A DNA stretch of 64,000 nt from NCBI GenBank assembly GCA_001600635.1, contig BCKL01000008.1:591770-655769 (forward strand), given 5' to 3'. This DNA comes from Leucosporidium creatinivorum (lineage: Eukaryota; Basidiomycota; Microbotryomycetes; Leucosporidiales; Leucosporidiaceae). Within the stretch, counting starts at the first letter, position 1. Every line of letters starts with the position of its first letter. A program made the position numbers and the translations under genes. This document shows positions 1 through 64,000 of this stretch, piece after piece. The notes beneath the pieces are model-generated. The model worked only from the letters and a program-made list of their open reading frames with translations, did not search any database and was not told the DNA's origin.

Positions 1-1805
1 GGGAGCTAGGAGCTCTCGCTGGGACGCCGGTGGTGTCGAGTCGGCCGAACCCGCGCGAGGCGGCGAGGTTGCGGGCGGAAGAGGCGGAGAAGGAGAAGGA
101 GGGTGGAGGTGGGAAGAAGGGCAAGGAGAAGGAGAAGGAGAAGGAGAAGGAGAAGGCGCCGCCCTCTGCAGCCAAGGGCAAGGGCAAGGAGCAGGAGCAG
201 CAGCCCAAGCGTACGGAGAGGAGCAAGTCGAGCGAGGAGAAGGATGTAGGCAAGACGAAGCGGTCCTCTCTCGACGAGGAAGAGCTCAAGGTCGTCGATG
301 TTGATCCTCGCGCCTCATTCAAGCTGTTTGAGTCTGGGTGAGTCGAGCTCTTCTTTTCTGACAGCGCTCGCCCCGAGCTGACTCGACTTCATTTCGCAGA
401 TGGGTCCTGCCCGAGGGCTCTTCGCGCCGCCGTAGCAGTTCGTTCTCGCCGCCGCCACTCTATACTATCCAGCACAACGCTGAGACTATTGCATCTGACC
501 TCCCTATAGCTATCGCCGACCCGCCGGCCGTCGTAGCGCCTACTCCGTCAACCTCTCGCCGTGGCTTCGCCTACGAGCCTATCATCGAATCCGACCCCGC
601 CGACGCCGACGCCGAAACCGCCGCCGCTCGTGAGCCTTCGCCGGAGGAAGTCGCCGTCAAGACGCCTGCCGCGCCCAGCAAGAAGGCCGCCGCCCCTCCT
701 ACTCGTTCTCGCAAGGGCAAGGAGAAGGAGGTCGAGGCGCCACCACCAGAGGAGGAGAAGCCCGGCGAGACTGCCGAAGAACCTGCAGCAGGCCGCTCGG
801 CGAGGAAGTCGACGGCAGCAGCGCGCGAGTCGGTCGCTCCTCCGCCAAAGCCGAGGTTGCGCGCCGAGAGGACGCCCAAGAGCAAGAGCAAGGAGCAGTC
901 GGCGGAGAAGGACGCCAGTGGAGACGTCGAGATGAAGGTTGATGTGGCCGCCGTCGCCGAGGAGGGAGAGGCGCCCAAGTCGGCTCGTCGCAAGGGTATC
1001 GACCGGCAGCCCTTCATCGACTGGCAGCAGCAGGTAGCTTCGTACGAGGACAAGGTCGCCGTTACTAAGGATACCGAGCTCTTCGATGGTGAGTTGCTCG
1101 CTGCTCGCCTCGCTTCCGAATGAGTCGTTTATTCTCGTCTCGCCGCAGGTCTCCTCGTCTGGGCTCGGACTCTTGGAAACTGGCCCTTCCCCGCCGAGAT
1201 TGCCGACCCCGACGACGAGGATACACCCAAAGCGCTACTTAACGCCAAGCCACCTCGCGCCGAGCATGAGGAGCTCATCCCCGTCCGTCGCAGTCACTCC
1301 CTCGAGCTTTGCAGCCGCGCTGACCTCTTGTCTCTTCACAACAGGTCATGTTCTTTGACAATACTCGTAGCGGGTGAGCTCGTTACTCGCGCCTTTCACT
1401 CGTGAGCGGACAGCTAACTCGAAACTCTCGCCCGCCTTCGCAGCTGCTGGTGCTCTCGCAAGGAAATGCGCCTCCTCGGCGAATGCGACGAGCTGGATCA
1501 GCTTCTTCTTCAGCACCACTCAATCAACACCATCAACAAGTACCGTCAAAAGCCTCTCACCGAGCAAGCTGCCTCTGTACACGTCGAGCATCTCGTAAGT
1601 CTTGCTTGCTCGACCGGCGAGCTAGAGATAGCTGACATCGTCTTCCTCGCTACAGCAAGAGGCTTTTACTTGGGCCAGGACGATGATGGAGTCAGACGCG
1701 GAGTTGGAGACGGACGAGAAGCCGACCAAAGCGGTTCAGGCGCAGACTCGCCGAGAGCTGAGGACGAGGGCGGGGGAGAAGGGGAAGAAGCAGGGGAAGA
1801 AGTAG
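1..1805 (+). CDS. PWWP-domain chromatin protein (BRPF/Nto1-like?), 5' partial
   Basis: The reading frame is open to the window edge, so the start lies upstream; no true ATG is visible here. Exons are 1-337, 400-1088, 1149-1282, 1345-1373, 1444-1594 and 1656-1805 (TAG). All splice phases agree. The first part is a very charged Lys/Glu linker with KEKEKEKEK runs, then a segment FKLFESGWVLPEGSSRRR, then more basic low-complexity sequence. The C-terminal third holds a PWWP fold: LLVWARTLGNWPFPAEI, followed across an intron by VMFFDNTRSGCW. PWWP domains bind methylated histone H3 tails together with DNA. A PWWP at the C-terminus behind a long charged linker resembles bromodomain-PHD (BRPF/Nto1) subunits of NuA3/MOZ acetyltransferase complexes, but the bromodomain and PHD regions would lie outside the window, so that assignment is inference. 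The PWWP call itself is firm. Confidence 0.6.
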
Positions 1806-2306
1806 TCGATTCCCGTCGGTAGTCTAATGCAGTCTTGTTGTTTGTGTCCAATTCTCGTGCCCTCGAGAGGCGAGGAAGCTGGCAGGCTTTCCGAGAGAGG
1901 CGTCGCCGAGCTCGAATTCGGCCGAGCTAGATCGCGCGACGGCACCCCTCACCTCGGCCGGTCGACCCTCAACAAGCCTCCGACCTTCTGTATGCCGAAT
2001 TACTGTGTCGACTTGACGAGTCTGGTAGCTAGCAAGCAGATCATGTTCGGCGGGTGCAAGGTTGAAGGACAAAATGCTCGATGTTCGCAGACTTCAAGCT
2101 GCCGCGAGAGCAGGAGCAGCTTTCAGTCCTATATCTCATAGCATGCTATCATCAATACCAGCCGAATTGATACATTTGACCACAAGGAGCGAATTGAAGG
2201 CCAGCGAAAGGCGGCTCGAATCAGCTCCTTGATCTCCTCGCCAATTTGCTCGAATCGCCTCGCTCGCCTGTAGCTTCTCAACCAGCACTCAATAAGCCTC
2301 AACAGT
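1806..2306. other. Intergenic region, PWWP gene to WDR89-like gene
   Basis: About 500 bases without a supportable gene. It should hold the 3' UTR of the PWWP gene and the promoter of the WD40 gene. No repeat, tRNA or conserved coding segment was recognised. Confidence 0.5.
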
Positions 2307-3741
2307 ATGGCAGCCCTCTTCCGCAAGCCCCCTCCCCTTCTCATCCCTGGTGCTGGCACGAACCCACTTCGCCTCGCTGGACAGGCAGCTTTCGCACCTG
2401 GCTCCGACAATGCGCCTTACGTGCTGCATGTCGTACCATTAGGATCGCAGGGCTACCTCTTTGCCGGCTCGGACGACTCGCTGCGCGCCTTCTCGCCGAC
2501 TTTGCAGCCGCTCGCGACGCTCAAGAGCTCGCAGAAGGGCATCACTTCGCTCGTTGCTGGCGCTGGCGAGGGAAGCACCGCAGTCTTCTCCACTGCTCGA
2601 GATGGTACCGTCGTCGGCTGGGATACGCGTGACCTCTCTAAGGAGGCTTTCAAGCTTCGCGGGGAGCTTCTGCGTCGTCCCCCTGCAAAAGAAGCGAGCT
2701 GACCAGCTGTGGACGAGCAGGACCGAAGGGCGCTCCCTACCTAACAGCATCGCAGAGTAGTGATCTGAGCTGCTTAGCTGTGGGCGCCGAGCTGTACCAC
2801 CACGAGACAAGCATCGACCTCTGGTGAGCATCGCAGGCTGTCTCTTCTCATCGCCGAGACTTGAGCTGATCCTCTCGAAACACAACAGGGATCTTCGAAC
2901 GATGAAGCTGCAGTCAACGTACACCGAGGCGCACTCCGACGACATCACCTCCCTCACCTTCCACCCTTCCCCTTCCCTCCCTCACGTCCTCCTCTCCGCT
3001 TCGGTCGACGGTCTCCTCAACACTTACGACGTGCGCGTGGCCGACGAGGATGACTCGGTGCTCAGTACATCGCAGGTCGGTGCGAGCTTGGTCTCGGCTG
3101 GATGGATGGCGCTGAAGGGTCAAGAGAATAGCGCCGAGCTCAAGGGAGTTTGGGGAGCGACCACCATCGAGACGCTGCAGCTGTGGGACGCTGAGGATGT
3201 AGGTCGACAGTCTGTACCTTTCGAGAGCCTCCGCTGATATCCCTCTCGCCCTCCAGTCCTCGCAGGTGGCTGACCTTGGCGACATTCGAGACGTTTGCTT
3301 GCAGCCATGGCGCTCGGACTACCTCATCGGCGCTCACTACAATCCTTCGCTAAACGGCGTCTGCATCATGACTGGCACACAAAAGTGAGCTTCTCCCTTC
3401 ATCAGTTTATCGAGCTACAGCGCTGACCTACTCGGGTGCAGGGGAGACATGGCCATCATCAACCTCTCGGATCCTGAGCGATGGGTGCTCGAGCATGTTC
3501 TGCCCGGGGTGGGAGGTCGCACTCTCGGGGGAGCAGGACACTCCGACATTGTCCGCTGTTCATACTTGGATACAAAGGTACGTCGCCTCGTGACGTCCAA
3601 GGCCTTGCCTGCTGCTTTTGAGGTGCTTTCGCGCCGTGACGAACAGGCCTGACCCTTTTGGCCTGCGCCGGTGCTCCTTCGCAGACATCGACGGTCGTTA
3701 CGGGAGGCGAGGATGGACAGATCTGCTTATGGTCGTTGTGA
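2307..3741 (+). CDS. WD40-repeat protein, WDR89-like
   Basis: Six exons: 2307-2673, 2748-2823, 2889-3198, 3257-3384, 3442-3577 and 3685-3741 (TGA). The first junction uses a GTCGTC donor and is the least certain. The translated protein begins MAALFRKPPPLLIPGAG and contains WD40-type blades, for example DDSLRAFSP, DGTVVGWDTRDLS, HSDDITSLTFHPSPSLPHVL, SASVDGLLNTYDVR and, at the very C-terminus, TGGEDGQICLWSL. The order, length (about 360 residues) and the closing GEDGQICLW blade match the WDR89 family, a seven-bladed propeller of poorly defined function found in animals and fungi. It probably acts as a scaffold; no catalytic motif is seen. The gene lies between the PWWP gene and the siderophore transporter, all on the same strand, with about 290 bases before the next ATG. 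Confidence 0.75.
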
Positions 3742-4027
3742 AGCAAACGATATCCTACTTCACTAGCGACCTGCAGAGCTTGCCCAGCGAGCGGAGCCAG
3801 CCCTAACGAGTCGTGCCGGACTCCACACTCCGCGTCGACCTTGGCAACCCGCTAGCGCCCGGGACAAATTCTTTCTGCTCCCCTTCGCAATCAGATCATC
3901 AGATTCGACTCTCTCTCTTCTTCACTTCACTCCCTGCTTCATCCGCATCGCTGCCGCTGCCTTCACTTTCCCCTTCTCTTGTCTCGTTCGACCATCGCCG
4001 AGCTCCGAAGTTTTGCCCTCCGTCACC

Positions 4028-6694
4028 ATGGCCACCACTCGCTCCTCATCGCAAGAGCACGACCGGGAGGAGAAGGGTGATCTCTCCTCTGCGACTCCTT
4101 CCACCCACTCTGGTCCCTTCGACAACAAGACGATGGTAGACGACAATGGAGTGACCATCGTCGAGAAGTCGCGAGGAGTCGTTCAGATGGAGACCCTCAA
4201 CGACCGTCTCACCACCAAGTACCGCATCCTCCTGTATTCGTCTTTCGCTTTGCTCGCCTACGTGATGAGTCTCGGTGAGTTCTTGCTCTCTTTTTGCCGT
4301 CCGAGGCCGTCCTTCGGCGTTCGCTGACCCAACTCCGTCTCCTCCTCCCCCTCACATCCGCCCCACACTTCCTGCGTTCAACAATCACGCAGAACAGTAT
4401 ACCAACGGGAGTTATTTGACGGCGGCGACATCGGTCTCCTTCTCTGCGCACTCGACACTCGCCACGATCCGAAGCATCAAGTCGGTCTTCCAGGTGCGCC
4501 GAGTTTCTCCCAAGCCGCGGCACGCTCACTTCACTGACCATCTCGTCTGAATCTCCACTTCCATCTCTCCCACTCTCACCACCCTACAGGCCGTCTCTCA
4601 ACCTCCCATCGCCGCCATCGCCAACTCCTTCGGTCGTGTGGAGGCCTACTGCCTGTGCATCTTCCTCTACGCCGTCGGACAGGCTATTGCTGCTTCCGCA
4701 CCAAGCATCTATGCTTACGCTGTCGGCAATGCCGTCTACATCCTCGGTGTCACCGGCCTCTTCTTGCTCCAGGTGAGCTTGAAGTCTGTCGCTCTTTTTC
4801 GGCGCCGAGCTCAAGCTCACCATACTCTCGCCTATGCAGAACATCATCATCTCCGATATCTCGAGCACTCGCAACAGGCTGTTCTGGTCCATCTTCCCTT
4901 CCATTCCTGGTGTAGGTCTCTACGCTTCTCATTACCTTCGCTGCCGCCGCCGCTCTCCGGAGCCACTCTGCGCCCGATGCTGACTCGCTCTCCTCCTTCA
5001 ACAGGTCATCAACGTCTGGGTCAGCGGTGATATCACTCAATCGCTTCTCGGCGCGAAGCAGGAGACCGCGAACAATTGGCGTTGGGGACTCGGTGAGTGC
5101 GATCTCGGCGTTGCTGCAGCTTCACGACGCCGAAAGCTCACCACTCATTCCACAGGCATGTTCTGCATCCTCACTCCCGTTCTCGCCATTCCTATCATGC
5201 TCGCTCTCGGCTACGGTATGAGGCCACGCAAGAAGGACCCCAACGCCGCCGTCGTCGTTCCCCCTCCTCGCGCCGCCGGCAAGTCGTTCGGCGCCAAGTT
5301 CATGTCGGTCTTCTGGCAGCTCGATTTCGTCGGCCTTCTCCTCTTCGTCGCTGGAGCCGGAATGATTCTCGTGACCATCACCATTGCCAACGGAAAGGGA
5401 TCCAAGTGGAGCGACGGTGAGTCTTCCGCCGACCAGATCAACGCCGAGGAAAATCACTGATGTTTACCCTCTACTCTCACAGCTCACTGCATCGCGCTTC
5501 TCGTCGTCGGAGGCATCTGCACCATCGCCTTTGTCCTCTGGGAGCGCTTCGCCGCCCGCCACCCTCTCATCCCCTTCTCGCTCCTCACCAACCGCACCGT
5601 AATCGTCTGCTTCATCGTCGCCCTGGTCCACCCTGCCGCTGGAGGAGTCGTAGGTGGATACTTGTACACCTTCCTCGTCGTCGCTGGCAACCAGACGACC
5701 AAGTCGGCCACTCGCATCGGCTCCATCGCTTCCTTCTCGGGTACCCTCTGCGCCGCCGTCGCTGGAGTCATCGTGCGCTACACTCGCTACCTCAAGCCCA
5801 TCATCATCTTTGGCTTCTGTGTCGAGGTCCTTGCTCTCGGTATGTTCTCTCGTTGGAGGTGACTTTCACTCGGCGCTGACTCTCCTCGCTCACAGGCCTT
5901 ATGATCCGCTACCGTGGCAGCACCAACAGTCAGGGAGATCTCGCCATGGTCCAGGTCGTTCGTGGTATCGGATCCGGATTTATTGGCTTCCCGTAAGCTT
6001 CTCGCTCTCTACTTCCGACCTCAACGCTCGCCGCTCGCCGCTCTCGCGACAGCCCTAAGCTCCCTGCTTGGGCTTCGCTGCTTTTCAGGACGAAATGCTG
6101 ACATCATTTTCGACCGTTCTGCAGTACGCAAGCCGCCATTCAGACCGTCACCAAGCACGAGCGTGAGTTCTCAGCCTCGGTCACGATCCGAGCTGCGAAA
6201 CTGACCTCACTCTTCCATCTCTCGCCCTACGCAGACCTCGCCGCCATCACCGCCGCCTACTTGACCGTGTACTACCTCGCGGGAGGTATCGGATCAGCTA
6301 TCGGAGGAGGTATCTGGACCAACACCGTTCCCACCAAGATTCGGCAGTACATGAACAACGACACTCTCGCCGCTACCGCCTACTCCAACCCTCTCGGCTT
6401 CATCGTCAGCTATGGTGTTGGCACCCCTGAGCGTCTCGCCGTCGCCCGCGCTCAAGATGAGGCTCAGGTGAGCTTTCGCTTTGAGTCGCCGAACAGTTTC
6501 CTGACTCTTCCATGTCTCCACAGCGCATCATGACCATCACTGGAACCTGCATCGCTGTCATCGGTCTCATCTCCGTCCTCTTCCTCCAGTCCGTGCGATT
6601 GACGGACGAGCAGACCCTCGCCGAGATCGAGGAGCGCGATGATGGGGTCAACAAGCTCAAGGCCAAGACCGCCGCTGCTACCGTTGCTCAGTAG
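4028..6694 (+). CDS. Siderophore-iron MFS transporter (ARN/SIT/Mir type), 615 aa
   Basis: Eleven exons: 4028-4274, 4393-4493, 4590-4772, 4840-4911, 5005-5092, 5156-5416, 5483-5839, 5896-5992, 6125-6162, 6235-6467 and 6524-6694; coding length is an exact multiple of three. After a 60-residue acidic cytoplasmic N-terminus there are about 14 hydrophobic segments, as expected for the 14-TM fungal siderophore transporters. Family signatures seen are SLEQYTNGSYLTAATSVSF after TM1, NRLFWSIFPSIPGVINVWVSG in the middle and VVRGIGSGFIGFPTQAAIQT near TM11. These proteins import ferric hydroxamate siderophores by proton symport at the plasma membrane or in endosomes. No siderophore synthetase is adjacent, so the cell may take up foreign siderophores (inference). 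No GATA (Sfu1/Sre1-type) iron-repressor site was confirmed in the 286-base promoter. Start chosen at the Kozak-like CACCATGG at 4028. Confidence 0.88.
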
Positions 6695-7463
6695 ATTGTC
6701 TTGGGATTTGTCTCTCGGGCGTTGGAGCTCAACAGAGGCGCAGGTTTCGTTAGATGGGTGGGCCCCGAGCGTGGATGGGGCTCGTTGGAGATTTTGCTGT
6801 ACCCCTTTCATTCTTTAAAAGGCCGCTATAGTCGCCACAATGCAGATTAATCAGTCCCTGCTACATTAGCATCCGACCTGCGAGCTTGATTCTCACGAAG
6901 CGCAAGCCAACGATCTCTCGATGGGTTCGCACCTAGCTGCGCGGGAGTGGTAATATCTTAGTTCGGCGCTCGAGACGACCGGCGAGGGAAAGATGGCGAA
7001 TGAAGGGTTGCCAGCGGGCGTGGGTGAAGCTTACCATGGCGCAGAAGGTGTAGATCAACAGACCGATGACTGAGAAGGACCGTTCGAGGTCAGCTTCCTG
7101 TCGCGCTCATTACTTCGTCGGCGAACTCACTCAGCATGACCTTGCCCATGGCGAGGCAAAACTCGGCGTTGGCGAATCCCCTAGCGGTCCAGATGTTGAG
7201 CGAGGTTTTGAGCGAGGTGCACAGGATGCTGAGCTATAGCGCCGAGCGCCGAGGTGTAGAGGGGCGGGGGCGTTACTACTCCTGCAGTGAAGCAGCTCAG
7301 CGCACTTTGGGAGATTGCAGATCTGCTCACTGTGGGTAGCGACTGTTCTGCCCAGTCAGCTTCTCGCCGACCCAGATCCCCTTCGTCTCGCGAGCCTCGC
7401 CGACGAAATCCCTCTTTCGCTCCTCCCGCTCTCTCGACTCGACCACAACAGCTCGTTCAGCGC
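6695..7463. other. Intergenic region holding an inverted permease fragment
   Basis: About 770 bases between the siderophore transporter and the LRR gene. The central 320 bases (6909-7228) are a reversed copy of part of the amino-acid permease gene downstream, listed separately. The remainder has no recognisable coding potential and should contain the 3' UTR of the transporter and the promoter of the LRR gene. Confidence 0.7.
6909..7228 (-). pseudogene. Inverted duplicate of amino-acid permease exons 8-10 with introns
   Basis: Read on the minus strand, this segment matches 11415-11722 of the downstream permease gene almost base for base: the end of exon 8, intron 8, exon 9, intron 9 and the start of exon 10. 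Comparing by eye I count about seven substitutions over roughly 308 aligned bases, plus a 12-base duplication near 7205-7216 in this copy. Retained introns show that it arose by DNA duplication, not from an mRNA. Identity stops abruptly on both sides. It lacks the start, end and most membrane segments of the permease, so it cannot encode a transporter. The intronic and exonic parts are equally well preserved, which points to a recent event. Antisense transcription through it would make RNA complementary to the permease mRNA (inference). Confidence 0.92.
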
Positions 7464-9640
7464 ATGTTTGGCGCAGAGTACCGACCGCGTAGACCCACAA
7501 GAGCTGAAGAGCATGCAGACTTCGAGCAGCAGCAGGAGACGCGCCGGAAGCGCGTCAAGCGAGCACAAAATGAACACGAGCTGGCGACTCGGTGAGCTCG
7601 CTGGTGAGCCTGTAGGGTGCTAGTGCTGACTTTGGATGTACAGTCGAGACTCGGGCCTCGTCATGTCGGCCATTTCTGGGATCGGCTACCGCGACTTCGC
7701 TCTGGGACCTTCAAAGCCCAGCAAGACTCGTACACAGCTCGATCAGCTCGCCTACAGCAACAGGCGCATCCCATCCTCATCGAAGTCGACCTCCGTCGTA
7801 CCCGCCCTTCTGTCCATCTGCATCGCTCGAGTAGCAGACGGCTTTGGCTCTCCGGCTGCCTGGGATCATCTCGACCGCTACGCCCATCTCCCTCACGTCC
7901 CCGCTCTCCTGGAAGCCGTTCTCGCACGGATAGAAGGTCCGATCCTTCCGTTCGACGTTTGGCGCCGCTTCGCCATGGTCTTCGGCGACGACTTGCCAGG
8001 CCGAAGAAGGACGTATCGAGGACTCTGTGTAGCGGACGAAGCCGAGATCGACTGGATCAAGGAGGAGAACGAGCTCGCCGTGCAAGAATGGGCGTCGGCA
8101 GGACCGAGGGGCCGAGAGCTAGCGCCAACGCCGAGCTACTTCCTCGCCATCTTGGACCTCGCCCACGACGTCAGCTTCTCGGATCAAGACCTTTCGAAGC
8201 TCAGAAAAGTCGCGCCGCTACTCGCAGTCCTCAAGCTCGACTACACGCGGGTCTCGGACGACGGCATCGCTTGGATCGCGAGGCTCGCTTCTCAAGACGG
8301 CTGCTACCAACATCTCCAAGTCCTCTCGCTCAAGGGCTTGAGGAAGGTGACAGATGCTGGTGTGCTACGGCTGGCCAAGCTGAGGTTGAGGATGCTTGGT
8401 GAGCAGTCACTTCGGACGGACTTATGAGACTCGGCGCTGACCTCTTGCGGTTGCAGATCTTCGCGAGACGGCGTGCACCCAGCCCATCAGGTCACAGCTC
8501 AACCAAATCGCGTCGATCTCCCTCTCCAACGCTCCGCCACCCGTCAACTGGGCAACCGCACGCTACCGACAAGAGCTGGATCGCATCGGACTTGAACTCG
8601 AGCTGTTCGGCGGCTCCCTCTCCCTCTCTCGCACCCTCACTTACCTCCACTCGCTCGCCCACCGCTTCAACTACTCTACCGATGCTTCACCTCACTCCAC
8701 CAAGCCCATCTCGATCCATCTCAGCGCGATTACTCGGCAGTCAGCCCACGGCACCTCGTCAACTGCCTCGACGCCGAAGGCAAGCGAGGAGCTGTACAGG
8801 TACGAGATGGCAATCTCAACAAAGCCAAAAGCTGCCGCCTATCACCAGGCCTACGGCGGCGTGACCTCGACCATGAACATCTCGAGGCAGCTGCTCGAGG
8901 ACAGCGGCATCGTCGAGACGGAGAAGGGAGCAGCGTTTCGCTTTCGGAACGACGCCGTCATGGGAGGATCGTACATTGGAGCAGGCAAGACGGGAGGACG
9001 GTCGATGTACGATCTCGGGCAAAGGAAGCTGTCTGCCGAAACGGGACCGCTTTCGGACTCGGAGGAGGAGCTCGAGCTGGAGGCGCGGCGGCGAGAGCGG
9101 GAGGTCGAGGCGTTGGAAGTTTACGACGCTCAACCAGTAGGAGCGGGAGCCGCTCACTTCTATCGAGCTCCTCGACCCATCGTCTCGGATGCCAAACCTC
9201 GGAGCATCCTCGCCGCTTCGCCCTCGGACCTCATCCTCCTTCGCCATCTCCCGTTCCACCCTCCGTACAAACCACCACCGCCTACGGACGACTACACACT
9301 TCCCCTCGCTACACCTTCACAGCCACAGACGAGCTATACGGAGCTCGGCGCGGTACAACGTCGCAAGCGCCGAGACCACGACGCGGACGACGTTCTCGCG
9401 TTGTTCAGCTCGAACCCCTCGTCAACCAGCTCTCATAAACCTACATCCTCCTCATCACGACCACCCAAGCCTACCAACCCCTTCGCGGCTAAACGGAAGG
9501 CCGCTTCCAACCCGCCTCCCCCATCGGCTCGCCCCCCTCCTCCTCCTCCTCCAGCTCGCTCGGCCACTACTTCCCATACCCGCAAGGGACCCGTCCTCGC
9601 ACGCCCGCTCGGGCTTGCACCAATGTTTCGGAAGCGCTGA
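7464..9640 (+). CDS. Leucine-rich-repeat protein of unknown function, 688 aa
   Basis: Three exons: 7464-7591, 7644-8398 and 8457-9640, in phase throughout. The N-terminus is basic (MFGAEYRPRRPTR, then RRKRVKRAQ, a possible nuclear localisation signal). Residues about 220-300 contain repeats typical of cysteine-containing or RNI-like LRRs: LLAVLKLDYTRVSDDGIAWI, LQVLSLKGLRKVTDAGVLRL. The final third is low complexity with Glu/Arg-rich (SEEELELEARRREREVEALE) and Pro-rich (PPPPPPP) tracts and ends in a basic tail. I do not recognise a named orthologue. The LRR type is common in F-box adaptors of SCF ubiquitin ligases, but no F-box is visible. An ATG further upstream in the same frame (7287) could extend the protein by 59 residues; 7464 is preferred because the upstream sequence looks non-coding. 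The promoter abuts the inverted permease fragment. Confidence 0.7.
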
Positions 9641-10030
9641 AACGATGAGGAAAAGCCAGTCACATGTTCGGCAAAGTCGCCCGACCGCGACCTCGGTCAG
9701 AGAAAAAAAGAGACGATCGGGAAAGGCAGGCGAGCTGCTGGGTTTGCTCGGCGAAGGAGGCTGCAACGCTGATTGTATCTCGGTATCTATGGACGTCGGG
9801 GAGACCTCCACATACTAGTGTTATCTGTCTCCAGGCGTTGGCGCTGGCAGACGACGAACTCCACAAACGCTGCCCGAAGGAACAGGCGACTGTACGTCAC
9901 TCGCTAATATTGAGAGAACACTTGGCGGCGGAGATGGCGACCCCAGAAAGCGGATCTCGCGAGGTCGACTCTTCTCCTCCTTTCCCATCCGCTTGTTTTT
10001 CGCCTCTTTCAACCGACATCAACACCAGCT
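9641..10030. other. Intergenic region, LRR gene to amino-acid permease
   Basis: 390 bases without a gene. It includes the 3' UTR of the LRR gene and a pyrimidine-rich stretch (about 9965-10015) just before the permease ATG, typical of promoters and 5' UTRs in this window. Nothing else recognised. Confidence 0.5.
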
Positions 10031-13000
10031 ATGAGCTCGATTTCACCAACCGCGAGCAAAGAGAAGAAGGTCGACGCCCCCGCCAGCCGAGATTCGGTCG
10101 ACGAGAGGGTCGACTCTGCCTCCATCGCTTCCACCGACCAGGGGCGTTATGCTTCCACTTCGGCGTCCCAGTAAGTATTACAATCTATTTACCACCCCGT
10201 CCCAAGCCTTTTACACGCCTCGCTGTTCTCAAGCTAATCTTCGCCGTTCTCTTCCCCCTTCGCCGTTCGTCCTTCACAGCCGCAAGCTCGAACGGTTCCA
10301 TGTTAACCTCATTGGTGAGTTTCTACCGTAAAAGCTACTCTGTCCACGCCCCTCTGCGCTGTAGCCTTCGCTTGGTGCTTGCTCTCTCGCTTTTCGGCGA
10401 TTCTCTGCGGAAGGGGGAAGGATGGACGGCGGAGTGCCAAGCGAGGCCGTCGGCTCTCGGCGTTGGCGGAAGCTGGAGCAAAGAGTAGGATGCACCTGCT
10501 GCTGCATTACTGGGCTACAGGGTTGCTGCACTCGATGGCATCGGCCGCAGGGACTAGGAAGGGGCAAGACGCATGGCGGGCGGCCGCAAAGTGGGAATTG
10601 CCGAGTGTTCAGAAGGCTGATGCTACTTTCTGGATGTGCTTGCTTTCATACGATGCTCCCTCTACAGCCATGTAAGTGCTACTGCTCGAGATCCGTTGTC
10701 GTTTCGGAGCTGACCTCGGCGTTTCTCTTCGCTCTTCCTGCCCACCTCTCCAATCCTTCACCACTCTTCTACAACTCTGCGTACCTCACATCAATCTAAT
10801 GTAGTGGAGGAACCGTCGGTACCGCTCTGTTCATCAACGTGAGTCTCGTATCGAGCTGTAGGCGCGCCGAACCGAAAGGTCGGATCTTGGCGAAGAACCT
10901 TAGCTGATCCCGTGACCTTGCCCTACAGATGGGAACTGGACTCACCTCCGGAGGACCCGCATCGCTTCTTATCGCCTACCTCTGGTGGACTTCGGTCATC
11001 TGCGCCATCGCCGAATGCCAGCTTGAGCTCGTGAGCCACTTCAAAGCTTTGCATGTTGGATTCAAGCTAACATGACTTCGTTCTGTAGGTCACCTTCTGG
11101 CCAACAGATATCGGATTTGCTCGCAATGCTGGTCGCTATGTCGATGAGGCCCTGGGATTCGCTACTGGTACGTTTCTTCGGCGCTCGCAATGGGGCTACT
11201 CGCGGCTCGCCGACTTACGCTCTGCACGTGATCAGGATGGAACTTCTACCTCTATCAGCAGGCCCTTACCATCTTCGGTAAGTTGAGCCGTTTGTCGAGT
11301 TGTAGCTCGGTAGCTGACCACTCCGCTCGCAGAGGTCACCGCTTTCGGACTCGTTCTCGGCTACTGGCAGGAGACCCTCAAGGTCAATGCCGCCGTCTTT
11401 ATCACCATCGTCATCATCCTGTACACCTCGCTCAACATCTGGACCGCTAGGGGCTTCGCCAACGCCGAGTTCTGCCTCGCCATGGGCAAGGTCATGCTGA
11501 GTGAGTTCGCCGACGAAGCAATGAGCGCGACAGGAAGCTGACCTCGAACGGTCCTTCTCAGTCATCGGTCTGTTGATCTACACCTTCTGCGCCATGGTAA
11601 GCTTCACCCACGCCCGCTGGCAACCCTTTATTCGCCGTCTTTCCCTCGCCGGTCGTCTCGAGCGCCGAACTAAGATTTTACCACTCCCGCGCAGCTAGGT
11701 GCGAACCCATCGAGAGATCGTTTCGGCTTCAGGTACTGGAACAACCCCGGAGCATGTGAGTAAACCGACTCACGAGCAAAGCAGAGCTCGCTGACCCTGC
11801 CTCTCCAGTCACCACTCCCTACCCTGAGCACTCCAAGTCGACCGGCATCTTCGAGGGATGGTTCGCATGTGGTGAGTTACAGCTTTACATTTATGAAAGA
11901 GCGAATGCTGACCCGTAGCCGCCTCGTCAGTCGTCAACGCCTCCTTCACCGTCGCCGGACCCGACTACCTTACTATCGTCGCTGGAGAGGCTCGCAACCC
12001 CCGCAAGGTCATGCCCAAGGCTTTCAAGGCCACCATCTACCGTCTCGTAGTGTTCTTCATCGGTTCAGCTCTTGCTATCGGTACGTCGATGCCCTCGCCG
12101 AATGAGCGCCGAAGCTAACCTCTCGCTCTCCCTTAGGCATTCTCGTTCCCTACAACGACCCCAACCTTCTAGGTGCCCAGGCTTCCGGTGCTCCCGGAGG
12201 AGCCAAGTCGCCCTACGTTATCTCGATGCAGCGTCTCGCCATCCCCGTTCTCCCTTCGATCGTCAACGCCCTCGTTCGTCCTTCTCGCTGTCGTCCACCT
12301 CGGTCTTTCAGCTGACCACTTTTTCTCATCACTAGATCCTCACCTCCGTCTTCTCAGCCGGAAACGCCTTCCTCTTCTGCTCCTCTCGCACCCTCGCTCA
12401 GATGGGCCGTGATGGACAAGCCCCCAAGTTCTTGTCGAAGCGCAACAGGAATGGTGTCCCTTGGGTCGCCGTCGCCACCGTCCTCATCCTCTGCCTCGTC
12501 TCCTACTGCCAAGTCTCGTCCTCCGCCTCCGTCGTCATCACCTACTTGACCGGTCTCGTCGGTTCGGCTCAGGTGAGTCCTCGAGAAGCGTCTAAGCTCT
12601 TCTGTAGCTGACATGCTGTCTTCTTTTACGCTAGCTTGTCGGATGGATCGTCATGTCTGGTACCTGTGAGTACAGCCCTCCCGCCTTCTGCGAGACTCGC
12701 TGACCCTTTCGCTCGCAGGGATCCGCTGGAACGCCGGACTCAAGGCTCAAGGCATCTCGCGCGAGTCGCTCCCCGCTCGTAGTCGCTTTCAGCCTTTTGC
12801 GGCGTGGTACGCCTTCATCTCGGCTATCGTCGTCACCTTCTTCCAGGGCTACAAGTGAGTTTTGCCTTCGCCGAGCAGCGCCCAGCTTGCGCCCATCCTC
12901 CCCTCAACCTACCGGAGCTGATACGCCTGATTCTGTAGTGTGTTTTTGAAGAGCAGGTGGGATACGCCTACGTTCATCTTCGCATAGTCAGTCTCTTCCC

Positions 13001-13332
13001 TTAACCTTCAACGACTCGCCCGAACCAGATCGCTGACGCCGACCCTTCTCCCTCCCCAGCTTCGCCCCCGTCATGTTCATCGTCCTGTTCGTCGCGTGGA
13101 AGATCATCAAGAAGACCCGCTGGGAGAGCCCTGCCAGCATGGATGTCACCTCTTACGTCAACGACCCCGAGGTGAGCTCTCCTTCTCCGGCGCCGAGCTC
13201 CCGTTCCCGCCGAACTCGAGCTGACTCTGCGTCCTCTCCCATCAGTTCACCGAGTACGTCGACTACGAGGCTATGGAGCACCGCGGCAAGTTCGGCACTG
13301 CCCTCAACAAGACTCTCAAGGCTGTGTTTTAG
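10031..13332 (+). CDS. Fungal amino-acid permease (APC/LAT family), 19 exons, 570 aa
   Basis: Exons: 10031-10170, 10280-10314, 10688-10691, 10805-10838, 10929-11030, 11089-11167, 11236-11277, 11333-11500, 11562-11596, 11695-11755, 11809-11871, 11919-12080, 12137-12273, 12336-12572, 12635-12665, 12719-12854, 12939-12986, 13060-13171 and 13246-13332; the total is an exact multiple of three. After a 47-residue cytoplasmic N-terminus comes RKLERFHVNLIAIGGTVGTALFIN, the TM1 signature of fungal AAPs, then about 12 hydrophobic segments, FTVAGPDYLTIVAGEARNPRKVMPKAF (TM6-7) and FCSSRTLAQMGRDGQAPKF (TM8-9). These proteins import amino acids by proton symport at the plasma membrane; the substrate cannot be told from sequence. 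Exon 3 is only four bases, and intron 2 (373 nt) is five to six times the usual length. Exons 8-10 have an inverted duplicate at 6909-7228. Confidence 0.9.
10688..10691 (+). other. 4-nt microexon (CCAT) of the amino-acid permease
   Basis: Exon 2 ends with one base G and exon 4 begins with T. Only inclusion of CCAT, flanked by TCTACAG and GTAAGT, gives GCC ATT (Ala-Ile), restoring the family signature LIAIGGTVGT. Skipping it shifts the frame. Confidence 0.85.
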
Positions 13333-14286
13333 ATTCGCCCGATAAAACTCATATAAGTAGAGGGTCAACGACTGTAAAGCATCGCATTGTACGATAGCGC
13401 GGGCAGCCGAATAGATTAGCGAACACGAGAGCTTCTTAGTGTGCGCTCGATACGTGCACTTGCGAGTCACGGAGGGGGGATGCTGCTCGGCGCCTTCGCC
13501 GAACGGTTCTTGCGCCGTTCTTAAAGGCTACAGAAAGCCGCGCTTGAACGGCGAGTGGAGCAACACCTCACTTTCGATGATTTGGAGCCCTGCTCCACCT
13601 CTACAGAGAGTGCAGCTGCGTCTATCGGCGCAAGGGATGGGCGACTGAGCGCCGAGCCCTCTGCAGGCTCTCGAGGCGCTCCCTGCGTCTCGACAGCTCA
13701 GTCGAGCGTCTGCGCGAGAGCTGAAACTCCTTTGTACTTCATCGACGGCTACAGGACTCTACAGCTCGCCTCAATCACCTTCAATCACTCGCAATCACTC
13801 GGCGGCGATCTTGCCAAGTTCGACCTCCGCCAACGGCCGACTGGGGTTCAACGTCACCCGGATGCGCCGGGTTGGCTTTCACGATGCAGTTTGAGAAGCT
13901 GACTTGTCGATTTGAACGCTCGAGGGAGCTGTAGTTCAGCCCGGCGACGGAGAGGGGTCATCCCTCGGTCATGTATGCTCTTGAGGTCGGAGATGGATCT
14001 TCTCGACAGAGGTGTTCTGTACTGAGTATAGAGGTGCGATGTACTCACTGCAGATCTCTCGTCGCGCATCATTCCGAGGTGAGCTGGCTCTTTCACGCTG
14101 GAAGTCCTCTTTCGACTTGGCCGACGATTTCTCTCTTCAACTCCTTCCACAACCTCGTTTTCGCAACTTCGCCTCGTTTCGACTCACTTCTACCGCCCTA
14201 CAAGTGAGCAGCCTGTCTTGCTACAAGGCTGTACAGCTCGCTGACGCTGCCTCACTCTGCTCTTCGCTCTCAGACCCTCGCCTCTC
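13333..14286. other. Intergenic region and LDP1 promoter
   Basis: About 950 bases between the permease and LDP1. The last 83 bases contain a 5' UTR intron, listed separately. Copies of the short motif CTCGGCGC / GCGCCGAG occur near 13485-13505 and 13650. No coding segment is supportable. LDP1 is very highly expressed in oleaginous relatives, so this region should be a strong promoter (established for the family, inferred here). Confidence 0.55.
14204..14273 (+). other. 5' UTR intron of LDP1
   Basis: GTGAGC donor at 14204, GCTGAC branch site at about 14238 and CTCTCAG acceptor ending at 14273, 13 bases before the LDP1 ATG. Size (70 nt) and branch-site spacing match the coding introns of the window. 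Confidence 0.75.
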
Positions 14287-15678
14287 ATGACTGAACCCAC
14301 CGCCTTCGAGAAGAACACTCCTGCCATCCCTGGTACCGAGGGTATGGCGCACCAGCACTCCTACGAGCGTGTAAGTCTTGCTCTCCTACAGTCGGAGACC
14401 TCTTGCGGCGCGGTGCAGGTGACCCAACTACGCACGAGAGAGCGCGCCGCTGACGCGTACGTCTCGTTTCTTGCCAACAGGTTCAAAGCTACCCGGTCGT
14501 CAAGGATACGCTCGCCCAGGCCTACACGCTTGTCCAGTCCAACGCCTACTCGAACGCCCTCTACGACCGCGCTACGACCTTGGCGCTGTCCATCCTCCAG
14601 AGGCTCGAGCCGCTGCAGAACCGCCTTCCTCTCGAGAGGGTGGACGGCTACGCCAACCAGACCCTCGACTACGTGGAGAAGCGCTTCCCTCAAGTCAAGG
14701 CCGACACTGCCGACCTCTACAAGACCGCGAGGCAGCCCGCCGATCAAGCCGCCGGTATCGCCAAGGCTTACGCTGATAGCTTCCAGTTGGTAAGTCTCAA
14801 GTGACACTGCAGTACACCCTCTCCCTCTGCTCGAGTGCTCCGAGCGAGTTTGCGCGTCGATGGGATGCAGAAATGACGAGCTGGGGTCAGTGACGCACGG
14901 CCGAGATAAGCGCAGAAGTCGGCTGGGGTAGCTGGTGAAGCAGAGGCGCTCGGAGGGCTCGGTCTGCCTTCCTGCTGAGCTCGCAGGTCACTATCATACG
15001 CTTGATACTCTTGACCGAGTCTTGAGCTGGTCAGCCGAGTGGAACCAGACTTGTAGCCGGAGGCGACCGAGCGCCGAAGGCTTCGCAGAGCGCCGAAGTC
15101 TTGACAGAGTTGCTCGAGTGGGCTCGCAGGACACAGGACCGCGACTCCATCGAACGGTATCGCTGACTCCACTTCCTCGCTTCCTACAGCGTATCGCCCA
15201 GGGCCAGGAGACTCTCCAAGCCCTCCAAGAGCGCCTCCACTCGACCATCGCTGCTGTCCCTCACGACAAGCAGTCGGCCACCGACGCCATCCACTCTGTC
15301 ATGCGCGAGGCCGAGTCGCTCTCTGCCTACATCACCACCAACGTCAAGGAACTCCCCGCTACCGCTCAGGCCAAGGCTCAGCCTCTCATCGACGGATTGA
15401 CCGAGGCTACCGCTCACATTAAGGCTGAGATCGTCAAGGCCGGTATGTCGCCTCTCTCTTCTCACTCATCGCCTTCGCTCGTATCTTCTCTCGGTCTCCC
15501 GCTGACTCGCCTCCGCCGAGCAGACACCCCCATCTCGCAGAAGGCCACCAACATCCTCAAGTACTCGCAGGAGCAGCTCACCCCCCTCCTCACCTCCATC
15601 AAGGACCTCGTCACCAAGAAGAAGGCCGAGGTCGCCGCCGAGGCGGACAAGCAGGCCCCCACCGTCAACGGCCACTGA
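14287..15678 (+). CDS. LDP1: Perilipin-like lipid droplet protein LDP1, 266 aa
   Basis: Exons 14287-14370, 14481-14789, 15190-15442 and 15524-15678, in phase. The protein begins MTEPTAFEKNTPAIPG and is almost wholly amphipathic helix: YPVVKDTLAQAYTLVQSNAY, LERVDGYANQTLDYVEKRFP, then repeated 11-mer-like helices and a lysine-rich end (TKKKAEVAAEADKQ). The VQSYPVVKDTL...YDRATTLA block and the LDYVEKRFP motif are those of fungal perilipins (PAT family), the main lipid-droplet coat protein of Rhodotorula, which protects stored triacylglycerol. No transmembrane or catalytic segments are present, as expected. Intron 2 is 400 nt, far longer than its neighbours, and a further intron lies in the 5' UTR; intron-bearing LDP1 promoters are known to be strong in this yeast group. 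Assignment is based on recognition of the family pattern and length. Confidence 0.88.
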
Positions 15679-16273
15679 AGGACTTCTGTTCTGCTTGCTA
15701 GGACCCCCAACTCGATATGACTCACTCGCTTCTCACTACACACACGCTTCCCTCCCTTCATATAGTCCCCCCTCCCCGAGCCAGGATAGTCCCCCACTCT
15801 CCCGTCTCCCCTCCCTCTCCCCTCGATACGACTTTCTCGACCCAATTAGTGCCCTTGATACCAAACTGTTCGCGCAGCGCATCGTACGCTTCCGACAGAC
15901 CCCTTCTTCTGTGCAATTTTAGAGCTTTGCTTCCGACCGGGACTTGTCGAGCGCCGAGGTAGAGCGCGAACGACCGAACGCCGAGCCGTCCGCTGATGTT
16001 GAGAGCGGGCGGAGAGAGTACCGCTACGAGCTGTCTGCGAGCATCTAGATGAGAGCCAATGTCGCCTCTAGCGGCCTGTGGCGAAGTGAGCACTGAGAAG
16101 CGCAGTCTCGGCGAAGCGGCAGCTGCTCGGCGCTCGCTTTCCGGCTTCAGGCTCTCGCTCGCAATCTGTTACTCGCGGGAGGTGGACGTCGGCAAACCAG
16201 TAGACGAGCTGCGTAAGATAACAAGCGACAGCGCTATCGAACTACAAGCAAGCTAAGCAGACGAGCGGCGAGC
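15679..16273. other. Intergenic region between convergent genes LDP1 and SDR
   Basis: About 595 bases between two 3' ends. It contains a pyrimidine-rich tract (about 15740-15830) that may be part of the LDP1 3' UTR, and a cluster of GAGCGCCGAG-like motifs around 15950-15985 and 16115-16135. No gene is supportable. Confidence 0.5.
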
Positions 16274-17791
16274 TCAAGCCGAAGAAGGGACGGCGCTTGG
16301 AAGAGCAAAGAGCTGCTCGACAAAGGTCTTGACCGTCTCCTCGGCTCCGATGTCTTTTAAGACATAGATCAGCTCCCCTCCTTCGTGGCACCTCAAATGC
16401 CTCGCGAACTCACACTTGAACGCCAACTCCCTCTCAGCCTTGCTTCCATCAAACTTGGGCCTCGCCTGCTTCTTAGCGACCTCAGACAGAGTCCAGCGGT
16501 GCGCTTGATCGGGCTTGACTTGGCGAGCGATATTGATGATCTCGGCGTAGGAGAGGGGCCCGCCGACGAGCAGGTAGCGCTGGTTGGCGGCGACCGAGGA
16601 GGTGAGAGCAGCGACGTGGGCGAGGGCGACGTCGTGGACGTTGACGAAGACCTGTGTAGAGCGAGGGAGAAGTCAGTGAAGGACTGCGGATGCAGTGAGA
16701 GGATGCAGAGAGCAGACGAGGACGTACAGCTGGCGCATCGGGAGGAGGACCGCTCGTGTGGTCGACGAGCTGAGCCGTCCAGCCCCAGGTGGAGGCTTGC
16801 TTGCAGTTCTCCCAGGTGAAGTTGGGCTGAGGGTTGTATCCCAGGTTGAAGGCCGGGGCAAGGCTGTGGGGGGAGGGGAGCGCGAGAAGGTCAGCTGGAG
16901 TTCGAGCACTGAGCGCCGAGCGCCAAGCCCGAAGCGAGCGACAGAGAAGGACTCACGTCGGCAACGAGAAGGCGGGCTTCTCAGTCTTCATGAATTCCCA
17001 AGCGGCCTTCTCGGCGAGCGTCTTGGAGGCGGCTGTAGCTCTTGGGGAGAGAGTCAGCTCCGAAGGGCAGACTTCGCCGAGACATGGCCGGGACTCACAG
17101 TAGATGAGCATGCCCTGGTCCGAGCGGTACTTGCAAGCCTCTTCGTACTGTCAGGCATCAAAGGGAAATGTCAGCACAGCTCGCAATGCTGCTTCGAGCC
17201 CGACTCACAGTGAAATCAGGCCAGTCCTCCTCGGTGAGGACTTTCTCGGGCGGGTTGGTGACATCGCAGTAGGTGTTGATTCTGTGAGAGGGTGAGAGAG
17301 TCAGCCTCGATCCCATACACGAGGGAACGAAGCGCAGAACTCACGACGAGGTGTAGATGAACGACTTGACCGAGGGCGAGCCCTTCGCCGAAGCCAAGAT
17401 GCGCTTCATGCCAGCGATGGCAGGGTCGATCATGTCGCGATTGGCATCCTGTATCGCTGTATCGCTGGGAGCTATTCGCTAGCTTCCTCATATCCCTCCG
17501 AGGCTTCAGACTCACCTCAGGCGCAAAGATGACTGGCGTCGCCGTGTGAACGACATGCTGCACTCCCTTGACAGCCTCGTCGAACGCTCCCTCCGCTCCA
17601 AAATCCTCCACATGAATATAGCTCAGCTTCTCCTTCCACTCGGGGTACTTCTTGAGCCAGTCGTCGAACTGAGAGGCCTTCCTCAGAGCGAGTCGGACGG
17701 AGAGGCCTTGCTTGAGCGCTTCGAGCGTGATGGCTGAGCCGAGAAAGCCGGAGCCGCCGGTGAGGAGGATGAGAGAGCTGTTGGTCGACAT
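16274..17791 (-). CDS. NAD(P)-dependent extended short-chain reductase (DFR/GRE2-like), 343 aa
   Basis: Eight exons on the minus strand: 17791-17516, 17448-17345, 17281-17209, 17147-17099, 17032-16957, 16863-16728, 16651-16414 and 16353-16274; total coding length is a multiple of three. The N-terminus ILLTGGSGFLGSAITLEAL has the GxxGxxG Rossmann motif at residues about 12-18. HTATPVIFAPED and SFIYTSS are the usual central motifs, and YSASKTLAEKAAW carries the catalytic Tyr-x-x-x-Lys. The C-terminal half has VFVNVHDVALAHVAAL, the substrate-side helix of cinnamoyl-CoA/dihydroflavonol reductase-like enzymes. It reduces a carbonyl of unknown identity in the cytosol (methylglyoxal, aldehydes or keto-esters are usual for yeast members). 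The second intron boundary has a tandem acceptor, CGATACAG twice, 8 nt apart, so mis-splicing would shift the frame. The promoter lies in the divergent region toward the membrane-protein gene at 19057. Confidence 0.85.
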
Positions 17792-19056
17792 TGGCGGAGG
17801 TGAAGCGAAGATGAGCGGGTGACGAGGTTGTGGGAGGAGAGCAAGAGGTGGTCGGCTCGAAGCTGGCCTCGTTGTCTTGTCATCCGTTGTGCCGAGGTCT
17901 GAAAGGCTCGGAGGAGAGTCCGATAAGTCTGAAGTATTCTTTGCAGCGTTCTAAGGGTAGTTCTGTACCCGTATCGCTCTCCAGAGAGGCCGTGTCCGAG
18001 CCGCCTCCTTTCGCCGAGCTGTCGGGCTGGCTCCGGAGACTGCTGGGCGGAGTACAGCTGCTTACTGAGGGCATCAAACTAGTCTAGACAACAGCTAAGA
18101 GATATGGGCTCTCGACAAGGGTGTAGAAACGCTGGGATCGTCGCGAAGAAGGCGTCGTCGGCTCGCTCGGCGTTGCAGCCGGCGGGCTTGGAGGGGCGGT
18201 GAAGGGACAGGCCGCAAGTAGAAGACGGTAGCAGAGCGGTATTTAGTACTCGCACCGACTGCGCTTCTCGACTCGGCTACAGGACCGCTGCAACCCCTCA
18301 TTTGAAGACCGAACCTCCCTCGGCGCTGCAAAATGGCTGCTGGCTCGTTACTCTGCCATAAAGCTGCAGATTCTCGGGGGCGTCGTTTACGCCGGGAGTT
18401 TCAGAACAACTCTGCACAACCGGCACTTCACCCTCCCGAAGTTTGAACCTTGCGACCACCCTTTCCCCTTCCTTCTCCAGCTCCTCCGCGAGCGGAGAGC
18501 GGATAGCACGCGTGGGCGAGGATATGAGGGTGAGCGTCGTGCAGAGCTGTAGGGAAGTATAGCGAGGCAGATTTCGAGTGATTTTGGAGTTCAGACCGAA
18601 CGGTAATAAGCAGCACGAACTTGGAACCGTCGGTTGACAGATTCGGAGAGGGGGAGCAGCGAGCCCAAGGGGTCAGTGCAGTCCTGATGCAAAGCAGGTA
18701 AGGCGGCGGGATTGCAGTTCGTTCTGTCGAGACGTTATACAGCTGTACAGAAATGCCGAGCGAAATGGGCGAAAAAGACAGATTTGGCTCAGACAAGAGC
18801 TCGCGACGGCGAAGGGGAGACGAGCGAGGACGACTCTGCTCTCGCCACATCTCAGCACTCGACTACAGCCGCTTCATATCAACGTTACAAGCCTACCAGT
18901 GAGTATTTGTACCTGCTACAGCCCTGCACGAGCAATCCCCCTCCCCGCCGCTCTCAACGCTGACCCGCTTCTCCCTCCCATCGCCCAGTCCCCGCTCTGT
19001 TCGCTTCCAACTCGACTACAGGCGATTACAAGGGCCTAGGGCACAACCACTACATC
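17792..19056. other. Divergent promoter region, SDR gene and membrane-protein gene
   Basis: About 1.27 kb between two divergent start codons. A 5' UTR intron of the right-hand gene lies at 18899-18988. A near-palindrome TACAGCTGTACA sits at about 18738-18749. No protein-coding segment has support; the open frames here lack splice logic and family motifs. Confidence 0.5.
18899..18988 (+). other. 5' UTR intron upstream of the 19057 gene
   Basis: GTGAGT donor at 18899, GCTGAC branch site near 18960 and CGCCCAG acceptor ending at 18988, followed by 68 bases to the ATG at 19057. The arrangement fits the intron pattern of the window. No upstream coding frame joins through it. Confidence 0.6.
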
Positions 19057-21681
19057 ATGCCTCCACCGCCGTATACTGGCCTACACGCCAGCCCATCTCC
19101 ACCGCGTCCACCCTCGAAACCGCACGAGCAACACGCCCCCGCTCCCATCGCTTCCACCTCGCGCCTGTTAATCAACGCCGAACCTCAGGGCCGAGCTCGG
19201 AATCAGGCTACAGCAACCAAAAGCAAGTGCTGGTGCGGTACAGCACCCCTCGGTCGACGCGCCGGACATGCAGCAGCCCTCGCCATCGCCCTTCTCGCAC
19301 CTGCCGCCGTTACCGCTTCGCCCGTCTCTTCTTCGCCGCGGTCGCCCAAGCAGACGGGCAAGTTGCGCGCGGTAGACTCGGATTCACCTACACGACCGAC
19401 GCCCACCACCCCTCCTCCCTCGTATCCCAACCTGGCCGATCCCTCTCAGGCAAGCCTCGACCCACCGTCAGCCCTATTCATCGCGCAAGGGGGAGTCGCT
19501 TCTCCTCGTCGGCGGAAACGAGCGGCCGTGCTGCCCAAGTACGAGTATGTTGATGGAGCATGGGTCATCAACCCTACGGCTACGCTGCGAGGGCGCACCG
19601 CAGGCGGCGGCGGAGGCGAGGCTGCTCTCGCCGGGGACGACAGCGCAACGGCGCGGGCGACCGCTCTGCAGGACAACCTCGACGAGCTCACCAGTGCAAC
19701 TCGTACCAAGACCACCTCGACTCGACGCACCACTAGCACTACCCTCAGCTCTTCCTCCCCCTCTGCACCCCTTCCAACACCGAGTCCCACGACCTCCGCC
19801 AATCCTCCCCACGGTACGCCCAAGATAGCAGCCGCCGCTTCTTCAACCAATTTCACCATCCCCGACGGCTGGGCCGCTACTCCCAGGGAGACCAATTTCT
19901 ACGCCGTGCCCGTCATTGTTGCCATGTCGGTTCTCGTGGCTATTACGGTCGTCGGGACGGTTGTCGGTTCGGTCGTTTGGAGACGCAAGAGGAGGGTCAA
20001 GAGGAATAAGGAGGGCGAGGCGGAGAAGGGGAGGATGGGGAGGATGATGGAGAAGGTTGGATTGGGGGCGATTAGCGAGAAAACGAGGAAGAAGAGGAAG
20101 GGAGGGAAGAGCAAGGGAAAGAAGGGCGGTGGAGCGAGTGGGGGTGGAGCGGGCGCAGAAGGTACAGCGGCAGGTCTCGCACGAGTCGACTCTCGTGTAT
20201 CGAGTGACTTGGGAAGCGGTAGCGCCGGAGGTCGACGCGCCATCACTCGCGCCAACGCCTCGGCGATCCCACCAGCAGGTCGACTTCGCCCTCGACGCCG
20301 ACGACAGCCACGGGTCGAGGACGAGGAGCAAGAAGAGGAGGAACGCTCCGCTCTTACAGGATCGCAGTCCGACCGGTCGGCAACCCCTCACGACACGCTC
20401 ACCTCCCGCCTGCATGCTCGGCTTCGCGGTGCCCCTCCTTCCTCCTCGACTACTCAACAAGGACCCTCCACCGTCTTCTCCCGCGACTTGGACCGCACCT
20501 CCACCCACTCGACCTACTCGTCCGGCGGACGCCTCTCCCGCACCTCCTCGCTCGCCGCCTCCCTCCATTCCACCCACTCGCACTCGAACGACCCCTCTCG
20601 CCTCCTCGGCCAACCAACCGACATCGACGAGCTCCGACCGACCCTCTCTCGCTCCTCCTCTCGACGCTCCCTCACCCCTTCCACCCACTCCGCCCAGTCC
20701 AACACCTCGGCGGCGTTCGGCTCGACCGTTCTGGACGTTCCACTCCCCGCGCTCGGTCCTCCAGCGTATCGCCCTTCGTCGTCGACTGTGCAGTCTACTA
20801 CGAGGATGTCGGTCTCGAGGGTTCCGGTGCCGAGGATTGAGGTCGAGGATGAGGAGGAGGAGGAGGAGCCGGCGGGAGTGCAGAGGGATGCGCAGGGGCA
20901 GCTGTGGCATTGGCCTAATGAGAAGCCGGCGAGGCAGGTCGCTGCGACGAGCTCTTCCAACAACAGCAGCGGAATGAGGAGGTCGAGCCGCGTCCCTGCA
21001 CCAGCACCGGCCGCCGAGCAGGACACCGAGCAGGAGGAGGAGGCCGACCAACCCCCCACCGATCCCTCCCTCTACTCCGCTCACCTCGCTACAGACGACA
21101 AGGCCGTACTCGCGCGGATTAGGCAACAGGCTACTACACCTCTCGCCCAGGCTGGCGAGACATCGTCCTCGAGTCGGCCCGAGGCTTCGGCGCCTGCGCC
21201 TGAGGAGGATGAGGAAGTGGATGAAGATGGGTTCGAACGCCTCCCTCTCCCGCTTCCTCGAGCTGGACCCTCCCACCCCGCGCCTTCCGCCCCTCCTCCC
21301 CCCTCGGCGCCCCCTTCTCAGTCCTCCCGCCTCCCGGCCCCTCCCCAACCCATCGACTCGGCCTTCGACTACACCTCTTCCTCCACTTTCACACCTTCCA
21401 CTGCCCTCCCAACCTCTGCGACGGGGGATCGGAAGACGTCCACTGGACCATCTGGCTCCTCGAGAAGGAGGGCGCCGGTCGACGAAGAGGCCGAGCATGA
21501 GGAGGGGGAGGAGCAGGGCTTCTTGCCTGTTTATCAGACGCGCGAGAGGAGTAGAGTCATGGAGATGGCTTCTGCGCCGCCTGCTGGGGAGGAGGGTGAG
21601 GGGTTCGAGGAAGGCGAGGAGAGCTGGGCGGAGGAGGATAGACAGAGGTGGGAGGGGAGGGAAGAGGAGGGGCAGGTATAG
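19057..21681 (+). CDS. Low-complexity single-pass membrane protein, 874 aa, intronless
   Basis: One uninterrupted frame, unusual in this intron-rich region. Residues about 70-90 form a hydrophobic stretch (AALAIALLAPAAVTASP) that could be an internal signal sequence, preceded by a long Pro/Ser/Ala leader. A clear transmembrane helix, VPVIVAMSVLVAITVVGTVV, lies at about residue 290 and is followed by a strongly basic stop-transfer segment (WRRKRRVKRNKEG). The roughly 560-residue cytoplasmic tail is Ser/Pro/Arg-rich with acidic runs (EDEEEEEE, EQEEEAD). The layout (Ser/Thr-rich outside, one helix, basic then disordered tail) resembles fungal cell-surface sensors or SKG6/AXL2-like polarity proteins, but no conserved domain is recognisable. 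Function unknown. Because composition is so biased, long antisense frames also exist here; the sense frame is preferred for its TM topology, its 5' UTR intron and clean start and stop. Confidence 0.65.
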   Translation: MPPPPYTGLHASPSPPRPPSKPHEQHAPAPIASTSRLLINAEPQGRARNQATATKSKCWCGTAPLGRRAGHAAALAIALLAPAAVTASPVSSSPRSPKQTGKLRAVDSDSPTRPTPTTPPPSYPNLADPSQASLDPPSALFIAQGGVASPRRRKRAAVLPKYEYVDGAWVINPTATLRGRTAGGGGGEAALAGDDSATARATALQDNLDELTSATRTKTTSTRRTTSTTLSSSSPSAPLPTPSPTTSANPPHGTPKIAAAASSTNFTIPDGWAATPRETNFYAVPVIVAMSVLVAITVVGTVVGSVVWRRKRRVKRNKEGEAEKGRMGRMMEKVGLGAISEKTRKKRKGGKSKGKKGGGASGGGAGAEGTAAGLARVDSRVSSDLGSGSAGGRRAITRANASAIPPAGRLRPRRRRQPRVEDEEQEEEERSALTGSQSDRSATPHDTLTSRLHARLRGAPPSSSTTQQGPSTVFSRDLDRTSTHSTYSSGGRLSRTSSLAASLHSTHSHSNDPSRLLGQPTDIDELRPTLSRSSSRRSLTPSTHSAQSNTSAAFGSTVLDVPLPALGPPAYRPSSSTVQSTTRMSVSRVPVPRIEVEDEEEEEEPAGVQRDAQGQLWHWPNEKPARQVAATSSSNNSSGMRRSSRVPAPAPAAEQDTEQEEEADQPPTDPSLYSAHLATDDKAVLARIRQQATTPLAQAGETSSSSRPEASAPAPEEDEEVDEDGFERLPLPLPRAGPSHPAPSAPPPPSAPPSQSSRLPAPPQPIDSAFDYTSSSTFTPSTALPTSATGDRKTSTGPSGSSRRRAPVDEEAEHEEGEEQGFLPVYQTRERSRVMEMASAPPAGEEGEGFEEGEESWAEEDRQRWEGREEEGQV

Positions 21682-22029
21682 AATCAGAGCTTGTGCTGGG
21701 TGTAGATTCTCCGACTGACTGTTGTGTGTGTGACCCGCTGTGACTCGTACCCCGCCTTCCTTCGCCTTTCGCCGTTCACGCTTTCCCTGTCCTATTTGAT
21801 CCTTTCAGCCGTCCTCTTTCAGTCCCCTTCAGCAGTATTTTCCAACCCCAATTTTAGTATTTCCACGCAACTTGAATCGCAATGGTTTTTGCATCGTTCT
21901 CGTCGTCCTGGTGCAGCGCGAAGGAGAGAGTGCAGCGCGAAACCTCGGACTCAGCTCTCGGCTCGGCCAAGTGAGAAAAAACGGTTACAACAGCGATAAC
22001 TTGGATTACTGCTCGGAAAGATACCACCA
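21682..22029. other. Intergenic region between convergent genes
   Basis: 348 bases between two 3' ends, AT-richer than the surroundings (TTTCAGCAGTATTTTCC and similar near 21825-21860), consistent with two 3' UTRs. Nothing else seen. Confidence 0.5.
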
Positions 22030-23159
22030 TCAACCCTCCTCTTGAGCCTCCTGTCGCTCCATCTCCTCCATCATCTTTTGTCGCTCTTTGGCTCGAAGTT
22101 GGGCGAGGATGCGATCTTCGTCCGAGTCGACGAGCATCTGTCGAGGCGAATCAAAGGTCAGCCTGCGCGCCGAGACGGACAAGGAGAGAAGCACGACTCA
22201 CCGACTTGGGGAACGCCGAAGGGAAGCTATCCACCCCTGCCGCTGGTAGTGGTGGTGGTGTCTCCTCACCGCCGAGCACCTCCGGTCTCCTCCCCGCCGC
22301 CCATCCAACTTCCACGCCCTTCCACCCCCCACTCTCCCCTCCCGCTTCCTTAGCCTCCATAACCCTCACCGCCGCGGCCAGCGTCCTAAACTTGACGCTC
22401 GCCCTTCCTTTCGGGATCTTCTCCCCTCCGCCGAGGATGAGGTCGATGTCGGGTGGAGGAGCTGGGGAGAGGAGGGAGGCGAGGTAGGTGATTAGGTCGG
22501 AGGAGGTGAGGATGGAGGAGGATTTGGGGAACTTGAGCTTGAGTGTTGTATCTAGAGGACCGAGTTCGATGGCTCCGCCCGAACCACTCTCGTTGGCTTC
22601 CTTCCTCCTCCGCCGTTCGGCCTCTCGGATCCGATCGACCTCCTCATCCCTCTCCTTAGCTTCTCTCGCCAATCCAGCCGCTCCCCCACCCATCTTCTGT
22701 TGCCTCAATCTCCTGCCCTCCTCCCTCAATCTCTCGACCTCGCTCTTCTGTCCCCTCTCCTCCTCCTTCCTCCTCTTGAACTCCCTCTCCCCTCGCTCCA
22801 ACTCCTCGGCCATGCCCTTCCGCTTACTATCCAGCGCAGCGAACCTTAATTTCCGAGCATTCCTAGCGGTGAGCAAGGCGTCAAAGGAAGCGCGTTGGAT
22901 CGGGTCGAGGAGGATGGAGGAGGCGGTTTTGAGGTCGTGGAAGAGGGCTGCTGCTTCGGGGTTACCGGGGTTCTGTGAAGAAGATCAGAAGGAGAGTTAG
23001 TAGGTGCTGTAGGAAGATGTAGGAGAAGAGCAGACGTACGCGGTCGGGATGGACCTTGAGTGAACGCTTGCGGTAGGCGGTCTTAATTTGGTCTAAAGAG
23101 GCTGTAGGCTCTACCTCGAGCAAAGCGTAATAGTCGACATCTTGAATTACGTCGCCCAT
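22030..23159 (-). CDS. DNAJC17-like J-domain protein with C-terminal RRM-like region, 332 aa
   Basis: Minus-strand exons 23159-23040, 22972-22202 and 22137-22030, coding length a multiple of three. The N-terminus has a J domain: [45 protein letters not shown], including the HPD tripeptide that stimulates Hsp70 ATPase. A long charged coiled coil (about residues 95-185, [23 protein letters not shown] and on) follows, then an RRM-like segment ([28 protein letters not shown], then [20 protein letters not shown]). J + coiled coil + RRM is the architecture of DNAJC17 and yeast Cwc23/cwf23, spliceosome-associated J proteins of the nucleus. That fits an intron-dense genome. The gene is head-to-head with MAM33, with only 109 bases between start codons, so they probably share a bidirectional promoter. 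Confidence 0.85.
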
Positions 23160-23268
23160 TCTGTTTCTGTAGCTGTAGCGAAACCGAGTCGAAAAGGCAA
23201 GAGGACAAGCCTTGGAATCTCAAGTCAGCTCTCTCCTTGCCTCCTTCACTGAGTTCATCACCCAAGTT

Positions 23269-24598
23269 ATGTCGCGCTCGCTCCTTCGTCTCGCTCGCTC
23301 CGCCACCCGCTCGACCGCCCTCCGCCCTGCTCTCAGCCTTCGCTCAGCCGCCGTCCAGCCTGCGTCGTTGCGCTCCATCTCCAGCAGTCTTCCTCGCTTC
23401 GAAGCTAGTCAGTTACATCTCTCCGCTCGCTTGGGAAGAAATCCAGCGCTGACAAAGGGGGGACTTTGTGAACACAGCCTCCCTCAGTGCCAAGCTACAG
23501 GAGGAGCTCAAGTTCGAGGAGGAGAACGAGCATCAGGGAGAGCCTCAGTTCTTGACCGACTTCAAGAGCGATGGGGTGTGGACTGTGCGTAGTGTTTCCT
23601 ACCTCTCGTTTCAAGCGACTGTACATCTCGCTGATGCTGTCAAAAACAGGTCGTCAACGAGCCCGGAGCGGACGAAGTGATCCTCAGCCGTTCATACGGT
23701 AACGAATCGTTCGTCCTTGCCACCCTCCTTCTTCTTGCCCGCTCTACACACCTTTGACCCACTCTGCTTCAACACCACAGCATCCGCCTCATCTTCTCCA
23801 TCTCGGACCTGGACGCCGTGCCCGAAGCGGACGAGTATGATCCCGAAGCTGTGGCCGAGGAGGGCGCTCCTGCTGCTGGTGGTGTGGAGGAGGATGGGGA
23901 GCATGGACCTACGGAGGAGAGCTTCCCCGTGGAGACTGCTATTACTATTACCAAGGCGGGAGTGGAGGGAGCGTTGACGATTGATGCGGTGGCTCAGGGT
24001 GAGTTGAGTTTGGGCCGAGGGTGGAGGGGTGAGAGAAAGAGAGCGATTGTGCTGACGGCTTCGATCGTGCGTGATACAGATGGACTCTTTACGATCCAGA
24101 ACATCAGCTTCTACGAGGATGGCGGACTCGCGCTGGGTCAGAGCGGCGAGGACGACTGGAAGAGGCAGGGATTGTACATGGGTCCTGCTGTACGTTTCTT
24201 TTCCTCCCTCTCTTTTCCTCCTTCTCTTCTCTTTCGCTCAGCGCTGACTTTCAGAGATGAACAGTTCGACAACCTCGACGAGGGAGTGCAGGCCGAGTTT
24301 GAGTCCTTCTTGGAGGAGAGGGGCATCAACTCGAGCCTTGCGCTCTTCATTCCTGATCTCGCCGAATTCAAGTACGTGCTTTCCTCCTTCTCTCCTCCTT
24401 TGAAGCGAGCTTGCCGCTGACCCCTCCTCTTGGTTTATCGAACTGCAGGGAGCAGAAGTACGTTTCACCCTCTTCTCTGACTCGCTCGGCTCGGCTCGGC
24501 TTCTGCCTCAAGCCGTAACGCTTGCTGACCTGCCTCGATGGTCGAACAGGGAGTACGTCTCGTGGCTCAAGTCGGTCAACAAGTTCATCGAGGCCTAA
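23269..24598 (+). CDS. MAM33: Mitochondrial matrix acidic protein MAM33/p32, 265 aa
   Basis: Eight exons: 23269-23407, 23478-23584, 23650-23708, 23781-23998, 24080-24189, 24265-24371, 24449-24457 and 24550-24598. The first 45 residues are Arg/Ser/Ala-rich without acids (MSRSLLRLARSATRSTALRP), a mitochondrial presequence. The mature part is acidic and has the p32/gC1qBP (MAM33) pattern: SLSAKLQEELKFEEEN, a Glu-rich loop, DGLFTIQNISFYEDG, then LDEGVQAEFESFLEERGINSSLALFIPDLAEFKEQKEYVSWLKSVNKFI. The family forms a doughnut-shaped homotrimer in the matrix and supports mitochondrial translation and ribosome assembly. Exon 7 is only nine bases and encodes the EQ of the conserved EFKEQKEYV motif. The start at 23269 gives the presequence; the gene shares a short promoter with the DNAJC17-like gene. 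Confidence 0.9.
24449..24457 (+). other. MAM33: 9-nt microexon of MAM33
   Basis: Bases GGAGCAGAA between AACTGCAG and GTACGT. They complete Lys, then give Glu-Gln and two bases of the next Lys, restoring the family motif FKEQKEYV. The exon is in phase, so skipping would remove KEQ without a frameshift. Confidence 0.85.
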
Positions 24599-25663
24599 GT
24601 CTCTCTCTTTCGACTCGGTTCGACTCGGAGGGAGGAGTGGGATCCGCTCGCTCTCAGTCATGAGCATAGCAGGATTGAGGGGCGATTGCAGCAAGGATGG
24701 ATTCAGTAGTGTAACTTTGATTATTCTCACAGCTCTCAGCGACGGGCTTAGCGCGAGGAGAAGGCAAGGAGAGGACGATGCTCGGCGGTGCTTCGAGAGC
24801 GTATGTAGAGGACGCTGAGACCCAACTCTTCGCTAGTCCCTTTCCCTTTCAAGCGAGAGCGATTTTGCTTTCGACTCGACGCTGGGTGCATGCTCCCTCA
24901 CTCGTTCAGAGACTCCCGTCGTTCTCCTGCCGATGAAGCGGTCATGGGCCAGTATCGCCGGTGGCAGCTTCGCGTACATATATCATCTCAGGTTGAACTC
25001 AGTCCTGAAGGTACATATTCTGCTGTTTCTGTACCCTCGCCGAAGCTTTTGCCTCGCCGTAGAACCTGCTCCTTCGGCGCTCGGCGCAGGGGAAGGAGGA
25101 GGGAGAGAGCAGCATCTCGGCGCCAGGTTCTCGATATCCTAAAGCAGCAAGTCCCAAATCTTACGCGTGTACCAATCGAATTGTAATCCCCCAATTCGCA
25201 TCTCGACCCTTTGTGGTGGTGGCATTCCTCGCGATCTGAGTTTCGGCGCTGGCGCTGGCGACGGGCGGGTGTTCCTCTCTTGCCTTCACAACAAGGCAGC
25301 TTTGCCTTGCCTTTGACCTTGCTACAGATTTATCACACACTCGTTTAACCACCTACATTCGTTTACAACACTTCCCACCGTCCTTCGACACCCTTTCCCT
25401 TTCCCCCTTTGCCCTTGGCCGCAGCTTGGACTAGACGCGCTCTCAATCCCTCTCTCCTCTCTCCTCTCGTCGTCCAGCTCGTCTCTTTCACTCTTCCGCC
25501 CGCCCAAGGAGGACAGCTCGTTCATCGTGTACTTGAACGCGTAACACCCTCGCCAGCGTATACCTCCCTACAACTCTTCCACTCGCACTCGAAAGTCGGT
25601 CAACACTCAACGGTCGCCTTCCCATCTCTCTCCTCGCTCTCCCTTCTCTCTCAGCGGGACACG
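24599..25663. other. Intergenic region and kinase promoter/5' UTR
   Basis: About 1.07 kb between MAM33 and the kinase gene. The last 330 bases are C/T-rich, as in a long 5' leader. Copies of the GCGCCGAG / CTCGGCGC motif are seen near 25075-25120. No coding segment supported. Confidence 0.5.
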
Positions 25664-28600
25664 ATGTCCTCCCGACCAAGGGGCTCAGACGAGTCCTCGT
25701 CTTCCACACACCAGCAACAGCAAGCGCCTCAGCCTCCGAGGGAGAGGACAGGCGGGCGACACGCCCAAGAGAAGAGGCGCGAGTCGGGTCAGCCTGGTGG
25801 GAATAAAGAGAGGGAGCGGCAGGAGAAGGAGGATCCCAAGCATGTGGGACCGTGGAGGATTGGAAAGACGATTGGCAAGGGGAGTAGTGGTGAGTTGCGT
25901 CTTGTAGCTCTTCAGCTCGGAGCCAGAGGGGGCAAGCGCGCCGGTTGACGCGTTTGCGGGTGGAAGGGATGAGTTGAGCTGACGACTGGACTGCACATGG
26001 TACAGGCCGAGTCAAGATTGCCAGACATACCGTCACGCACCAGTATGCCGCCGTCAAGATTGTGCCCAAACCTCGTCCCCAAGCAGCGAGCCCCACCTCC
26101 AAGGCCGACAAGGTTGGTCTTTCGCCGCTTTCCCACGCCGAAAGAGCGTGTACAATGGAGCAGAGCTGACCTCTGATGGTGATGAATAGATGCTTCTCGG
26201 GATTGAGCGCGAGATTGTCATCATGAAGCTGATTGAGCATCCCAACGTCCTTCGGCTCATGGATGTTTGGGAGACGGGGAACGACCTGTACGCTTCTCTT
26301 CGCGCGTTCAGAAGCTCGGGTCCGAGTGTTCACTGACGATTCCGAACCCACAGCTACCTGATCATGGAGTACGTCGAAGGCGGCGAGCTGTTCGACTACC
26401 TCGTCTCGCGCGGTCGGCTGCACGCCGACGAAGCGCTGCACTACTTTCAGCAAATCATCTCGGGCGTCGACTATTGCCATCGGTTCAACATCTGTCATCG
26501 CGACCTCAAGCCCGAGAACCTCTTGCTCGATGGAGAGAAGAATATCAAGATTGCCGATTTTGGCATGGCTGCGCTGGAGAGGGGTGGGAAACTGTTGGAG
26601 ACGAGTTGTGGGTCGCCGCATTATGCTTCGCCCGAGATTGTCGCTGTACGTTCTCTTTCCCAACTCTCGCTTGACTGTAGCTGACCCCTTGAGCTCAAAC
26701 AGGGCCTCAACTACCATGGCTCCTCCTCGGACATTTGGTCCTGCGGGATCATCCTCTTTGCCCTCCTCACCGGTCGCCTCCCCTTCGACGACGAGAACAT
26801 TCGCCACCTCCTCGCTAAGGTCAAGGTCGGCAAATTCACCATGCCCCCCGAGCTGCCCTCCGACGCCAAGGACCTCATTCGGCGGATGCTCGAGGTCAAC
26901 CCGGAGAAGCGGATCACTGTGCGTTTCTTGCTCCTTCCTCCTCCTCCTTCTCCCTCTCTGAGCTGATCTCGTCGGTCGGTCGGTCGAACAGATGGAGCAA
27001 ATCCAAGTGCACCCCTGGATGACTCGCAACCCTCCTCGGTCCATCTACGGCGCGCCCCCTTACATCCCTCCCTCTATCGACCAGATCGACCACCCCGTCG
27101 CCTCGCGCAGGGATATCGACCCCGACATCCTCAGCAACTTGCGGACGCTGTGGAACGGCGCGTCCGAGCAGGAGATCACCGAGGCGTTGTTAAGCGATGA
27201 GTGAGTTCTCGGCGTTCGCTGAGGCTGGGGAGGGGAGAGAGTGGAGCTGACCGAGCTTGGGTGGCGATACAGAAAAACGTGGGAGAAGGTGTTTTATTGC
27301 TTGTTGTGCAAGTATCGGACAAGGAACCTCGAGAACTTTAATATGGAGGAGGAGGAGGTTCGCAAACCGCCGCGCAAGTCGGTCGGTGAGTAGTCTCAGG
27401 CTCTCTTTCGCGTCGAGAGTCGATCACTGATGCTATTCGCAATCGCAGAGAAACGCCAACACGTCGTCAACACGGGAGCCATCGCCTCTCGGTCCCGTCG
27501 GTCTCGCCAGTCGTTGCAGAACATCGCCGCCGCCGGCGCTACTGCTACTACGACCAAGCGCTCCGCTGCACCCAAAGCGAGCGGCTCGACCTCCCCACCA
27601 CCGCACCACACTCGACCCGCTCCCTCCGCTCCTCCCGCCACTACCTCCTCGCCTCAGCACGCTCGCTCCTCGCCTCGCGCTCCTCGACCACTTCCTACCG
27701 CTCCCGCTTCGGCAGCAGCGGGGACGCCCTCCTCCCGCGTTCCTCAGATTCACCTCCAGTCCGCTACGCCCGATACGGTCCCTCAGATTGGGCTGGCCCT
27801 CCCTCTCCCTCCTCAATCGACCCAGTCGAGCCCTCTCGCCAACTCGGGAGGATGGGAATCAGCTCCTCCTTCGCCTTCGCCCGCGCAGATCGCTTTCGAC
27901 TCGGCCCAGCAACAAGCTCAACCCACCACCAACGCATCCTACATCCCCCCCGCCTCGCCCGCACCAACTTTCGACTCCACCGCCGTGGGAGCAGGAGGCG
28001 CGCCCGTCCTTCCCATTCATATCCCCCAAACCGGCGACGCCGCGATGCAGCAATTCTTCCATGACATTGTGGGCCAGCTGCAGACTATCTCGTTGAGGAA
28101 CTCGTTGCCTCCGAGTCCGATGGGAAGCCCCGTCATGGGCTTCAGAGGGGATAGCTATCTCGGCGGTGGAGGAGGAGGATCGGTTGGAGGAAGGGATAGC
28201 GTGATGAGTAATGGGTCGAATGCGAGGACGACGCCTTTGCCCGATATCGGAGGAGGAGGAGCAGGCGACCAGTTCGAGGATGCAGAGGAGGACGACGAGT
28301 CGGATGCTGGAGGATACGAGGGAGGAGCCGCCTCGAGCTCGGTCATGTCGGGCTCGATGCGCGGGCAGACGCCTTCGTACGATAGCAATCAGGACCCCTT
28401 CCGCATCAGCTACCAGCAACCCCCTCCTCCTCACCGCTCGACCTCGCCCTCCTCCCCCATCCGCCCTCTCTCCGTCGCTACCTCCCCTATCGGTCCCGGA
28501 CCCCCTCTCATCCGCCCAAGAATCGCCATGCGCGGTTCTTCGCGCGAGGCATCCCGTCCTTCCAGTCGCAACGACTACGCCTCTGGGGACAAGGAGAACC

Positions 28601-29733
28601 GCGCCGCTCCTCCTCCTCCCTCCCACAACCAGGCCGGTCGGAGGATCCCTCCCCCTCTCGCTCCTCGGCCTACAGCCAGTGCAGCGCAAGCGGGCAAGGA
28701 GAGAGCCACCCTCGGATTGGCGATCCAGAGTGCCGGAGTGCCGAGCTTTGAGTATGAGATGATTGAGATGCCCGATTCGCCGACGGCGTTGAAGGGGCAT
28801 GGAAATGGGTATGGGATGCAGGGAGGGCAGAAGAGGATGACGATGAAGAAGAAACGTGAGTTGTGTTGCTTCTTTTCGAGAGGGAGATGAGGAGGAGGAT
28901 CGTAGCTGACCCGAGACCTCCCCGACCACAGCTGCCCAAGTCTCCTTCTCGCCCAACCCTCCTTCGCAGTTTGGTGGAGAGCCGCCTTCGCCCAAGCAGA
29001 GCTGGTTCGCTGGACTCTTCAACTGGAAGCAGCTCGTATGTCCTCTGCTACCCACTCGCCACGCCCTTCACTCGACTTCGGGCGCTGACCTTCTGTCGCC
29101 CCTTCTCCTTCTCCGCCCGCAGAACTACACCCTCATGTCCACCGACAACGCTCACCCTACTCGATTGGCATGCAAGAAGCTCCTCGAGGGCATGGGCGTC
29201 AACGTCTCGGTGCAGAACGCCGACGGCCTCGCCATCCTCAAGTGCCGAGTGCACGAGCTTCGAGGTGAGCTCGTCTTAGCTCTCCTGCTCCCTCTTCAAC
29301 ATCAGCTGACGGTCCTCCCTCCGCCCATCAGAAGGATACAACTCGACCGGTCCCCTCAAGCCCACCAAGTTCCGCGTCGAGCTCAGCTCGCACACCTCGC
29401 TCAACTCGTCGCCCCTGCTCGGCGGTCCTGTCGCTCCTTCGAACGCTGAGTCGAGGTCACAGTATCCTACGGTCGTCACTCTCGTCATGGAGAAGGGAGC
29501 GCACTCGACCTTCAAGGCTACTTACAACCGTCTACGGGCTCAGTGGGAGTGAGTTGATGCTCGCTTGCCTCTTCGCCGAGAACATCGAAAGCTGACCCTC
29601 CTCTCTCTGTTCAATCAGGCTCGACGATCCTCGCGGCTCAGCGCAGGGAGTTCGTCTCATCCCCTCGCCTATGCCATCACCCATCCTCAACCACCACGGC
29701 AGCTTCGGTCGGCGGTCTCCCATGCTCGCCTGA
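25664..29733 (+). CDS. Ser/Thr kinase, Gin4/Hsl1 (Nim1-type CAMKL) family, 1081 aa
   Basis: Twelve exons: 25664-25889, 26006-26112, 26190-26287, 26354-26645, 26703-26918, 26992-27200, 27273-27385, 27449-28855, 28932-29035, 29123-29264, 29332-29548 and 29619-29733; all phases agree. Kinase domain at residues about 63-330: glycine loop IGKGSSGRVKIA, VAIK-type lysine in YAAVKIV, catalytic loop [19 protein letters not shown] (DFG), activation segment [13 protein letters not shown], then the P+1 and [35 protein letters not shown] and the following [11 protein letters not shown] are Nim1/Gin4/Hsl1 hallmarks. A long Ser/Pro-rich disordered region follows. The C-terminus ([42 protein letters not shown]) has a KA1-like membrane-binding pattern. 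These kinases sit at the septin ring and inhibit Wee1 to link bud morphogenesis with mitosis. Which of Gin4, Kcc4 or Hsl1 it corresponds to cannot be told. Confidence 0.88.
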
Positions 29734-30084
29734 GCCCGACCCTTCCATCCCTTCTCATTTTCCTCCATATCCTTAACTTATCAGCATTTTTCTCATCTCA
29801 CACAACACCACCTCTCTCATCGTAACTCTTCGCTTCATCTCTTGTTATACCCCTTCATCCCTCTCCACCTCCTCAACCCTCGCAGCGCGCGCAATCTCCT
29901 GCGAGCGCTCAAGGACTCCATTCCGCTATAGCTATTTATCCTACACCGACTCGTGCACTTGTAACGAATTCCAGTCGAGATTCAATTCGCACGACAACAG
30001 CGAGCCTGAGAGGCGCCAAGAGCCAGTCGACGGCTCTCTCTCCTTCCTCCGCTTCGCTTTGTCTCTTCAACACCCACAACCAGC
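29734..30084. other. Intergenic region, kinase to inositol monophosphatase
   Basis: 351 bases, with a C/T-rich first half likely to be the kinase 3' UTR. Nothing else recognised. Confidence 0.5.
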
Positions 30085-31594
30085 ATGTCGAACCCCGCAC
30101 CCAACTTTGAAGAGATCTACGCCTTCACCATCTCGCTCGCCCGCCGCGCGGGGAGCATGATCAAGGCCTCGTCCAGCTCGAGGTCGTCGCAGCAGACTTC
30201 TACGGCCGCTGATGCTACCAAGAAGAATCGGGTCGATTGTAAGCTCGTCTGTGGGCCTCTAGCTGCTCTTGCGCACTGTAGGAGCTGCTGGAGGTGACGC
30301 ACAGTGCTCGTTCAACGTGCGCGCTGCCTGGTGAGCTGACCGGCTTATCTGTCTCCAGTGGTGACCGAGACAGATCAGGCGGTCGAGAAGTTTATCATGG
30401 AGGAGATTTCGGCCAAGTACCCCGACTTCTTGTTCATCGGCGAGGAGTCGTTCGCTGGGGGAGAGACTGTCGACTTGACGGACAAGCCTACGTTCATTGT
30501 CGACCCTATTGGTGAGTAGTCAGAGGTCGTATAGATGACTTCGTGCTCTGAGCTAACGCCTTGCCGTGTAGATGGTGCGTGAGGAAGCAGCTCGGGGATC
30601 CTCGCCCTCGTTCGAGAGCTGCTCGCTGATACCTCAAGCTCGCTTGTAGGGACTACCAACTTCGTGCACCAGTTCGACCACGTCGCGTGCTCTATCGGCT
30701 TCACTTACAACCGCATCCCCGTCATTGGGTTCGTCTCCTCGCCTCTCCCTTCCTGCTTTCGGCGCTGACTCTCGGCCTCTCGTGCTCGCTTCCCACTGCA
30801 CACAGAGTCATTTACAACCCCTTCCTCGACAAGCTCTACTCAGCGCGCAAGGATCACGGCGCCTGGCTGAACGAGACTACTCGGCTTCCCCTCACTCACC
30901 CTCATCCTCTCCCTCTCGAAAGCCTTTCGGACGCTATGATCGCTACTGAATGGGGAAGCGACAGGAGTAAGAGGGCGATCGAAGGCAAGGGAAAGACGTT
31001 CATGAAGCTGGCGGCCGATGGCGGTGAGCTGGAGGGAGGAGTCATGGCACATGCGCTCAGGTCGATTGGGTGAGTTTCGGGGAGCTGCAAAGAGGATGAA
31101 GCTGACCTCGTGATCTGCAGATCTGCTGCGCTCAACTACTCGTACGTCGCTGCCGGTCAGCTCGACCTCTACTGGGAGATTGGCTGCTGGTCGTAAGCCT
31201 GGGCTCTCGGCGCCTTCGTCTGGCTCGCGTTTGGCTGACAATCTCGTCGACCCACAGATGGGACGTCTGTGCTGGTACTATCATCGCTCGCGAGGCTGGC
31301 GCGAAGGTCTACGGTTCGTCTCGCCTCGCTCGCGCTACTTCCTCGAACCTCGGCGCTGATTTCCAATTCGCTCCCAACAGGCAAGGGCGGCAAGGAGTTC
31401 CTTCCCGAGGATCTCATGGACCACCATTTCTTTGTGCGCCTCCCTTCGTTTCAATAAGTTTACGGTTAGCCTCTCTGACCCTGATTCGCTCGCAGGTCAT
31501 CCGCGCCATCGGCGACACGGCCACCGAGAAGGGCTCGGACGCCCAAGATAGGATCGCCAAGCAGTTTTTCAGCACGGTGGAGAATTGGGAGTAG
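30085..31594 (+). CDS. Inositol monophosphatase, 310 aa, with a 3-nt exon
   Basis: Nine exons: 30085-30238, 30359-30511, 30572-30574, 30650-30728, 30806-31069, 31121-31192, 31258-31313, 31381-31433 and 31496-31594; coding length is a multiple of three. Motifs of Mg-dependent, Li-sensitive IMPases are complete: VDLVTETDQAVE, FIGEES (metal-binding Glu), FIVDPIDGTTNFVHQF (the two metal-binding Asp) and the C-terminal SWDVCAGTIIAREAGA (third metal site). The enzyme hydrolyses myo-inositol-1-phosphate to inositol for phosphoinositide synthesis in the cytosol; a minority of fungal members act in quinate use, but no quinate cluster is near. Asp and Gly of DPIDGTTN are assembled across the 3-nt exon 30572-30574. 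ATG at 30085 gives the expected family length. Confidence 0.92.
30572..30574 (+). other. 3-nt microexon (ATG) in the IMPase metal-binding motif
   Basis: Upstream exon ends CCTATTG (30511), then GTGAGT; this exon is ATG between TTGCCGTGTAG and GTGCGT; the next begins GGACTACC after CTTGTAG (30650). Joined, the codons read ATT GAT GGG ACT, that is I-D-G-T. Direct joining of the outer exons keeps the frame but loses the catalytic Asp. Confidence 0.88.
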
Positions 31595-31766
31595 AGGACT
31601 TGGAAGCAGTAGAGCGCAGCGTTCAAGTAGCTGCAAGCCAGCGAGCTAGCAAACCCTACTTTACGTAAGCCCGAGAGAACGCGATCAATAAGACCGTGAT
31701 CAAATGGTGCAAGATCTACAATATCATCCCTAGCACCAGGCCCAGCTCCCCAATACGCGCGAAGTC

Positions 31767-31832
31767 CTGCTCGAGGAAGGAGCGAAGGTCAGCGCCGAGC
31801 TCTCTTCGCGAACGAACCGCATACGAGCTCAC
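31767..31832 (-). other. Probable 3' UTR intron of the LRR/F-box-like gene
   Basis: On the minus strand: GTGAGC donor at 31832, GCTGACC branch site near 31788 and GAGCAG acceptor ending at 31767, lying 41 bases after the stop of the 31873-32981 gene. The intervening 278-base gap to the IMPase 3' end holds nothing else. Confidence 0.5.
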
Positions 31833-31872
31833 CTCTACTGCCTCCCCACGCCTCAGACTGAGCGTCTCCGTG

Positions 31873-32981
31873 CTAAGTCTCCTCGAACGGCGGTAGTGAA
31901 CCGTGAATGACCTCCACCCCTCGCATCGTCAGCGCCGAGACGACCTCGTAGAGCGGCACGCTGTCCTCCTCTTGATGCGTCTTAGGGTAGGCAAAGGTCT
32001 TGAGGTTTTCGATGGGGAATCGTCCAATCATGTTGAGCAAAGCGAGGTAGCGCTCATCGATTGGGGGGTTGGCTCCGTCGCAGGGTGCAAGGACGCCGAG
32101 GGCGTCGAGACCGGTCGAGCCATGGGTGGTAGGTAGAGCAGGGAGAGCGCGGGCGACGTAGTTGAGTGGAATAGCGAGGATCTTCAATCTTGTCGCGGAG
32201 GGAAGGAGGGAAATGATGATGTCCTTGAGGCCGACCTGGTGAATGAGGTCGCGGGTGTTGAGCGAGACGAGAGAGGGGATCCAACTGGCGAGGGCTCTCG
32301 AAGCTTCCTCAACAGCGGTGTGATGAATGTCGATCTGGACCAACTTGACGTGGCGCAGCGTTCCTGCACCAGCAACGCCGAGGACCCGCCAATCGTCGGC
32401 GCCGAGGCTGCTCAGCGCGTGAAGCTCCAGGCTGGTCAGGTGGAAGTGAGGAGTCGTCTGGGGTGTGGCTCCGAGTATCTCGACAGTGTCGAGATGCAGC
32501 TTGCGCAGCGCTGGCGACGGGAAGGGCTGATCAGCGACCCTATCTCCGCCAGTTCAGCGAGGTCAGACTCACCTTGATGGGAAGGACGAGCGATAGAGCA
32601 CAGGGAGAATGTTCTTCCTGTAGCTACGAGCTGCTCCAACTTCTTACACTGCTCCAGCACGCCTGCCGTCCTCGAAGTGTCGTCCATCGTCCCTTGGGAC
32701 AGCACGATGCGTCGAGTGTGTCGAAGCTCGAGTCGCGCAGCGTGCAGTTGTTGCTGATTCCAGCGACTTATCCAGACATAACGGGACAACTCGGCTTGAG
32801 CCAGTGGCCTTAGGACGCTCGAGACGAGGGAGAGCCGGGCCAACGCGCTCGCGCGGGAACGTCATTGCTGGTGAGCCTGGATAGATACAGGCGAATGTGA
32901 TCCTGCAGGACCTTCTGCTTGACGAGCTACCTCCTTGACGATGAGAGCGAGGACGTCTTCGTTGAGCGACGGAGGCGACAT
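31873..32981 (-). CDS. F-box/LRR-like protein, 5' end unresolved, possibly decaying
   Basis: A 3' exon, 32510-31873, reads LRKLHLDTVEILG ... HFHLTSLELHALSSLG ... LVSLNTRDLIHQ and ends PPFEET; irregular leucine repeats run throughout. It joins in phase to an exon ending at 32573 (GTGAGT donor) that reads ARLSLVSSVLRPLAQAELSRYVWI, the second half of a fungal F-box-like motif. The likely start (32981) gives MSPPSLNEDVLALIVKE, the first half. The two halves cannot be joined cleanly: the continuous frame meets a TGA at 32864-32862, and every usable AG acceptor beyond it needs a phase-2 donor that I could not find. Either an unusual intron or a break in the gene explains this. If functional, it would be a substrate adaptor for an SCF ubiquitin ligase. 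It is distantly related in layout to the two F-box genes at 40211 and 58232. Confidence 0.5.
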
Positions 32982-33162
32982 GATGTGCGGAGATCAACCC
33001 TTGCCGGCTCGCTCAAAGTCGGGGAGTGCTGTAACAGGGACTCGTTATCAAGACTAGTACATCTAAACGAAACACAAGCGAGACGAGAAAGCGAACGGGG
33101 GGGTAATGAGTTGTAGTGTGGGATGATATGTAAAGGGGGAGTAGATCTTCTTCGGCGCTCCC

Positions 33163-36100
33163 TCAGCTCCTCTTGAACCCCCAAAGACTCTTCGATAAGG
33201 CCCCAAACATATCCCGCGCCGCCGTACCCGCCATCTTGACCGTCCCCGTGACGACCCCATCATGCTGCCCATCCTCATCGTAGTACCCGAAGCCGTAATC
33301 CGGATCGTTCGACCCTCTCCCACTCTCATGACTGGCTCGTCCTGCTGCTCCTGTTCCTCCACTTGCTGCACTCGTATGCGAGTCGACCGAGTTGGTCTTG
33401 GCGAGCGTGTTGGACCCGGCGCTCGAAGTCGAGGTGTGAGACCCGCCCCTCGCCGCGCGAAGAAGGGATCGCCGAGCGTAGGAAGGAGCCGACTCGTCCG
33501 CCCATTGCGGCGAGGCGACGTCGGCGATATCGAGTTGAGGCGAGTTGGAAAGGGAGGCGACGGTAGTGGAGCCGCCATCGACGGTCGCGGGACGGTTTTC
33601 GGCCGAGGTGGAGGTGGTCGTGTGGGAGGGAGAGGGCTGGCGGAAGCGAGGTGCACCGGGCGTGCGAGAGGGATGAGAGGGTGATGAGGAGGAGGTGGGA
33701 GCGGGAACGAGAGGAGGAGAGACGGGTCCGGCGGGAATCGACTCGGTGGGAACGTTAACGGCCGAAGGTCGACTCTTGGTCACGCTGGATGCTGTCGGCG
33801 CGGGAGAGGGTGCTACTGATGCAGGGAGGGGCGCAGGAAAAAGCGACTCCCTCTGCTCGGCCTTCGGCGTCGTCGCCGTCGAGTTGGGCGCCGAGTCGTC
33901 CGTGTCGGAAACGGTCGCAGGCATAGAGACGTCCTCGACCTCCTCGACCTCGGCTCCACCTCGCCAGCTCTCGTTCCTCCTGACTCCGTTGACCTCCCCC
34001 TGCTCCTCCACGCCTTCATCATCCCTCACTGTCTCCGTCTCACTCTCACTCGACGCCTCGGGAACGATCGTCACGCTCGGCGAGCTGCTCGCCGCGATGG
34101 CATGCGCCGCGCTGCTCAAACTCTCCTGACTCCACACCTTCCTCGACGACTGGATCTGCACCGGCTTGGCAGCTGCTGCTGTTGCTGCTGCTCCTCCTGG
34201 TCCTGCGCTGAGAGCCGGGCTCGGCGGCGAGTAGCTCGACGAAGGCGAGATGGACGCGCTGCTCCTCCTATCCGCGCTGGCGGCCCTCTCGAGCGACGAG
34301 CTCGAGCCTCTACTAGCGCTCCTCCCTCTCGCCTCGCCTGCATTCTCGTCGGATCCTCGTCGGCCGATTTGTGGTCGAACGTGAGGAGGGATGGCGGTGG
34401 CCATGACGGAGGCGAGGGAGTTTGCTGAGCCGTGAGGGCTGGCCGACGGGGAGGAGGAGTGGTTGGAGAGTGTAGGAGAGTGGAGAGGAGAGGAGGAGTC
34501 GAGGTGAATGCTGGAGCCGTTGGCGGGGGAGGTGCCGAACCGAGGAGAGGTCGAGGCGGAAGAAGATGAGAGGTTGGACTCGACCGAGCTCTCCCGCGAG
34601 CGACCGCTGGGAGCTGTTGCTGGTGCGGCGCCCTTAAGTGCGCTCCGTTTGGGAGGAGCGGCGTCCCTCGAGGCGATGGGGGCATGAGGACCTCGTACGC
34701 CCGCCGACGCGACCGAGGTGGTGTTGGGCGAGCCGTAGCCGGTGGGGGAAGAAGCCGACTGGGACGAGTTGTTGCTTGAGCGACGCGAGTGGTTTGGGGT
34801 CGAGTCGGCCGAAGCGGAGGAAGGGGGGATCACGCCATAGTTGGGCGAGTAGGAAGAAGATCCTGGGCCGAGATAGGAAGCGCCGCCCGACTGGAAGTCG
34901 TTGTGCGTGCCGCCTACGAGGTGGGTCGACCCGTACTGGGCCGTATCATACTCATCTCCAACGCCCACCTCTGGCCCGTTGAAGTAATCAAAACCCATCG
35001 CGTAATCGTCGTCGTCCTCGGGGTCCCATCCGCTCTGCCTCATCGAGGCGCCGACGGCCGCCAAATCGTACGGAGGTCGCTTGCCCGTCGTCGACGCAGC
35101 TGCTGCCGTGTTCTCCGACCCTGGTCGAGCGCTGTAGGTCGCTGTGGGTTGACCGTAGGCGCCGTCCTGGCCGCCGGTGGCATCTCGCACGCCGTCGACG
35201 TAGTTTTGGTATACGACGACGGGGGAGGGAGCGGGGTAGATCTCGACGCTCTTGAGAGTGGTAGGTCCTAACCGAGCGATGGTGTGCGGCTCCCACTCGT
35301 TGGGGGAGGCGTTGCTGAGCGCCGAAGGACCAAAGCTGGCGACTCGAGGGCTCGATTTGAAGGTGAGGACCTGCTCGTCGTCGCTACCATCGTCGTCCGA
35401 GTCGGCGGAAGGGCGACCGGGAGTGTTGTACCGCCGAGCCTCCTCGGTGGAGTCAACGGCGATGCACTGCTCGACGCGGTGGTTGAAGGAGATGTGACGG
35501 TGCTCCTTCTTGACGGCGCCGGAAGCCGAAGACGAGTCGGACTGGCCTGCCCGTTCGGGAGAGGTGCCGCGAGGGGAGGTGATGGGGGAGCCCCGCTTCT
35601 TGCGACCCTTGTTGAGAGAGTTGAGCCGAACGAGATGCGAGTCCGAGCGGGCGTGGTGAACCGAGATGGTGCTCTGGTCGTCAAAGTTGAGCTCGTCCTC
35701 GGTGACGGGGGAAGCGCCAGACGAAGGCATGAGGATGTCGGAGAGGGAGCGATATTTGAGAATCGGCTTCGTCTTGATCTCGGGCTTCTTCATCTTGTTC
35801 TTCTTGGCGTTGACGAGGGCGACTTTCTTGGAGTCAGACAGCGTCCGCAGAGGCTCCAATCCGAGGCGGTCGCTCATGGTGGAGACCTTGGGAGGAGGGA
35901 CGGCGTCGATGTTGGTGTGGAGAGGGCCGTAAAGCCAGGTGACGTCGCTGTCCTTGAGCCTGTAGTGAGGGGATTGGGAGAGCACGAGCGAGAGCGAAAT
36001 ATCATTAGTGATGTACTCGAGTAGATTCTGCTCTCCTCTGGTATCCTATAAGCAAGCACTCACCAGTTGAGCGTTTCGGGCGAGATGGTCTTGAGGTTGC

Positions 36101-36557
36101 CGCGCTGCTTTGCCCAAGTCCGCCAGCTGGCATTCTCGAGGCGCACGCCGTTGGCGATCTCCGACTTGTGCTTGGTCATGGCCTTCCAGCTCGTCCAGAC
36201 GTCCTCCTCGCCCCATTCGTGCGAAAGGTAATCGACGCAGATCGAAGGCAGTCGAGTGGTGATGCCGCTGTCATCGGGCATGGGTCCACCGCTGACGTTC
36301 TGCGGGATCATGGCGACGTTGTAGGGGTACATGGGTACCACTCCCGAATGCGCATGGTTGACGGGAGTGGACGGCTCGGAGCCTGAGGTGCTGGCCGAAG
36401 GCGACGAAGACGACGCTTCGAGTGGGGGCACTCCGTGGCCTTGAGGCGGTGATTGGAGTACAAAAGTTTGGGTGGCGGTAGGAGGAGCGTCTGGTGTATG
36501 TATGGGAATCGACGACGAGGGAAAGGACGGCGTAGGCGACGAGAGGACGGCCGACAT
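33163..36557 (-). CDS. REG1: REG1-like PP1 regulatory subunit (DUF1752), 1096 aa
   Basis: Two exons, 36557-36064 and 35959-33163, in phase. Residues about 105-170 contain the fungal DUF1752 block: DYLSHEWGEEDVWTSWKAM, ANGVRLENASWRTWAKQ and, across the intron, ISPETLNWLKDSDVTWLYGPL. Further on, KPILKYRSLSDILMP is followed by KKEHRHISFNHRVEQCIAVD. RHISF fits the (R/K)x(V/I)xF PP1-docking motif, and the FNxxVEQCIAVD context is that of Reg1/Reg2, which target Glc7 phosphatase to Snf1 in glucose repression. The remaining about 750 residues are Ser/Pro/Ala-rich and disordered. The C-terminus has a short conserved-looking tail (DYGFGYYDEDGQHDGVVTGTV then AARDMFGALSKSLWGFKRS). I infer a cytosolic PP1 adaptor for carbon-source signalling. 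The DUF1752 and docking motif are firm; exact orthology to REG1 is likely, not proven. Confidence 0.78.
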
Positions 36558-37810
36558 GATGATGAGGGCCTTTGGGGGGAGGTGAGGGCGAAGGTCGCCG
36601 CTAAGTAAGAGGGCTTGCTCTTTCTAGGTGGATGCTGTAGGTTGGTAGGGGTAGGGCGAGAAGGGTGTTACGCTGTACGAATGGTCCTGCAAGACAGTAG
36701 AACGAGCGCCGAGTGAGTGGCTGAAGCGTAAGAGATGAGGGAGGAAGAGGCACCCTCGCTTACTCGTAACAGATCAGGTGAGAGCTCGACCGAGCTAGAG
36801 GTGGCGTACAGCAGGCGAGCAGCTGTAGGCTTGTATCGAGGTGCAGAAACGCGGCGAAGAGAGAGCTACGACGGAGAGCAACGTCGAGCGAGCAGAGGCG
36901 GAGACAGAGAGTCGAAGGGCAACAGCTCGGCTGCTTTCGCGTCTGCCAATCGATGTGCTGTAAAACCTTTGGCGACCTACTCTTATGTACTGCAATTTGA
37001 ACCTCTACGGAGCTCTACCTAACAGATACATCTCCTGCTCCAAGTACCCCTCTCGTCCCCTCCAAAGTCCCGACTGAACCCGACCTTCGCCTAGCAGCTC
37101 GAACGAGCGTTGCTCATCATGCTACAAATCTCCCAACCAGCGTGGACAGGCTTTACAAGGCATCATCCATCGCACAAGCGACAGCGGGGCGCCTTGCGCG
37201 CTCCACTACTGGAGACTTTGTCGCTGCTCCTCGAGCTGCCCCTCTCCCGAGTTCTCGACCTTTAGCTCGGCGCCCACACTCGCTTTAGCCCCGTAAAGTC
37301 ATCTGATGCTACGGAGGAGGATTCTCCGGTGTCAGAGAGCGCAAGTATCGCTGCCTGTTTGAGCTGCAAAGAGGTACAACGAAGATTTCGGTGCTGTCCC
37401 CCACGAGAAGGAGTTCGGCGCTGCTACGACGAGGCCAAGTGGTTTGGAGGACTGCGGATAAATAGGTGTGAAGGCGCAAAGTACGTAGATGGTGGATATC
37501 GATGCTCAGGCGTTCTTACGATTGCTCTGAACGTTTGGCCAGAGTGAGAGGACGCCAGCGAGTCGTCGAGAGAGCTCGGCGAAGGCGTTCAGTCGCCAAG
37601 AGCAGCCAGCAGGACAGCAGGCTACGCTTGGTATTGTACACAGCGTCAAGCTACATTCTCCGATCTACATACAGCTTTGCCGTACAGCTACAAAACTCCC
37701 CCTCTCCTCTCCCCCTCGCCGAAGTAGCGCCGAGTCCAGCTCGTCGTCATCCCTCAAGCCCATCCACAAATCGAAAGAGACACAGTCACCAGCATCATCA
37801 TCAGGTGTCT
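36558..37810. other. Long intergenic region upstream of the REG1-like gene
   Basis: About 1.25 kb between the REG1-like start and the 3' end of the cysteine-rich gene. I found no spliceable frame with a family motif. It has several copies of the GAGCGCCGA / TCGGCGC motif (near 36706, 37268 and 37418). A long regulatory region is plausible for the large regulatory gene. Confidence 0.45.
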
Positions 37811-39196
37811 TCACCTCTCTCCACACTCACGCTCAGTGCCCTCCTCTGCGATTACCGTCAAGAGCGCAGGTCAGCGCCGAGCATGCCCCTTCTTGGGCCA
37901 CCAAGGTCAAGAGACTCACGAAAGCACCTCCTTCCCACCAACGCGACCATCTCGCACCCCTTGCCGCTCCAATCACTGTTCTCGCACCGTTCGAAACGGT
38001 AGCTGTAGCTCCCGTAGCTTCCTCGGTAGGTCTGCTCCCAGGGGTTGATGTTGTCGATGCACTCGCAGAGGCGGGAGGGGTTTTGCGTGTATTGGATTAG
38101 CTTGAGTTGAGTGGAGGGGACGTCTTCTCGATCGAAGGGAGAGAGGGAGAGAGGGAGAGAGGGGGGAGAAGGGGAAGGAGGGAGACGGAGAAAGGATCAA
38201 CGTCGAGCAGGGGGGAGGGGGAGAGTAGGGGCTCACTGGCGATACACCATTGTCCGCACTCGGGTCCATAGTTGAAGCCTGTTGTTGCGGACTTGATGAC
38301 ACCTCCAGTATGGGTGTTGTCCCTCTCCAAGATCCTGGCCACGGAGGGGCGTTTGACGCAGGTCGAGGCTGTTCGGCGAAGAAGAAATGCTCAGCTATGA
38401 GGGAGAGCGGACGGAGGGAGAGATGGGAACACACACTCTCTTCCATCCAGTACATGCCCTGTCCCAGGCAATCGATGCAGGTTCGGTCGCCTGAAGCGGA
38501 CTCTTGACGGTGCAGAGAGTTGTCGCGATCGCAGTCGGAGCAGACGCCGTTGAGCAGCCATTTGGTTTCGCTGTAGTGCAAGAGCGCGCTATGTGAGCGT
38601 GCGATTCATTCAGGAGCCTGACAGCGCGTGGGCTAGAGACTCTAGCCTGCCCCGAGGTCCCCCTTCGAACGCCGAGAATCGAAAACTCACCACTTGGTCG
38701 CGCCTTCTCGTTGCAAGTCAGCGCATCCGGGTCAGCGCAAGGAACACACTTGTTCGCTGTGGAGTGGTGTTGGACGACGAGGTCAGCATCTGCAGTCTGA
38801 CCCCAAATCTTGGCGACTGGGATTCGCAAGGCTTGCACTCACTCTTGCTGTCGAGGTAGGTCTTTCCCGTGCAGGTGGGAGCCGAAGGCTTGCATGGTCC
38901 ACCGACGAGTTTGTAGTTGAGGTTGCTGTGGGGTTGCCGCAGAGGCGCACAGGTGAGCTACGAGGAGAGCCGAGAAGGGAGCGAGTCGGCACGTACCAAC
39001 CGAGGAGGTTGCTCTCGGGGAGGGTGATTCCGAGAAGAGCTGCAAGGAGTGGCGGGAAGAGAATCAGCAAAAGCTAAGACGGCTCTAGACGGCCGCGACA
39101 CTCACGAGCGCGCTGTAAAAGCTCGGCGCTCTCGCCAGCGGGAAGCGCAGCGGCGAAAGAAGCGAGGGCCGGGAGGATGTAGAGCTGAGGTAGCAT
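37811..39196 (-). CDS. Secreted cysteine-rich protein of unknown function
   Basis: Minus strand. Exons: 39196-39106, 39039-38997, 38925-38843, 38756 to about 38687, an exon beginning near 38588 and ending just before the GTGTGT donor at about 38434, one of about 130 nt ending before a GTGAGC donor near 38239, 38123 to about 37961, and 37855-37811. A signal peptide starts the protein: MLPQLYILPALASFAAALPAG. It then has regularly spaced Cys pairs: CNLNYKLVGGPCKPSAPTCTG, KCVPCADPDALTC, GVCSDCDRD, CIDCLGQGMYW, GPECGQWCIA, RLCECIDNINPWEQ, ending RRCFQEGTERECGER. Regularly spaced Cys pairs suggest disulfide-bonded EGF- or TNFR-like modules, in the wall or medium. The fourth intron is only in phase with a weak GTTTTC donor (the GTGAGT four bases before would shift the frame), so that junction is doubtful. 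Function unknown. Confidence 0.6.
38135..38200. repeat. GA-rich microsatellite-like tract in an intron
   Basis: Purine-only repeats of an 8-base unit GAGAGGGA run through about 60 bases. The tract lies in the sixth intron of the cysteine-rich gene, read as a pyrimidine tract on the sense strand, and makes that intron about 115 nt long. Confidence 0.75.
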
Positions 39197-40210
39197 GAGG
39201 CTGAGTGTATCGCAAGTTGAACGGGTGTGCGACTGAATGAAGAGAGACAGAAGATGCAGAACGAAGCTCGCAAGAAGTGAGAGCGATCCCATCTCGAGAT
39301 GAGCGAGGCTTGGCCAGAAGCTGCATTTTACCAGCCCTGCAGCTCAGAGAGCACCCACTTCATTACTAGGGGTGGGATCGGATTGATTGGAGCTTCCTTG
39401 ACTGACCAGCTGCAGAAGGTGAGGAGAAGGGAGCTCCGAGGTTCCGAAAGTCTGGGCCGCCTCAAGGACGGTAGAGACATCGCGCTGGCAAGCGCCTGTC
39501 CGATCTGGCGAGAGAAACAGAGCAAAGCGAACAAGCTGAAGAGAGGGAACGAAGAACGGGAGAAGAGCGCAGTGAGGCAGGAGAGTAAGAAGCTTCGTCT
39601 GAGGTGGATCGCTTCTCCTTCTTCTCGCTTCCTGCTTCGTCAATGGTCGCTCGACACTCTCTTTGAGGCCACCACAGAGCCTGGAGCACCCTTTACAACA
39701 GCTACAAATCATTGAACATCCTCCCCTGCAGCTCATCTCTTCATTTAGCGAGCTCGAGGAGCTTCAGTGAAGCTCTCCCGTTCAGGAAGGTACGCTGAGT
39801 AGCAGAAGCAGGGAGCAGCCAGCTCGATTGGTGCCCAAAGTGTCCGCATACTAATGTACGGGCTTGGGTACCCGCGGTAAGCTGGGCCAGAAGAAGGAGC
39901 TCGTGGCGGGAGCGGAGGGGCAATAGCTCGGCGTTGGCTCGACTGCTCTGCTCGCCGCTCTGATGCTCCTCGCCGTCCGTCGTCGAGAGCAAGGATGCGG
40001 TAGCTAGGAGCGAGAGCTTCGACCCTCCTTCTCGCTCCGAAGTCGCCTGGCGCCCTTCTCAGTCCTCGACGGAAGCACGAGATCGCCGAGCTTCCTCGTT
40101 CGCGCTACCCCGGTTGTCTCTCAGGCGAAGAGACGACTAAGCAGCGAAGACGAGTATTGATAGCACAGCTCGAAGCCTCCTACTGTTCAGCGATCTTCGT
40201 TTCCAAGCCA
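39197..40210. other. Intergenic region, cysteine-rich gene promoter to F-box 3' end
   Basis: About 1 kb. A 130-codon frame on the minus strand (39344-39736) has no family motif or splice context and is not called. The region should contain the promoter of the cysteine-rich gene. Confidence 0.45.
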
Positions 40211-41472
40211 TCACCTGCGCGACTGCGAGGGTCAGCGAATGGCAGCACTGGATGAGGGTCGAGAGGTGGGCTCACTCAGCGTCGAGAGCGTCCTCGAGGT
40301 ACTCCATGCAGTCCTCGAAACCGAAGCGCGGTCTCTGGACCAGCTGAATTCCTCGACTCTGACAGAATTCGGCGAGCGAGCTTCGCGCTTCAAGCTGCTC
40401 CTCATCCTCATCCAGGGCGTCGTCCTCCGACTGCGGGAAGGTGATCTGCTTGATTGTGTCGATACACCTTGGCGAGGCGCGAATGGCGTTGCTGAGTCCG
40501 CGTAGGGAGGTGAAAGCGGGACGAAACGAAGAGCGTATGCGCAAGTGGCGAAGAGGTGCTGTCAGGAGGGGCAGGATGGTTTCCAGGGACGAGTCATGGT
40601 CCAATGTGAGGGTGTCTAGAGCGCAAAACGACGACCAGACGGCGGCGGGGAGCTCGAATACGGCATCGTCGAAGATGAAAGACAGCGTGAAGGCTCGGAG
40701 ATGACCTGCGCAGTGAGAGAACACGGTCTCGAGATCTTCCTTTCCGATGGGGCCAGAGTCGACCAGCAGCACAAGATCTTCGAGTAGCGGATGATCCGCC
40801 ATAGCGAGTATCGGGGCGATTTCGGCATGTCCTTTCAGGAAGGAGAGGGTGAGGCGACGAAGGTGACCGAGCGTCAGTGACTGGTGCGTTGACGGGCCGA
40901 GGGTGCAGAAGTCGAGGCTGAGACTTTGCAGATCTATTTGAAGGGCTGTATCAGCAACTGTTCACAAGACCGAGGCTGCTCGGCGCACCTGGGGCGAGAG
41001 CGGAGGTCCTTCCCAGGTTGACGATGGGCTGAGGCTCATCTTCAGCGACGAGATGGAGCGCACTCAGATCTGGCAAGATCCTCAGCATATCCTCCATCTG
41101 GGAGACTTGCAGGCGACCGGCATTCGACTTGTCGCCTCCCATCGAGGTGACGAGGAGGCGGAGAGAGTGTACGCGAGGACCTCTAGTCGTCTGGGCGTAC
41201 TTGGTAGCTAGGAAAACATCTGCCGTTGCTTTGTCTCTCAGGCCGACGTAGCGATGAAGCTCCTCCTGCGCCAGCGCCGCCCAGAGCTTGTTGACGCGGC
41301 AGCAGGTGAGGAGGATGTCGTAGCGCGCTCGGAAGGTGGTGAAGGAGAGGCGAGGGAGCGCTAACCGAATGATACGCTGCAGGATCTCGGTAGGGAGCGA
41401 AGGGAGCTGTGGTGGGGAGCTTTGTTCTGCTGAGCGGGAGGAGGGGAGCCAGCTTCGAGCGCGTTGGCCATC
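40211..41472 (-). pseudogene. F-box/LRR gene with an N-terminal frameshift
   Basis: From the ATG at 41472 the sequence reads MANALEAGSPPPAQQ, clearly homologous to the paralogue at 58232 (MDNPLEAGSPPLAQP), but about 20 codons on one base is missing relative to the paralogue (region 41405-41425) and the frame runs into a stop. In the shifted frame the rest is intact: an F-box-like LPSLPTEILQRIIRLALPRLSFTTFRARYDILLTCCRVNKLWAALAQEEL, then leucine repeats, one intron (GTGCGC donor at about 40990, acceptor at about 40937) and a C-terminus ending EYLEDALDAE. A last intron overlaps the stop, so spliced (40211) and unspliced (40272) messages both end after the same residue. F-box proteins recruit targets to SCF ubiquitin ligases. 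A single sequencing error would also explain the break; the upstream promoter is well preserved. Confidence 0.6.
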
Positions 41473-41914
41473 CTAGTAGAGCTTCGAGTGAGGTGTTGTA
41501 GGTTGTTGAGGGATAGGAGTCGACTTGTGGCTTCCTCCTGTCGAGCTGTACGAGAGTCGAAGCGAGGGACGAGCGAGAAGCGGGAGAGAGAAGAGCGAAG
41601 AGGCGAGCCCTATCCGACCCTATAATCCTGAGATGTCAGGAAACAAATTCGAGGCGCTGGAGATGTAGCGGAACAAGCGATAGCTCGCTCGAACATCAGC
41701 AGGCGGCTCGGATGCACCTCGAGCTACTCTCAGACCTGCACCTCCTTCTCGAAAGCCGACCCGAAGCCCCTCCTTCGGCGATGACTCTCTCGCACTCCTC
41801 GAACAGCCTCGGCGGTAATTAGACGTCTATGCACAGCAATATGACAATCCCTCATCTCCATACATAGCTCGTCCTCGCCCTGCCCCTTCCTTAGCCTGCC
41901 CAGCTCAGCTCCAC
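41473..41914. other. F-box promoter region and HUA1 3' flank
   Basis: About 440 bases. The part from 41487 to about 41800, read on the minus strand, is the promoter of the F-box gene and has a closely related inverted copy at 46425-46715 and a more distant one at 58021-58165. The 100 bases next to HUA1 hold its 3' UTR. Confidence 0.6.
41487..41800 (-). repeat. F-box family promoter, copy C (in place)
   Basis: Read on the minus strand it shares blocks with 46425-46715, such as TCGGCTTTCGAGAAGGAGG, GCGCCTCGAATTTGTTTCCT, GGGTCGGATAGGGCTCGCCT and CTTCGACTCTCGTACAGCT. The last block lies about 80 bases before the F-box ATG. The blocks define a shared cis-regulatory module. Confidence 0.8.
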
Positions 41915-43154
41915 TTAGAACACCCTCCCCGCTCCTCTACAAACGGGGCACGTATCCTCGTCAAAAAGGAAGCCCATCACGAGTCCATCTCCACCGCATC
42001 GAGGGCATAGTCGTCCACCTGTTCAACGTCAAGTCGGTCAGCTCCCGCCCCCTCCTCTGCCCCGAGAGCGAAGCTCGAACTCACCCATCCTCGGATCCCC
42101 CGGCCTGAGCACCAGTGCTCCCGGTGGCGGGTAATGAGAGAGCCTGACGTTCTGAGGAGGGCCGTACATCATCTGAGGTGGTGGGCGAGGAGGAGGAGGG
42201 GGAGGCAGCCGAAGGGGGCGTTGGTAGTTTGGAGGAGGGTCGCGAGCGGTGAGGGCGAGCGCGCCGGTGAAGGGTTTGGAGTACTTGTCCCAGTCCTACG
42301 AAAGCGGTGGGGGTTAGTAGGAGTAGAGACAAGAGATATTAGAAGGGAGAAACGCACCTTTCGACACGGATGACCAGGATCGTCGCCCGGCCTGCCTCCG
42401 CCGAAGGGCTTGTAGCCTGTATTCGAGCATTTATGGCACTTGAAGCCGGGAGGATAGACTAGCAGCGCATTATTTCGAAGTAGTGGCTGACCATTCGTAG
42501 GCTGAGTTGTAGGATTGTAGCCTGGCGACGGGACGGGGTTCGGGCTCGCCGAAGGTCGCGATGGGAGAGGAGGGGGCGGTCCAGGGGGCGGAGCGAACGG
42601 CGCGGGATGCCGTGGTGGTGGAGAGGTATGCGGTGGGTAATATCCTCCTCCTCCGGTAGAGTGAGGAGCCTGAAACGGTGCACTCCAGCTGCTCCCTCCG
42701 GTGCTGTGCGGCCCTAGAGGGAACGGCGGTTGCTGAGGTGTGCCGTACATGGCTTGCACGGGACCATCGCTGAAGCCCGTTTGTGCTGGAGTGAGGGAAG
42801 CGCCGTTCGAGAAGGGGAAAGCCGGCGGCGGGAGGGTCGAGCTGGGCGGAGGAGGAGAGGTAGGCGCGGCGTACTGCTGCTGCTGGTGTAGCGGAGGCGG
42901 AGCGTGTGGTGGCGGATGAAAGGGCCGTGAAGGACCGAGTTCTAGTGTCTGCTCCTGCTGTACTGAAGGATGAGCTTCGTAGGCTGGCTGTAGAGCGGAA
43001 TTGAGCGCGACAGCCTGAGGTCAGCGAACAAGCCATGACCGAAGAGGTGAGGTACAGAGCTACTCACAGGTGGGTCTGCTTCTCCCTGTACATCGGTAGA
43101 ATCTTGTCTAGCTGGTGTCGGCCGAGCGGGCAAAGCTGGCGCGGGAGCAGACAT
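41915..43154 (-). CDS. HUA1: HUA1-like proline-rich zinc-binding protein, 352 aa
   Basis: Minus-strand exons 43154-43068, 43014-42358, 42295-42085 and 42018-41915; coding length a multiple of three. The first two thirds are Pro/Gln/Ser-rich with PPxY-like and poly-Pro tracts (PPPGPPPPLPSRP). The C-terminal part has FKCHKCSNTGYKPFGGGRPGDDPGHPC, KDWDKYSKPFTGAL and LCPRCGGDGLVMGFLFDEDTCPVCRGAGRVF. The paired CxxC knuckles and the DWDKYSKPFTGAL segment are those of yeast Hua1, a cytoplasmic protein linked to Rsp5-dependent ubiquitination and permease sorting. One Cys of a knuckle may be replaced at CRKDW (yeast relatives often have CxxCW). The ATG overlaps that of a possible longer PET117 frame on the other strand (CATG at 43152-43155), so the two genes share one very compact promoter. 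Confidence 0.82.
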
Positions 43155-43254
43155 GAGCGACGTGAGCGGAGCCAAGAAGCGCGACCAAGTCGAAATCGCC
43201 CCTTCGCCTCCGCCTATAACCTCGCCTTCTTTGGAATTAGCGACAGCAACAGCG

Positions 43255-43635
43255 ATGAGTCGAGCCGCCAAGACCTTCTTCGCCGCCTCTGTGGTAGTAG
43301 GCATCATCTCCATCGGCGGCGTACACTTGATCCAGCAGCAGGAGCGCGAAGTGAGCTCTCTCTCGGCGCTCTCTCACTCTTCCGCGCTGCAGCTCACCCC
43401 CACTAACACCCTACAGACCATGTTCGCCGGCGTGATTCGAGACGACGCCCGCATGGCCGCCAAACGCGCACAACGAGCGCGCGAAGCCGAGTTCGAGGAG
43501 CAAGCCAGGAAGCGAGCGTACCTCGAGTCGGTGCAGGAGATCTCAAACCCAGTAGCGCCTGCACCGCCGTTGAAGGGAGAGGTACCTCAGTCGGCTGATG
43601 GGATGGACTTTGGGTGCAAGTCGTGCGAGACTTGA
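43255..43635 (+). CDS. PET117: Cytochrome c oxidase assembly protein PET117, 104 aa
   Basis: Exons 43255-43350 and 43417-43635. The protein starts MSRAAKTFFAASVVVGIISIGGVHLIQQQERETMFAGVIRDDARM: one N-terminal membrane helix, then the conserved QQxERxxMxAGVIRD motif of Pet117. It is an inner-membrane/matrix chaperone needed for complex IV biogenesis, acting with Cox15 in heme A synthesis. An in-frame ATG at 43153 would add 34 residues, but that codon overlaps the HUA1 start codon and the extra sequence would hide the N-terminal helix, so 43255 is preferred. The C-terminus ends in GMDFGCKSCET, a Cys pair seen in some family members. The message probably carries an intron in its 3' UTR. Confidence 0.88.
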   Translation: MSRAAKTFFAASVVVGIISIGGVHLIQQQEREVSSLSALSHSSALQLTPTNTLQTMFAGVIRDDARMAAKRAQRAREAEFEEQARKRAYLESVQEISNPVAPAPPLKGEVPQSADGMDFGCKSCET

Positions 43636-43667
43636 GCCGGAGGAGAGAGGAATACGGAGGATCGGAG

Positions 43668-43741
43668 GTGAGTTGGGAGGCGTTGAAGGAGCAGATATGC
43701 TGCGGGATGAGTGATAGTCTAACCTTACACCCTTCGCGCAG
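43668..43741 (+). other. PET117: 3' UTR intron of PET117
   Basis: GTGAGT donor, TCTAACC branch site and CGCGCAG acceptor, starting 32 nt after the stop codon. This distance is below the roughly 50-nt limit for exon-junction-dependent decay, so it need not destabilise the mRNA. Confidence 0.55.
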
Positions 43742-43893
43742 ATCTAGGAGGTCCTGGGAGACCTACAGAGCGCTCGGCGCCATCGGAGGACGCAGACGAA
43801 GGGCTCGCCGTCGTCTTTCTCGGCGCAGGAGGGGCAGAGGAGCGTAGGGGCATAGGCTGTACGATGAGACGGGATGTACCCTACCATGCGGAG

Positions 43894-43979
43894 GTATGTA
43901 GACTCGCTGCAGCCTCGCCGAACCCTCGCTGACCTTCGCATTGCGGCTCCCTTCCCCCCTTTCTCTCGGCCATCCTCAG
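43894..43979 (+). other. 5' UTR intron upstream of the 44321 gene
   Basis: GTATGT donor at 43894, GCTGACC branch site near 43929 and CATCCTCAG acceptor ending at 43979. No upstream coding frame joins through it. Confidence 0.5.
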
Positions 43980-44320
43980 CTTCGGAGCTTCCGCTGTAAT
44001 CTTAACGCAACACCATTCGTCTCGATCGTGCTTCGGCAGCCAACCAGCGAGCCTACAGAGCTCTCCTCGAGCTGCTTACACTTCGCCGCGAAGGAGCGAA
44101 TCGACCGAGATGGGCTCGAGCGGGATCGCCGAGGGGACTGGTGTAGCTCTACAATTGCCTTACAATTGCCAACTCGTCATCTAGAACGCTATGTACAAGT
44201 TGACCCTCATGTATGTCGAACGACCCCCTTGACCCTCTGATTGTGCTGCGCTGCGGAAGGGCACCTCGAAAACGACCAAGTTCCCCGGGGTTGACTTCTC
44301 GCCAAATTCACCTCGATACG

Positions 44321-45932
44321 ATGGCACAAGCAGCAGCACAAGCTACAGCATTTGCACGGGTACTCCGACACCGGGATGAGGATCTGTACCGTCGACAGCT
44401 CTTGTCGTCAGTCATTGGCGGCCTCACCAGCGACGCTACCGCCAGCGCGACCACCCCTCCTGCAGGCGGAGGAGGGCTCAACACGCCCCGGACGAGCCCT
44501 GGGGCATCAGTGACATCAGCTACAACGCCTGCTGAGACCACTACAACACCAGAGTAAGCTCGCTCCGCTGTTCTACAGTCGCCGCTCTGTTAGCTCACCC
44601 TCTGCCCTCTTGAGCAGGCCTTCGTCATCTGCTACCACCCCAGCCGCTTCAACCACCCCGGCCGAGTCGACGCCTGCGCCGGAATCAAGTAGTACCACTA
44701 CAACTACAACCCCAGCCGAGAGCACCCCCGCCGAGAGCAGCAGTCGCTCAACTACGGACGCTCCTTCGTCTTCAACGACTCCCGCTCCCGGTTCGTTCTT
44801 GAGCTTGGAACGCTCGCTTCGGTTTCAGGCAGCTGACCTCTTCGCTTGCATTGTTACTAGGAGTCACCGTCACTCGCGTTATCACCCCTTCCACCGGCAA
44901 GTCTGCACCCTCTGATCATCCCACCCCTCGTTTTGTGCACGCGAAACCCGAGGGTGCAACAATGCCGAGCTGCCGTATGAGCGCGAGACTCGCATAAATA
45001 CTAACTCGCCTTCTCTGTACATAGTAATCACCATCGGCACCTCCACCATCACCTCGGCTTTGGAGCCCACGACCCTGACCTCCGCCTCTTCGGCCGGCGC
45101 CGATTCCTCTTCCAACTCCTCCGGAACCACCTCCCTCTCCTCGGGCGCCCGCGCAGGCATTATCGCCGGCTCCGTCGTCGGAGGGGTCCTCGCCATCGCA
45201 GCCATCGTGATGCTCTGCCTCGTCGCCAAACGCCGCAAGCGTCGCGCCGAGGACGATGCGATTCGTTGGCCTGAGATCGCGAGCTCGGCGGAGGATCGAG
45301 CGGCGTTGTACCCTGAGCAGGTGCATCAGACGGGCAGGGCTGGGATCGGAGGGGATGAGATGGAGGAGATTAACGGCGCTGGAGGGCACGGAGGAGCGGG
45401 CATGCTCGGCGCTGGAGCGGCGGGATTGGGAGCTGCCGCGTACGGAGGGAACGGACGCTGGGCCTCCCAGTCGAGCGGTCGTCAGCCTACTCTCCCTGCC
45501 GTCCCTCCTTCCATCTACTCCTCCGAAGGCGACCATTCCTACCCCTACGGTCCCGGCACTGGTTCCGCTTCCACCCCCTACACCCAATCCTCAGCAGGCT
45601 ACGCCGGCTACTCCAACCAAGGCTCCACCCAATCGCACGCTCCTCTCGCCCCCGGCCCCGCTTCCATCGAGTACCAGCGCGCCGTCGCCGAGCGCAACAC
45701 TCCTTCCCCTCCTCGTCTCGGTGGCGGGTCGAGCAATGGACACGATGCTCCTCCCGCGGGTAGTGGAGCTCTCCCTCTTCCTGGGACGGAGCAGGGGCAT
45801 GATGAGATTGAGAGGCCTGCTTCGCCGACCGATATGCAGGTTGGAGGCGCGTTTGGGCACGGGTATGATGAGGCGGATGGGGGCAAGAGGTGGAGGTTGA
45901 GCGTCGTGAATGATGATCCTAGGGAGCATTAG
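44321..45932 (+). CDS. Ser/Thr-rich single-pass membrane protein, sensor-like, 460 aa
   Basis: Four exons: 44321-44553, 44618-44790, 44861-44929 and 45025-45932; the third donor (CTC|GTTTTG) was chosen because it alone keeps the frame. The first about 200 residues are Ser/Thr/Pro/Ala-rich with quasi-repeats (TTPAESTPAPESSS, TTTTTTPAESTPAESSS), expected to be O-mannosylated. A single transmembrane helix follows, GIIAGSVVGGVLAIAAIVML, with a basic stop-transfer (AKRRKRRAEDD), then a Gly/Ser/Pro-rich cytoplasmic tail of about 200 residues. GARAGIIAGSVVGGVLA is typical of fungal Mid2/WSC-like or mucin-like wall sensors. No cysteine-rich WSC domain and no obvious cleavable signal peptide are seen (the N-terminus MAQAAAQATAFARVLRHRD is not very hydrophobic), so the orientation in the membrane is not certain. 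An intron begins directly after the stop codon. Confidence 0.68.
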
Positions 45933-46889
45933 GTGTGTTCTTGTCCGCTTCTCTCCGGTAGATCGCTTGCTGACCTCTCGCTCGGCGCAGGTTCGGCTCT
46001 CAACTCGTCGCCTCCCTTCGCTCGCTAGCTCGCAATCCTTCGCTCTTGCAACCCCCGCTCTCGCCTTAGCAATTCGCACCACCACCCTCTCCTTCCATAC
46101 CCCTGTACCGTCCTCTTTCTTCTAATCCCCTTCACCTCGAGTCGATACAAGCGCCGGCCGCTCTTCTCGGACGTCGCCGCCTTTGCACATATCTAACGAC
46201 CAACTCGCACCACCCGTTCGCCGCTACATTCTTTATGGACCCACACACCATTCGCAGACACTTGCAGTACCCCCTCCCTCCCTCCCTCCTTACCTCCCCT
46301 TCGCCGACCCCCCACTTGACTATGCTTTGTAGGATCTGAGGCTCGCGATGAGCCGCTGTCGATAACGGAGCGGCTGAAGAATCAAAGCAGATTATCAGCA
46401 GATGGCTCGCTGCGAGAGCGGGAGAAGAGAGCGAGTGAGAGCCATCCCGAAGGATGAGAGTTCGGCTCGGCTTTCGAGAAGGAGGTGCAGGTCTAAGAGT
46501 AGCTTGAGATGCACTCGAGTCTGCTTGCGGTTGCTTGAGCGAGCTATGACCCTGTGCCGCTACATTTCCAGCGCCTCGAATTTGTTTCCTGACAATCTCA
46601 GGGTTGTAGGGTCGGATAGGGCTCGCCTCGTCTCCCTTCTCTCTCCCGCGGCTCGCTCGTCTCTCGCTTCGACTCTCGTACAGCTGGACAAGCAGAAGCT
46701 ACAGGACGGCTAGTACGCAACATCTTAATCAGACGCCTCGAGCTCAGAGCGCCCCTGCTCAGCGCAAGTCCAAGCTCGACCGCCGGCTCTCTCTGCTTTC
46801 AACCACATCCCACTTCACCTCACTGGAGACAGATCGCTTGAGCTAGTCGACTGCTGCACCTCGCTGCTCGCAGGATCCGCCTCTGTACG
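45933..46889. other. Intergenic region with a displaced F-box promoter copy
   Basis: About 960 bases. A GTGTGT...GGCGCAG intron (45933-45990) starts at the base after the stop of the upstream gene. The middle is C/T-rich. 46425-46715 is a promoter copy from the F-box family, listed separately. The last 175 bases lead into the GT64 gene. Confidence 0.55.
46425..46715 (+). repeat. Detached F-box promoter copy (copy B) upstream of the GT64 gene
   Basis: It matches the minus strand of 41487-41800 in long blocks: TCGGCTTTCGAGAAGGAGG at 46467, CCGCTACATTTCCAGCGCCT at about 46557, GGGTCGGATAGGGCTCGCCT near 46609 and CTTCGACTCTCGTACAGCT. Similarity ends near AAGCTACAGGACGGCTAG, just where the F-box leader would lead to its ATG. 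No F-box coding sequence follows; instead the GT64 ATG lies 175 bases downstream. The two copies are inverted relative to each other and about 4.6 kb apart. Confidence 0.8.
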
Positions 46890-48363
46890 ATGGTCACCTC
46901 CGCTTTGACGCGTTCCCTCGCGCTGGCCCTCCTCCTTCTCGCGCCTTTGGGACTCGCAACAGCAGCCGATGCAAGCGCGCCAGCATACGCTGAGGATGCT
47001 ACGAGCACTACAGACCCCGGAGATGGTTTCACGTAAGTTCCTGCAGAGCTGGAACACGTCGCGAGCGAACGCACTGATCCCTTTCTCGCCTCTGCAGCAT
47101 GATCATCGCGACGCACAAGCGAGATGCGCTTCTCCCGCCGCTCATCGAGCACCTCACTGCCACTCCACCACCTTCACTTCGCCAGATCGTCTTCGTCTGG
47201 CAGAACGTCGGCACTCCCATCCCCGACTTTCTCAACGCGACCGCGGTGGAGCAGTACTCCGAGTCGGGCGTCGAGGTCTCGGTTCGCGTTAGTAGGAAGA
47301 ACAGCATGAACGAGCGCTTCCGCCCGCTCGCGGACTGGAACCAGCACATCAAGACTCGGGCGGTCATGATCATGGACGACGATGTCGCGCTTCGGCGGGA
47401 GACGCTCGAGTGGGGCTATCAGCAGTGGAAGGAGTTCAACGATGCTGGACATGGAGGGCCGACGAAGGGCAAGATTGTGGGATTCGCAGGGAGGGGCGCC
47501 GAGCATCTTGGAGCGGGCAAGTGGAGCTACATCGTCCAGCCGAGGACGACCTACTCGATGGTCTTGAGCAATGCGGCGTGGTTCAAGAGGGATTGGTTGG
47601 AGAAGTACTGGGAGGACTCGCAAGAGATGAAGGGTCTGAGGGACTACGTCGACAAGGGTGAGAGCCTCGGCGTTGCTTTGGTCTCTCACTCGAGCGCTGA
47701 GCTGATCTGTCCTTATCTCCACCAGTCTTCAACTGCGACGACCTCCTCATCAACTACGTCGTCTCCAACCTCACCCACACCTCGCCCCTTCTCCTCCAGC
47801 CCAAGACTCCCCTCCGCACCGTCCCGACCAAAGGCCTATGGAACCGTGACGACGAGGCCGAAGACTCCTTCATGGGTGCCGATGCCAAGCCGTCCCCCTC
47901 TCCCTCGACCTCCGAAGACTCGACCCAAACCGACGACGCCGAAGATGACCCCATGAAGGCCGATCATTTCGCAACCCGCGAGATCTGCCTCTCTCGCTAC
48001 GCCTCCCACTTCGCCCAATACGCTCCTGCGCCACGCTCCCCCGGTCACTACCCCCTCGTCCGTTCCTCGACCTCCGTTTCGCAAGATGTCGTCGACCGAG
48101 CGCGTTGGCTCTCGCCGGGCGAGCAGTGGGAGGAACCCATCTGGCACGTCTCGGACGACTCGGGAGCGGAGGACAGGGAGAGGTTGGAGAGGGAAGAGTT
48201 TGAGCAGATGCTGGAGGGCATGTCGGATGATGAGGTCAAGAACTTTATGATGCAGCTGGAGGCTTTCGAGGCCGGGGAGGGGCAGGAGGAGGACGAGGAG
48301 GATGAGGAGCATCATTACGAGGAGGAGGGCCGACCTTGGCGCAAGGTCGATGAGTTGAGGTAG
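46890..48363 (+). CDS. Exostosin-like GT64 glycosyltransferase, 446 aa
   Basis: Exons 46890-47032, 47098-47657 and 47726-48363, in phase. An N-terminal signal or anchor, LTRSLALALLLLAPLGLATA, precedes a GT64 domain: TMIIATHKRDALLPPLIEHL, SLRQIVFVWQNVGTPIPDFL, RVSRKNSMNERFRPL, TRAVMIMDDDVALRRETLEW (DDD metal/UDP-sugar site), GFAGRGAEHL, YSMVLSNAAWFKRDWLEKYW and FNCDDLLINYVVSNLT. These motifs define the catalytic domain shared by animal EXTL2/EXT C-terminal domains and by fungal GT64 enzymes, which transfer an N-acetylhexosamine or hexose in the Golgi lumen. The acceptor in yeast is unknown. Domain order and length suit a single-domain GT64. The C-terminal about 120 residues are acidic and low complexity (FEAGEGQEEDEEDEEHHYEEE), an unusual tail for this family. 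Its promoter region contains the displaced F-box promoter copy. Confidence 0.85.
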
Positions 48364-48732
48364 TCGTTATCTTTTTCGTTTTGTCGCTCGCATTCGATTT
48401 GCAGTACCGAATCGTTCTGGTCGAGGGCTGCGAAGAGCTCGCCCTTCTCTCGGCGACGACCTGAGACTGAGAATCGAGCTTGCAAAGTCGCTCAGATGTG
48501 GTACTACAAAGGAGGGGCGGTATAGAGAGATGCTGAAAAGTGAGAGAGAGGGTAACGAACTACATACACGACCCATCCCCCTTCCCACCGCGCCGATGAC
48601 TCCCCAGCATCTGCTTCTCCCTCCCATGCTGAGTCCGACTCGCTAAGCACCGCAAAGCTTTACACCAGTGTCCCTGAAGATAATCGTCTGAACATACATC
48701 ACATCTCCCTCCCACCTCAACCGCGCTCTCGC
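48364..48732. other. Intergenic region between convergent genes
   Basis: 369 bases between two 3' ends. No gene, repeat or strong hairpin recognised. Confidence 0.5.
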
Positions 48733-51697
48733 TCAGGTGTCTCCGTCGACGAGAAAGTCCGAGAACTCAAAGTCGAGCGACAGATCCGCGTAGAGATCGT
48801 TGTCACCGGATGTATTGAAGTTAAAGGAGGCCGTGTCGATGGGCACGTCGACGGGAATGCCTTGCGAGTCCGAGGTGGGGGGGTCGGACGGTAACGGCGT
48901 AGGAGTGATGGACTGAGGAGCGCCGGCGAAAGGTCGAGAGCCGCCGGGAGTGAGGTCGGCGGAGGAGAGGCCGAGGGAAGGAGGAGGAGGTGGAAGAGAG
49001 ATGTGAAGGCCGGGCGAATTTGGGCGAGGGGAAGGACCGTTGGGATTGGCAGGGGATCCGCCGTGGGGAGAGAGACCGTTGGCGGCGCCGTTGTTGCCAG
49101 GTGGTTGGAGGTAGCCTGCCGAGGAGCCTGGTCGCGAGAGTTGGCCGTTGGCGCCTCCTCCGTGTCCGTTCGTCGGCCCTCCTCCTCCTCCACCCATATC
49201 TCCGTTCACCATCTCGCCCATCCCTCCACCACCGGGACCGAACATCTGCTCGTTGGCCTGCCGCATCATCTGCTCGTTAGCGAGGTGCTGTTGGTGCTGC
49301 TGCTGCGACTGCTGGGCGTGCATCCGAGCGTTCTGCGAAGCGCTAATCTGCAGAGCATCGAGAGCCCCTCGGGTCGACTGATCTTGAAGCTGCGAGGGCG
49401 AGGGCGATGGGCGATACGGTGGTCCTCCCTGTTCGCGAAGGACGTCGTTAGCGACCTCACCGCAGCGGCGAGTAGAAGACTAACACTCACAGGATACTGC
49501 CCTCCAGGCATCCCCATCATCCCACCAGGACTCGACGGCCCCGAGCCATCGAAATTCGGCGTTTCCGGTCCTCCTCCCATGCCCATCATCTCCTCATCCT
49601 TGGTCGCTCCTCTCACTCGTTTCCGTGACCTCGGACTCGGATCCTCGAGACTTGCGCCACCTCGCTTGGCGGCCACCGAATTGTGGCCGGGAGCGGGCGA
49701 CATTTTGGCGCCGCCTCGACCTTTGGGGTTGGCGCCGCGCGATGGAGGAGGAAGAGGGGGTTGGAAGGACTGGGGAGAGCCTTGTGGTGGGCCTTGAGGG
49801 GGAGGGATGGACACGTGTTGGGCGAGAGGGGTGGCGTAAGGGGAGGCGTTGGAGTAGTTCGGCGAAGCGGGCGATCCTCTGCGACGCGAGAGCCGAGGTC
49901 AGCGAGCGCGTGTGGAAGGGAAGAGGAAGGTTAGAGCTAACACTTGACCGGGGTTGTACTGCATCTGTTGATGCGGTGGACCTCCCGGACCGGAAGGACC
50001 TCCCATGCGCTGCTGCTGCTGAGCAAAGTGCTCGCGCTCGCGCTGCTGAGCTTGCTGCTGAAGCATCTGCTGCTGCTGGCGCGCCTGCATCTCCTGCTGA
50101 GGGTTCATCCCCTGTGGCTAGAGGCGAAGGAGACGTCAGCTCTCGGCGTTCGAGGCGAGAGGAGCGGGAGCGAGAACCGACCGGATACTGCTGGCGTTGC
50201 TGTAGCTGCTGCTGTTGGTCGGGATGCATACGTTGTGAGACGACGCGTTGCGGTTGTCCTCGAAGATGCGGTGGACCCGGTGGACCCGAGGAGGGAAGTG
50301 TAGGGAGAGCGCCGATTCGTCGCATCTGCGCAGCGACGGCGTTCTGTAGACGAGTCGAGTCAGCCTCGGAGTCACAGAGAGAACATCACTAGCACTACTC
50401 ACCTGCTCATCTCCATTCAGCGACTCTGGATCCCTCCCTGCGAGCCCAACGGCCGCCATCGACTGAGCAAAAGCCGGCGCCATAGGACCGTGTCCATTGC
50501 TGCCTGGTAACATTTCCTGCTGCATCCCGCCCTGTTGCCTCATCTGCTGAGGAGGCGGAGGAGGTCCCCCCGGACCTCCTTGCGGTCGTCCGTTGGCGTA
50601 AGGGTGCTGAGCGTGCTGGAGGTGGGGGGAGGATTGCGCCGAGGAGGATGGGTAGGGGTGCATGAGAGGTTGAGGGACGGCGCCAGGCGGGTAGGGCGCT
50701 CCTCCTGGGGGTGGTGGAGGGCCGCCGGGGTGCTGGAGGTGCTGAGGGTGAGGAGGAGGGCCTTGAAGATGTTGCGAAGAGGGACCAGGTGGGGGAGGCG
50801 GCGCTTGGAGATGGTACTGAGGAGGAGGGGGGCCGTTGAGCGGTCGTTGGCCTGGTATCGGTGCTCGACCTTGCTGCATCTGCTGCTGTAGCTGTTGCTG
50901 CTCCAGAACGTGCAGCTGGCCTGGATGGGTGTGGGTTGGCCGGGGTCCGGCGTGGTTGGCGGGGGGCGGACGAGTGGTGTGGGAGAGGGAGCGAGGCATG
51001 GTGATGGGTGCTGGTGCGTTGGGTCCAGCAAAGTTGATGACGAGTGGTTCTCGTTTGGCGCGAACAGCCTGCGAAGAGCGGAGGGCGTGAGCGGTCGGAA
51101 CCGAGATCGTCGCAAGGAAGTAGGGCGGGCTCACCTCGACGTAGCTGTCGGCGTGAACATTGCGCTGCCCAGTCTTTTGTGACCGAGCGACAAAGACATC
51201 CCAGAAGACGGCCCACCACCTGCACGAGTAGACCGCGGTCAGCGTCGGTTCCACTTGGCCCAAGCACGCTAGCGCTGGCTGCATGCGAGTCCCAACTCAC
51301 TCGTAGAGCAGACCCTGGGGCGCTTCGATAGGCGGACCTTGCCACTCCGACTCAATGATGCCAGCGTCGGCGGCGAAGGCTGAAGCCGTCGCCGTCCAGC
51401 CTCGTTTCTGGGGGACGCAAGAAGGGAGGAGATCAGCGGGTGCATAACCTCAGCAAGCTCGTCAAGTGATGCGCACCACCATGTAGTCGTAGCAGTAGCT
51501 ATTGAACAAGATCAGCTTTGCGCTCGACTTCGGCGCTGAGGGAGAGCTACTCACGCGTGCAAGGTTCCGTCTCCTCCCCAGCTTGGCCCCGACGAGCCGG
51601 GCGTGGAGGGTCCCGGTTGCTGCAGAGGGCGTCAGCAGGTTAGCACGTACCATCTTAGCGCCTGCAGAGCCGTGTTGAAGCTCACCTGGTGAGCCAT
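48733..51697 (-). CDS. FLO8: FLO8-like LisH-domain transcriptional regulator
   Basis: Minus strand, about 10 exons. The early ones are 51697-51686, 51619-51555, 51498-51477, 51407-51301, 51219-51135 and 51068-50403, then 50343-50182, about 50117-49942, from about 49878, and the last down to 48733. The first four junctions assemble a LisH motif: LHAYCYDYMVKRGWTATASAFAADAGI, then GLLYEWWAVFWDVFVARSQKTG. This is the dimerisation module of Flo8/Som1/Adn1 and plant LEUNIG/SEUSS-type regulators; GLLYEWWAVFWDVF is diagnostic. The rest is Pro/Gln-rich (LEQQQLQQQMQQ, QARQQQQMLQQQAQQ) with a basic patch (PRSRKRVRGA) that may be nuclear localisation, and an acidic/aromatic end (DLYADLSLDFEFSDFLVDGD) resembling an activation domain. 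It probably acts in the nucleus downstream of cAMP-PKA in adhesion and filamentation (known for Flo8). Two coding exons are only 12 and 22 nt. Confidence 0.8.
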
Positions 51698-52720
51698 GGC
51701 TTGATCTCGCGAGTGCAATCAACCAGCTGCGGGCGGCCGACGCTAGGGAGACGCGAGGAGAGCTGTAGGCGAGTAGAGAGCTGGCGCAGGGGATGCCGAC
51801 GATGGTGTGTACTCTGATGTGCTATTAGAGAATGTAGATCTGCGAGAAAAGGCCTCTCTCGGCGGTCAGCTTGCTTCCCTTTCAGCTCTCAGCCAAGCGC
51901 TCGAGCAACAGCCTCCGGATACTAGGAGGCAGCCAGCTGGGCTAGCGAGGGTAGGCGTAAGCTGCAGAGCTACTCACGAGGCTGCCAGGAGACGAGAAGC
52001 GCCAACGACCCGACGAGACTGGCCTGCTCTGGAGAGCTGGCGCGGGAGGAGCTGGCGGGGAGGAGCGACTGGCAAGCTCGAGACGGTGTACTAGAGCCCA
52101 GAGGAGCAGCTAAGCGCTGGCGGCGAGCGAGCAGCTCCTGCACCCGAATAGAACGAGGCGCTGAACCGGCGACGAAGGGGACGAGGCGAGAGAGCAACTC
52201 AGCGAGCGCGCTCAGCGTAGGAGGCGAGGTTGATCGGGTTGTGAGCTGTTAACTACGGGCGAGCAGCGTGCACTGAGGTGAGTAGAGAATCACTGAGCTC
52301 TTGCTTTGCTGCATGAGAGCGTCGTCGCTGTTCTGTGAGGTGCTGGCGAGCCGAGGCCCCCCCTCTTCTCGGTTTGCCTGCTTTGCCAGCGCCGAGTCTC
52401 TCGGTGAGCTGCAGGAGAGTCTGCGAGGGTCAGAGCAGCTCTATAGTCCTGCTCTGCTTCAAGACCGAGACTCTTCGCCGCCGGGTAGAGGTGCTGGCGC
52501 TGCTCGGCGATGGGAGAGAGCCGAAGCAGAGCGTTGCTCGCTCGTGCGCCGCCGGCTGGCATTAAGCTGTAGAGGGAATGTAGCGCAATAGAGATTTGTG
52601 CCATCTGAGCTCTCGCTGTGTCTCAAGCCCTGACCAAAGCTACAAGATTCGGCCCAAAGAGCCTGCGAACTGCTGCTTCGCCCCTTCTCCTCTTGCTTCA
52701 TCTCGTTCGCTTCTTGAGCG
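51698..52720. other. Divergent promoter region, FLO8-like and RPP40
   Basis: About 1 kb between divergent genes. Frames here lack family motifs and splice signals. A long promoter is typical of FLO8-type regulators. GCGCCGAG-like motifs occur, for example near 52390. Confidence 0.45.
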
Positions 52721-54493
52721 ATGAACGCTCATCACAAGAAGGCCTCATATCGGCACTCCATACCTAGGACTGTCTCCCACTTCTCAGCCGACTCTTTCAC
52801 GCTTCCTCTCGACCCAGCAACGCATCAACAGCCTCGTTCGCCCGCTTTAGCGCCAGAAGGGAAGCAAGCGAAGCCCAGGGCGGCTCCTAGGTTCTTCAAA
52901 GCGGTGGATAGGGTCCCATTCGGCTGGCAGGTGGGTCTACATCTCTCCTCGCCGACCCGAACGAGCTCAGCTAACCTCTTCTGCGGTCGACAGCTCGATG
53001 CGACGATCCCCTGCCTCAAGGGACAGGCTAGCGCTCTGCCCGTAGAGCTCGAGCAGATGGTAGCGCAAGCTGGCGCTTTCTACTACCTCCCAGCGGTGAA
53101 TCTAGCCGACCTCTTACAGCCAGCTTTCCTCAACGCGTTTGTGAGGCAAGGTGAGCTCTGCTGGCCATCAAGTAGCTCTTGGCCACGCTGATGCCCTCCA
53201 CTCTATAGGTAGCTTGATTGCCCTGAGCTTGGAGGACGGAGAAGGCGAGGATGTGGTCTGCATCGACGGCAGAGGTGCGCTCGTCTCCCTCTCGGAGCTC
53301 GCGATGGACGCTCACCCGCTGCTCACTCCAGGTCGACTCGTGCTCAGCGTCTCTAAAGATACCTACGAGGTCCTCGGTCTCCCCGGACGCGCCTCAGCGT
53401 ACGGAGCTCATCGCCAGCGCTTCAGTTCGTCTTTCTCGGACTTGCTACCCCCTTCCCGGCTGACCTCTCGCGCTCCTGCAGTCATCGAGATCTCGCTCGT
53501 CGACCCTGCCTTCCGTGCTGGTAAGCCGGGATACGAGCGCGTGCGCTCACTCCTGCGCAATTGGCCGAGGGATACGAACTTGTGGGAGGAGCTGGCGGGG
53601 GTTGCGAAGCCGAAGGACAGCGCCGAGAGCGGCAAGACGTTCGAGATGGTCATGGCTTTCGTCGATAGCGATGGTGAGCTATCTTTATGAAGACCTGTTG
53701 CCCTCGCTGCGAGCTAACTACCTCCCTACAGGCAAGCCAACGCCGATGGACTTTCCCGCTCCCCTCTCCGCTCGGCTCTGCCAACCCACACTCCACCGTC
53801 AGACCCTCTCCTCCATCCGCGTACCCAAGCTCTCCTTCCTCTCCGACCTCTGCTCCCTCGATGCCTCATCATCCCATCACGCCAAACGCCAGCGTACTAG
53901 CTCCGGCGCCCACGGCACTCCGACGCCCGAATGGCAAGAGCAGATCGGGGAGCTCAAGGAGTGGATGGGACTTGTTACGGTGGGCGCGAAGGAGAAGCTG
54001 CGCTGGAAGGAGACCGGCGATGGTGAGGTGGATGAGCAGTGGGGAATTGCGAGAGAGGAGTGCGAGGAGGGGGAGGTCACGCACCTGAGCTGGACAGGCT
54101 TCTTCCACCCTAAGGCGTGGCCGCCGATACTCGACAAGCTGATGGAGAAGGGCTCGTGAGTTCCTTCTAGGTCGTTTCATCTCGCCTTTGCTGATCTCGC
54201 CTCCCTTTCGCAGCTCACATCCTCCTCCCTCCAAGCCCCCCTTCCTCTCCCTCTCCCTCAGTCCACCACCTCACTCTCCCCTCTCTCATCTCTCCGCCGC
54301 TTCTACACCATCAGTGGGGACAAGCAAGAAGCCCAACGGCCGCAAAGTTAAGCGAGGACGAGGGCGCGGCGAGGAGGAGGAAGCGAGGCTGGCCTCGGCG
54401 ACGGGCACGACCAGCGTCGATGTTGGCGGGTGGGAGCTGCTGTGGAGGCAAGTGGGACAGAAGGTGGAGTGGTGTGCGTGGGAGGGACAGTAG
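52721..54493 (+). CDS. RPP40: RNase P/MRP protein subunit RPP40-like, 492 aa
   Basis: Six exons: 52721-52930, 52994-53150, 53209-53424, 53482-53673, 53732-54155 and 54214-54493; coding length a multiple of three. Recognisable blocks are RTVSHFSADSFTLPL at the N-terminus, LVLSVSKDTYEVLGLPGRAS, VDPAFRAGKPGYERVRSLLRNWP, KTFEMVMAFVDSDGKPTPM, ELKEWMGLVTVGA and THLSWTGFFHPKAWPPILDKLM. The order KDTYExLGLxGxxS, then the WTGFFHP block, is that of the RNase P p40 family, a subunit that acts in tRNA 5' end processing and rRNA cleavage in the nucleus. The C-terminus has a basic stretch (KKPNGRKVKRGRGRG) that could bind RNA or carry a nuclear signal, ending VEWCAWEGQ. Assignment is from motif pattern, with moderate to good confidence. 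Confidence 0.75.
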
Positions 54494-54725
54494 CTGTGCG
54501 TTGTTCGATACAGGCTTCACACCGAGCCAGCGGCCCAAGTCGAGGAGAGCTGGCGTCGAGAGAAACGACCAGCTCTTCGCGGCTCGCTAGAGAGCAGCAG
54601 GGGGGGAGACAAAAGACGTAGCTTCCAAGATTGACATTTTTGCGAGGCAACTAAGACAACATCGACAGGAGAGAGAAAGACGAAACGAAAGACCCCTTGG
54701 CTAGTCTACCGACTCTACTCCTCGA

Positions 54726-56957
54726 CTACCCCCAGCTCTTCGCCCATTCTATGCCTCCCTTCCCACTACTCGTACTCTTGGTACTCCTCGCCCCAATGCT
54801 GGCCTTCGAAGCGCCCGAATTGGCCCTCGCCAGCCCGCTCGACGGCCTCGGCGTTGACCTCGCCGTCGACTGTCCTCCCGTCTCGTCGCCATCTAAGCTC
54901 GACTCGGAGCTCTCACTCCGTAGGATCCCAGTCGTCCCGTTCGCTTTCCCTCCCAGCAGCGAGCTAGCCGAAGACGATGTCGAGCGCTGAGTCGGCGGAG
55001 GTGGAGCCGAGGCGCCGCTCTTGTCGTCTCCCCATCGGACGGAGAGGTTCTTGGAGCTCGCCATCGACTGACCCGAGATGCTTGGTCGTCGAGGTTGGCG
55101 TGGTGGTCGTTCTGCTGCAGCGGGCGTCGGGGCGCGGAAGGAGAGCGAGGAGGTGGGTCGAGAGGGAGGCTGAGTGGGAGGTGCCGAGGAAGCGTTGTGG
55201 TGACCTCGGAAACCCCAGCCGTGACCGTGGTGCTCCTTGCCCTTGCCTTTACCGTTTCGTTCCGCCAGGGGGATGGTCGAGCTCGAGGCGGTCGACCGCT
55301 TCCCTCGACCGACAGAGAAGACGAGAGCATCGCCCGTGCCGAGGTGGACTTGACTGTTCTGATTTGAGGACGAGGGGTCGGTGGGGAGGGTTGTCCACGA
55401 GCCTTGGCGAGCAGGGCGGTTGAAGAGGGTCTCGATGAGGTCGGTCGCGTTGCGGTCGATGTCGCCCAAGGCGCCGCCGAGGAGGGTTGGTGACGGAGAG
55501 CTCGAGTAGGACGATCCCATGTTGGGCTGCGAGAAATCTTCGGTCAGCTGCTGAACGTAGCTGGGAGGCATCGGCAGAGACTCACCCGCCAACCCTTTGC
55601 TTTCCCTCCCGGCGTAGAGCCAGACGTTGACGTTGACAGGGACTGGGTGCTCAGAGAGCTGGAAGAGTTGGTGCGGGACATGGAAGTGCTGTTGCTATTG
55701 CGACCGGCGGGTATGGGTTGCTTGGTGCGAGATCCGACTGCGAGAGACGAGGTCAGCGATGGAGGCAGAGAGAAACATCAACGCGACCTACGAGATGTCG
55801 TGGAGCGGTTTGCAATCGAAGAGGACGAGCTTCCGAGTCCAGATGCGGCCGAAGAGTTGGAGGCGACTTGACCAGTCTTGAGAGGCGGTCTGCGAAGCGT
55901 GAGGTCAGCTCTGCCTTCGGCGGCGAAAGGGGGAAGTAGCAGCTCACGCGACAAAGTGAGCCTCGCCCGAGATGAACTCCATCTTGACCGTGACCTTGAG
56001 CGTGGCGTTGGTCTTGCACTCGCGAAGGAGATAGCGCCTCGGCGAACCCTCGCCCTTGCCGTTTCCGACAAACTGGCTCAGGTCGAGCAGAACCTGCCCC
56101 GTCTTGGTCTCCTCCTTCTTGCCATCGTCTCCGACGACCTCTTGCTTGATGGACAGCTTGACTGGCGACGGCTGCAACTGGTAGCGACCTCCAGAGAGGC
56201 TTCGGAGGGAAATGGAGACGGGGCAATGGATCTCGCGGCTGAAGGTGGCAGTGTGGTTCCGCAGAGGGATAAGGCTACTCGCTCCTTTGGGCTCGGCGCG
56301 GTTCTGCGACGGTGCAGCCGGCGGCATGTAGGTGAGGTCGCCTCCGCCTCGGCGTCGGCCATGGGCGGTCGGCGAGTCGTCTGGTGTCGAGTTGTGCGAG
56401 GTGGTGTGGCTGACGATGTTCTGATTGGGCGCGTAGATCTGCTCCGAGTTGCCGCTAAAGGGTGAGGTGAAGGCGAACGTCGAGGAGTGCGTCCCGCTCG
56501 GCGTGCGGTTTGGATTCGGCGTCCGCAGGTCGACGGGCGACATGGGCGGGCTGTTGGGCGGCGAGTAGGCGCGCCGTGCTGGGCTGGACGACTCGTCGGT
56601 CGAATCGCGGGCGTCGGTGGAGGGGGACGCTGACCGCGCTCGAGGAAGGGGCGCGCCCGGATGGAGAGCGCTCCTTGGGTGCAGGAAGCTCTTGCTGCTG
56701 CTAGCGCGATCGTCGCCGTCTCCTTCTACCAGATGTGAAGAGGTGGTAGCTCCCTTGAACTTCCACTTGACCCGGAACTTGGCGTTGACCAGGGGAACTG
56801 CTCCGAGTGGGAGAGCGCGGGCGTCAGTAAAAGACGACAAGCTTCGGAGAGGCTACAGAGCAAAGTAGAGCGCACCTTGAGCAAGCTCATGTACTGTGAC
56901 CGTCGCCACGAATGTCGAGCTCCGCCCCATCCCGAGCTTGTCGGCCAAACCCATCAT
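54726..56957 (-). CDS. NT-C2 (EEIG1/EHBP1 N-terminal) domain protein, 661 aa
   Basis: Minus-strand exons 56957-56876, 56800-55948, 55889-55792, 55737-55586 and 55526-54726; coding length a multiple of three. The protein starts MMGLADKLGMGRSSTFVATVTVHELAQAVPLVNAKFRVKWKFKG, the first strands of an NT-type C2 domain. After a Ser/Pro insertion the domain continues as RNHTATFSREIHCPVSISL, KLSIKQEVV, TGQVLLDLSQFVGNGKGEGSPRRYLLRECKTNATLKVTVKMEF. This fold binds membranes or other proteins in EEIG1/EHBP1 and fungal homologues, often linking vesicles or septin-rich sites to actin. The remainder (from about residue 310) is Ser/Pro/Thr-rich and disordered. An upstream ATG in the same frame (57119) exists, but the sequence between is basic low-complexity and 56957 gives the normal domain start. 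Function inferred from the domain only. Confidence 0.78.
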
Positions 56958-57572
56958 GAGATGGCAAGAGCGTCGTGCGCGACGAGAGCAAGTTGCTGGT
57001 TCCTTACGGCAGGCGGGAAGGTCGAGAGATGTAGGAGAGCGTGTCCGATAGTGTCGAGAATGAGCTGCTGCTGCACCAGCACTTCCGGACCCGCGAGCAA
57101 GATGAGAGGCGGAGGGCAAGACCGTTTTGGCTTCGCTCGCTCTGGATGAGGTCGCCCAAAGGGATCAGTAACGCCGAGCCTCGGTCTTCCTGCTCTTAGG
57201 TCTGCGTTGTAGTACAGAATCTAAGAGATTGGTACCGATCTTTGCTTTTGCTGTACGAGACCTCGCCAACTGCCCAAAGGCTCCCTTTGAACTTCACCGA
57301 GAAGCGCTCGGCTCCTAATCGAGGCCTGAGACATGCTGCAGCAGTGGGAGATTATCGCAAGCGAGTGATAGTAGTATCTGAGGATTCGGGAGAGAGACGA
57401 AGCTGTAGCCCATCGGGCAGACAATTAGATGGGCATAGGGTTCGATCTCGGCGACGGCTTCGCTGCGCTCGCTCTCCAATATCTGCGATAGCCGGGGGAT
57501 TGTTTTTAGGGAGGTTTCGCATGTTGCTCCCGGTGATGACTTTGCGCATATCGAGGATGCCATCGATGATTG

Positions 57573-57635
57573 GTGAGCTTTCTTGACCCATTCTTGGCTT
57601 CTCTTCGCGCTGACCTCCTCATTCGCTTCTCGCAG
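57573..57635 (+). other. Orphan intron in a gene-free region
   Basis: GTGAGC donor at 57573, GCTGACC branch site near 57609 and TCTCGCAG acceptor ending at 57635: exactly the intron form of the window, 63 nt. The flanking frames give no known protein. Confidence 0.45.
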
Positions 57636-58020
57636 GTGAGAGATGTGCAGCAGGCATGCGCGGTGGCTGGTACGAACATGAGCTGTAAATTCTGTGATGC
57701 TCTGATTGGTCCGAGGTACTAGCGAGAGAGGAAGGCGAGCGAGCTCGGCGGGAGCGATAACGCCGAGCTGTCTCCTCACTTCGGCCCCGTCTGAAGGCGT
57801 GGAGTACGAGAGCTCTCGCAGAGGCAAGGGTGACTAGCAAGTATCACGAGACTTTCCGCTTCTCAACAGCCTGTGCTCGAGCCGGTAATCTCCGCGAGTG
57901 TTCGAAGGGATCCCTACTTCGGTGAAGGGAGCAGTTTCGGTCGAGGCGAGGCGAGCACTTGAGGGCGTGAGCGGACTAGAGGAGATGGTTGATGAGCGAA
58001 GTATGCTGTATGTGACCTCT

Positions 58021-58165
58021 AGGGGCCGCTCAGCTGCATCTCTCGCTCCTCCAATTTGTTTCCTGACCTCGCCCTCAAGGGTTAGTACGGAGCATTGCTC
58101 GCCTTTCGCTCGCTTCCTCCTCCTTCTCGCTCGTCTCTCGCTTCGACTCTCGTACAGCTGTCTAG
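58021..58165 (+). repeat. F-box family promoter, copy A (in place)
   Basis: Shares TTTGTTTCCTGAC, CTCGCTCGTCTCTCGCTTCG and ACTCTCGTACAGCTG with the copies at 41487-41800 (inverted) and 46425-46715. It is more diverged than those two are from each other. It ends about 65 bases before the F-box ATG at 58232. Confidence 0.75.
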
Positions 58166-58231
58166 GACAAAGCTACAAGGCGACTACCACCACTCAACAA
58201 CATACAGCACCTCACTCGAAGCCCAATCAGG

Positions 58232-59451
58232 ATGGACAATCCGCTCGAAGCTGGCTCCCCTCCTCTTGCTCAGCCCGACGAAGCTCGCCGCCAGCAGCTC
58301 CCTTCGCTTCCCACCGAGATCCTGCAGCGCATCATCCAGCTTACTCTCCCTCGCCTCTCCTTCACCACCTTCCGAGAGCGCTACAGCCTACTTTCGAAGC
58401 TGTCTCGCATCAGCAAGCAATGGAAGGCGCTGGCGCAGCTCGAGCTCGGTCGACATGTTTGGTTGACTAGCGAGGTTCAAGGGAGCTCTTTCCTCAAGCA
58501 CAAGGGGTCTACGAGTGCTCTGTCGGGCGCGACCAAGTCGATCTGGCTGCAGGAGACGACCGACACTCCCGTCACTCAGGCGACCCTTCGAGCGCTGATG
58601 CGGGCCAGTGGATCGCTCAGCGGGTTTTATTGCACCTTCGACGCCCTTGACCGAGCTCACATGATCAGGGTGGACGAGCTCGCATGTGAATGCCAAGGTA
58701 GGCTTTCCAGCTTCGGCCGCCTAGCCACGAGCGCCGCGCTGACTGCACACTCATCTCGTGACAGGGATCGCCGAGCTCGTACTGGACTACTGCACCCTCT
58801 TCAACCTCTCCGCCGCGCCCACACTTTGCTCCGAACACCTTGTGCCGACTCGTTCTCTCCTCCCTTCGTACTCGGTCGTGGCCCATCAGCGCTGTTTTGT
58901 CGGCGCTGGATGCACCCCACCTACACAGTCTCGTTCTCCTCTTCCACATGTCGCTTCCTCAGAGGAACAGTACGGCAGCGCTCGAACAGGCGATCATTAG
59001 CTTCGCCCCGAGATTGAAGATGTTCGGCCTCGTCGCTCAACAGCCGGACGAGCTTTCGGAAGCTGTATGTTCCAGCTTTGGCGCACTCCAATGCCTGTTG
59101 ATCGACACGACGCGCCTCTCCGAGATCTCTCAACTCCCCTCTTCTCTTCACCGACTCATCATTCGACCGAGGCCGCCGGGCCCGACGACGGATAGGCAAG
59201 ACCGAGCTCCGTTTCGCTGCATGGACGAGCTACGTACCGAGCCGAGATGGCAGGTGTCCCTCAAGGAACTCTCCATCGCCGCCATCTCCCAGGATCTGAA
59301 CGTTTCGACGACGATGGAGACTGCCCAAGCCGAGCGCGAGGAGCTCTGCGAGTGGTGTGTCGGCCGAGGCGTCGTGCTCGAGCAGCAGCCCATTTCGAGG
59401 TCGTGGGACTACAGCCAGCTGCTTAGTGAGGTGCTGGAAGCTTGGTGGTGA
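58232..59451 (+). pseudogene. F-box/LRR gene with a probable frame break
   Basis: The ATG at 58232 starts MDNPLEAGSPPLAQPDEARRQQLPSLPTEILQRIIQLTLPRLSFTTF ... ISKQWKALAQLELGRHVWL, a clean F-box-like N-terminus. The frame continues to an intron (GTAGGC donor at 58698, GTGACAG acceptor near 58766) and on as GIAELVLDYCTLFNLSAAPTLCSEHL. At about 58836-58842 the frame that keeps homology to the paralogue shifts by one base to CRLVLSSLRTRSWPISAVLSALDAPHLHSLVLLF, which runs to SQLLSEVLEAWW (59451). I could not find an intron that repairs this, so the gene is either broken or the base is an error. The last intron (GTGAGC at about 59449) overlaps the stop, as in the paralogue at 40211. Leucine repeats suggest a former or active SCF substrate adaptor. 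Confidence 0.6.
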
Positions 59452-59854
59452 GCTCCCTGTGTTTCTGCCTCTCTATCGCCTCTCCTTCTTTCGGCGAGCC
59501 CGTCGGCTGACTCGCTCTCCACCTTCGCAGAGCACTTGTGGGAGCTACTTCGCTCGGGAAGCTTGTACTGAAGATCTAAGATGATGGCTGCTGAGAATCT
59601 GATTGTGTCGTTAGCCATTCAAGCGAGTGAGAAGAGATGGGCTGACAGCGCCATCGGAGACAGCGCCGAGCGAGAGCTGAGAAGATCGCAACGCTCTCAA
59701 TTCTCTGTAGGCGACTCGGCCAACGATAACGAAACCTGAAAATCATTTTGCTTCACCTCGTGGCCCCCTCGAGGGAACCAAGTCTACAAAAGCCGAGGCA
59801 TAACGAAACCCCTCCGTTTGCACTTTCACTTCACTCCTTCACTCCCCTCACCAT
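59452..59854. other. Intergenic region between convergent genes
   Basis: About 400 bases between the F-box gene and ATP1 3' ends, including a possible 3' UTR intron of the F-box gene (to about 59530) and the ATP1 3' UTR. No other feature seen. Confidence 0.5.
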
Positions 59855-60895
59855 TTAGGCGGAGACGAATCCAGTGACGTGGTCAACAACGATCTTCTTG
59901 AGCGAAGCGTCGAGCTCGGGGGTCATGCGGCCCTTCTTGACCTCAGCGAGCATGGCCTGCTGCGAGGACTCGATGTGCTCGAGGAAGTTCTTCTCCCACT
60001 TTCCGCTGCAGAGTGTCGGCGACGGCATCAGCGGGCGGTTCTCGAAGGAAGCTCTGGAGAAACGTACATGTCGGCGACGGGGACACGGTCGAGAAGACCG
60101 TTCACTCCGGCGTAGATGATGGGAACTGTTTGCGAACGGCGCCGAAAGTCAGCGCTGGCTCGGTCTCGCAACTACACAAGAACCTCACCCTGAACCTCGA
60201 TGGCAAGGGGCTGGTACTGGCCCTGCTTGAGGAGCTCAGTGAGACGCGATCCACGGTTGAGGAGGAAGCGGGTCGAGGCATCGAGATCGGATCCGAACTG
60301 GGCGAAGGCGGCGACATCACGGTACTGGGCAAGGTAGAGCTTGAGCGATCCAGCGACGGCCTTCATGACCTGTGAAACGCGAGAAAAGAGCGAGGTCAGC
60401 GATTTGCACGGTGGAGAAGGCGAGCGCCGAGAAGCAGAGCGAGAGACGAACCTTGGTCTGGGCGGCGGATCCGACACGGGAGACGGAAAGTCCGACGTTG
60501 ATAGCGGGACGAACACCCTTGAAGAAGAGCTCGGCCTCGAGGAAGATCTGTCCATCACTGTTAGGCGAGAGGAAGAGCGAGAGTCAGCTCTCGGCGCTTC
60601 ATCTCTCGGCGCGGTCTTGCAGCTCTAGCGTACGTGATGGAAATGACGTTGGTGGGACTGTAGGCGAGTAGAAAAGTCAGCTTCGTGCAGCAGAGCAGGG
60701 AACAGAGCGCCAACGCACATGTAAGCGGAGACATCACCACCCTGGGTCTCAATGACGGGGAGAGCGGTGAGGGATCCTCCTCCGTGCTTGTCGGAGAGCT
60801 TGGCGGCGCGCTCGAGGAGACGCGAGTGGAGGTAGAAGACATCTCCGGGGTAGGCCTCACGTCCGGGAGGGCGACGGAGGAGGAGCGACATCTGA

Positions 60896-60928
<33 letters not shown>

Positions 60929-62294
60929 AAGATGATGAGGGCGTGCTTGCCGTTGTCACGGAACCACTCTCCAATGGCGGTTCCCGAGAAGGGAGCGAGG
61001 TACTGGAGGGGAGCGGCCTCGGAGGCGGTAGCGGCGACGATGATGGTGTACTTCATGGCGTCGTTCTCCTCGAGGGTCTGGACGAGCTGGGCGACGGTCG
61101 AACGCTTCTGTCCAACGGCGACGTAGACACAGTAGAGCTTGGCCGACTCGTCCTGGCCATCGTTCCAGCGCTTCTGGTTGAGGATGGTGTCGATGGCGAC
61201 GGCGGTCTTTCCGGTCTGCCTGTCTCCGATGATGAGCTCACGCTGGCCACGGCCAATGGGAACCATGGCGTCGACCGACTTGAGTCCAGTCAACATGGGC
61301 TCGGAGACGGATTGACGGGGGAGAACTCCAGGGGCCTTGACCTGAGCACGGCGGCGCTCGGTGGTCTTGATGGGTCCCTTTCCGTCGATGGGGTTTCCGA
61401 GGGCGTCGACGACACGGCCGAGCATCTCGGGTCCAACGGGAAGGTCGACAATGTTTCCAGTGCGCTTGACGGAGTCGCCCTCCTTGCTGGAAAGATGCGA
61501 AAGCCGGGTCAGCTTCGCGGCTCGGCTTCACTCGCGCTTGCACGCGCCGTCGGGCTGGGAAATGGCGACGTACATAAGACGATCGTTTCCGAAGATGGTG
61601 ACTCCGACGTTGTCTGTAGCAAGCGAGCCAATTGGCGAGTTAGATAGGCTCGACTCGATCGATGCGTGGCAGCTCGTCGAAGCGCAAAGAGAGAAGACTT
61701 GCCGGCCTCCAAGTTCAAGCACATGCCGCGGACACCGGACGAGAACTCAACCATCTCCTCAGCTGTAGAATGATACAGAACCCTCGAGTTAGCTCCAGAG
61801 CTCTTCAAGCGAGCGCCGAGGGCGAGCCCGCGACAAAGTCAGACCAATGGCGCACCCTGAACGTTGCGGAGACCGTAGACACTGTAGCAGAAGCGGGGGA
61901 GGTCAGCTCTGTACCGTAGCATGATGTTCGAATTACTAACCGGGCAATTCCGTCACCAATGGTGAGGACACGGCCAGTCTCCTGGACATCGGCGCCAGCG
62001 GTCGAGCCAGAGATGCGCGACTCGAGGATGGAAGCGACCTCCGAAGCGGCTGTTGATGTACAGGTAGAGGTCAGCTCTAGCGGGGGTTGCAGGGTAGTCA
62101 AAAGGTGCATACCGGGCTTGGCGGTAGCGTAGGCCCTGGAGCCAGCGGTAGCGGGGCGCTGAGCGAGTGAAGGGTTGGGGGGTCTCGTCAGCTCTCTTGG
62201 GCTCCTTGTGGGCTGTCTACAGCTCTCCTGCTGTAACGAGCTGTAGGAAACTCACGACGGCCGCACGGGCGGACAGAACAGCGCGGGAGAACAT
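59855..62294 (-). CDS. ATP1: Mitochondrial F1 ATP synthase alpha subunit ATP1
   Basis: Minus strand, about 11 exons from 62294 ([13 protein letters not shown], a presequence) to TAA at 59855. Visible motifs in order: [103 protein letters not shown]; Walker [63 protein letters not shown]; and the alpha signature [17 protein letters not shown]. It forms the alpha3beta3 catalytic head of complex V in the mitochondrial matrix; alpha sites are regulatory. The intron 61702-61614 has a GC donor (GCAAGT) and one coding exon (60657-60634) is only 24 nt. Homology is unmistakable; some internal junctions were not individually phase-checked. Confidence 0.95.
60634..60657 (-). other. ATP1: 24-nt exon of ATP1
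   Basis: Encodes most of PTNVISIT in the conserved [17 protein letters not shown] stretch, flanked by an acceptor at 60658-60660 and a GTACGC donor. Confidence 0.8.
61614..61702 (-). other. ATP1: GC-AG intron in ATP1
   Basis: The exon ends GGAGGCCG and the intron starts GCAAGT; the acceptor GCTACAG precedes ACAACGTCGG. Only this GC donor gives [12 protein letters not shown] in phase. Confidence 0.8.
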
Positions 62295-63508
62295 GCTCGT
62301 GAAAGGGTGAGAGAAGGGGGGAGGAGGAGAGGGAGAGGGAGAGAAGCGTGAAGGCTTTCTCAAGCAAGTCGGAAGCCTCCGGGTGGGCCAGTCGAAACCG
62401 CTCGCGTCTCTTGCCCTCACCTCTACATGTACCATACTATAGCTCAACTATTTATACTCTTACAAATCTACCGCTCTGCACTGCAGCAAGACCCACTTCT
62501 TAGCGCAGCGCCGAATCGAGCGCCGAAGGGCCAGTGTTGTGTGCGAGACTCGGGCGACTAAAGTGACATGTCACCTGAGCTGGTCATAGGGGAGCCGAGG
62601 GGCTACTTGAGAAGTCCAGAAACTGTCTCGGGCCCATTGCAGCTCTCTACGGACACTTGTACGGCGGCGCCGACCAGCATGCCTTCGCAAGGGAGCGCAG
62701 CTGCCAGATCTCGTACAACTGGCTTGTAGTCGCTCGGCAAGTGTAGCAGGGATAGTTATGGACAGCTCACGAGCTTTACCGGAGCCGCCTTACCACTAAT
62801 GGGTCTGCGAGAGCCGACAGAGCGACTTCGGCGATGTCACCCAGCTTGCGACAAAGCTGGAAGGCCGGGAGTAGCTCGAGACAGCACACGAGAGCAGTGG
62901 GAGAATAAACAAATGCTGTGTGTCAGAATCAGAATGCCCGCGACGCTCGAAGTACTCTGCTCGCTGGTCCCTAGGCTCCAGCGTCCCTCGGCGACAGCAG
63001 CGGAGGCGAGTTAAGCGCCGACACGGAGGGTTTTGAGCTATTGCGAGCCCAGTAAAAAGGCTGAACGTGGTCCTCCCGCGCCGTTCGAGCTGGCCGGTGC
63101 TCAATTGTAGCACATTAGGCCCGTCTTGGCCTTCAACGCGTCTCGGCGCGAGTTGGTATATGGCGACTTACAGTCTTTGGGACTGCTCGCAAGGACCATG
63201 CGTTCGCGATGAGAGCGTAAGCTATGCTGCTCGATCGTATAGCGCCCTGGACCGAAGCCGAGCGCCTCAGAAAGCATACATTTTCGGCTCCCGTCTAGCT
63301 CGGGCTGCTCCGCCGAGGCATTGGCCGGAGCCAGTGAGCGAGCAGAGGGCTACAATTGAGTACAACCGAAGCTCTTGTGCCGAAAGAAGCGACGCGAAAG
63401 ACTTGCAGACGAAGCGATAGCGCACAAAGGAGAAGGTCAACCGCGCCATTCGCCTCTCTCCTTCCCGCACTTCATCCCGCTTCGTCGTCTCGCCTCCGAC
63501 AGCGCTCT
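62295..63508. other. Divergent promoter region, ATP1 and helicase gene
   Basis: About 1.2 kb without a supportable gene. It holds a perfect 12-base palindrome (62563-62574) and several GAGCGCCGAA-like motifs near 62515-62530. An AT-richer stretch at 62440-62470 lies about 150 bases before the ATP1 start. Confidence 0.5.
62563..62574. promoter_or_regulatory. Perfect palindrome GTGACATGTCAC upstream of ATP1
   Basis: Twelve-base dyad 269 bases upstream of the ATP1 ATG and about 930 upstream of the helicase ATG. It has the form of a dimeric transcription-factor site; no specific factor is assigned. Confidence 0.35.
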
Positions 63509-64000
63509 ATGGTCCGGGACCTACGCACCTACCCGTGTAGGGAGCTCATTCGCACCTCCTTCTGCGAGGCGGGCCTCTCCTGCGCTTACAACCACTCGAT
63601 ACCGCACTGCGAGCCCTGCCAGCGGTACTTCGAGTCGAGCCAGAATCTAGATGCACATACCGCTGGACAGGCTCATCGAAAACAGGTCGCTCGTGTAGCC
63701 CTGCGCCAGGTGCCGGCCAACTCGACTCAATGCGCCTGCGGGACGATTGTGCAGGCCAACGACCAGGTCCAACATCTTCAATCTTCGCGCCATAAGCGAT
63801 TTGTGCGTAGTAGTCGCTACAAGGCGGCTCAGGCCTACGGCGAGGCGCCCAAGAACGGCGTCGACGTCCTCCCTTCGGCGATCGACTTTGGACATGTCGA
63901 GTTCTCGACGCTCACTTCGCCAGCCTCGGGACCGGAGACCTGCATCACCATCAAAGCAGGCTCCTCCCCCTGCTTCCTGACGGGCGCTGCGTTCCATTCC
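63509..64000 (+). CDS. Zinc-finger MOV10/SDE3-like RNA helicase, 5' partial gene
   Basis: The frame starts at ATG 63509 and is open to the window end, 164 codons. It begins MVRDLRTYPCRELIRTSFCEAGLSCAYNHSIPHCEPCQRYFES, a CCCH-type finger (C...C...C...H) followed by a C2H2-type finger: CEPCQRYFESSQNLDAHTAGQAH. A second C-x-C...H...H unit follows (CACGTIVQANDQVQHLQSSRH). Then AIDFGHVEFSTLTSPAS and CITIKAGSSPCFLTGAAF resemble the beta-rich domain that precedes the helicase core in fungal SDE3/MOV10-type superfamily 1 helicases, which act in RNA silencing and RNA decay. The helicase motifs themselves would lie beyond the window, so the assignment rests on this N-terminal pattern. The fingers are certain. 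Confidence 0.55.
   Translation, partial: MVRDLRTYPCRELIRTSFCEAGLSCAYNHSIPHCEPCQRYFESSQNLDAHTAGQAHRKQVARVALRQVPANSTQCACGTIVQANDQVQHLQSSRHKRFVRSSRYKAAQAYGEAPKNGVDVLPSAIDFGHVEFSTLTSPASGPETCITIKAGSSPCFLTGAAFHS

Follow-up and report, generated by a model that had tools for sequence, protein, structure and literature searches.

The window analysed here, 64,000 nucleotides of a Leucosporidium creatinivorum contig, carries on its plus strand a gene (30085-31594) that, as predicted from its spliced form, encodes an inositol monophosphatase of the ordinary Mg-dependent type, with its DPIDGTTN motif cut by two short introns lying three bases apart. The three bases, ATG (30572-30574), make up an exon that is very probably real, and the best explanation overall, which we put at roughly 85% from the sequence, is that this exon would be included constitutively, by intron definition, in most or all mature mRNA. 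A preliminary description had reported that DPIDGTTN is split by two introns around a 3-nt exon, and its coordinates, donors and acceptors agree with the sequence and with the spliced model. Its further statement that the exon carries the catalytic Asp stands in part: the Asp is lost without the exon, but the exon contains no entire codon, contributing instead the AT of GAT (Asp) and the G of GGG (Gly) between two introns that are both in phase 1.

In the spliced model the gene is complete, with nine coding exons separated by eight GT-AG introns, and its predicted product after splicing is 310 aa long. Coding exon 1 (30085-30238) begins with the start codon at 30085 and is followed by intron 1 (30239-30358; 120 nt, GTAAGC...CAG) and by exon 2 (30359-30511), which ends in ...FIVDPI plus a G, the first base of the Asp codon. 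Intron 2 (30512-30571) is 60 nt long, with the donor TTG/GTGAGT and the acceptor GTGTAG/A, and contains a branch-site-like CTAAC (30553-30557) with a putative branch A at 30556. The ATG follows as exon 3, its AT completing Asp and its G starting Gly, and is itself followed by intron 3 (30575-30649; 75 nt, donor ATG/GTGCGT, acceptor CTTGTAG/G), in which a branch-site-like CTGAT (30626-30630) places a putative branch A at 30629. Neither branch-site-like motif figured in the preliminary description. Exon 4 (30650-30728) opens with the GG of the Gly codon and continues into TTNFVHQF..., and the rest of the coding sequence is modelled as exon 5 (30806-31069), exon 6 (31121-31192), exon 7 (31258-31313), exon 8 (31381-31433) and exon 9 (31496-31594, including the stop codon), with exon 7 encoding WDVCAG, whose Asp corresponds in the alignment to residue 220 of chain 1ima.

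The spliced protein matches PF00459 with 234.1 bits (cut-off 27), and its best match among solved structures is inositol monophosphatase 1 (PDB 6zk0, E 1.6e-46), which we take to be the human chain; matches in an NCBIfam search with the protein all fell far below their cut-offs. The alignment to inositol monophosphatase 1 runs without gaps through DPIDGTTNFVH, and all three ligand motifs compared, GEES, DPIDGT and WDV, are intact and ungapped, matching the metal ligands Glu70, Asp90, Ile92, Asp93 and Asp220 of chain 1ima (residue numbers counted from the ends of alignment rows). In the published description, Mg-I is bound by Glu70, Asp90 and Ile92, and Mg-II by Asp90, Asp93 and Asp220 (PMC4954947).

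A single intron was considered and rejected, as none of the 28 in-frame models between the flanking exons, with GT-AG, GC-AG or AT-AC ends, gives the motif Asp. When two introns were allowed (GT or GC donors, AG acceptors, each intron at least 30 nt), only one of 5,909 models restored DPIDGTTNFVHQFDH, and this was the 60-nt/75-nt pair around ATG. Chance was modelled by dinucleotide-shuffling the 138-nt stretch between exons 2 and 4, except for its first 6 and its last 30 bases, which were left in place. Of 20,000 shuffles, 2 contained a 3-nt exon whose sites were as good as the real ones, and in none did such an exon also encode Asp-Gly; with lax site scores, 81 of 20,000 shuffles contained a 3-nt exon, one of which encodes Asp-Gly. 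The PF00459 score is 234.1 bits with the exon vs 220.6 bits without. At three nucleotides between GT-AG introns, the predicted exon falls within the size range used for microexons (at most 30 nt, or 51 by some authors). We infer its inclusion in mature RNA because it completes a conserved motif; the junction in the spliced mRNA is predicted to read ...ATTGATGGGACTACC in the exon-included form and ...ATTGGGACTACC in the skipped form.

Splice-site quality was judged against a local set of introns drawn from the window plus the preceding 200 kb of its contig (264 kb in all, of which 10,835 bases are N), which yielded 214 candidates vs 17 in a reversed-sequence control, and 207 after removal of the region of the inositol monophosphatase gene. 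The set of 214 recovered four of the eight introns of this gene, and introns 2 and 3 were missed because the 3-nt exon is shorter than the required 60 nt of open flank. Relative to the 207, the donors of introns 2 and 3 lie at the 78th and 46th percentiles, and their acceptors at the 22nd and 18th, respectively; by length, intron 2 lies at the 25th percentile, intron 3 at the 66th, and a hypothetical single intron of 138 nt at the 95th. Both acceptors are TAG and rank below the local median, and in intron 2 the branch-to-acceptor spacing of 16 is short by local standards (5th percentile 16, median 21); these features count against the explanation we favour. The local set includes 34 introns that are 100 nt or longer; none of them contains a comparable 3-nt exon, and one contains an exon of 1-30 nt whose sites are equally good. 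Direct pairing of the outer donor with the outer acceptor would give an intron of 138 nt, a length found locally, so that some skipping is plausible.

We propose that the introns of 60 and 75 nt would each be recognised across themselves, through their own donor, branch site and acceptor, so that no factor would need to see the 3-nt exon. Only 19 nt separate the putative branch A of intron 2 (30556) from the donor of intron 3 downstream, so the two introns would presumably be removed one after the other; whichever went first, the splice sites still to be used would stay intact. In a published account, intron definition is described as the default mode for short introns and is proposed as the route by which exons below the reach of exon definition are included; in the same report a Caenorhabditis elegans microexon was freed of its dependence on PRP-40 by a short flanking intron, and the authors term their own model speculative (PMC8378409). 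If intron 2 or intron 3 were retained, translation would end after 104 or 105 residues. Skipping of the exon would instead give a protein of 309 aa with DPIGTTN, in frame to the natural stop and still scoring 220.6 bits against PF00459, and this protein is expected, from the lost ligand, to be inactive. The preliminary description had stated that skipping keeps the frame and deletes the second Asp of the motif, and the spliced reading frames confirm both points, the Asp in question aligning with residue 93 of inositol monophosphatase 1 chain 1ima.

Other tiny exons seem to occur in this region. Frame-consistent scans for tiny exons over the 264 kb gave three candidates under strict settings (1-21 nt) and eight under relaxed settings (1-30 nt), nine of them distinct and 3-30 nt in size. 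The reversed-sequence control gave none under either setting, a weak control since reversed sequence is without real introns; chance tiny exons inside true introns are modelled by the shuffle test alone, on the 138-nt stretch only. Homology supports inclusion for five of the nine, namely the 3-nt exon and exons of 9, 11, 24 and 26 nt. The 9-nt exon (GGAGCAGAA; window 24449-24457, plus strand, between introns 24372-24448 and 24458-24549) lies in a MAM33-like gene, whose Pfam score is 72.2 bits with the exon vs 54.9 without and whose protein aligns over 45 ungapped residues to MAM33 (3qv0). For the 11-nt exon (ATCATGTGCTG) of a GH15 enzyme (G000:C8 421449-421578, outer span, minus strand, L012), the scores are 56.2 bits with vs 22.3 without, and the version lacking the exon matches only as far as the junction; the GH15 fragment had no match among solved structures. 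The 24-nt exon of ATP synthase alpha (window 60634-60657, minus strand) encodes PTNVISIT and raises the score from 43.8 to 73.2 bits, with 75 residues ungapped to the alpha subunit of 5lqx. The 26-nt exon, over the RWATHG stretch of GFA1 (G000:C8 496532-496693, outer span, plus strand, L020), is spanned by a match to glutamine-fructose-6-phosphate aminotransferase (E 1.1e-14); its Pfam score with the exon, 26.3 bits, is just below the cut-off of 27, and there is no match without it.

The other four candidates fared less well. An aldo-keto reductase with a 21-nt candidate (G000:C8 578578-578720, outer span, plus strand, L028) scores slightly better without it (31.8 bits vs 30.7). A 22-nt candidate in a LisH-like stretch (window 51477-51498, minus strand) and a 30-nt candidate in an amino-acid permease gene (window 12957-12986, plus strand) were scored with the exon only and gave 18.1 bits (cut-off 21.6) and 23.5 bits (cut-off 24.6). 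An 8-nt candidate (G000:C8 406759-406883, outer span, plus strand, L011) had no Pfam match with or without the exon and was missing from the relaxed scan. The 264 kb amount to about 1 percent of 27.7 Mb and contain five homology-supported cases; on this sequence evidence, exons of 3-30 nt seem not to be rare in the genome.

Tiny exons thus occur in conserved stretches of ordinary genes, and among the five with support two have lengths indivisible by three, so that constitutive inclusion is the default reading; the 3-nt exon is probably constitutive. The preliminary description had suggested that exon inclusion could act as an on/off switch for the enzyme, a suggestion that nothing we found in the sequence supports. 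Were inclusion to vary with condition, the gene would yield active enzyme when the Asp is encoded and otherwise an inactive protein still in frame, which might poison dimers. Such a regulated switch draws on the frame-neutral skip that reaches the natural stop, whereas the retention forms end early, on the usable outer pair of splice sites, and on a published fungal tiny exon with glucose-dependent expression, the 20-nt exon of Xlr2 in Trichoderma (PMC11121469). Like the exon in the window, the Xlr2 exon is fungal and encodes residues of a conserved metal-binding motif, but its authors saw no reads in which exon 1 is joined to exon 3, so it is not a plain skip (PMC11121469), and whereas its expression depends on glucose, we found no regulatory feature in the sequence for the window exon. 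A special RNA fold was set aside, because the folding of the stretch does not stand out (z -1.34; 17 of 200 shuffles fold equally well). Tiny exons within the same 264 kb sit in ordinary enzymes such as ATP synthase alpha, the supported lengths of 11 and 26 nt suit constitutive inclusion, and an inositol monophosphatase-like paralogue on another contig (C16) keeps its own Asp in DPLDGTVN. We therefore consider a regulated switch unlikely, and still more so its specific form, in which a 3-base exon toggles a metabolic enzyme through one metal-ligand Asp and the skipped in-frame protein inhibits the dimeric enzyme.

The three bases might alternatively be skipped mostly or always, which would make this copy an inactive homologue and leave catalysis to the C16 paralogue. 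The strength of the outer donor GTGAGT (78th percentile), the permitted intron length of 138 nt and the existence of a paralogue with an intact motif are compatible with that outcome, which we nevertheless regard as very improbable: GEES, DPIDGT and WDV are intact and ungapped against inositol monophosphatase 1, and it would be hard to see why a complete tiny exon that supplies just the missing residues (0 of 20,000 shuffles) should exist if it were not used. An error of sequence or assembly, behind which the true genome would have one intron or an unbroken motif, is scarcely credible even with the gene known from one assembly alone, for it would have had to produce two introns, each with its full set of signals, that do not resemble one another and that each matched only its own copy in the genome search.

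The preliminary description also held that three bases are near the physical limit of exon recognition, a view at odds with published one-base exons in Arabidopsis APC11 (PMC4674806) and Fusarium CYP621A (PMC12940212), one-base exons in plants being reported elsewhere as well (PMC8831610). The CYP621A exon, described as supported by RNA reads in two species and by 20 orthologues, resembles that of the window in being fungal, in lying within a conserved motif and in the short length of the stretch that contains it (F. graminearum 139 nt, window 138 nt), and both were proposed because the motif could be put together in no other way; it differs in that it is one base long and changes the frame when skipped, whereas the window exon has three bases, is frame-neutral, comes from one genome and is predicted from sequence (PMC12940212). 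The APC11 exon is similarly ultra-small and required for the correct protein, but it belongs to a plant, follows a long upstream intron and was reported as constitutive from constructs (PMC4674806). Exons down to 6 bp are also reported in P450 genes of Phanerochaete (PMC1184071).

Homothorax, troponin T and NCAM, the genes that offer a comparison of equal exon size, are not enzymes. Their three-base exons, reported in Drosophila for homothorax (ATG) and troponin T and in rodents for NCAM, are frame-neutral like that of the window and, unlike its probably constitutive exon, are reported as alternatively spliced (PMC7392893, PMC8042270). The window exon is, on its predicted structure, a very small example of an already known kind of tiny exon. 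Our literature search, with most subscription journals outside its coverage, found no title on a fungal nuclear 3-nt exon, and on microexons together with inositol monophosphatase only a schistosome paper surfaced. For a fungus the exon is very small, and it falls in a catalytic motif, so that an annotation missing it would describe an enzyme without a metal ligand. More broadly, a genome in which tiny exons seem not to be rare should be useful for testing how exons below the size needed for exon definition are spliced in an intron-dense fungus, and it is a caution for those predicting genes in fungi of this kind.

Probably one intron was gained, or moved, next to an existing one, in a motif that would tolerate little change. 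That either intron was recently copied from the other was rejected, since their local alignment score of 10 was reached by 1,925 of 2,000 shuffles; a mobile intron family was rejected too, since introns 2 and 3 each matched only themselves in a genome search that skipped very common words. A stwintron (twin intron) is an inner intron interrupting a splice signal of an outer intron, with no exon between. This does not describe the present case, in which no splice signal is interrupted and both introns are whole, with three coding bases between them. Relatives of exon 5 were not found among the viral or prokaryotic contig records searched, a result with no bearing on fungal conservation.

A PF00459 search of the genome gave seven matches in three genes, namely the window gene and one gene each on C16 and C25. 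The C25 gene, which from its DPIDGTKGF we presume to resemble a 3'(2'),5'-bisphosphate nucleotidase, has no intron in the motif in a provisional model, two of its five modelled introns having weak donors (GTCGTA and GTGCTT). The C16 gene, the inositol monophosphatase-like paralogue, encodes a protein identical to the window protein at 123 of 308 aligned residues, and in its motif DPLDGTVN an intron lies directly after the Gly, 2 nt downstream of the position of window intron 3. This near-coincidence may point to an old intron at this spot, beside which the window gene would have gained a further intron or had one shifted, although the two positions are offset by 2 nt. In the C16 gene the Asp lies in a 33-nt exon encoding the DPTWIIDPLDG stretch (L009 2142-2174, G000:C16).
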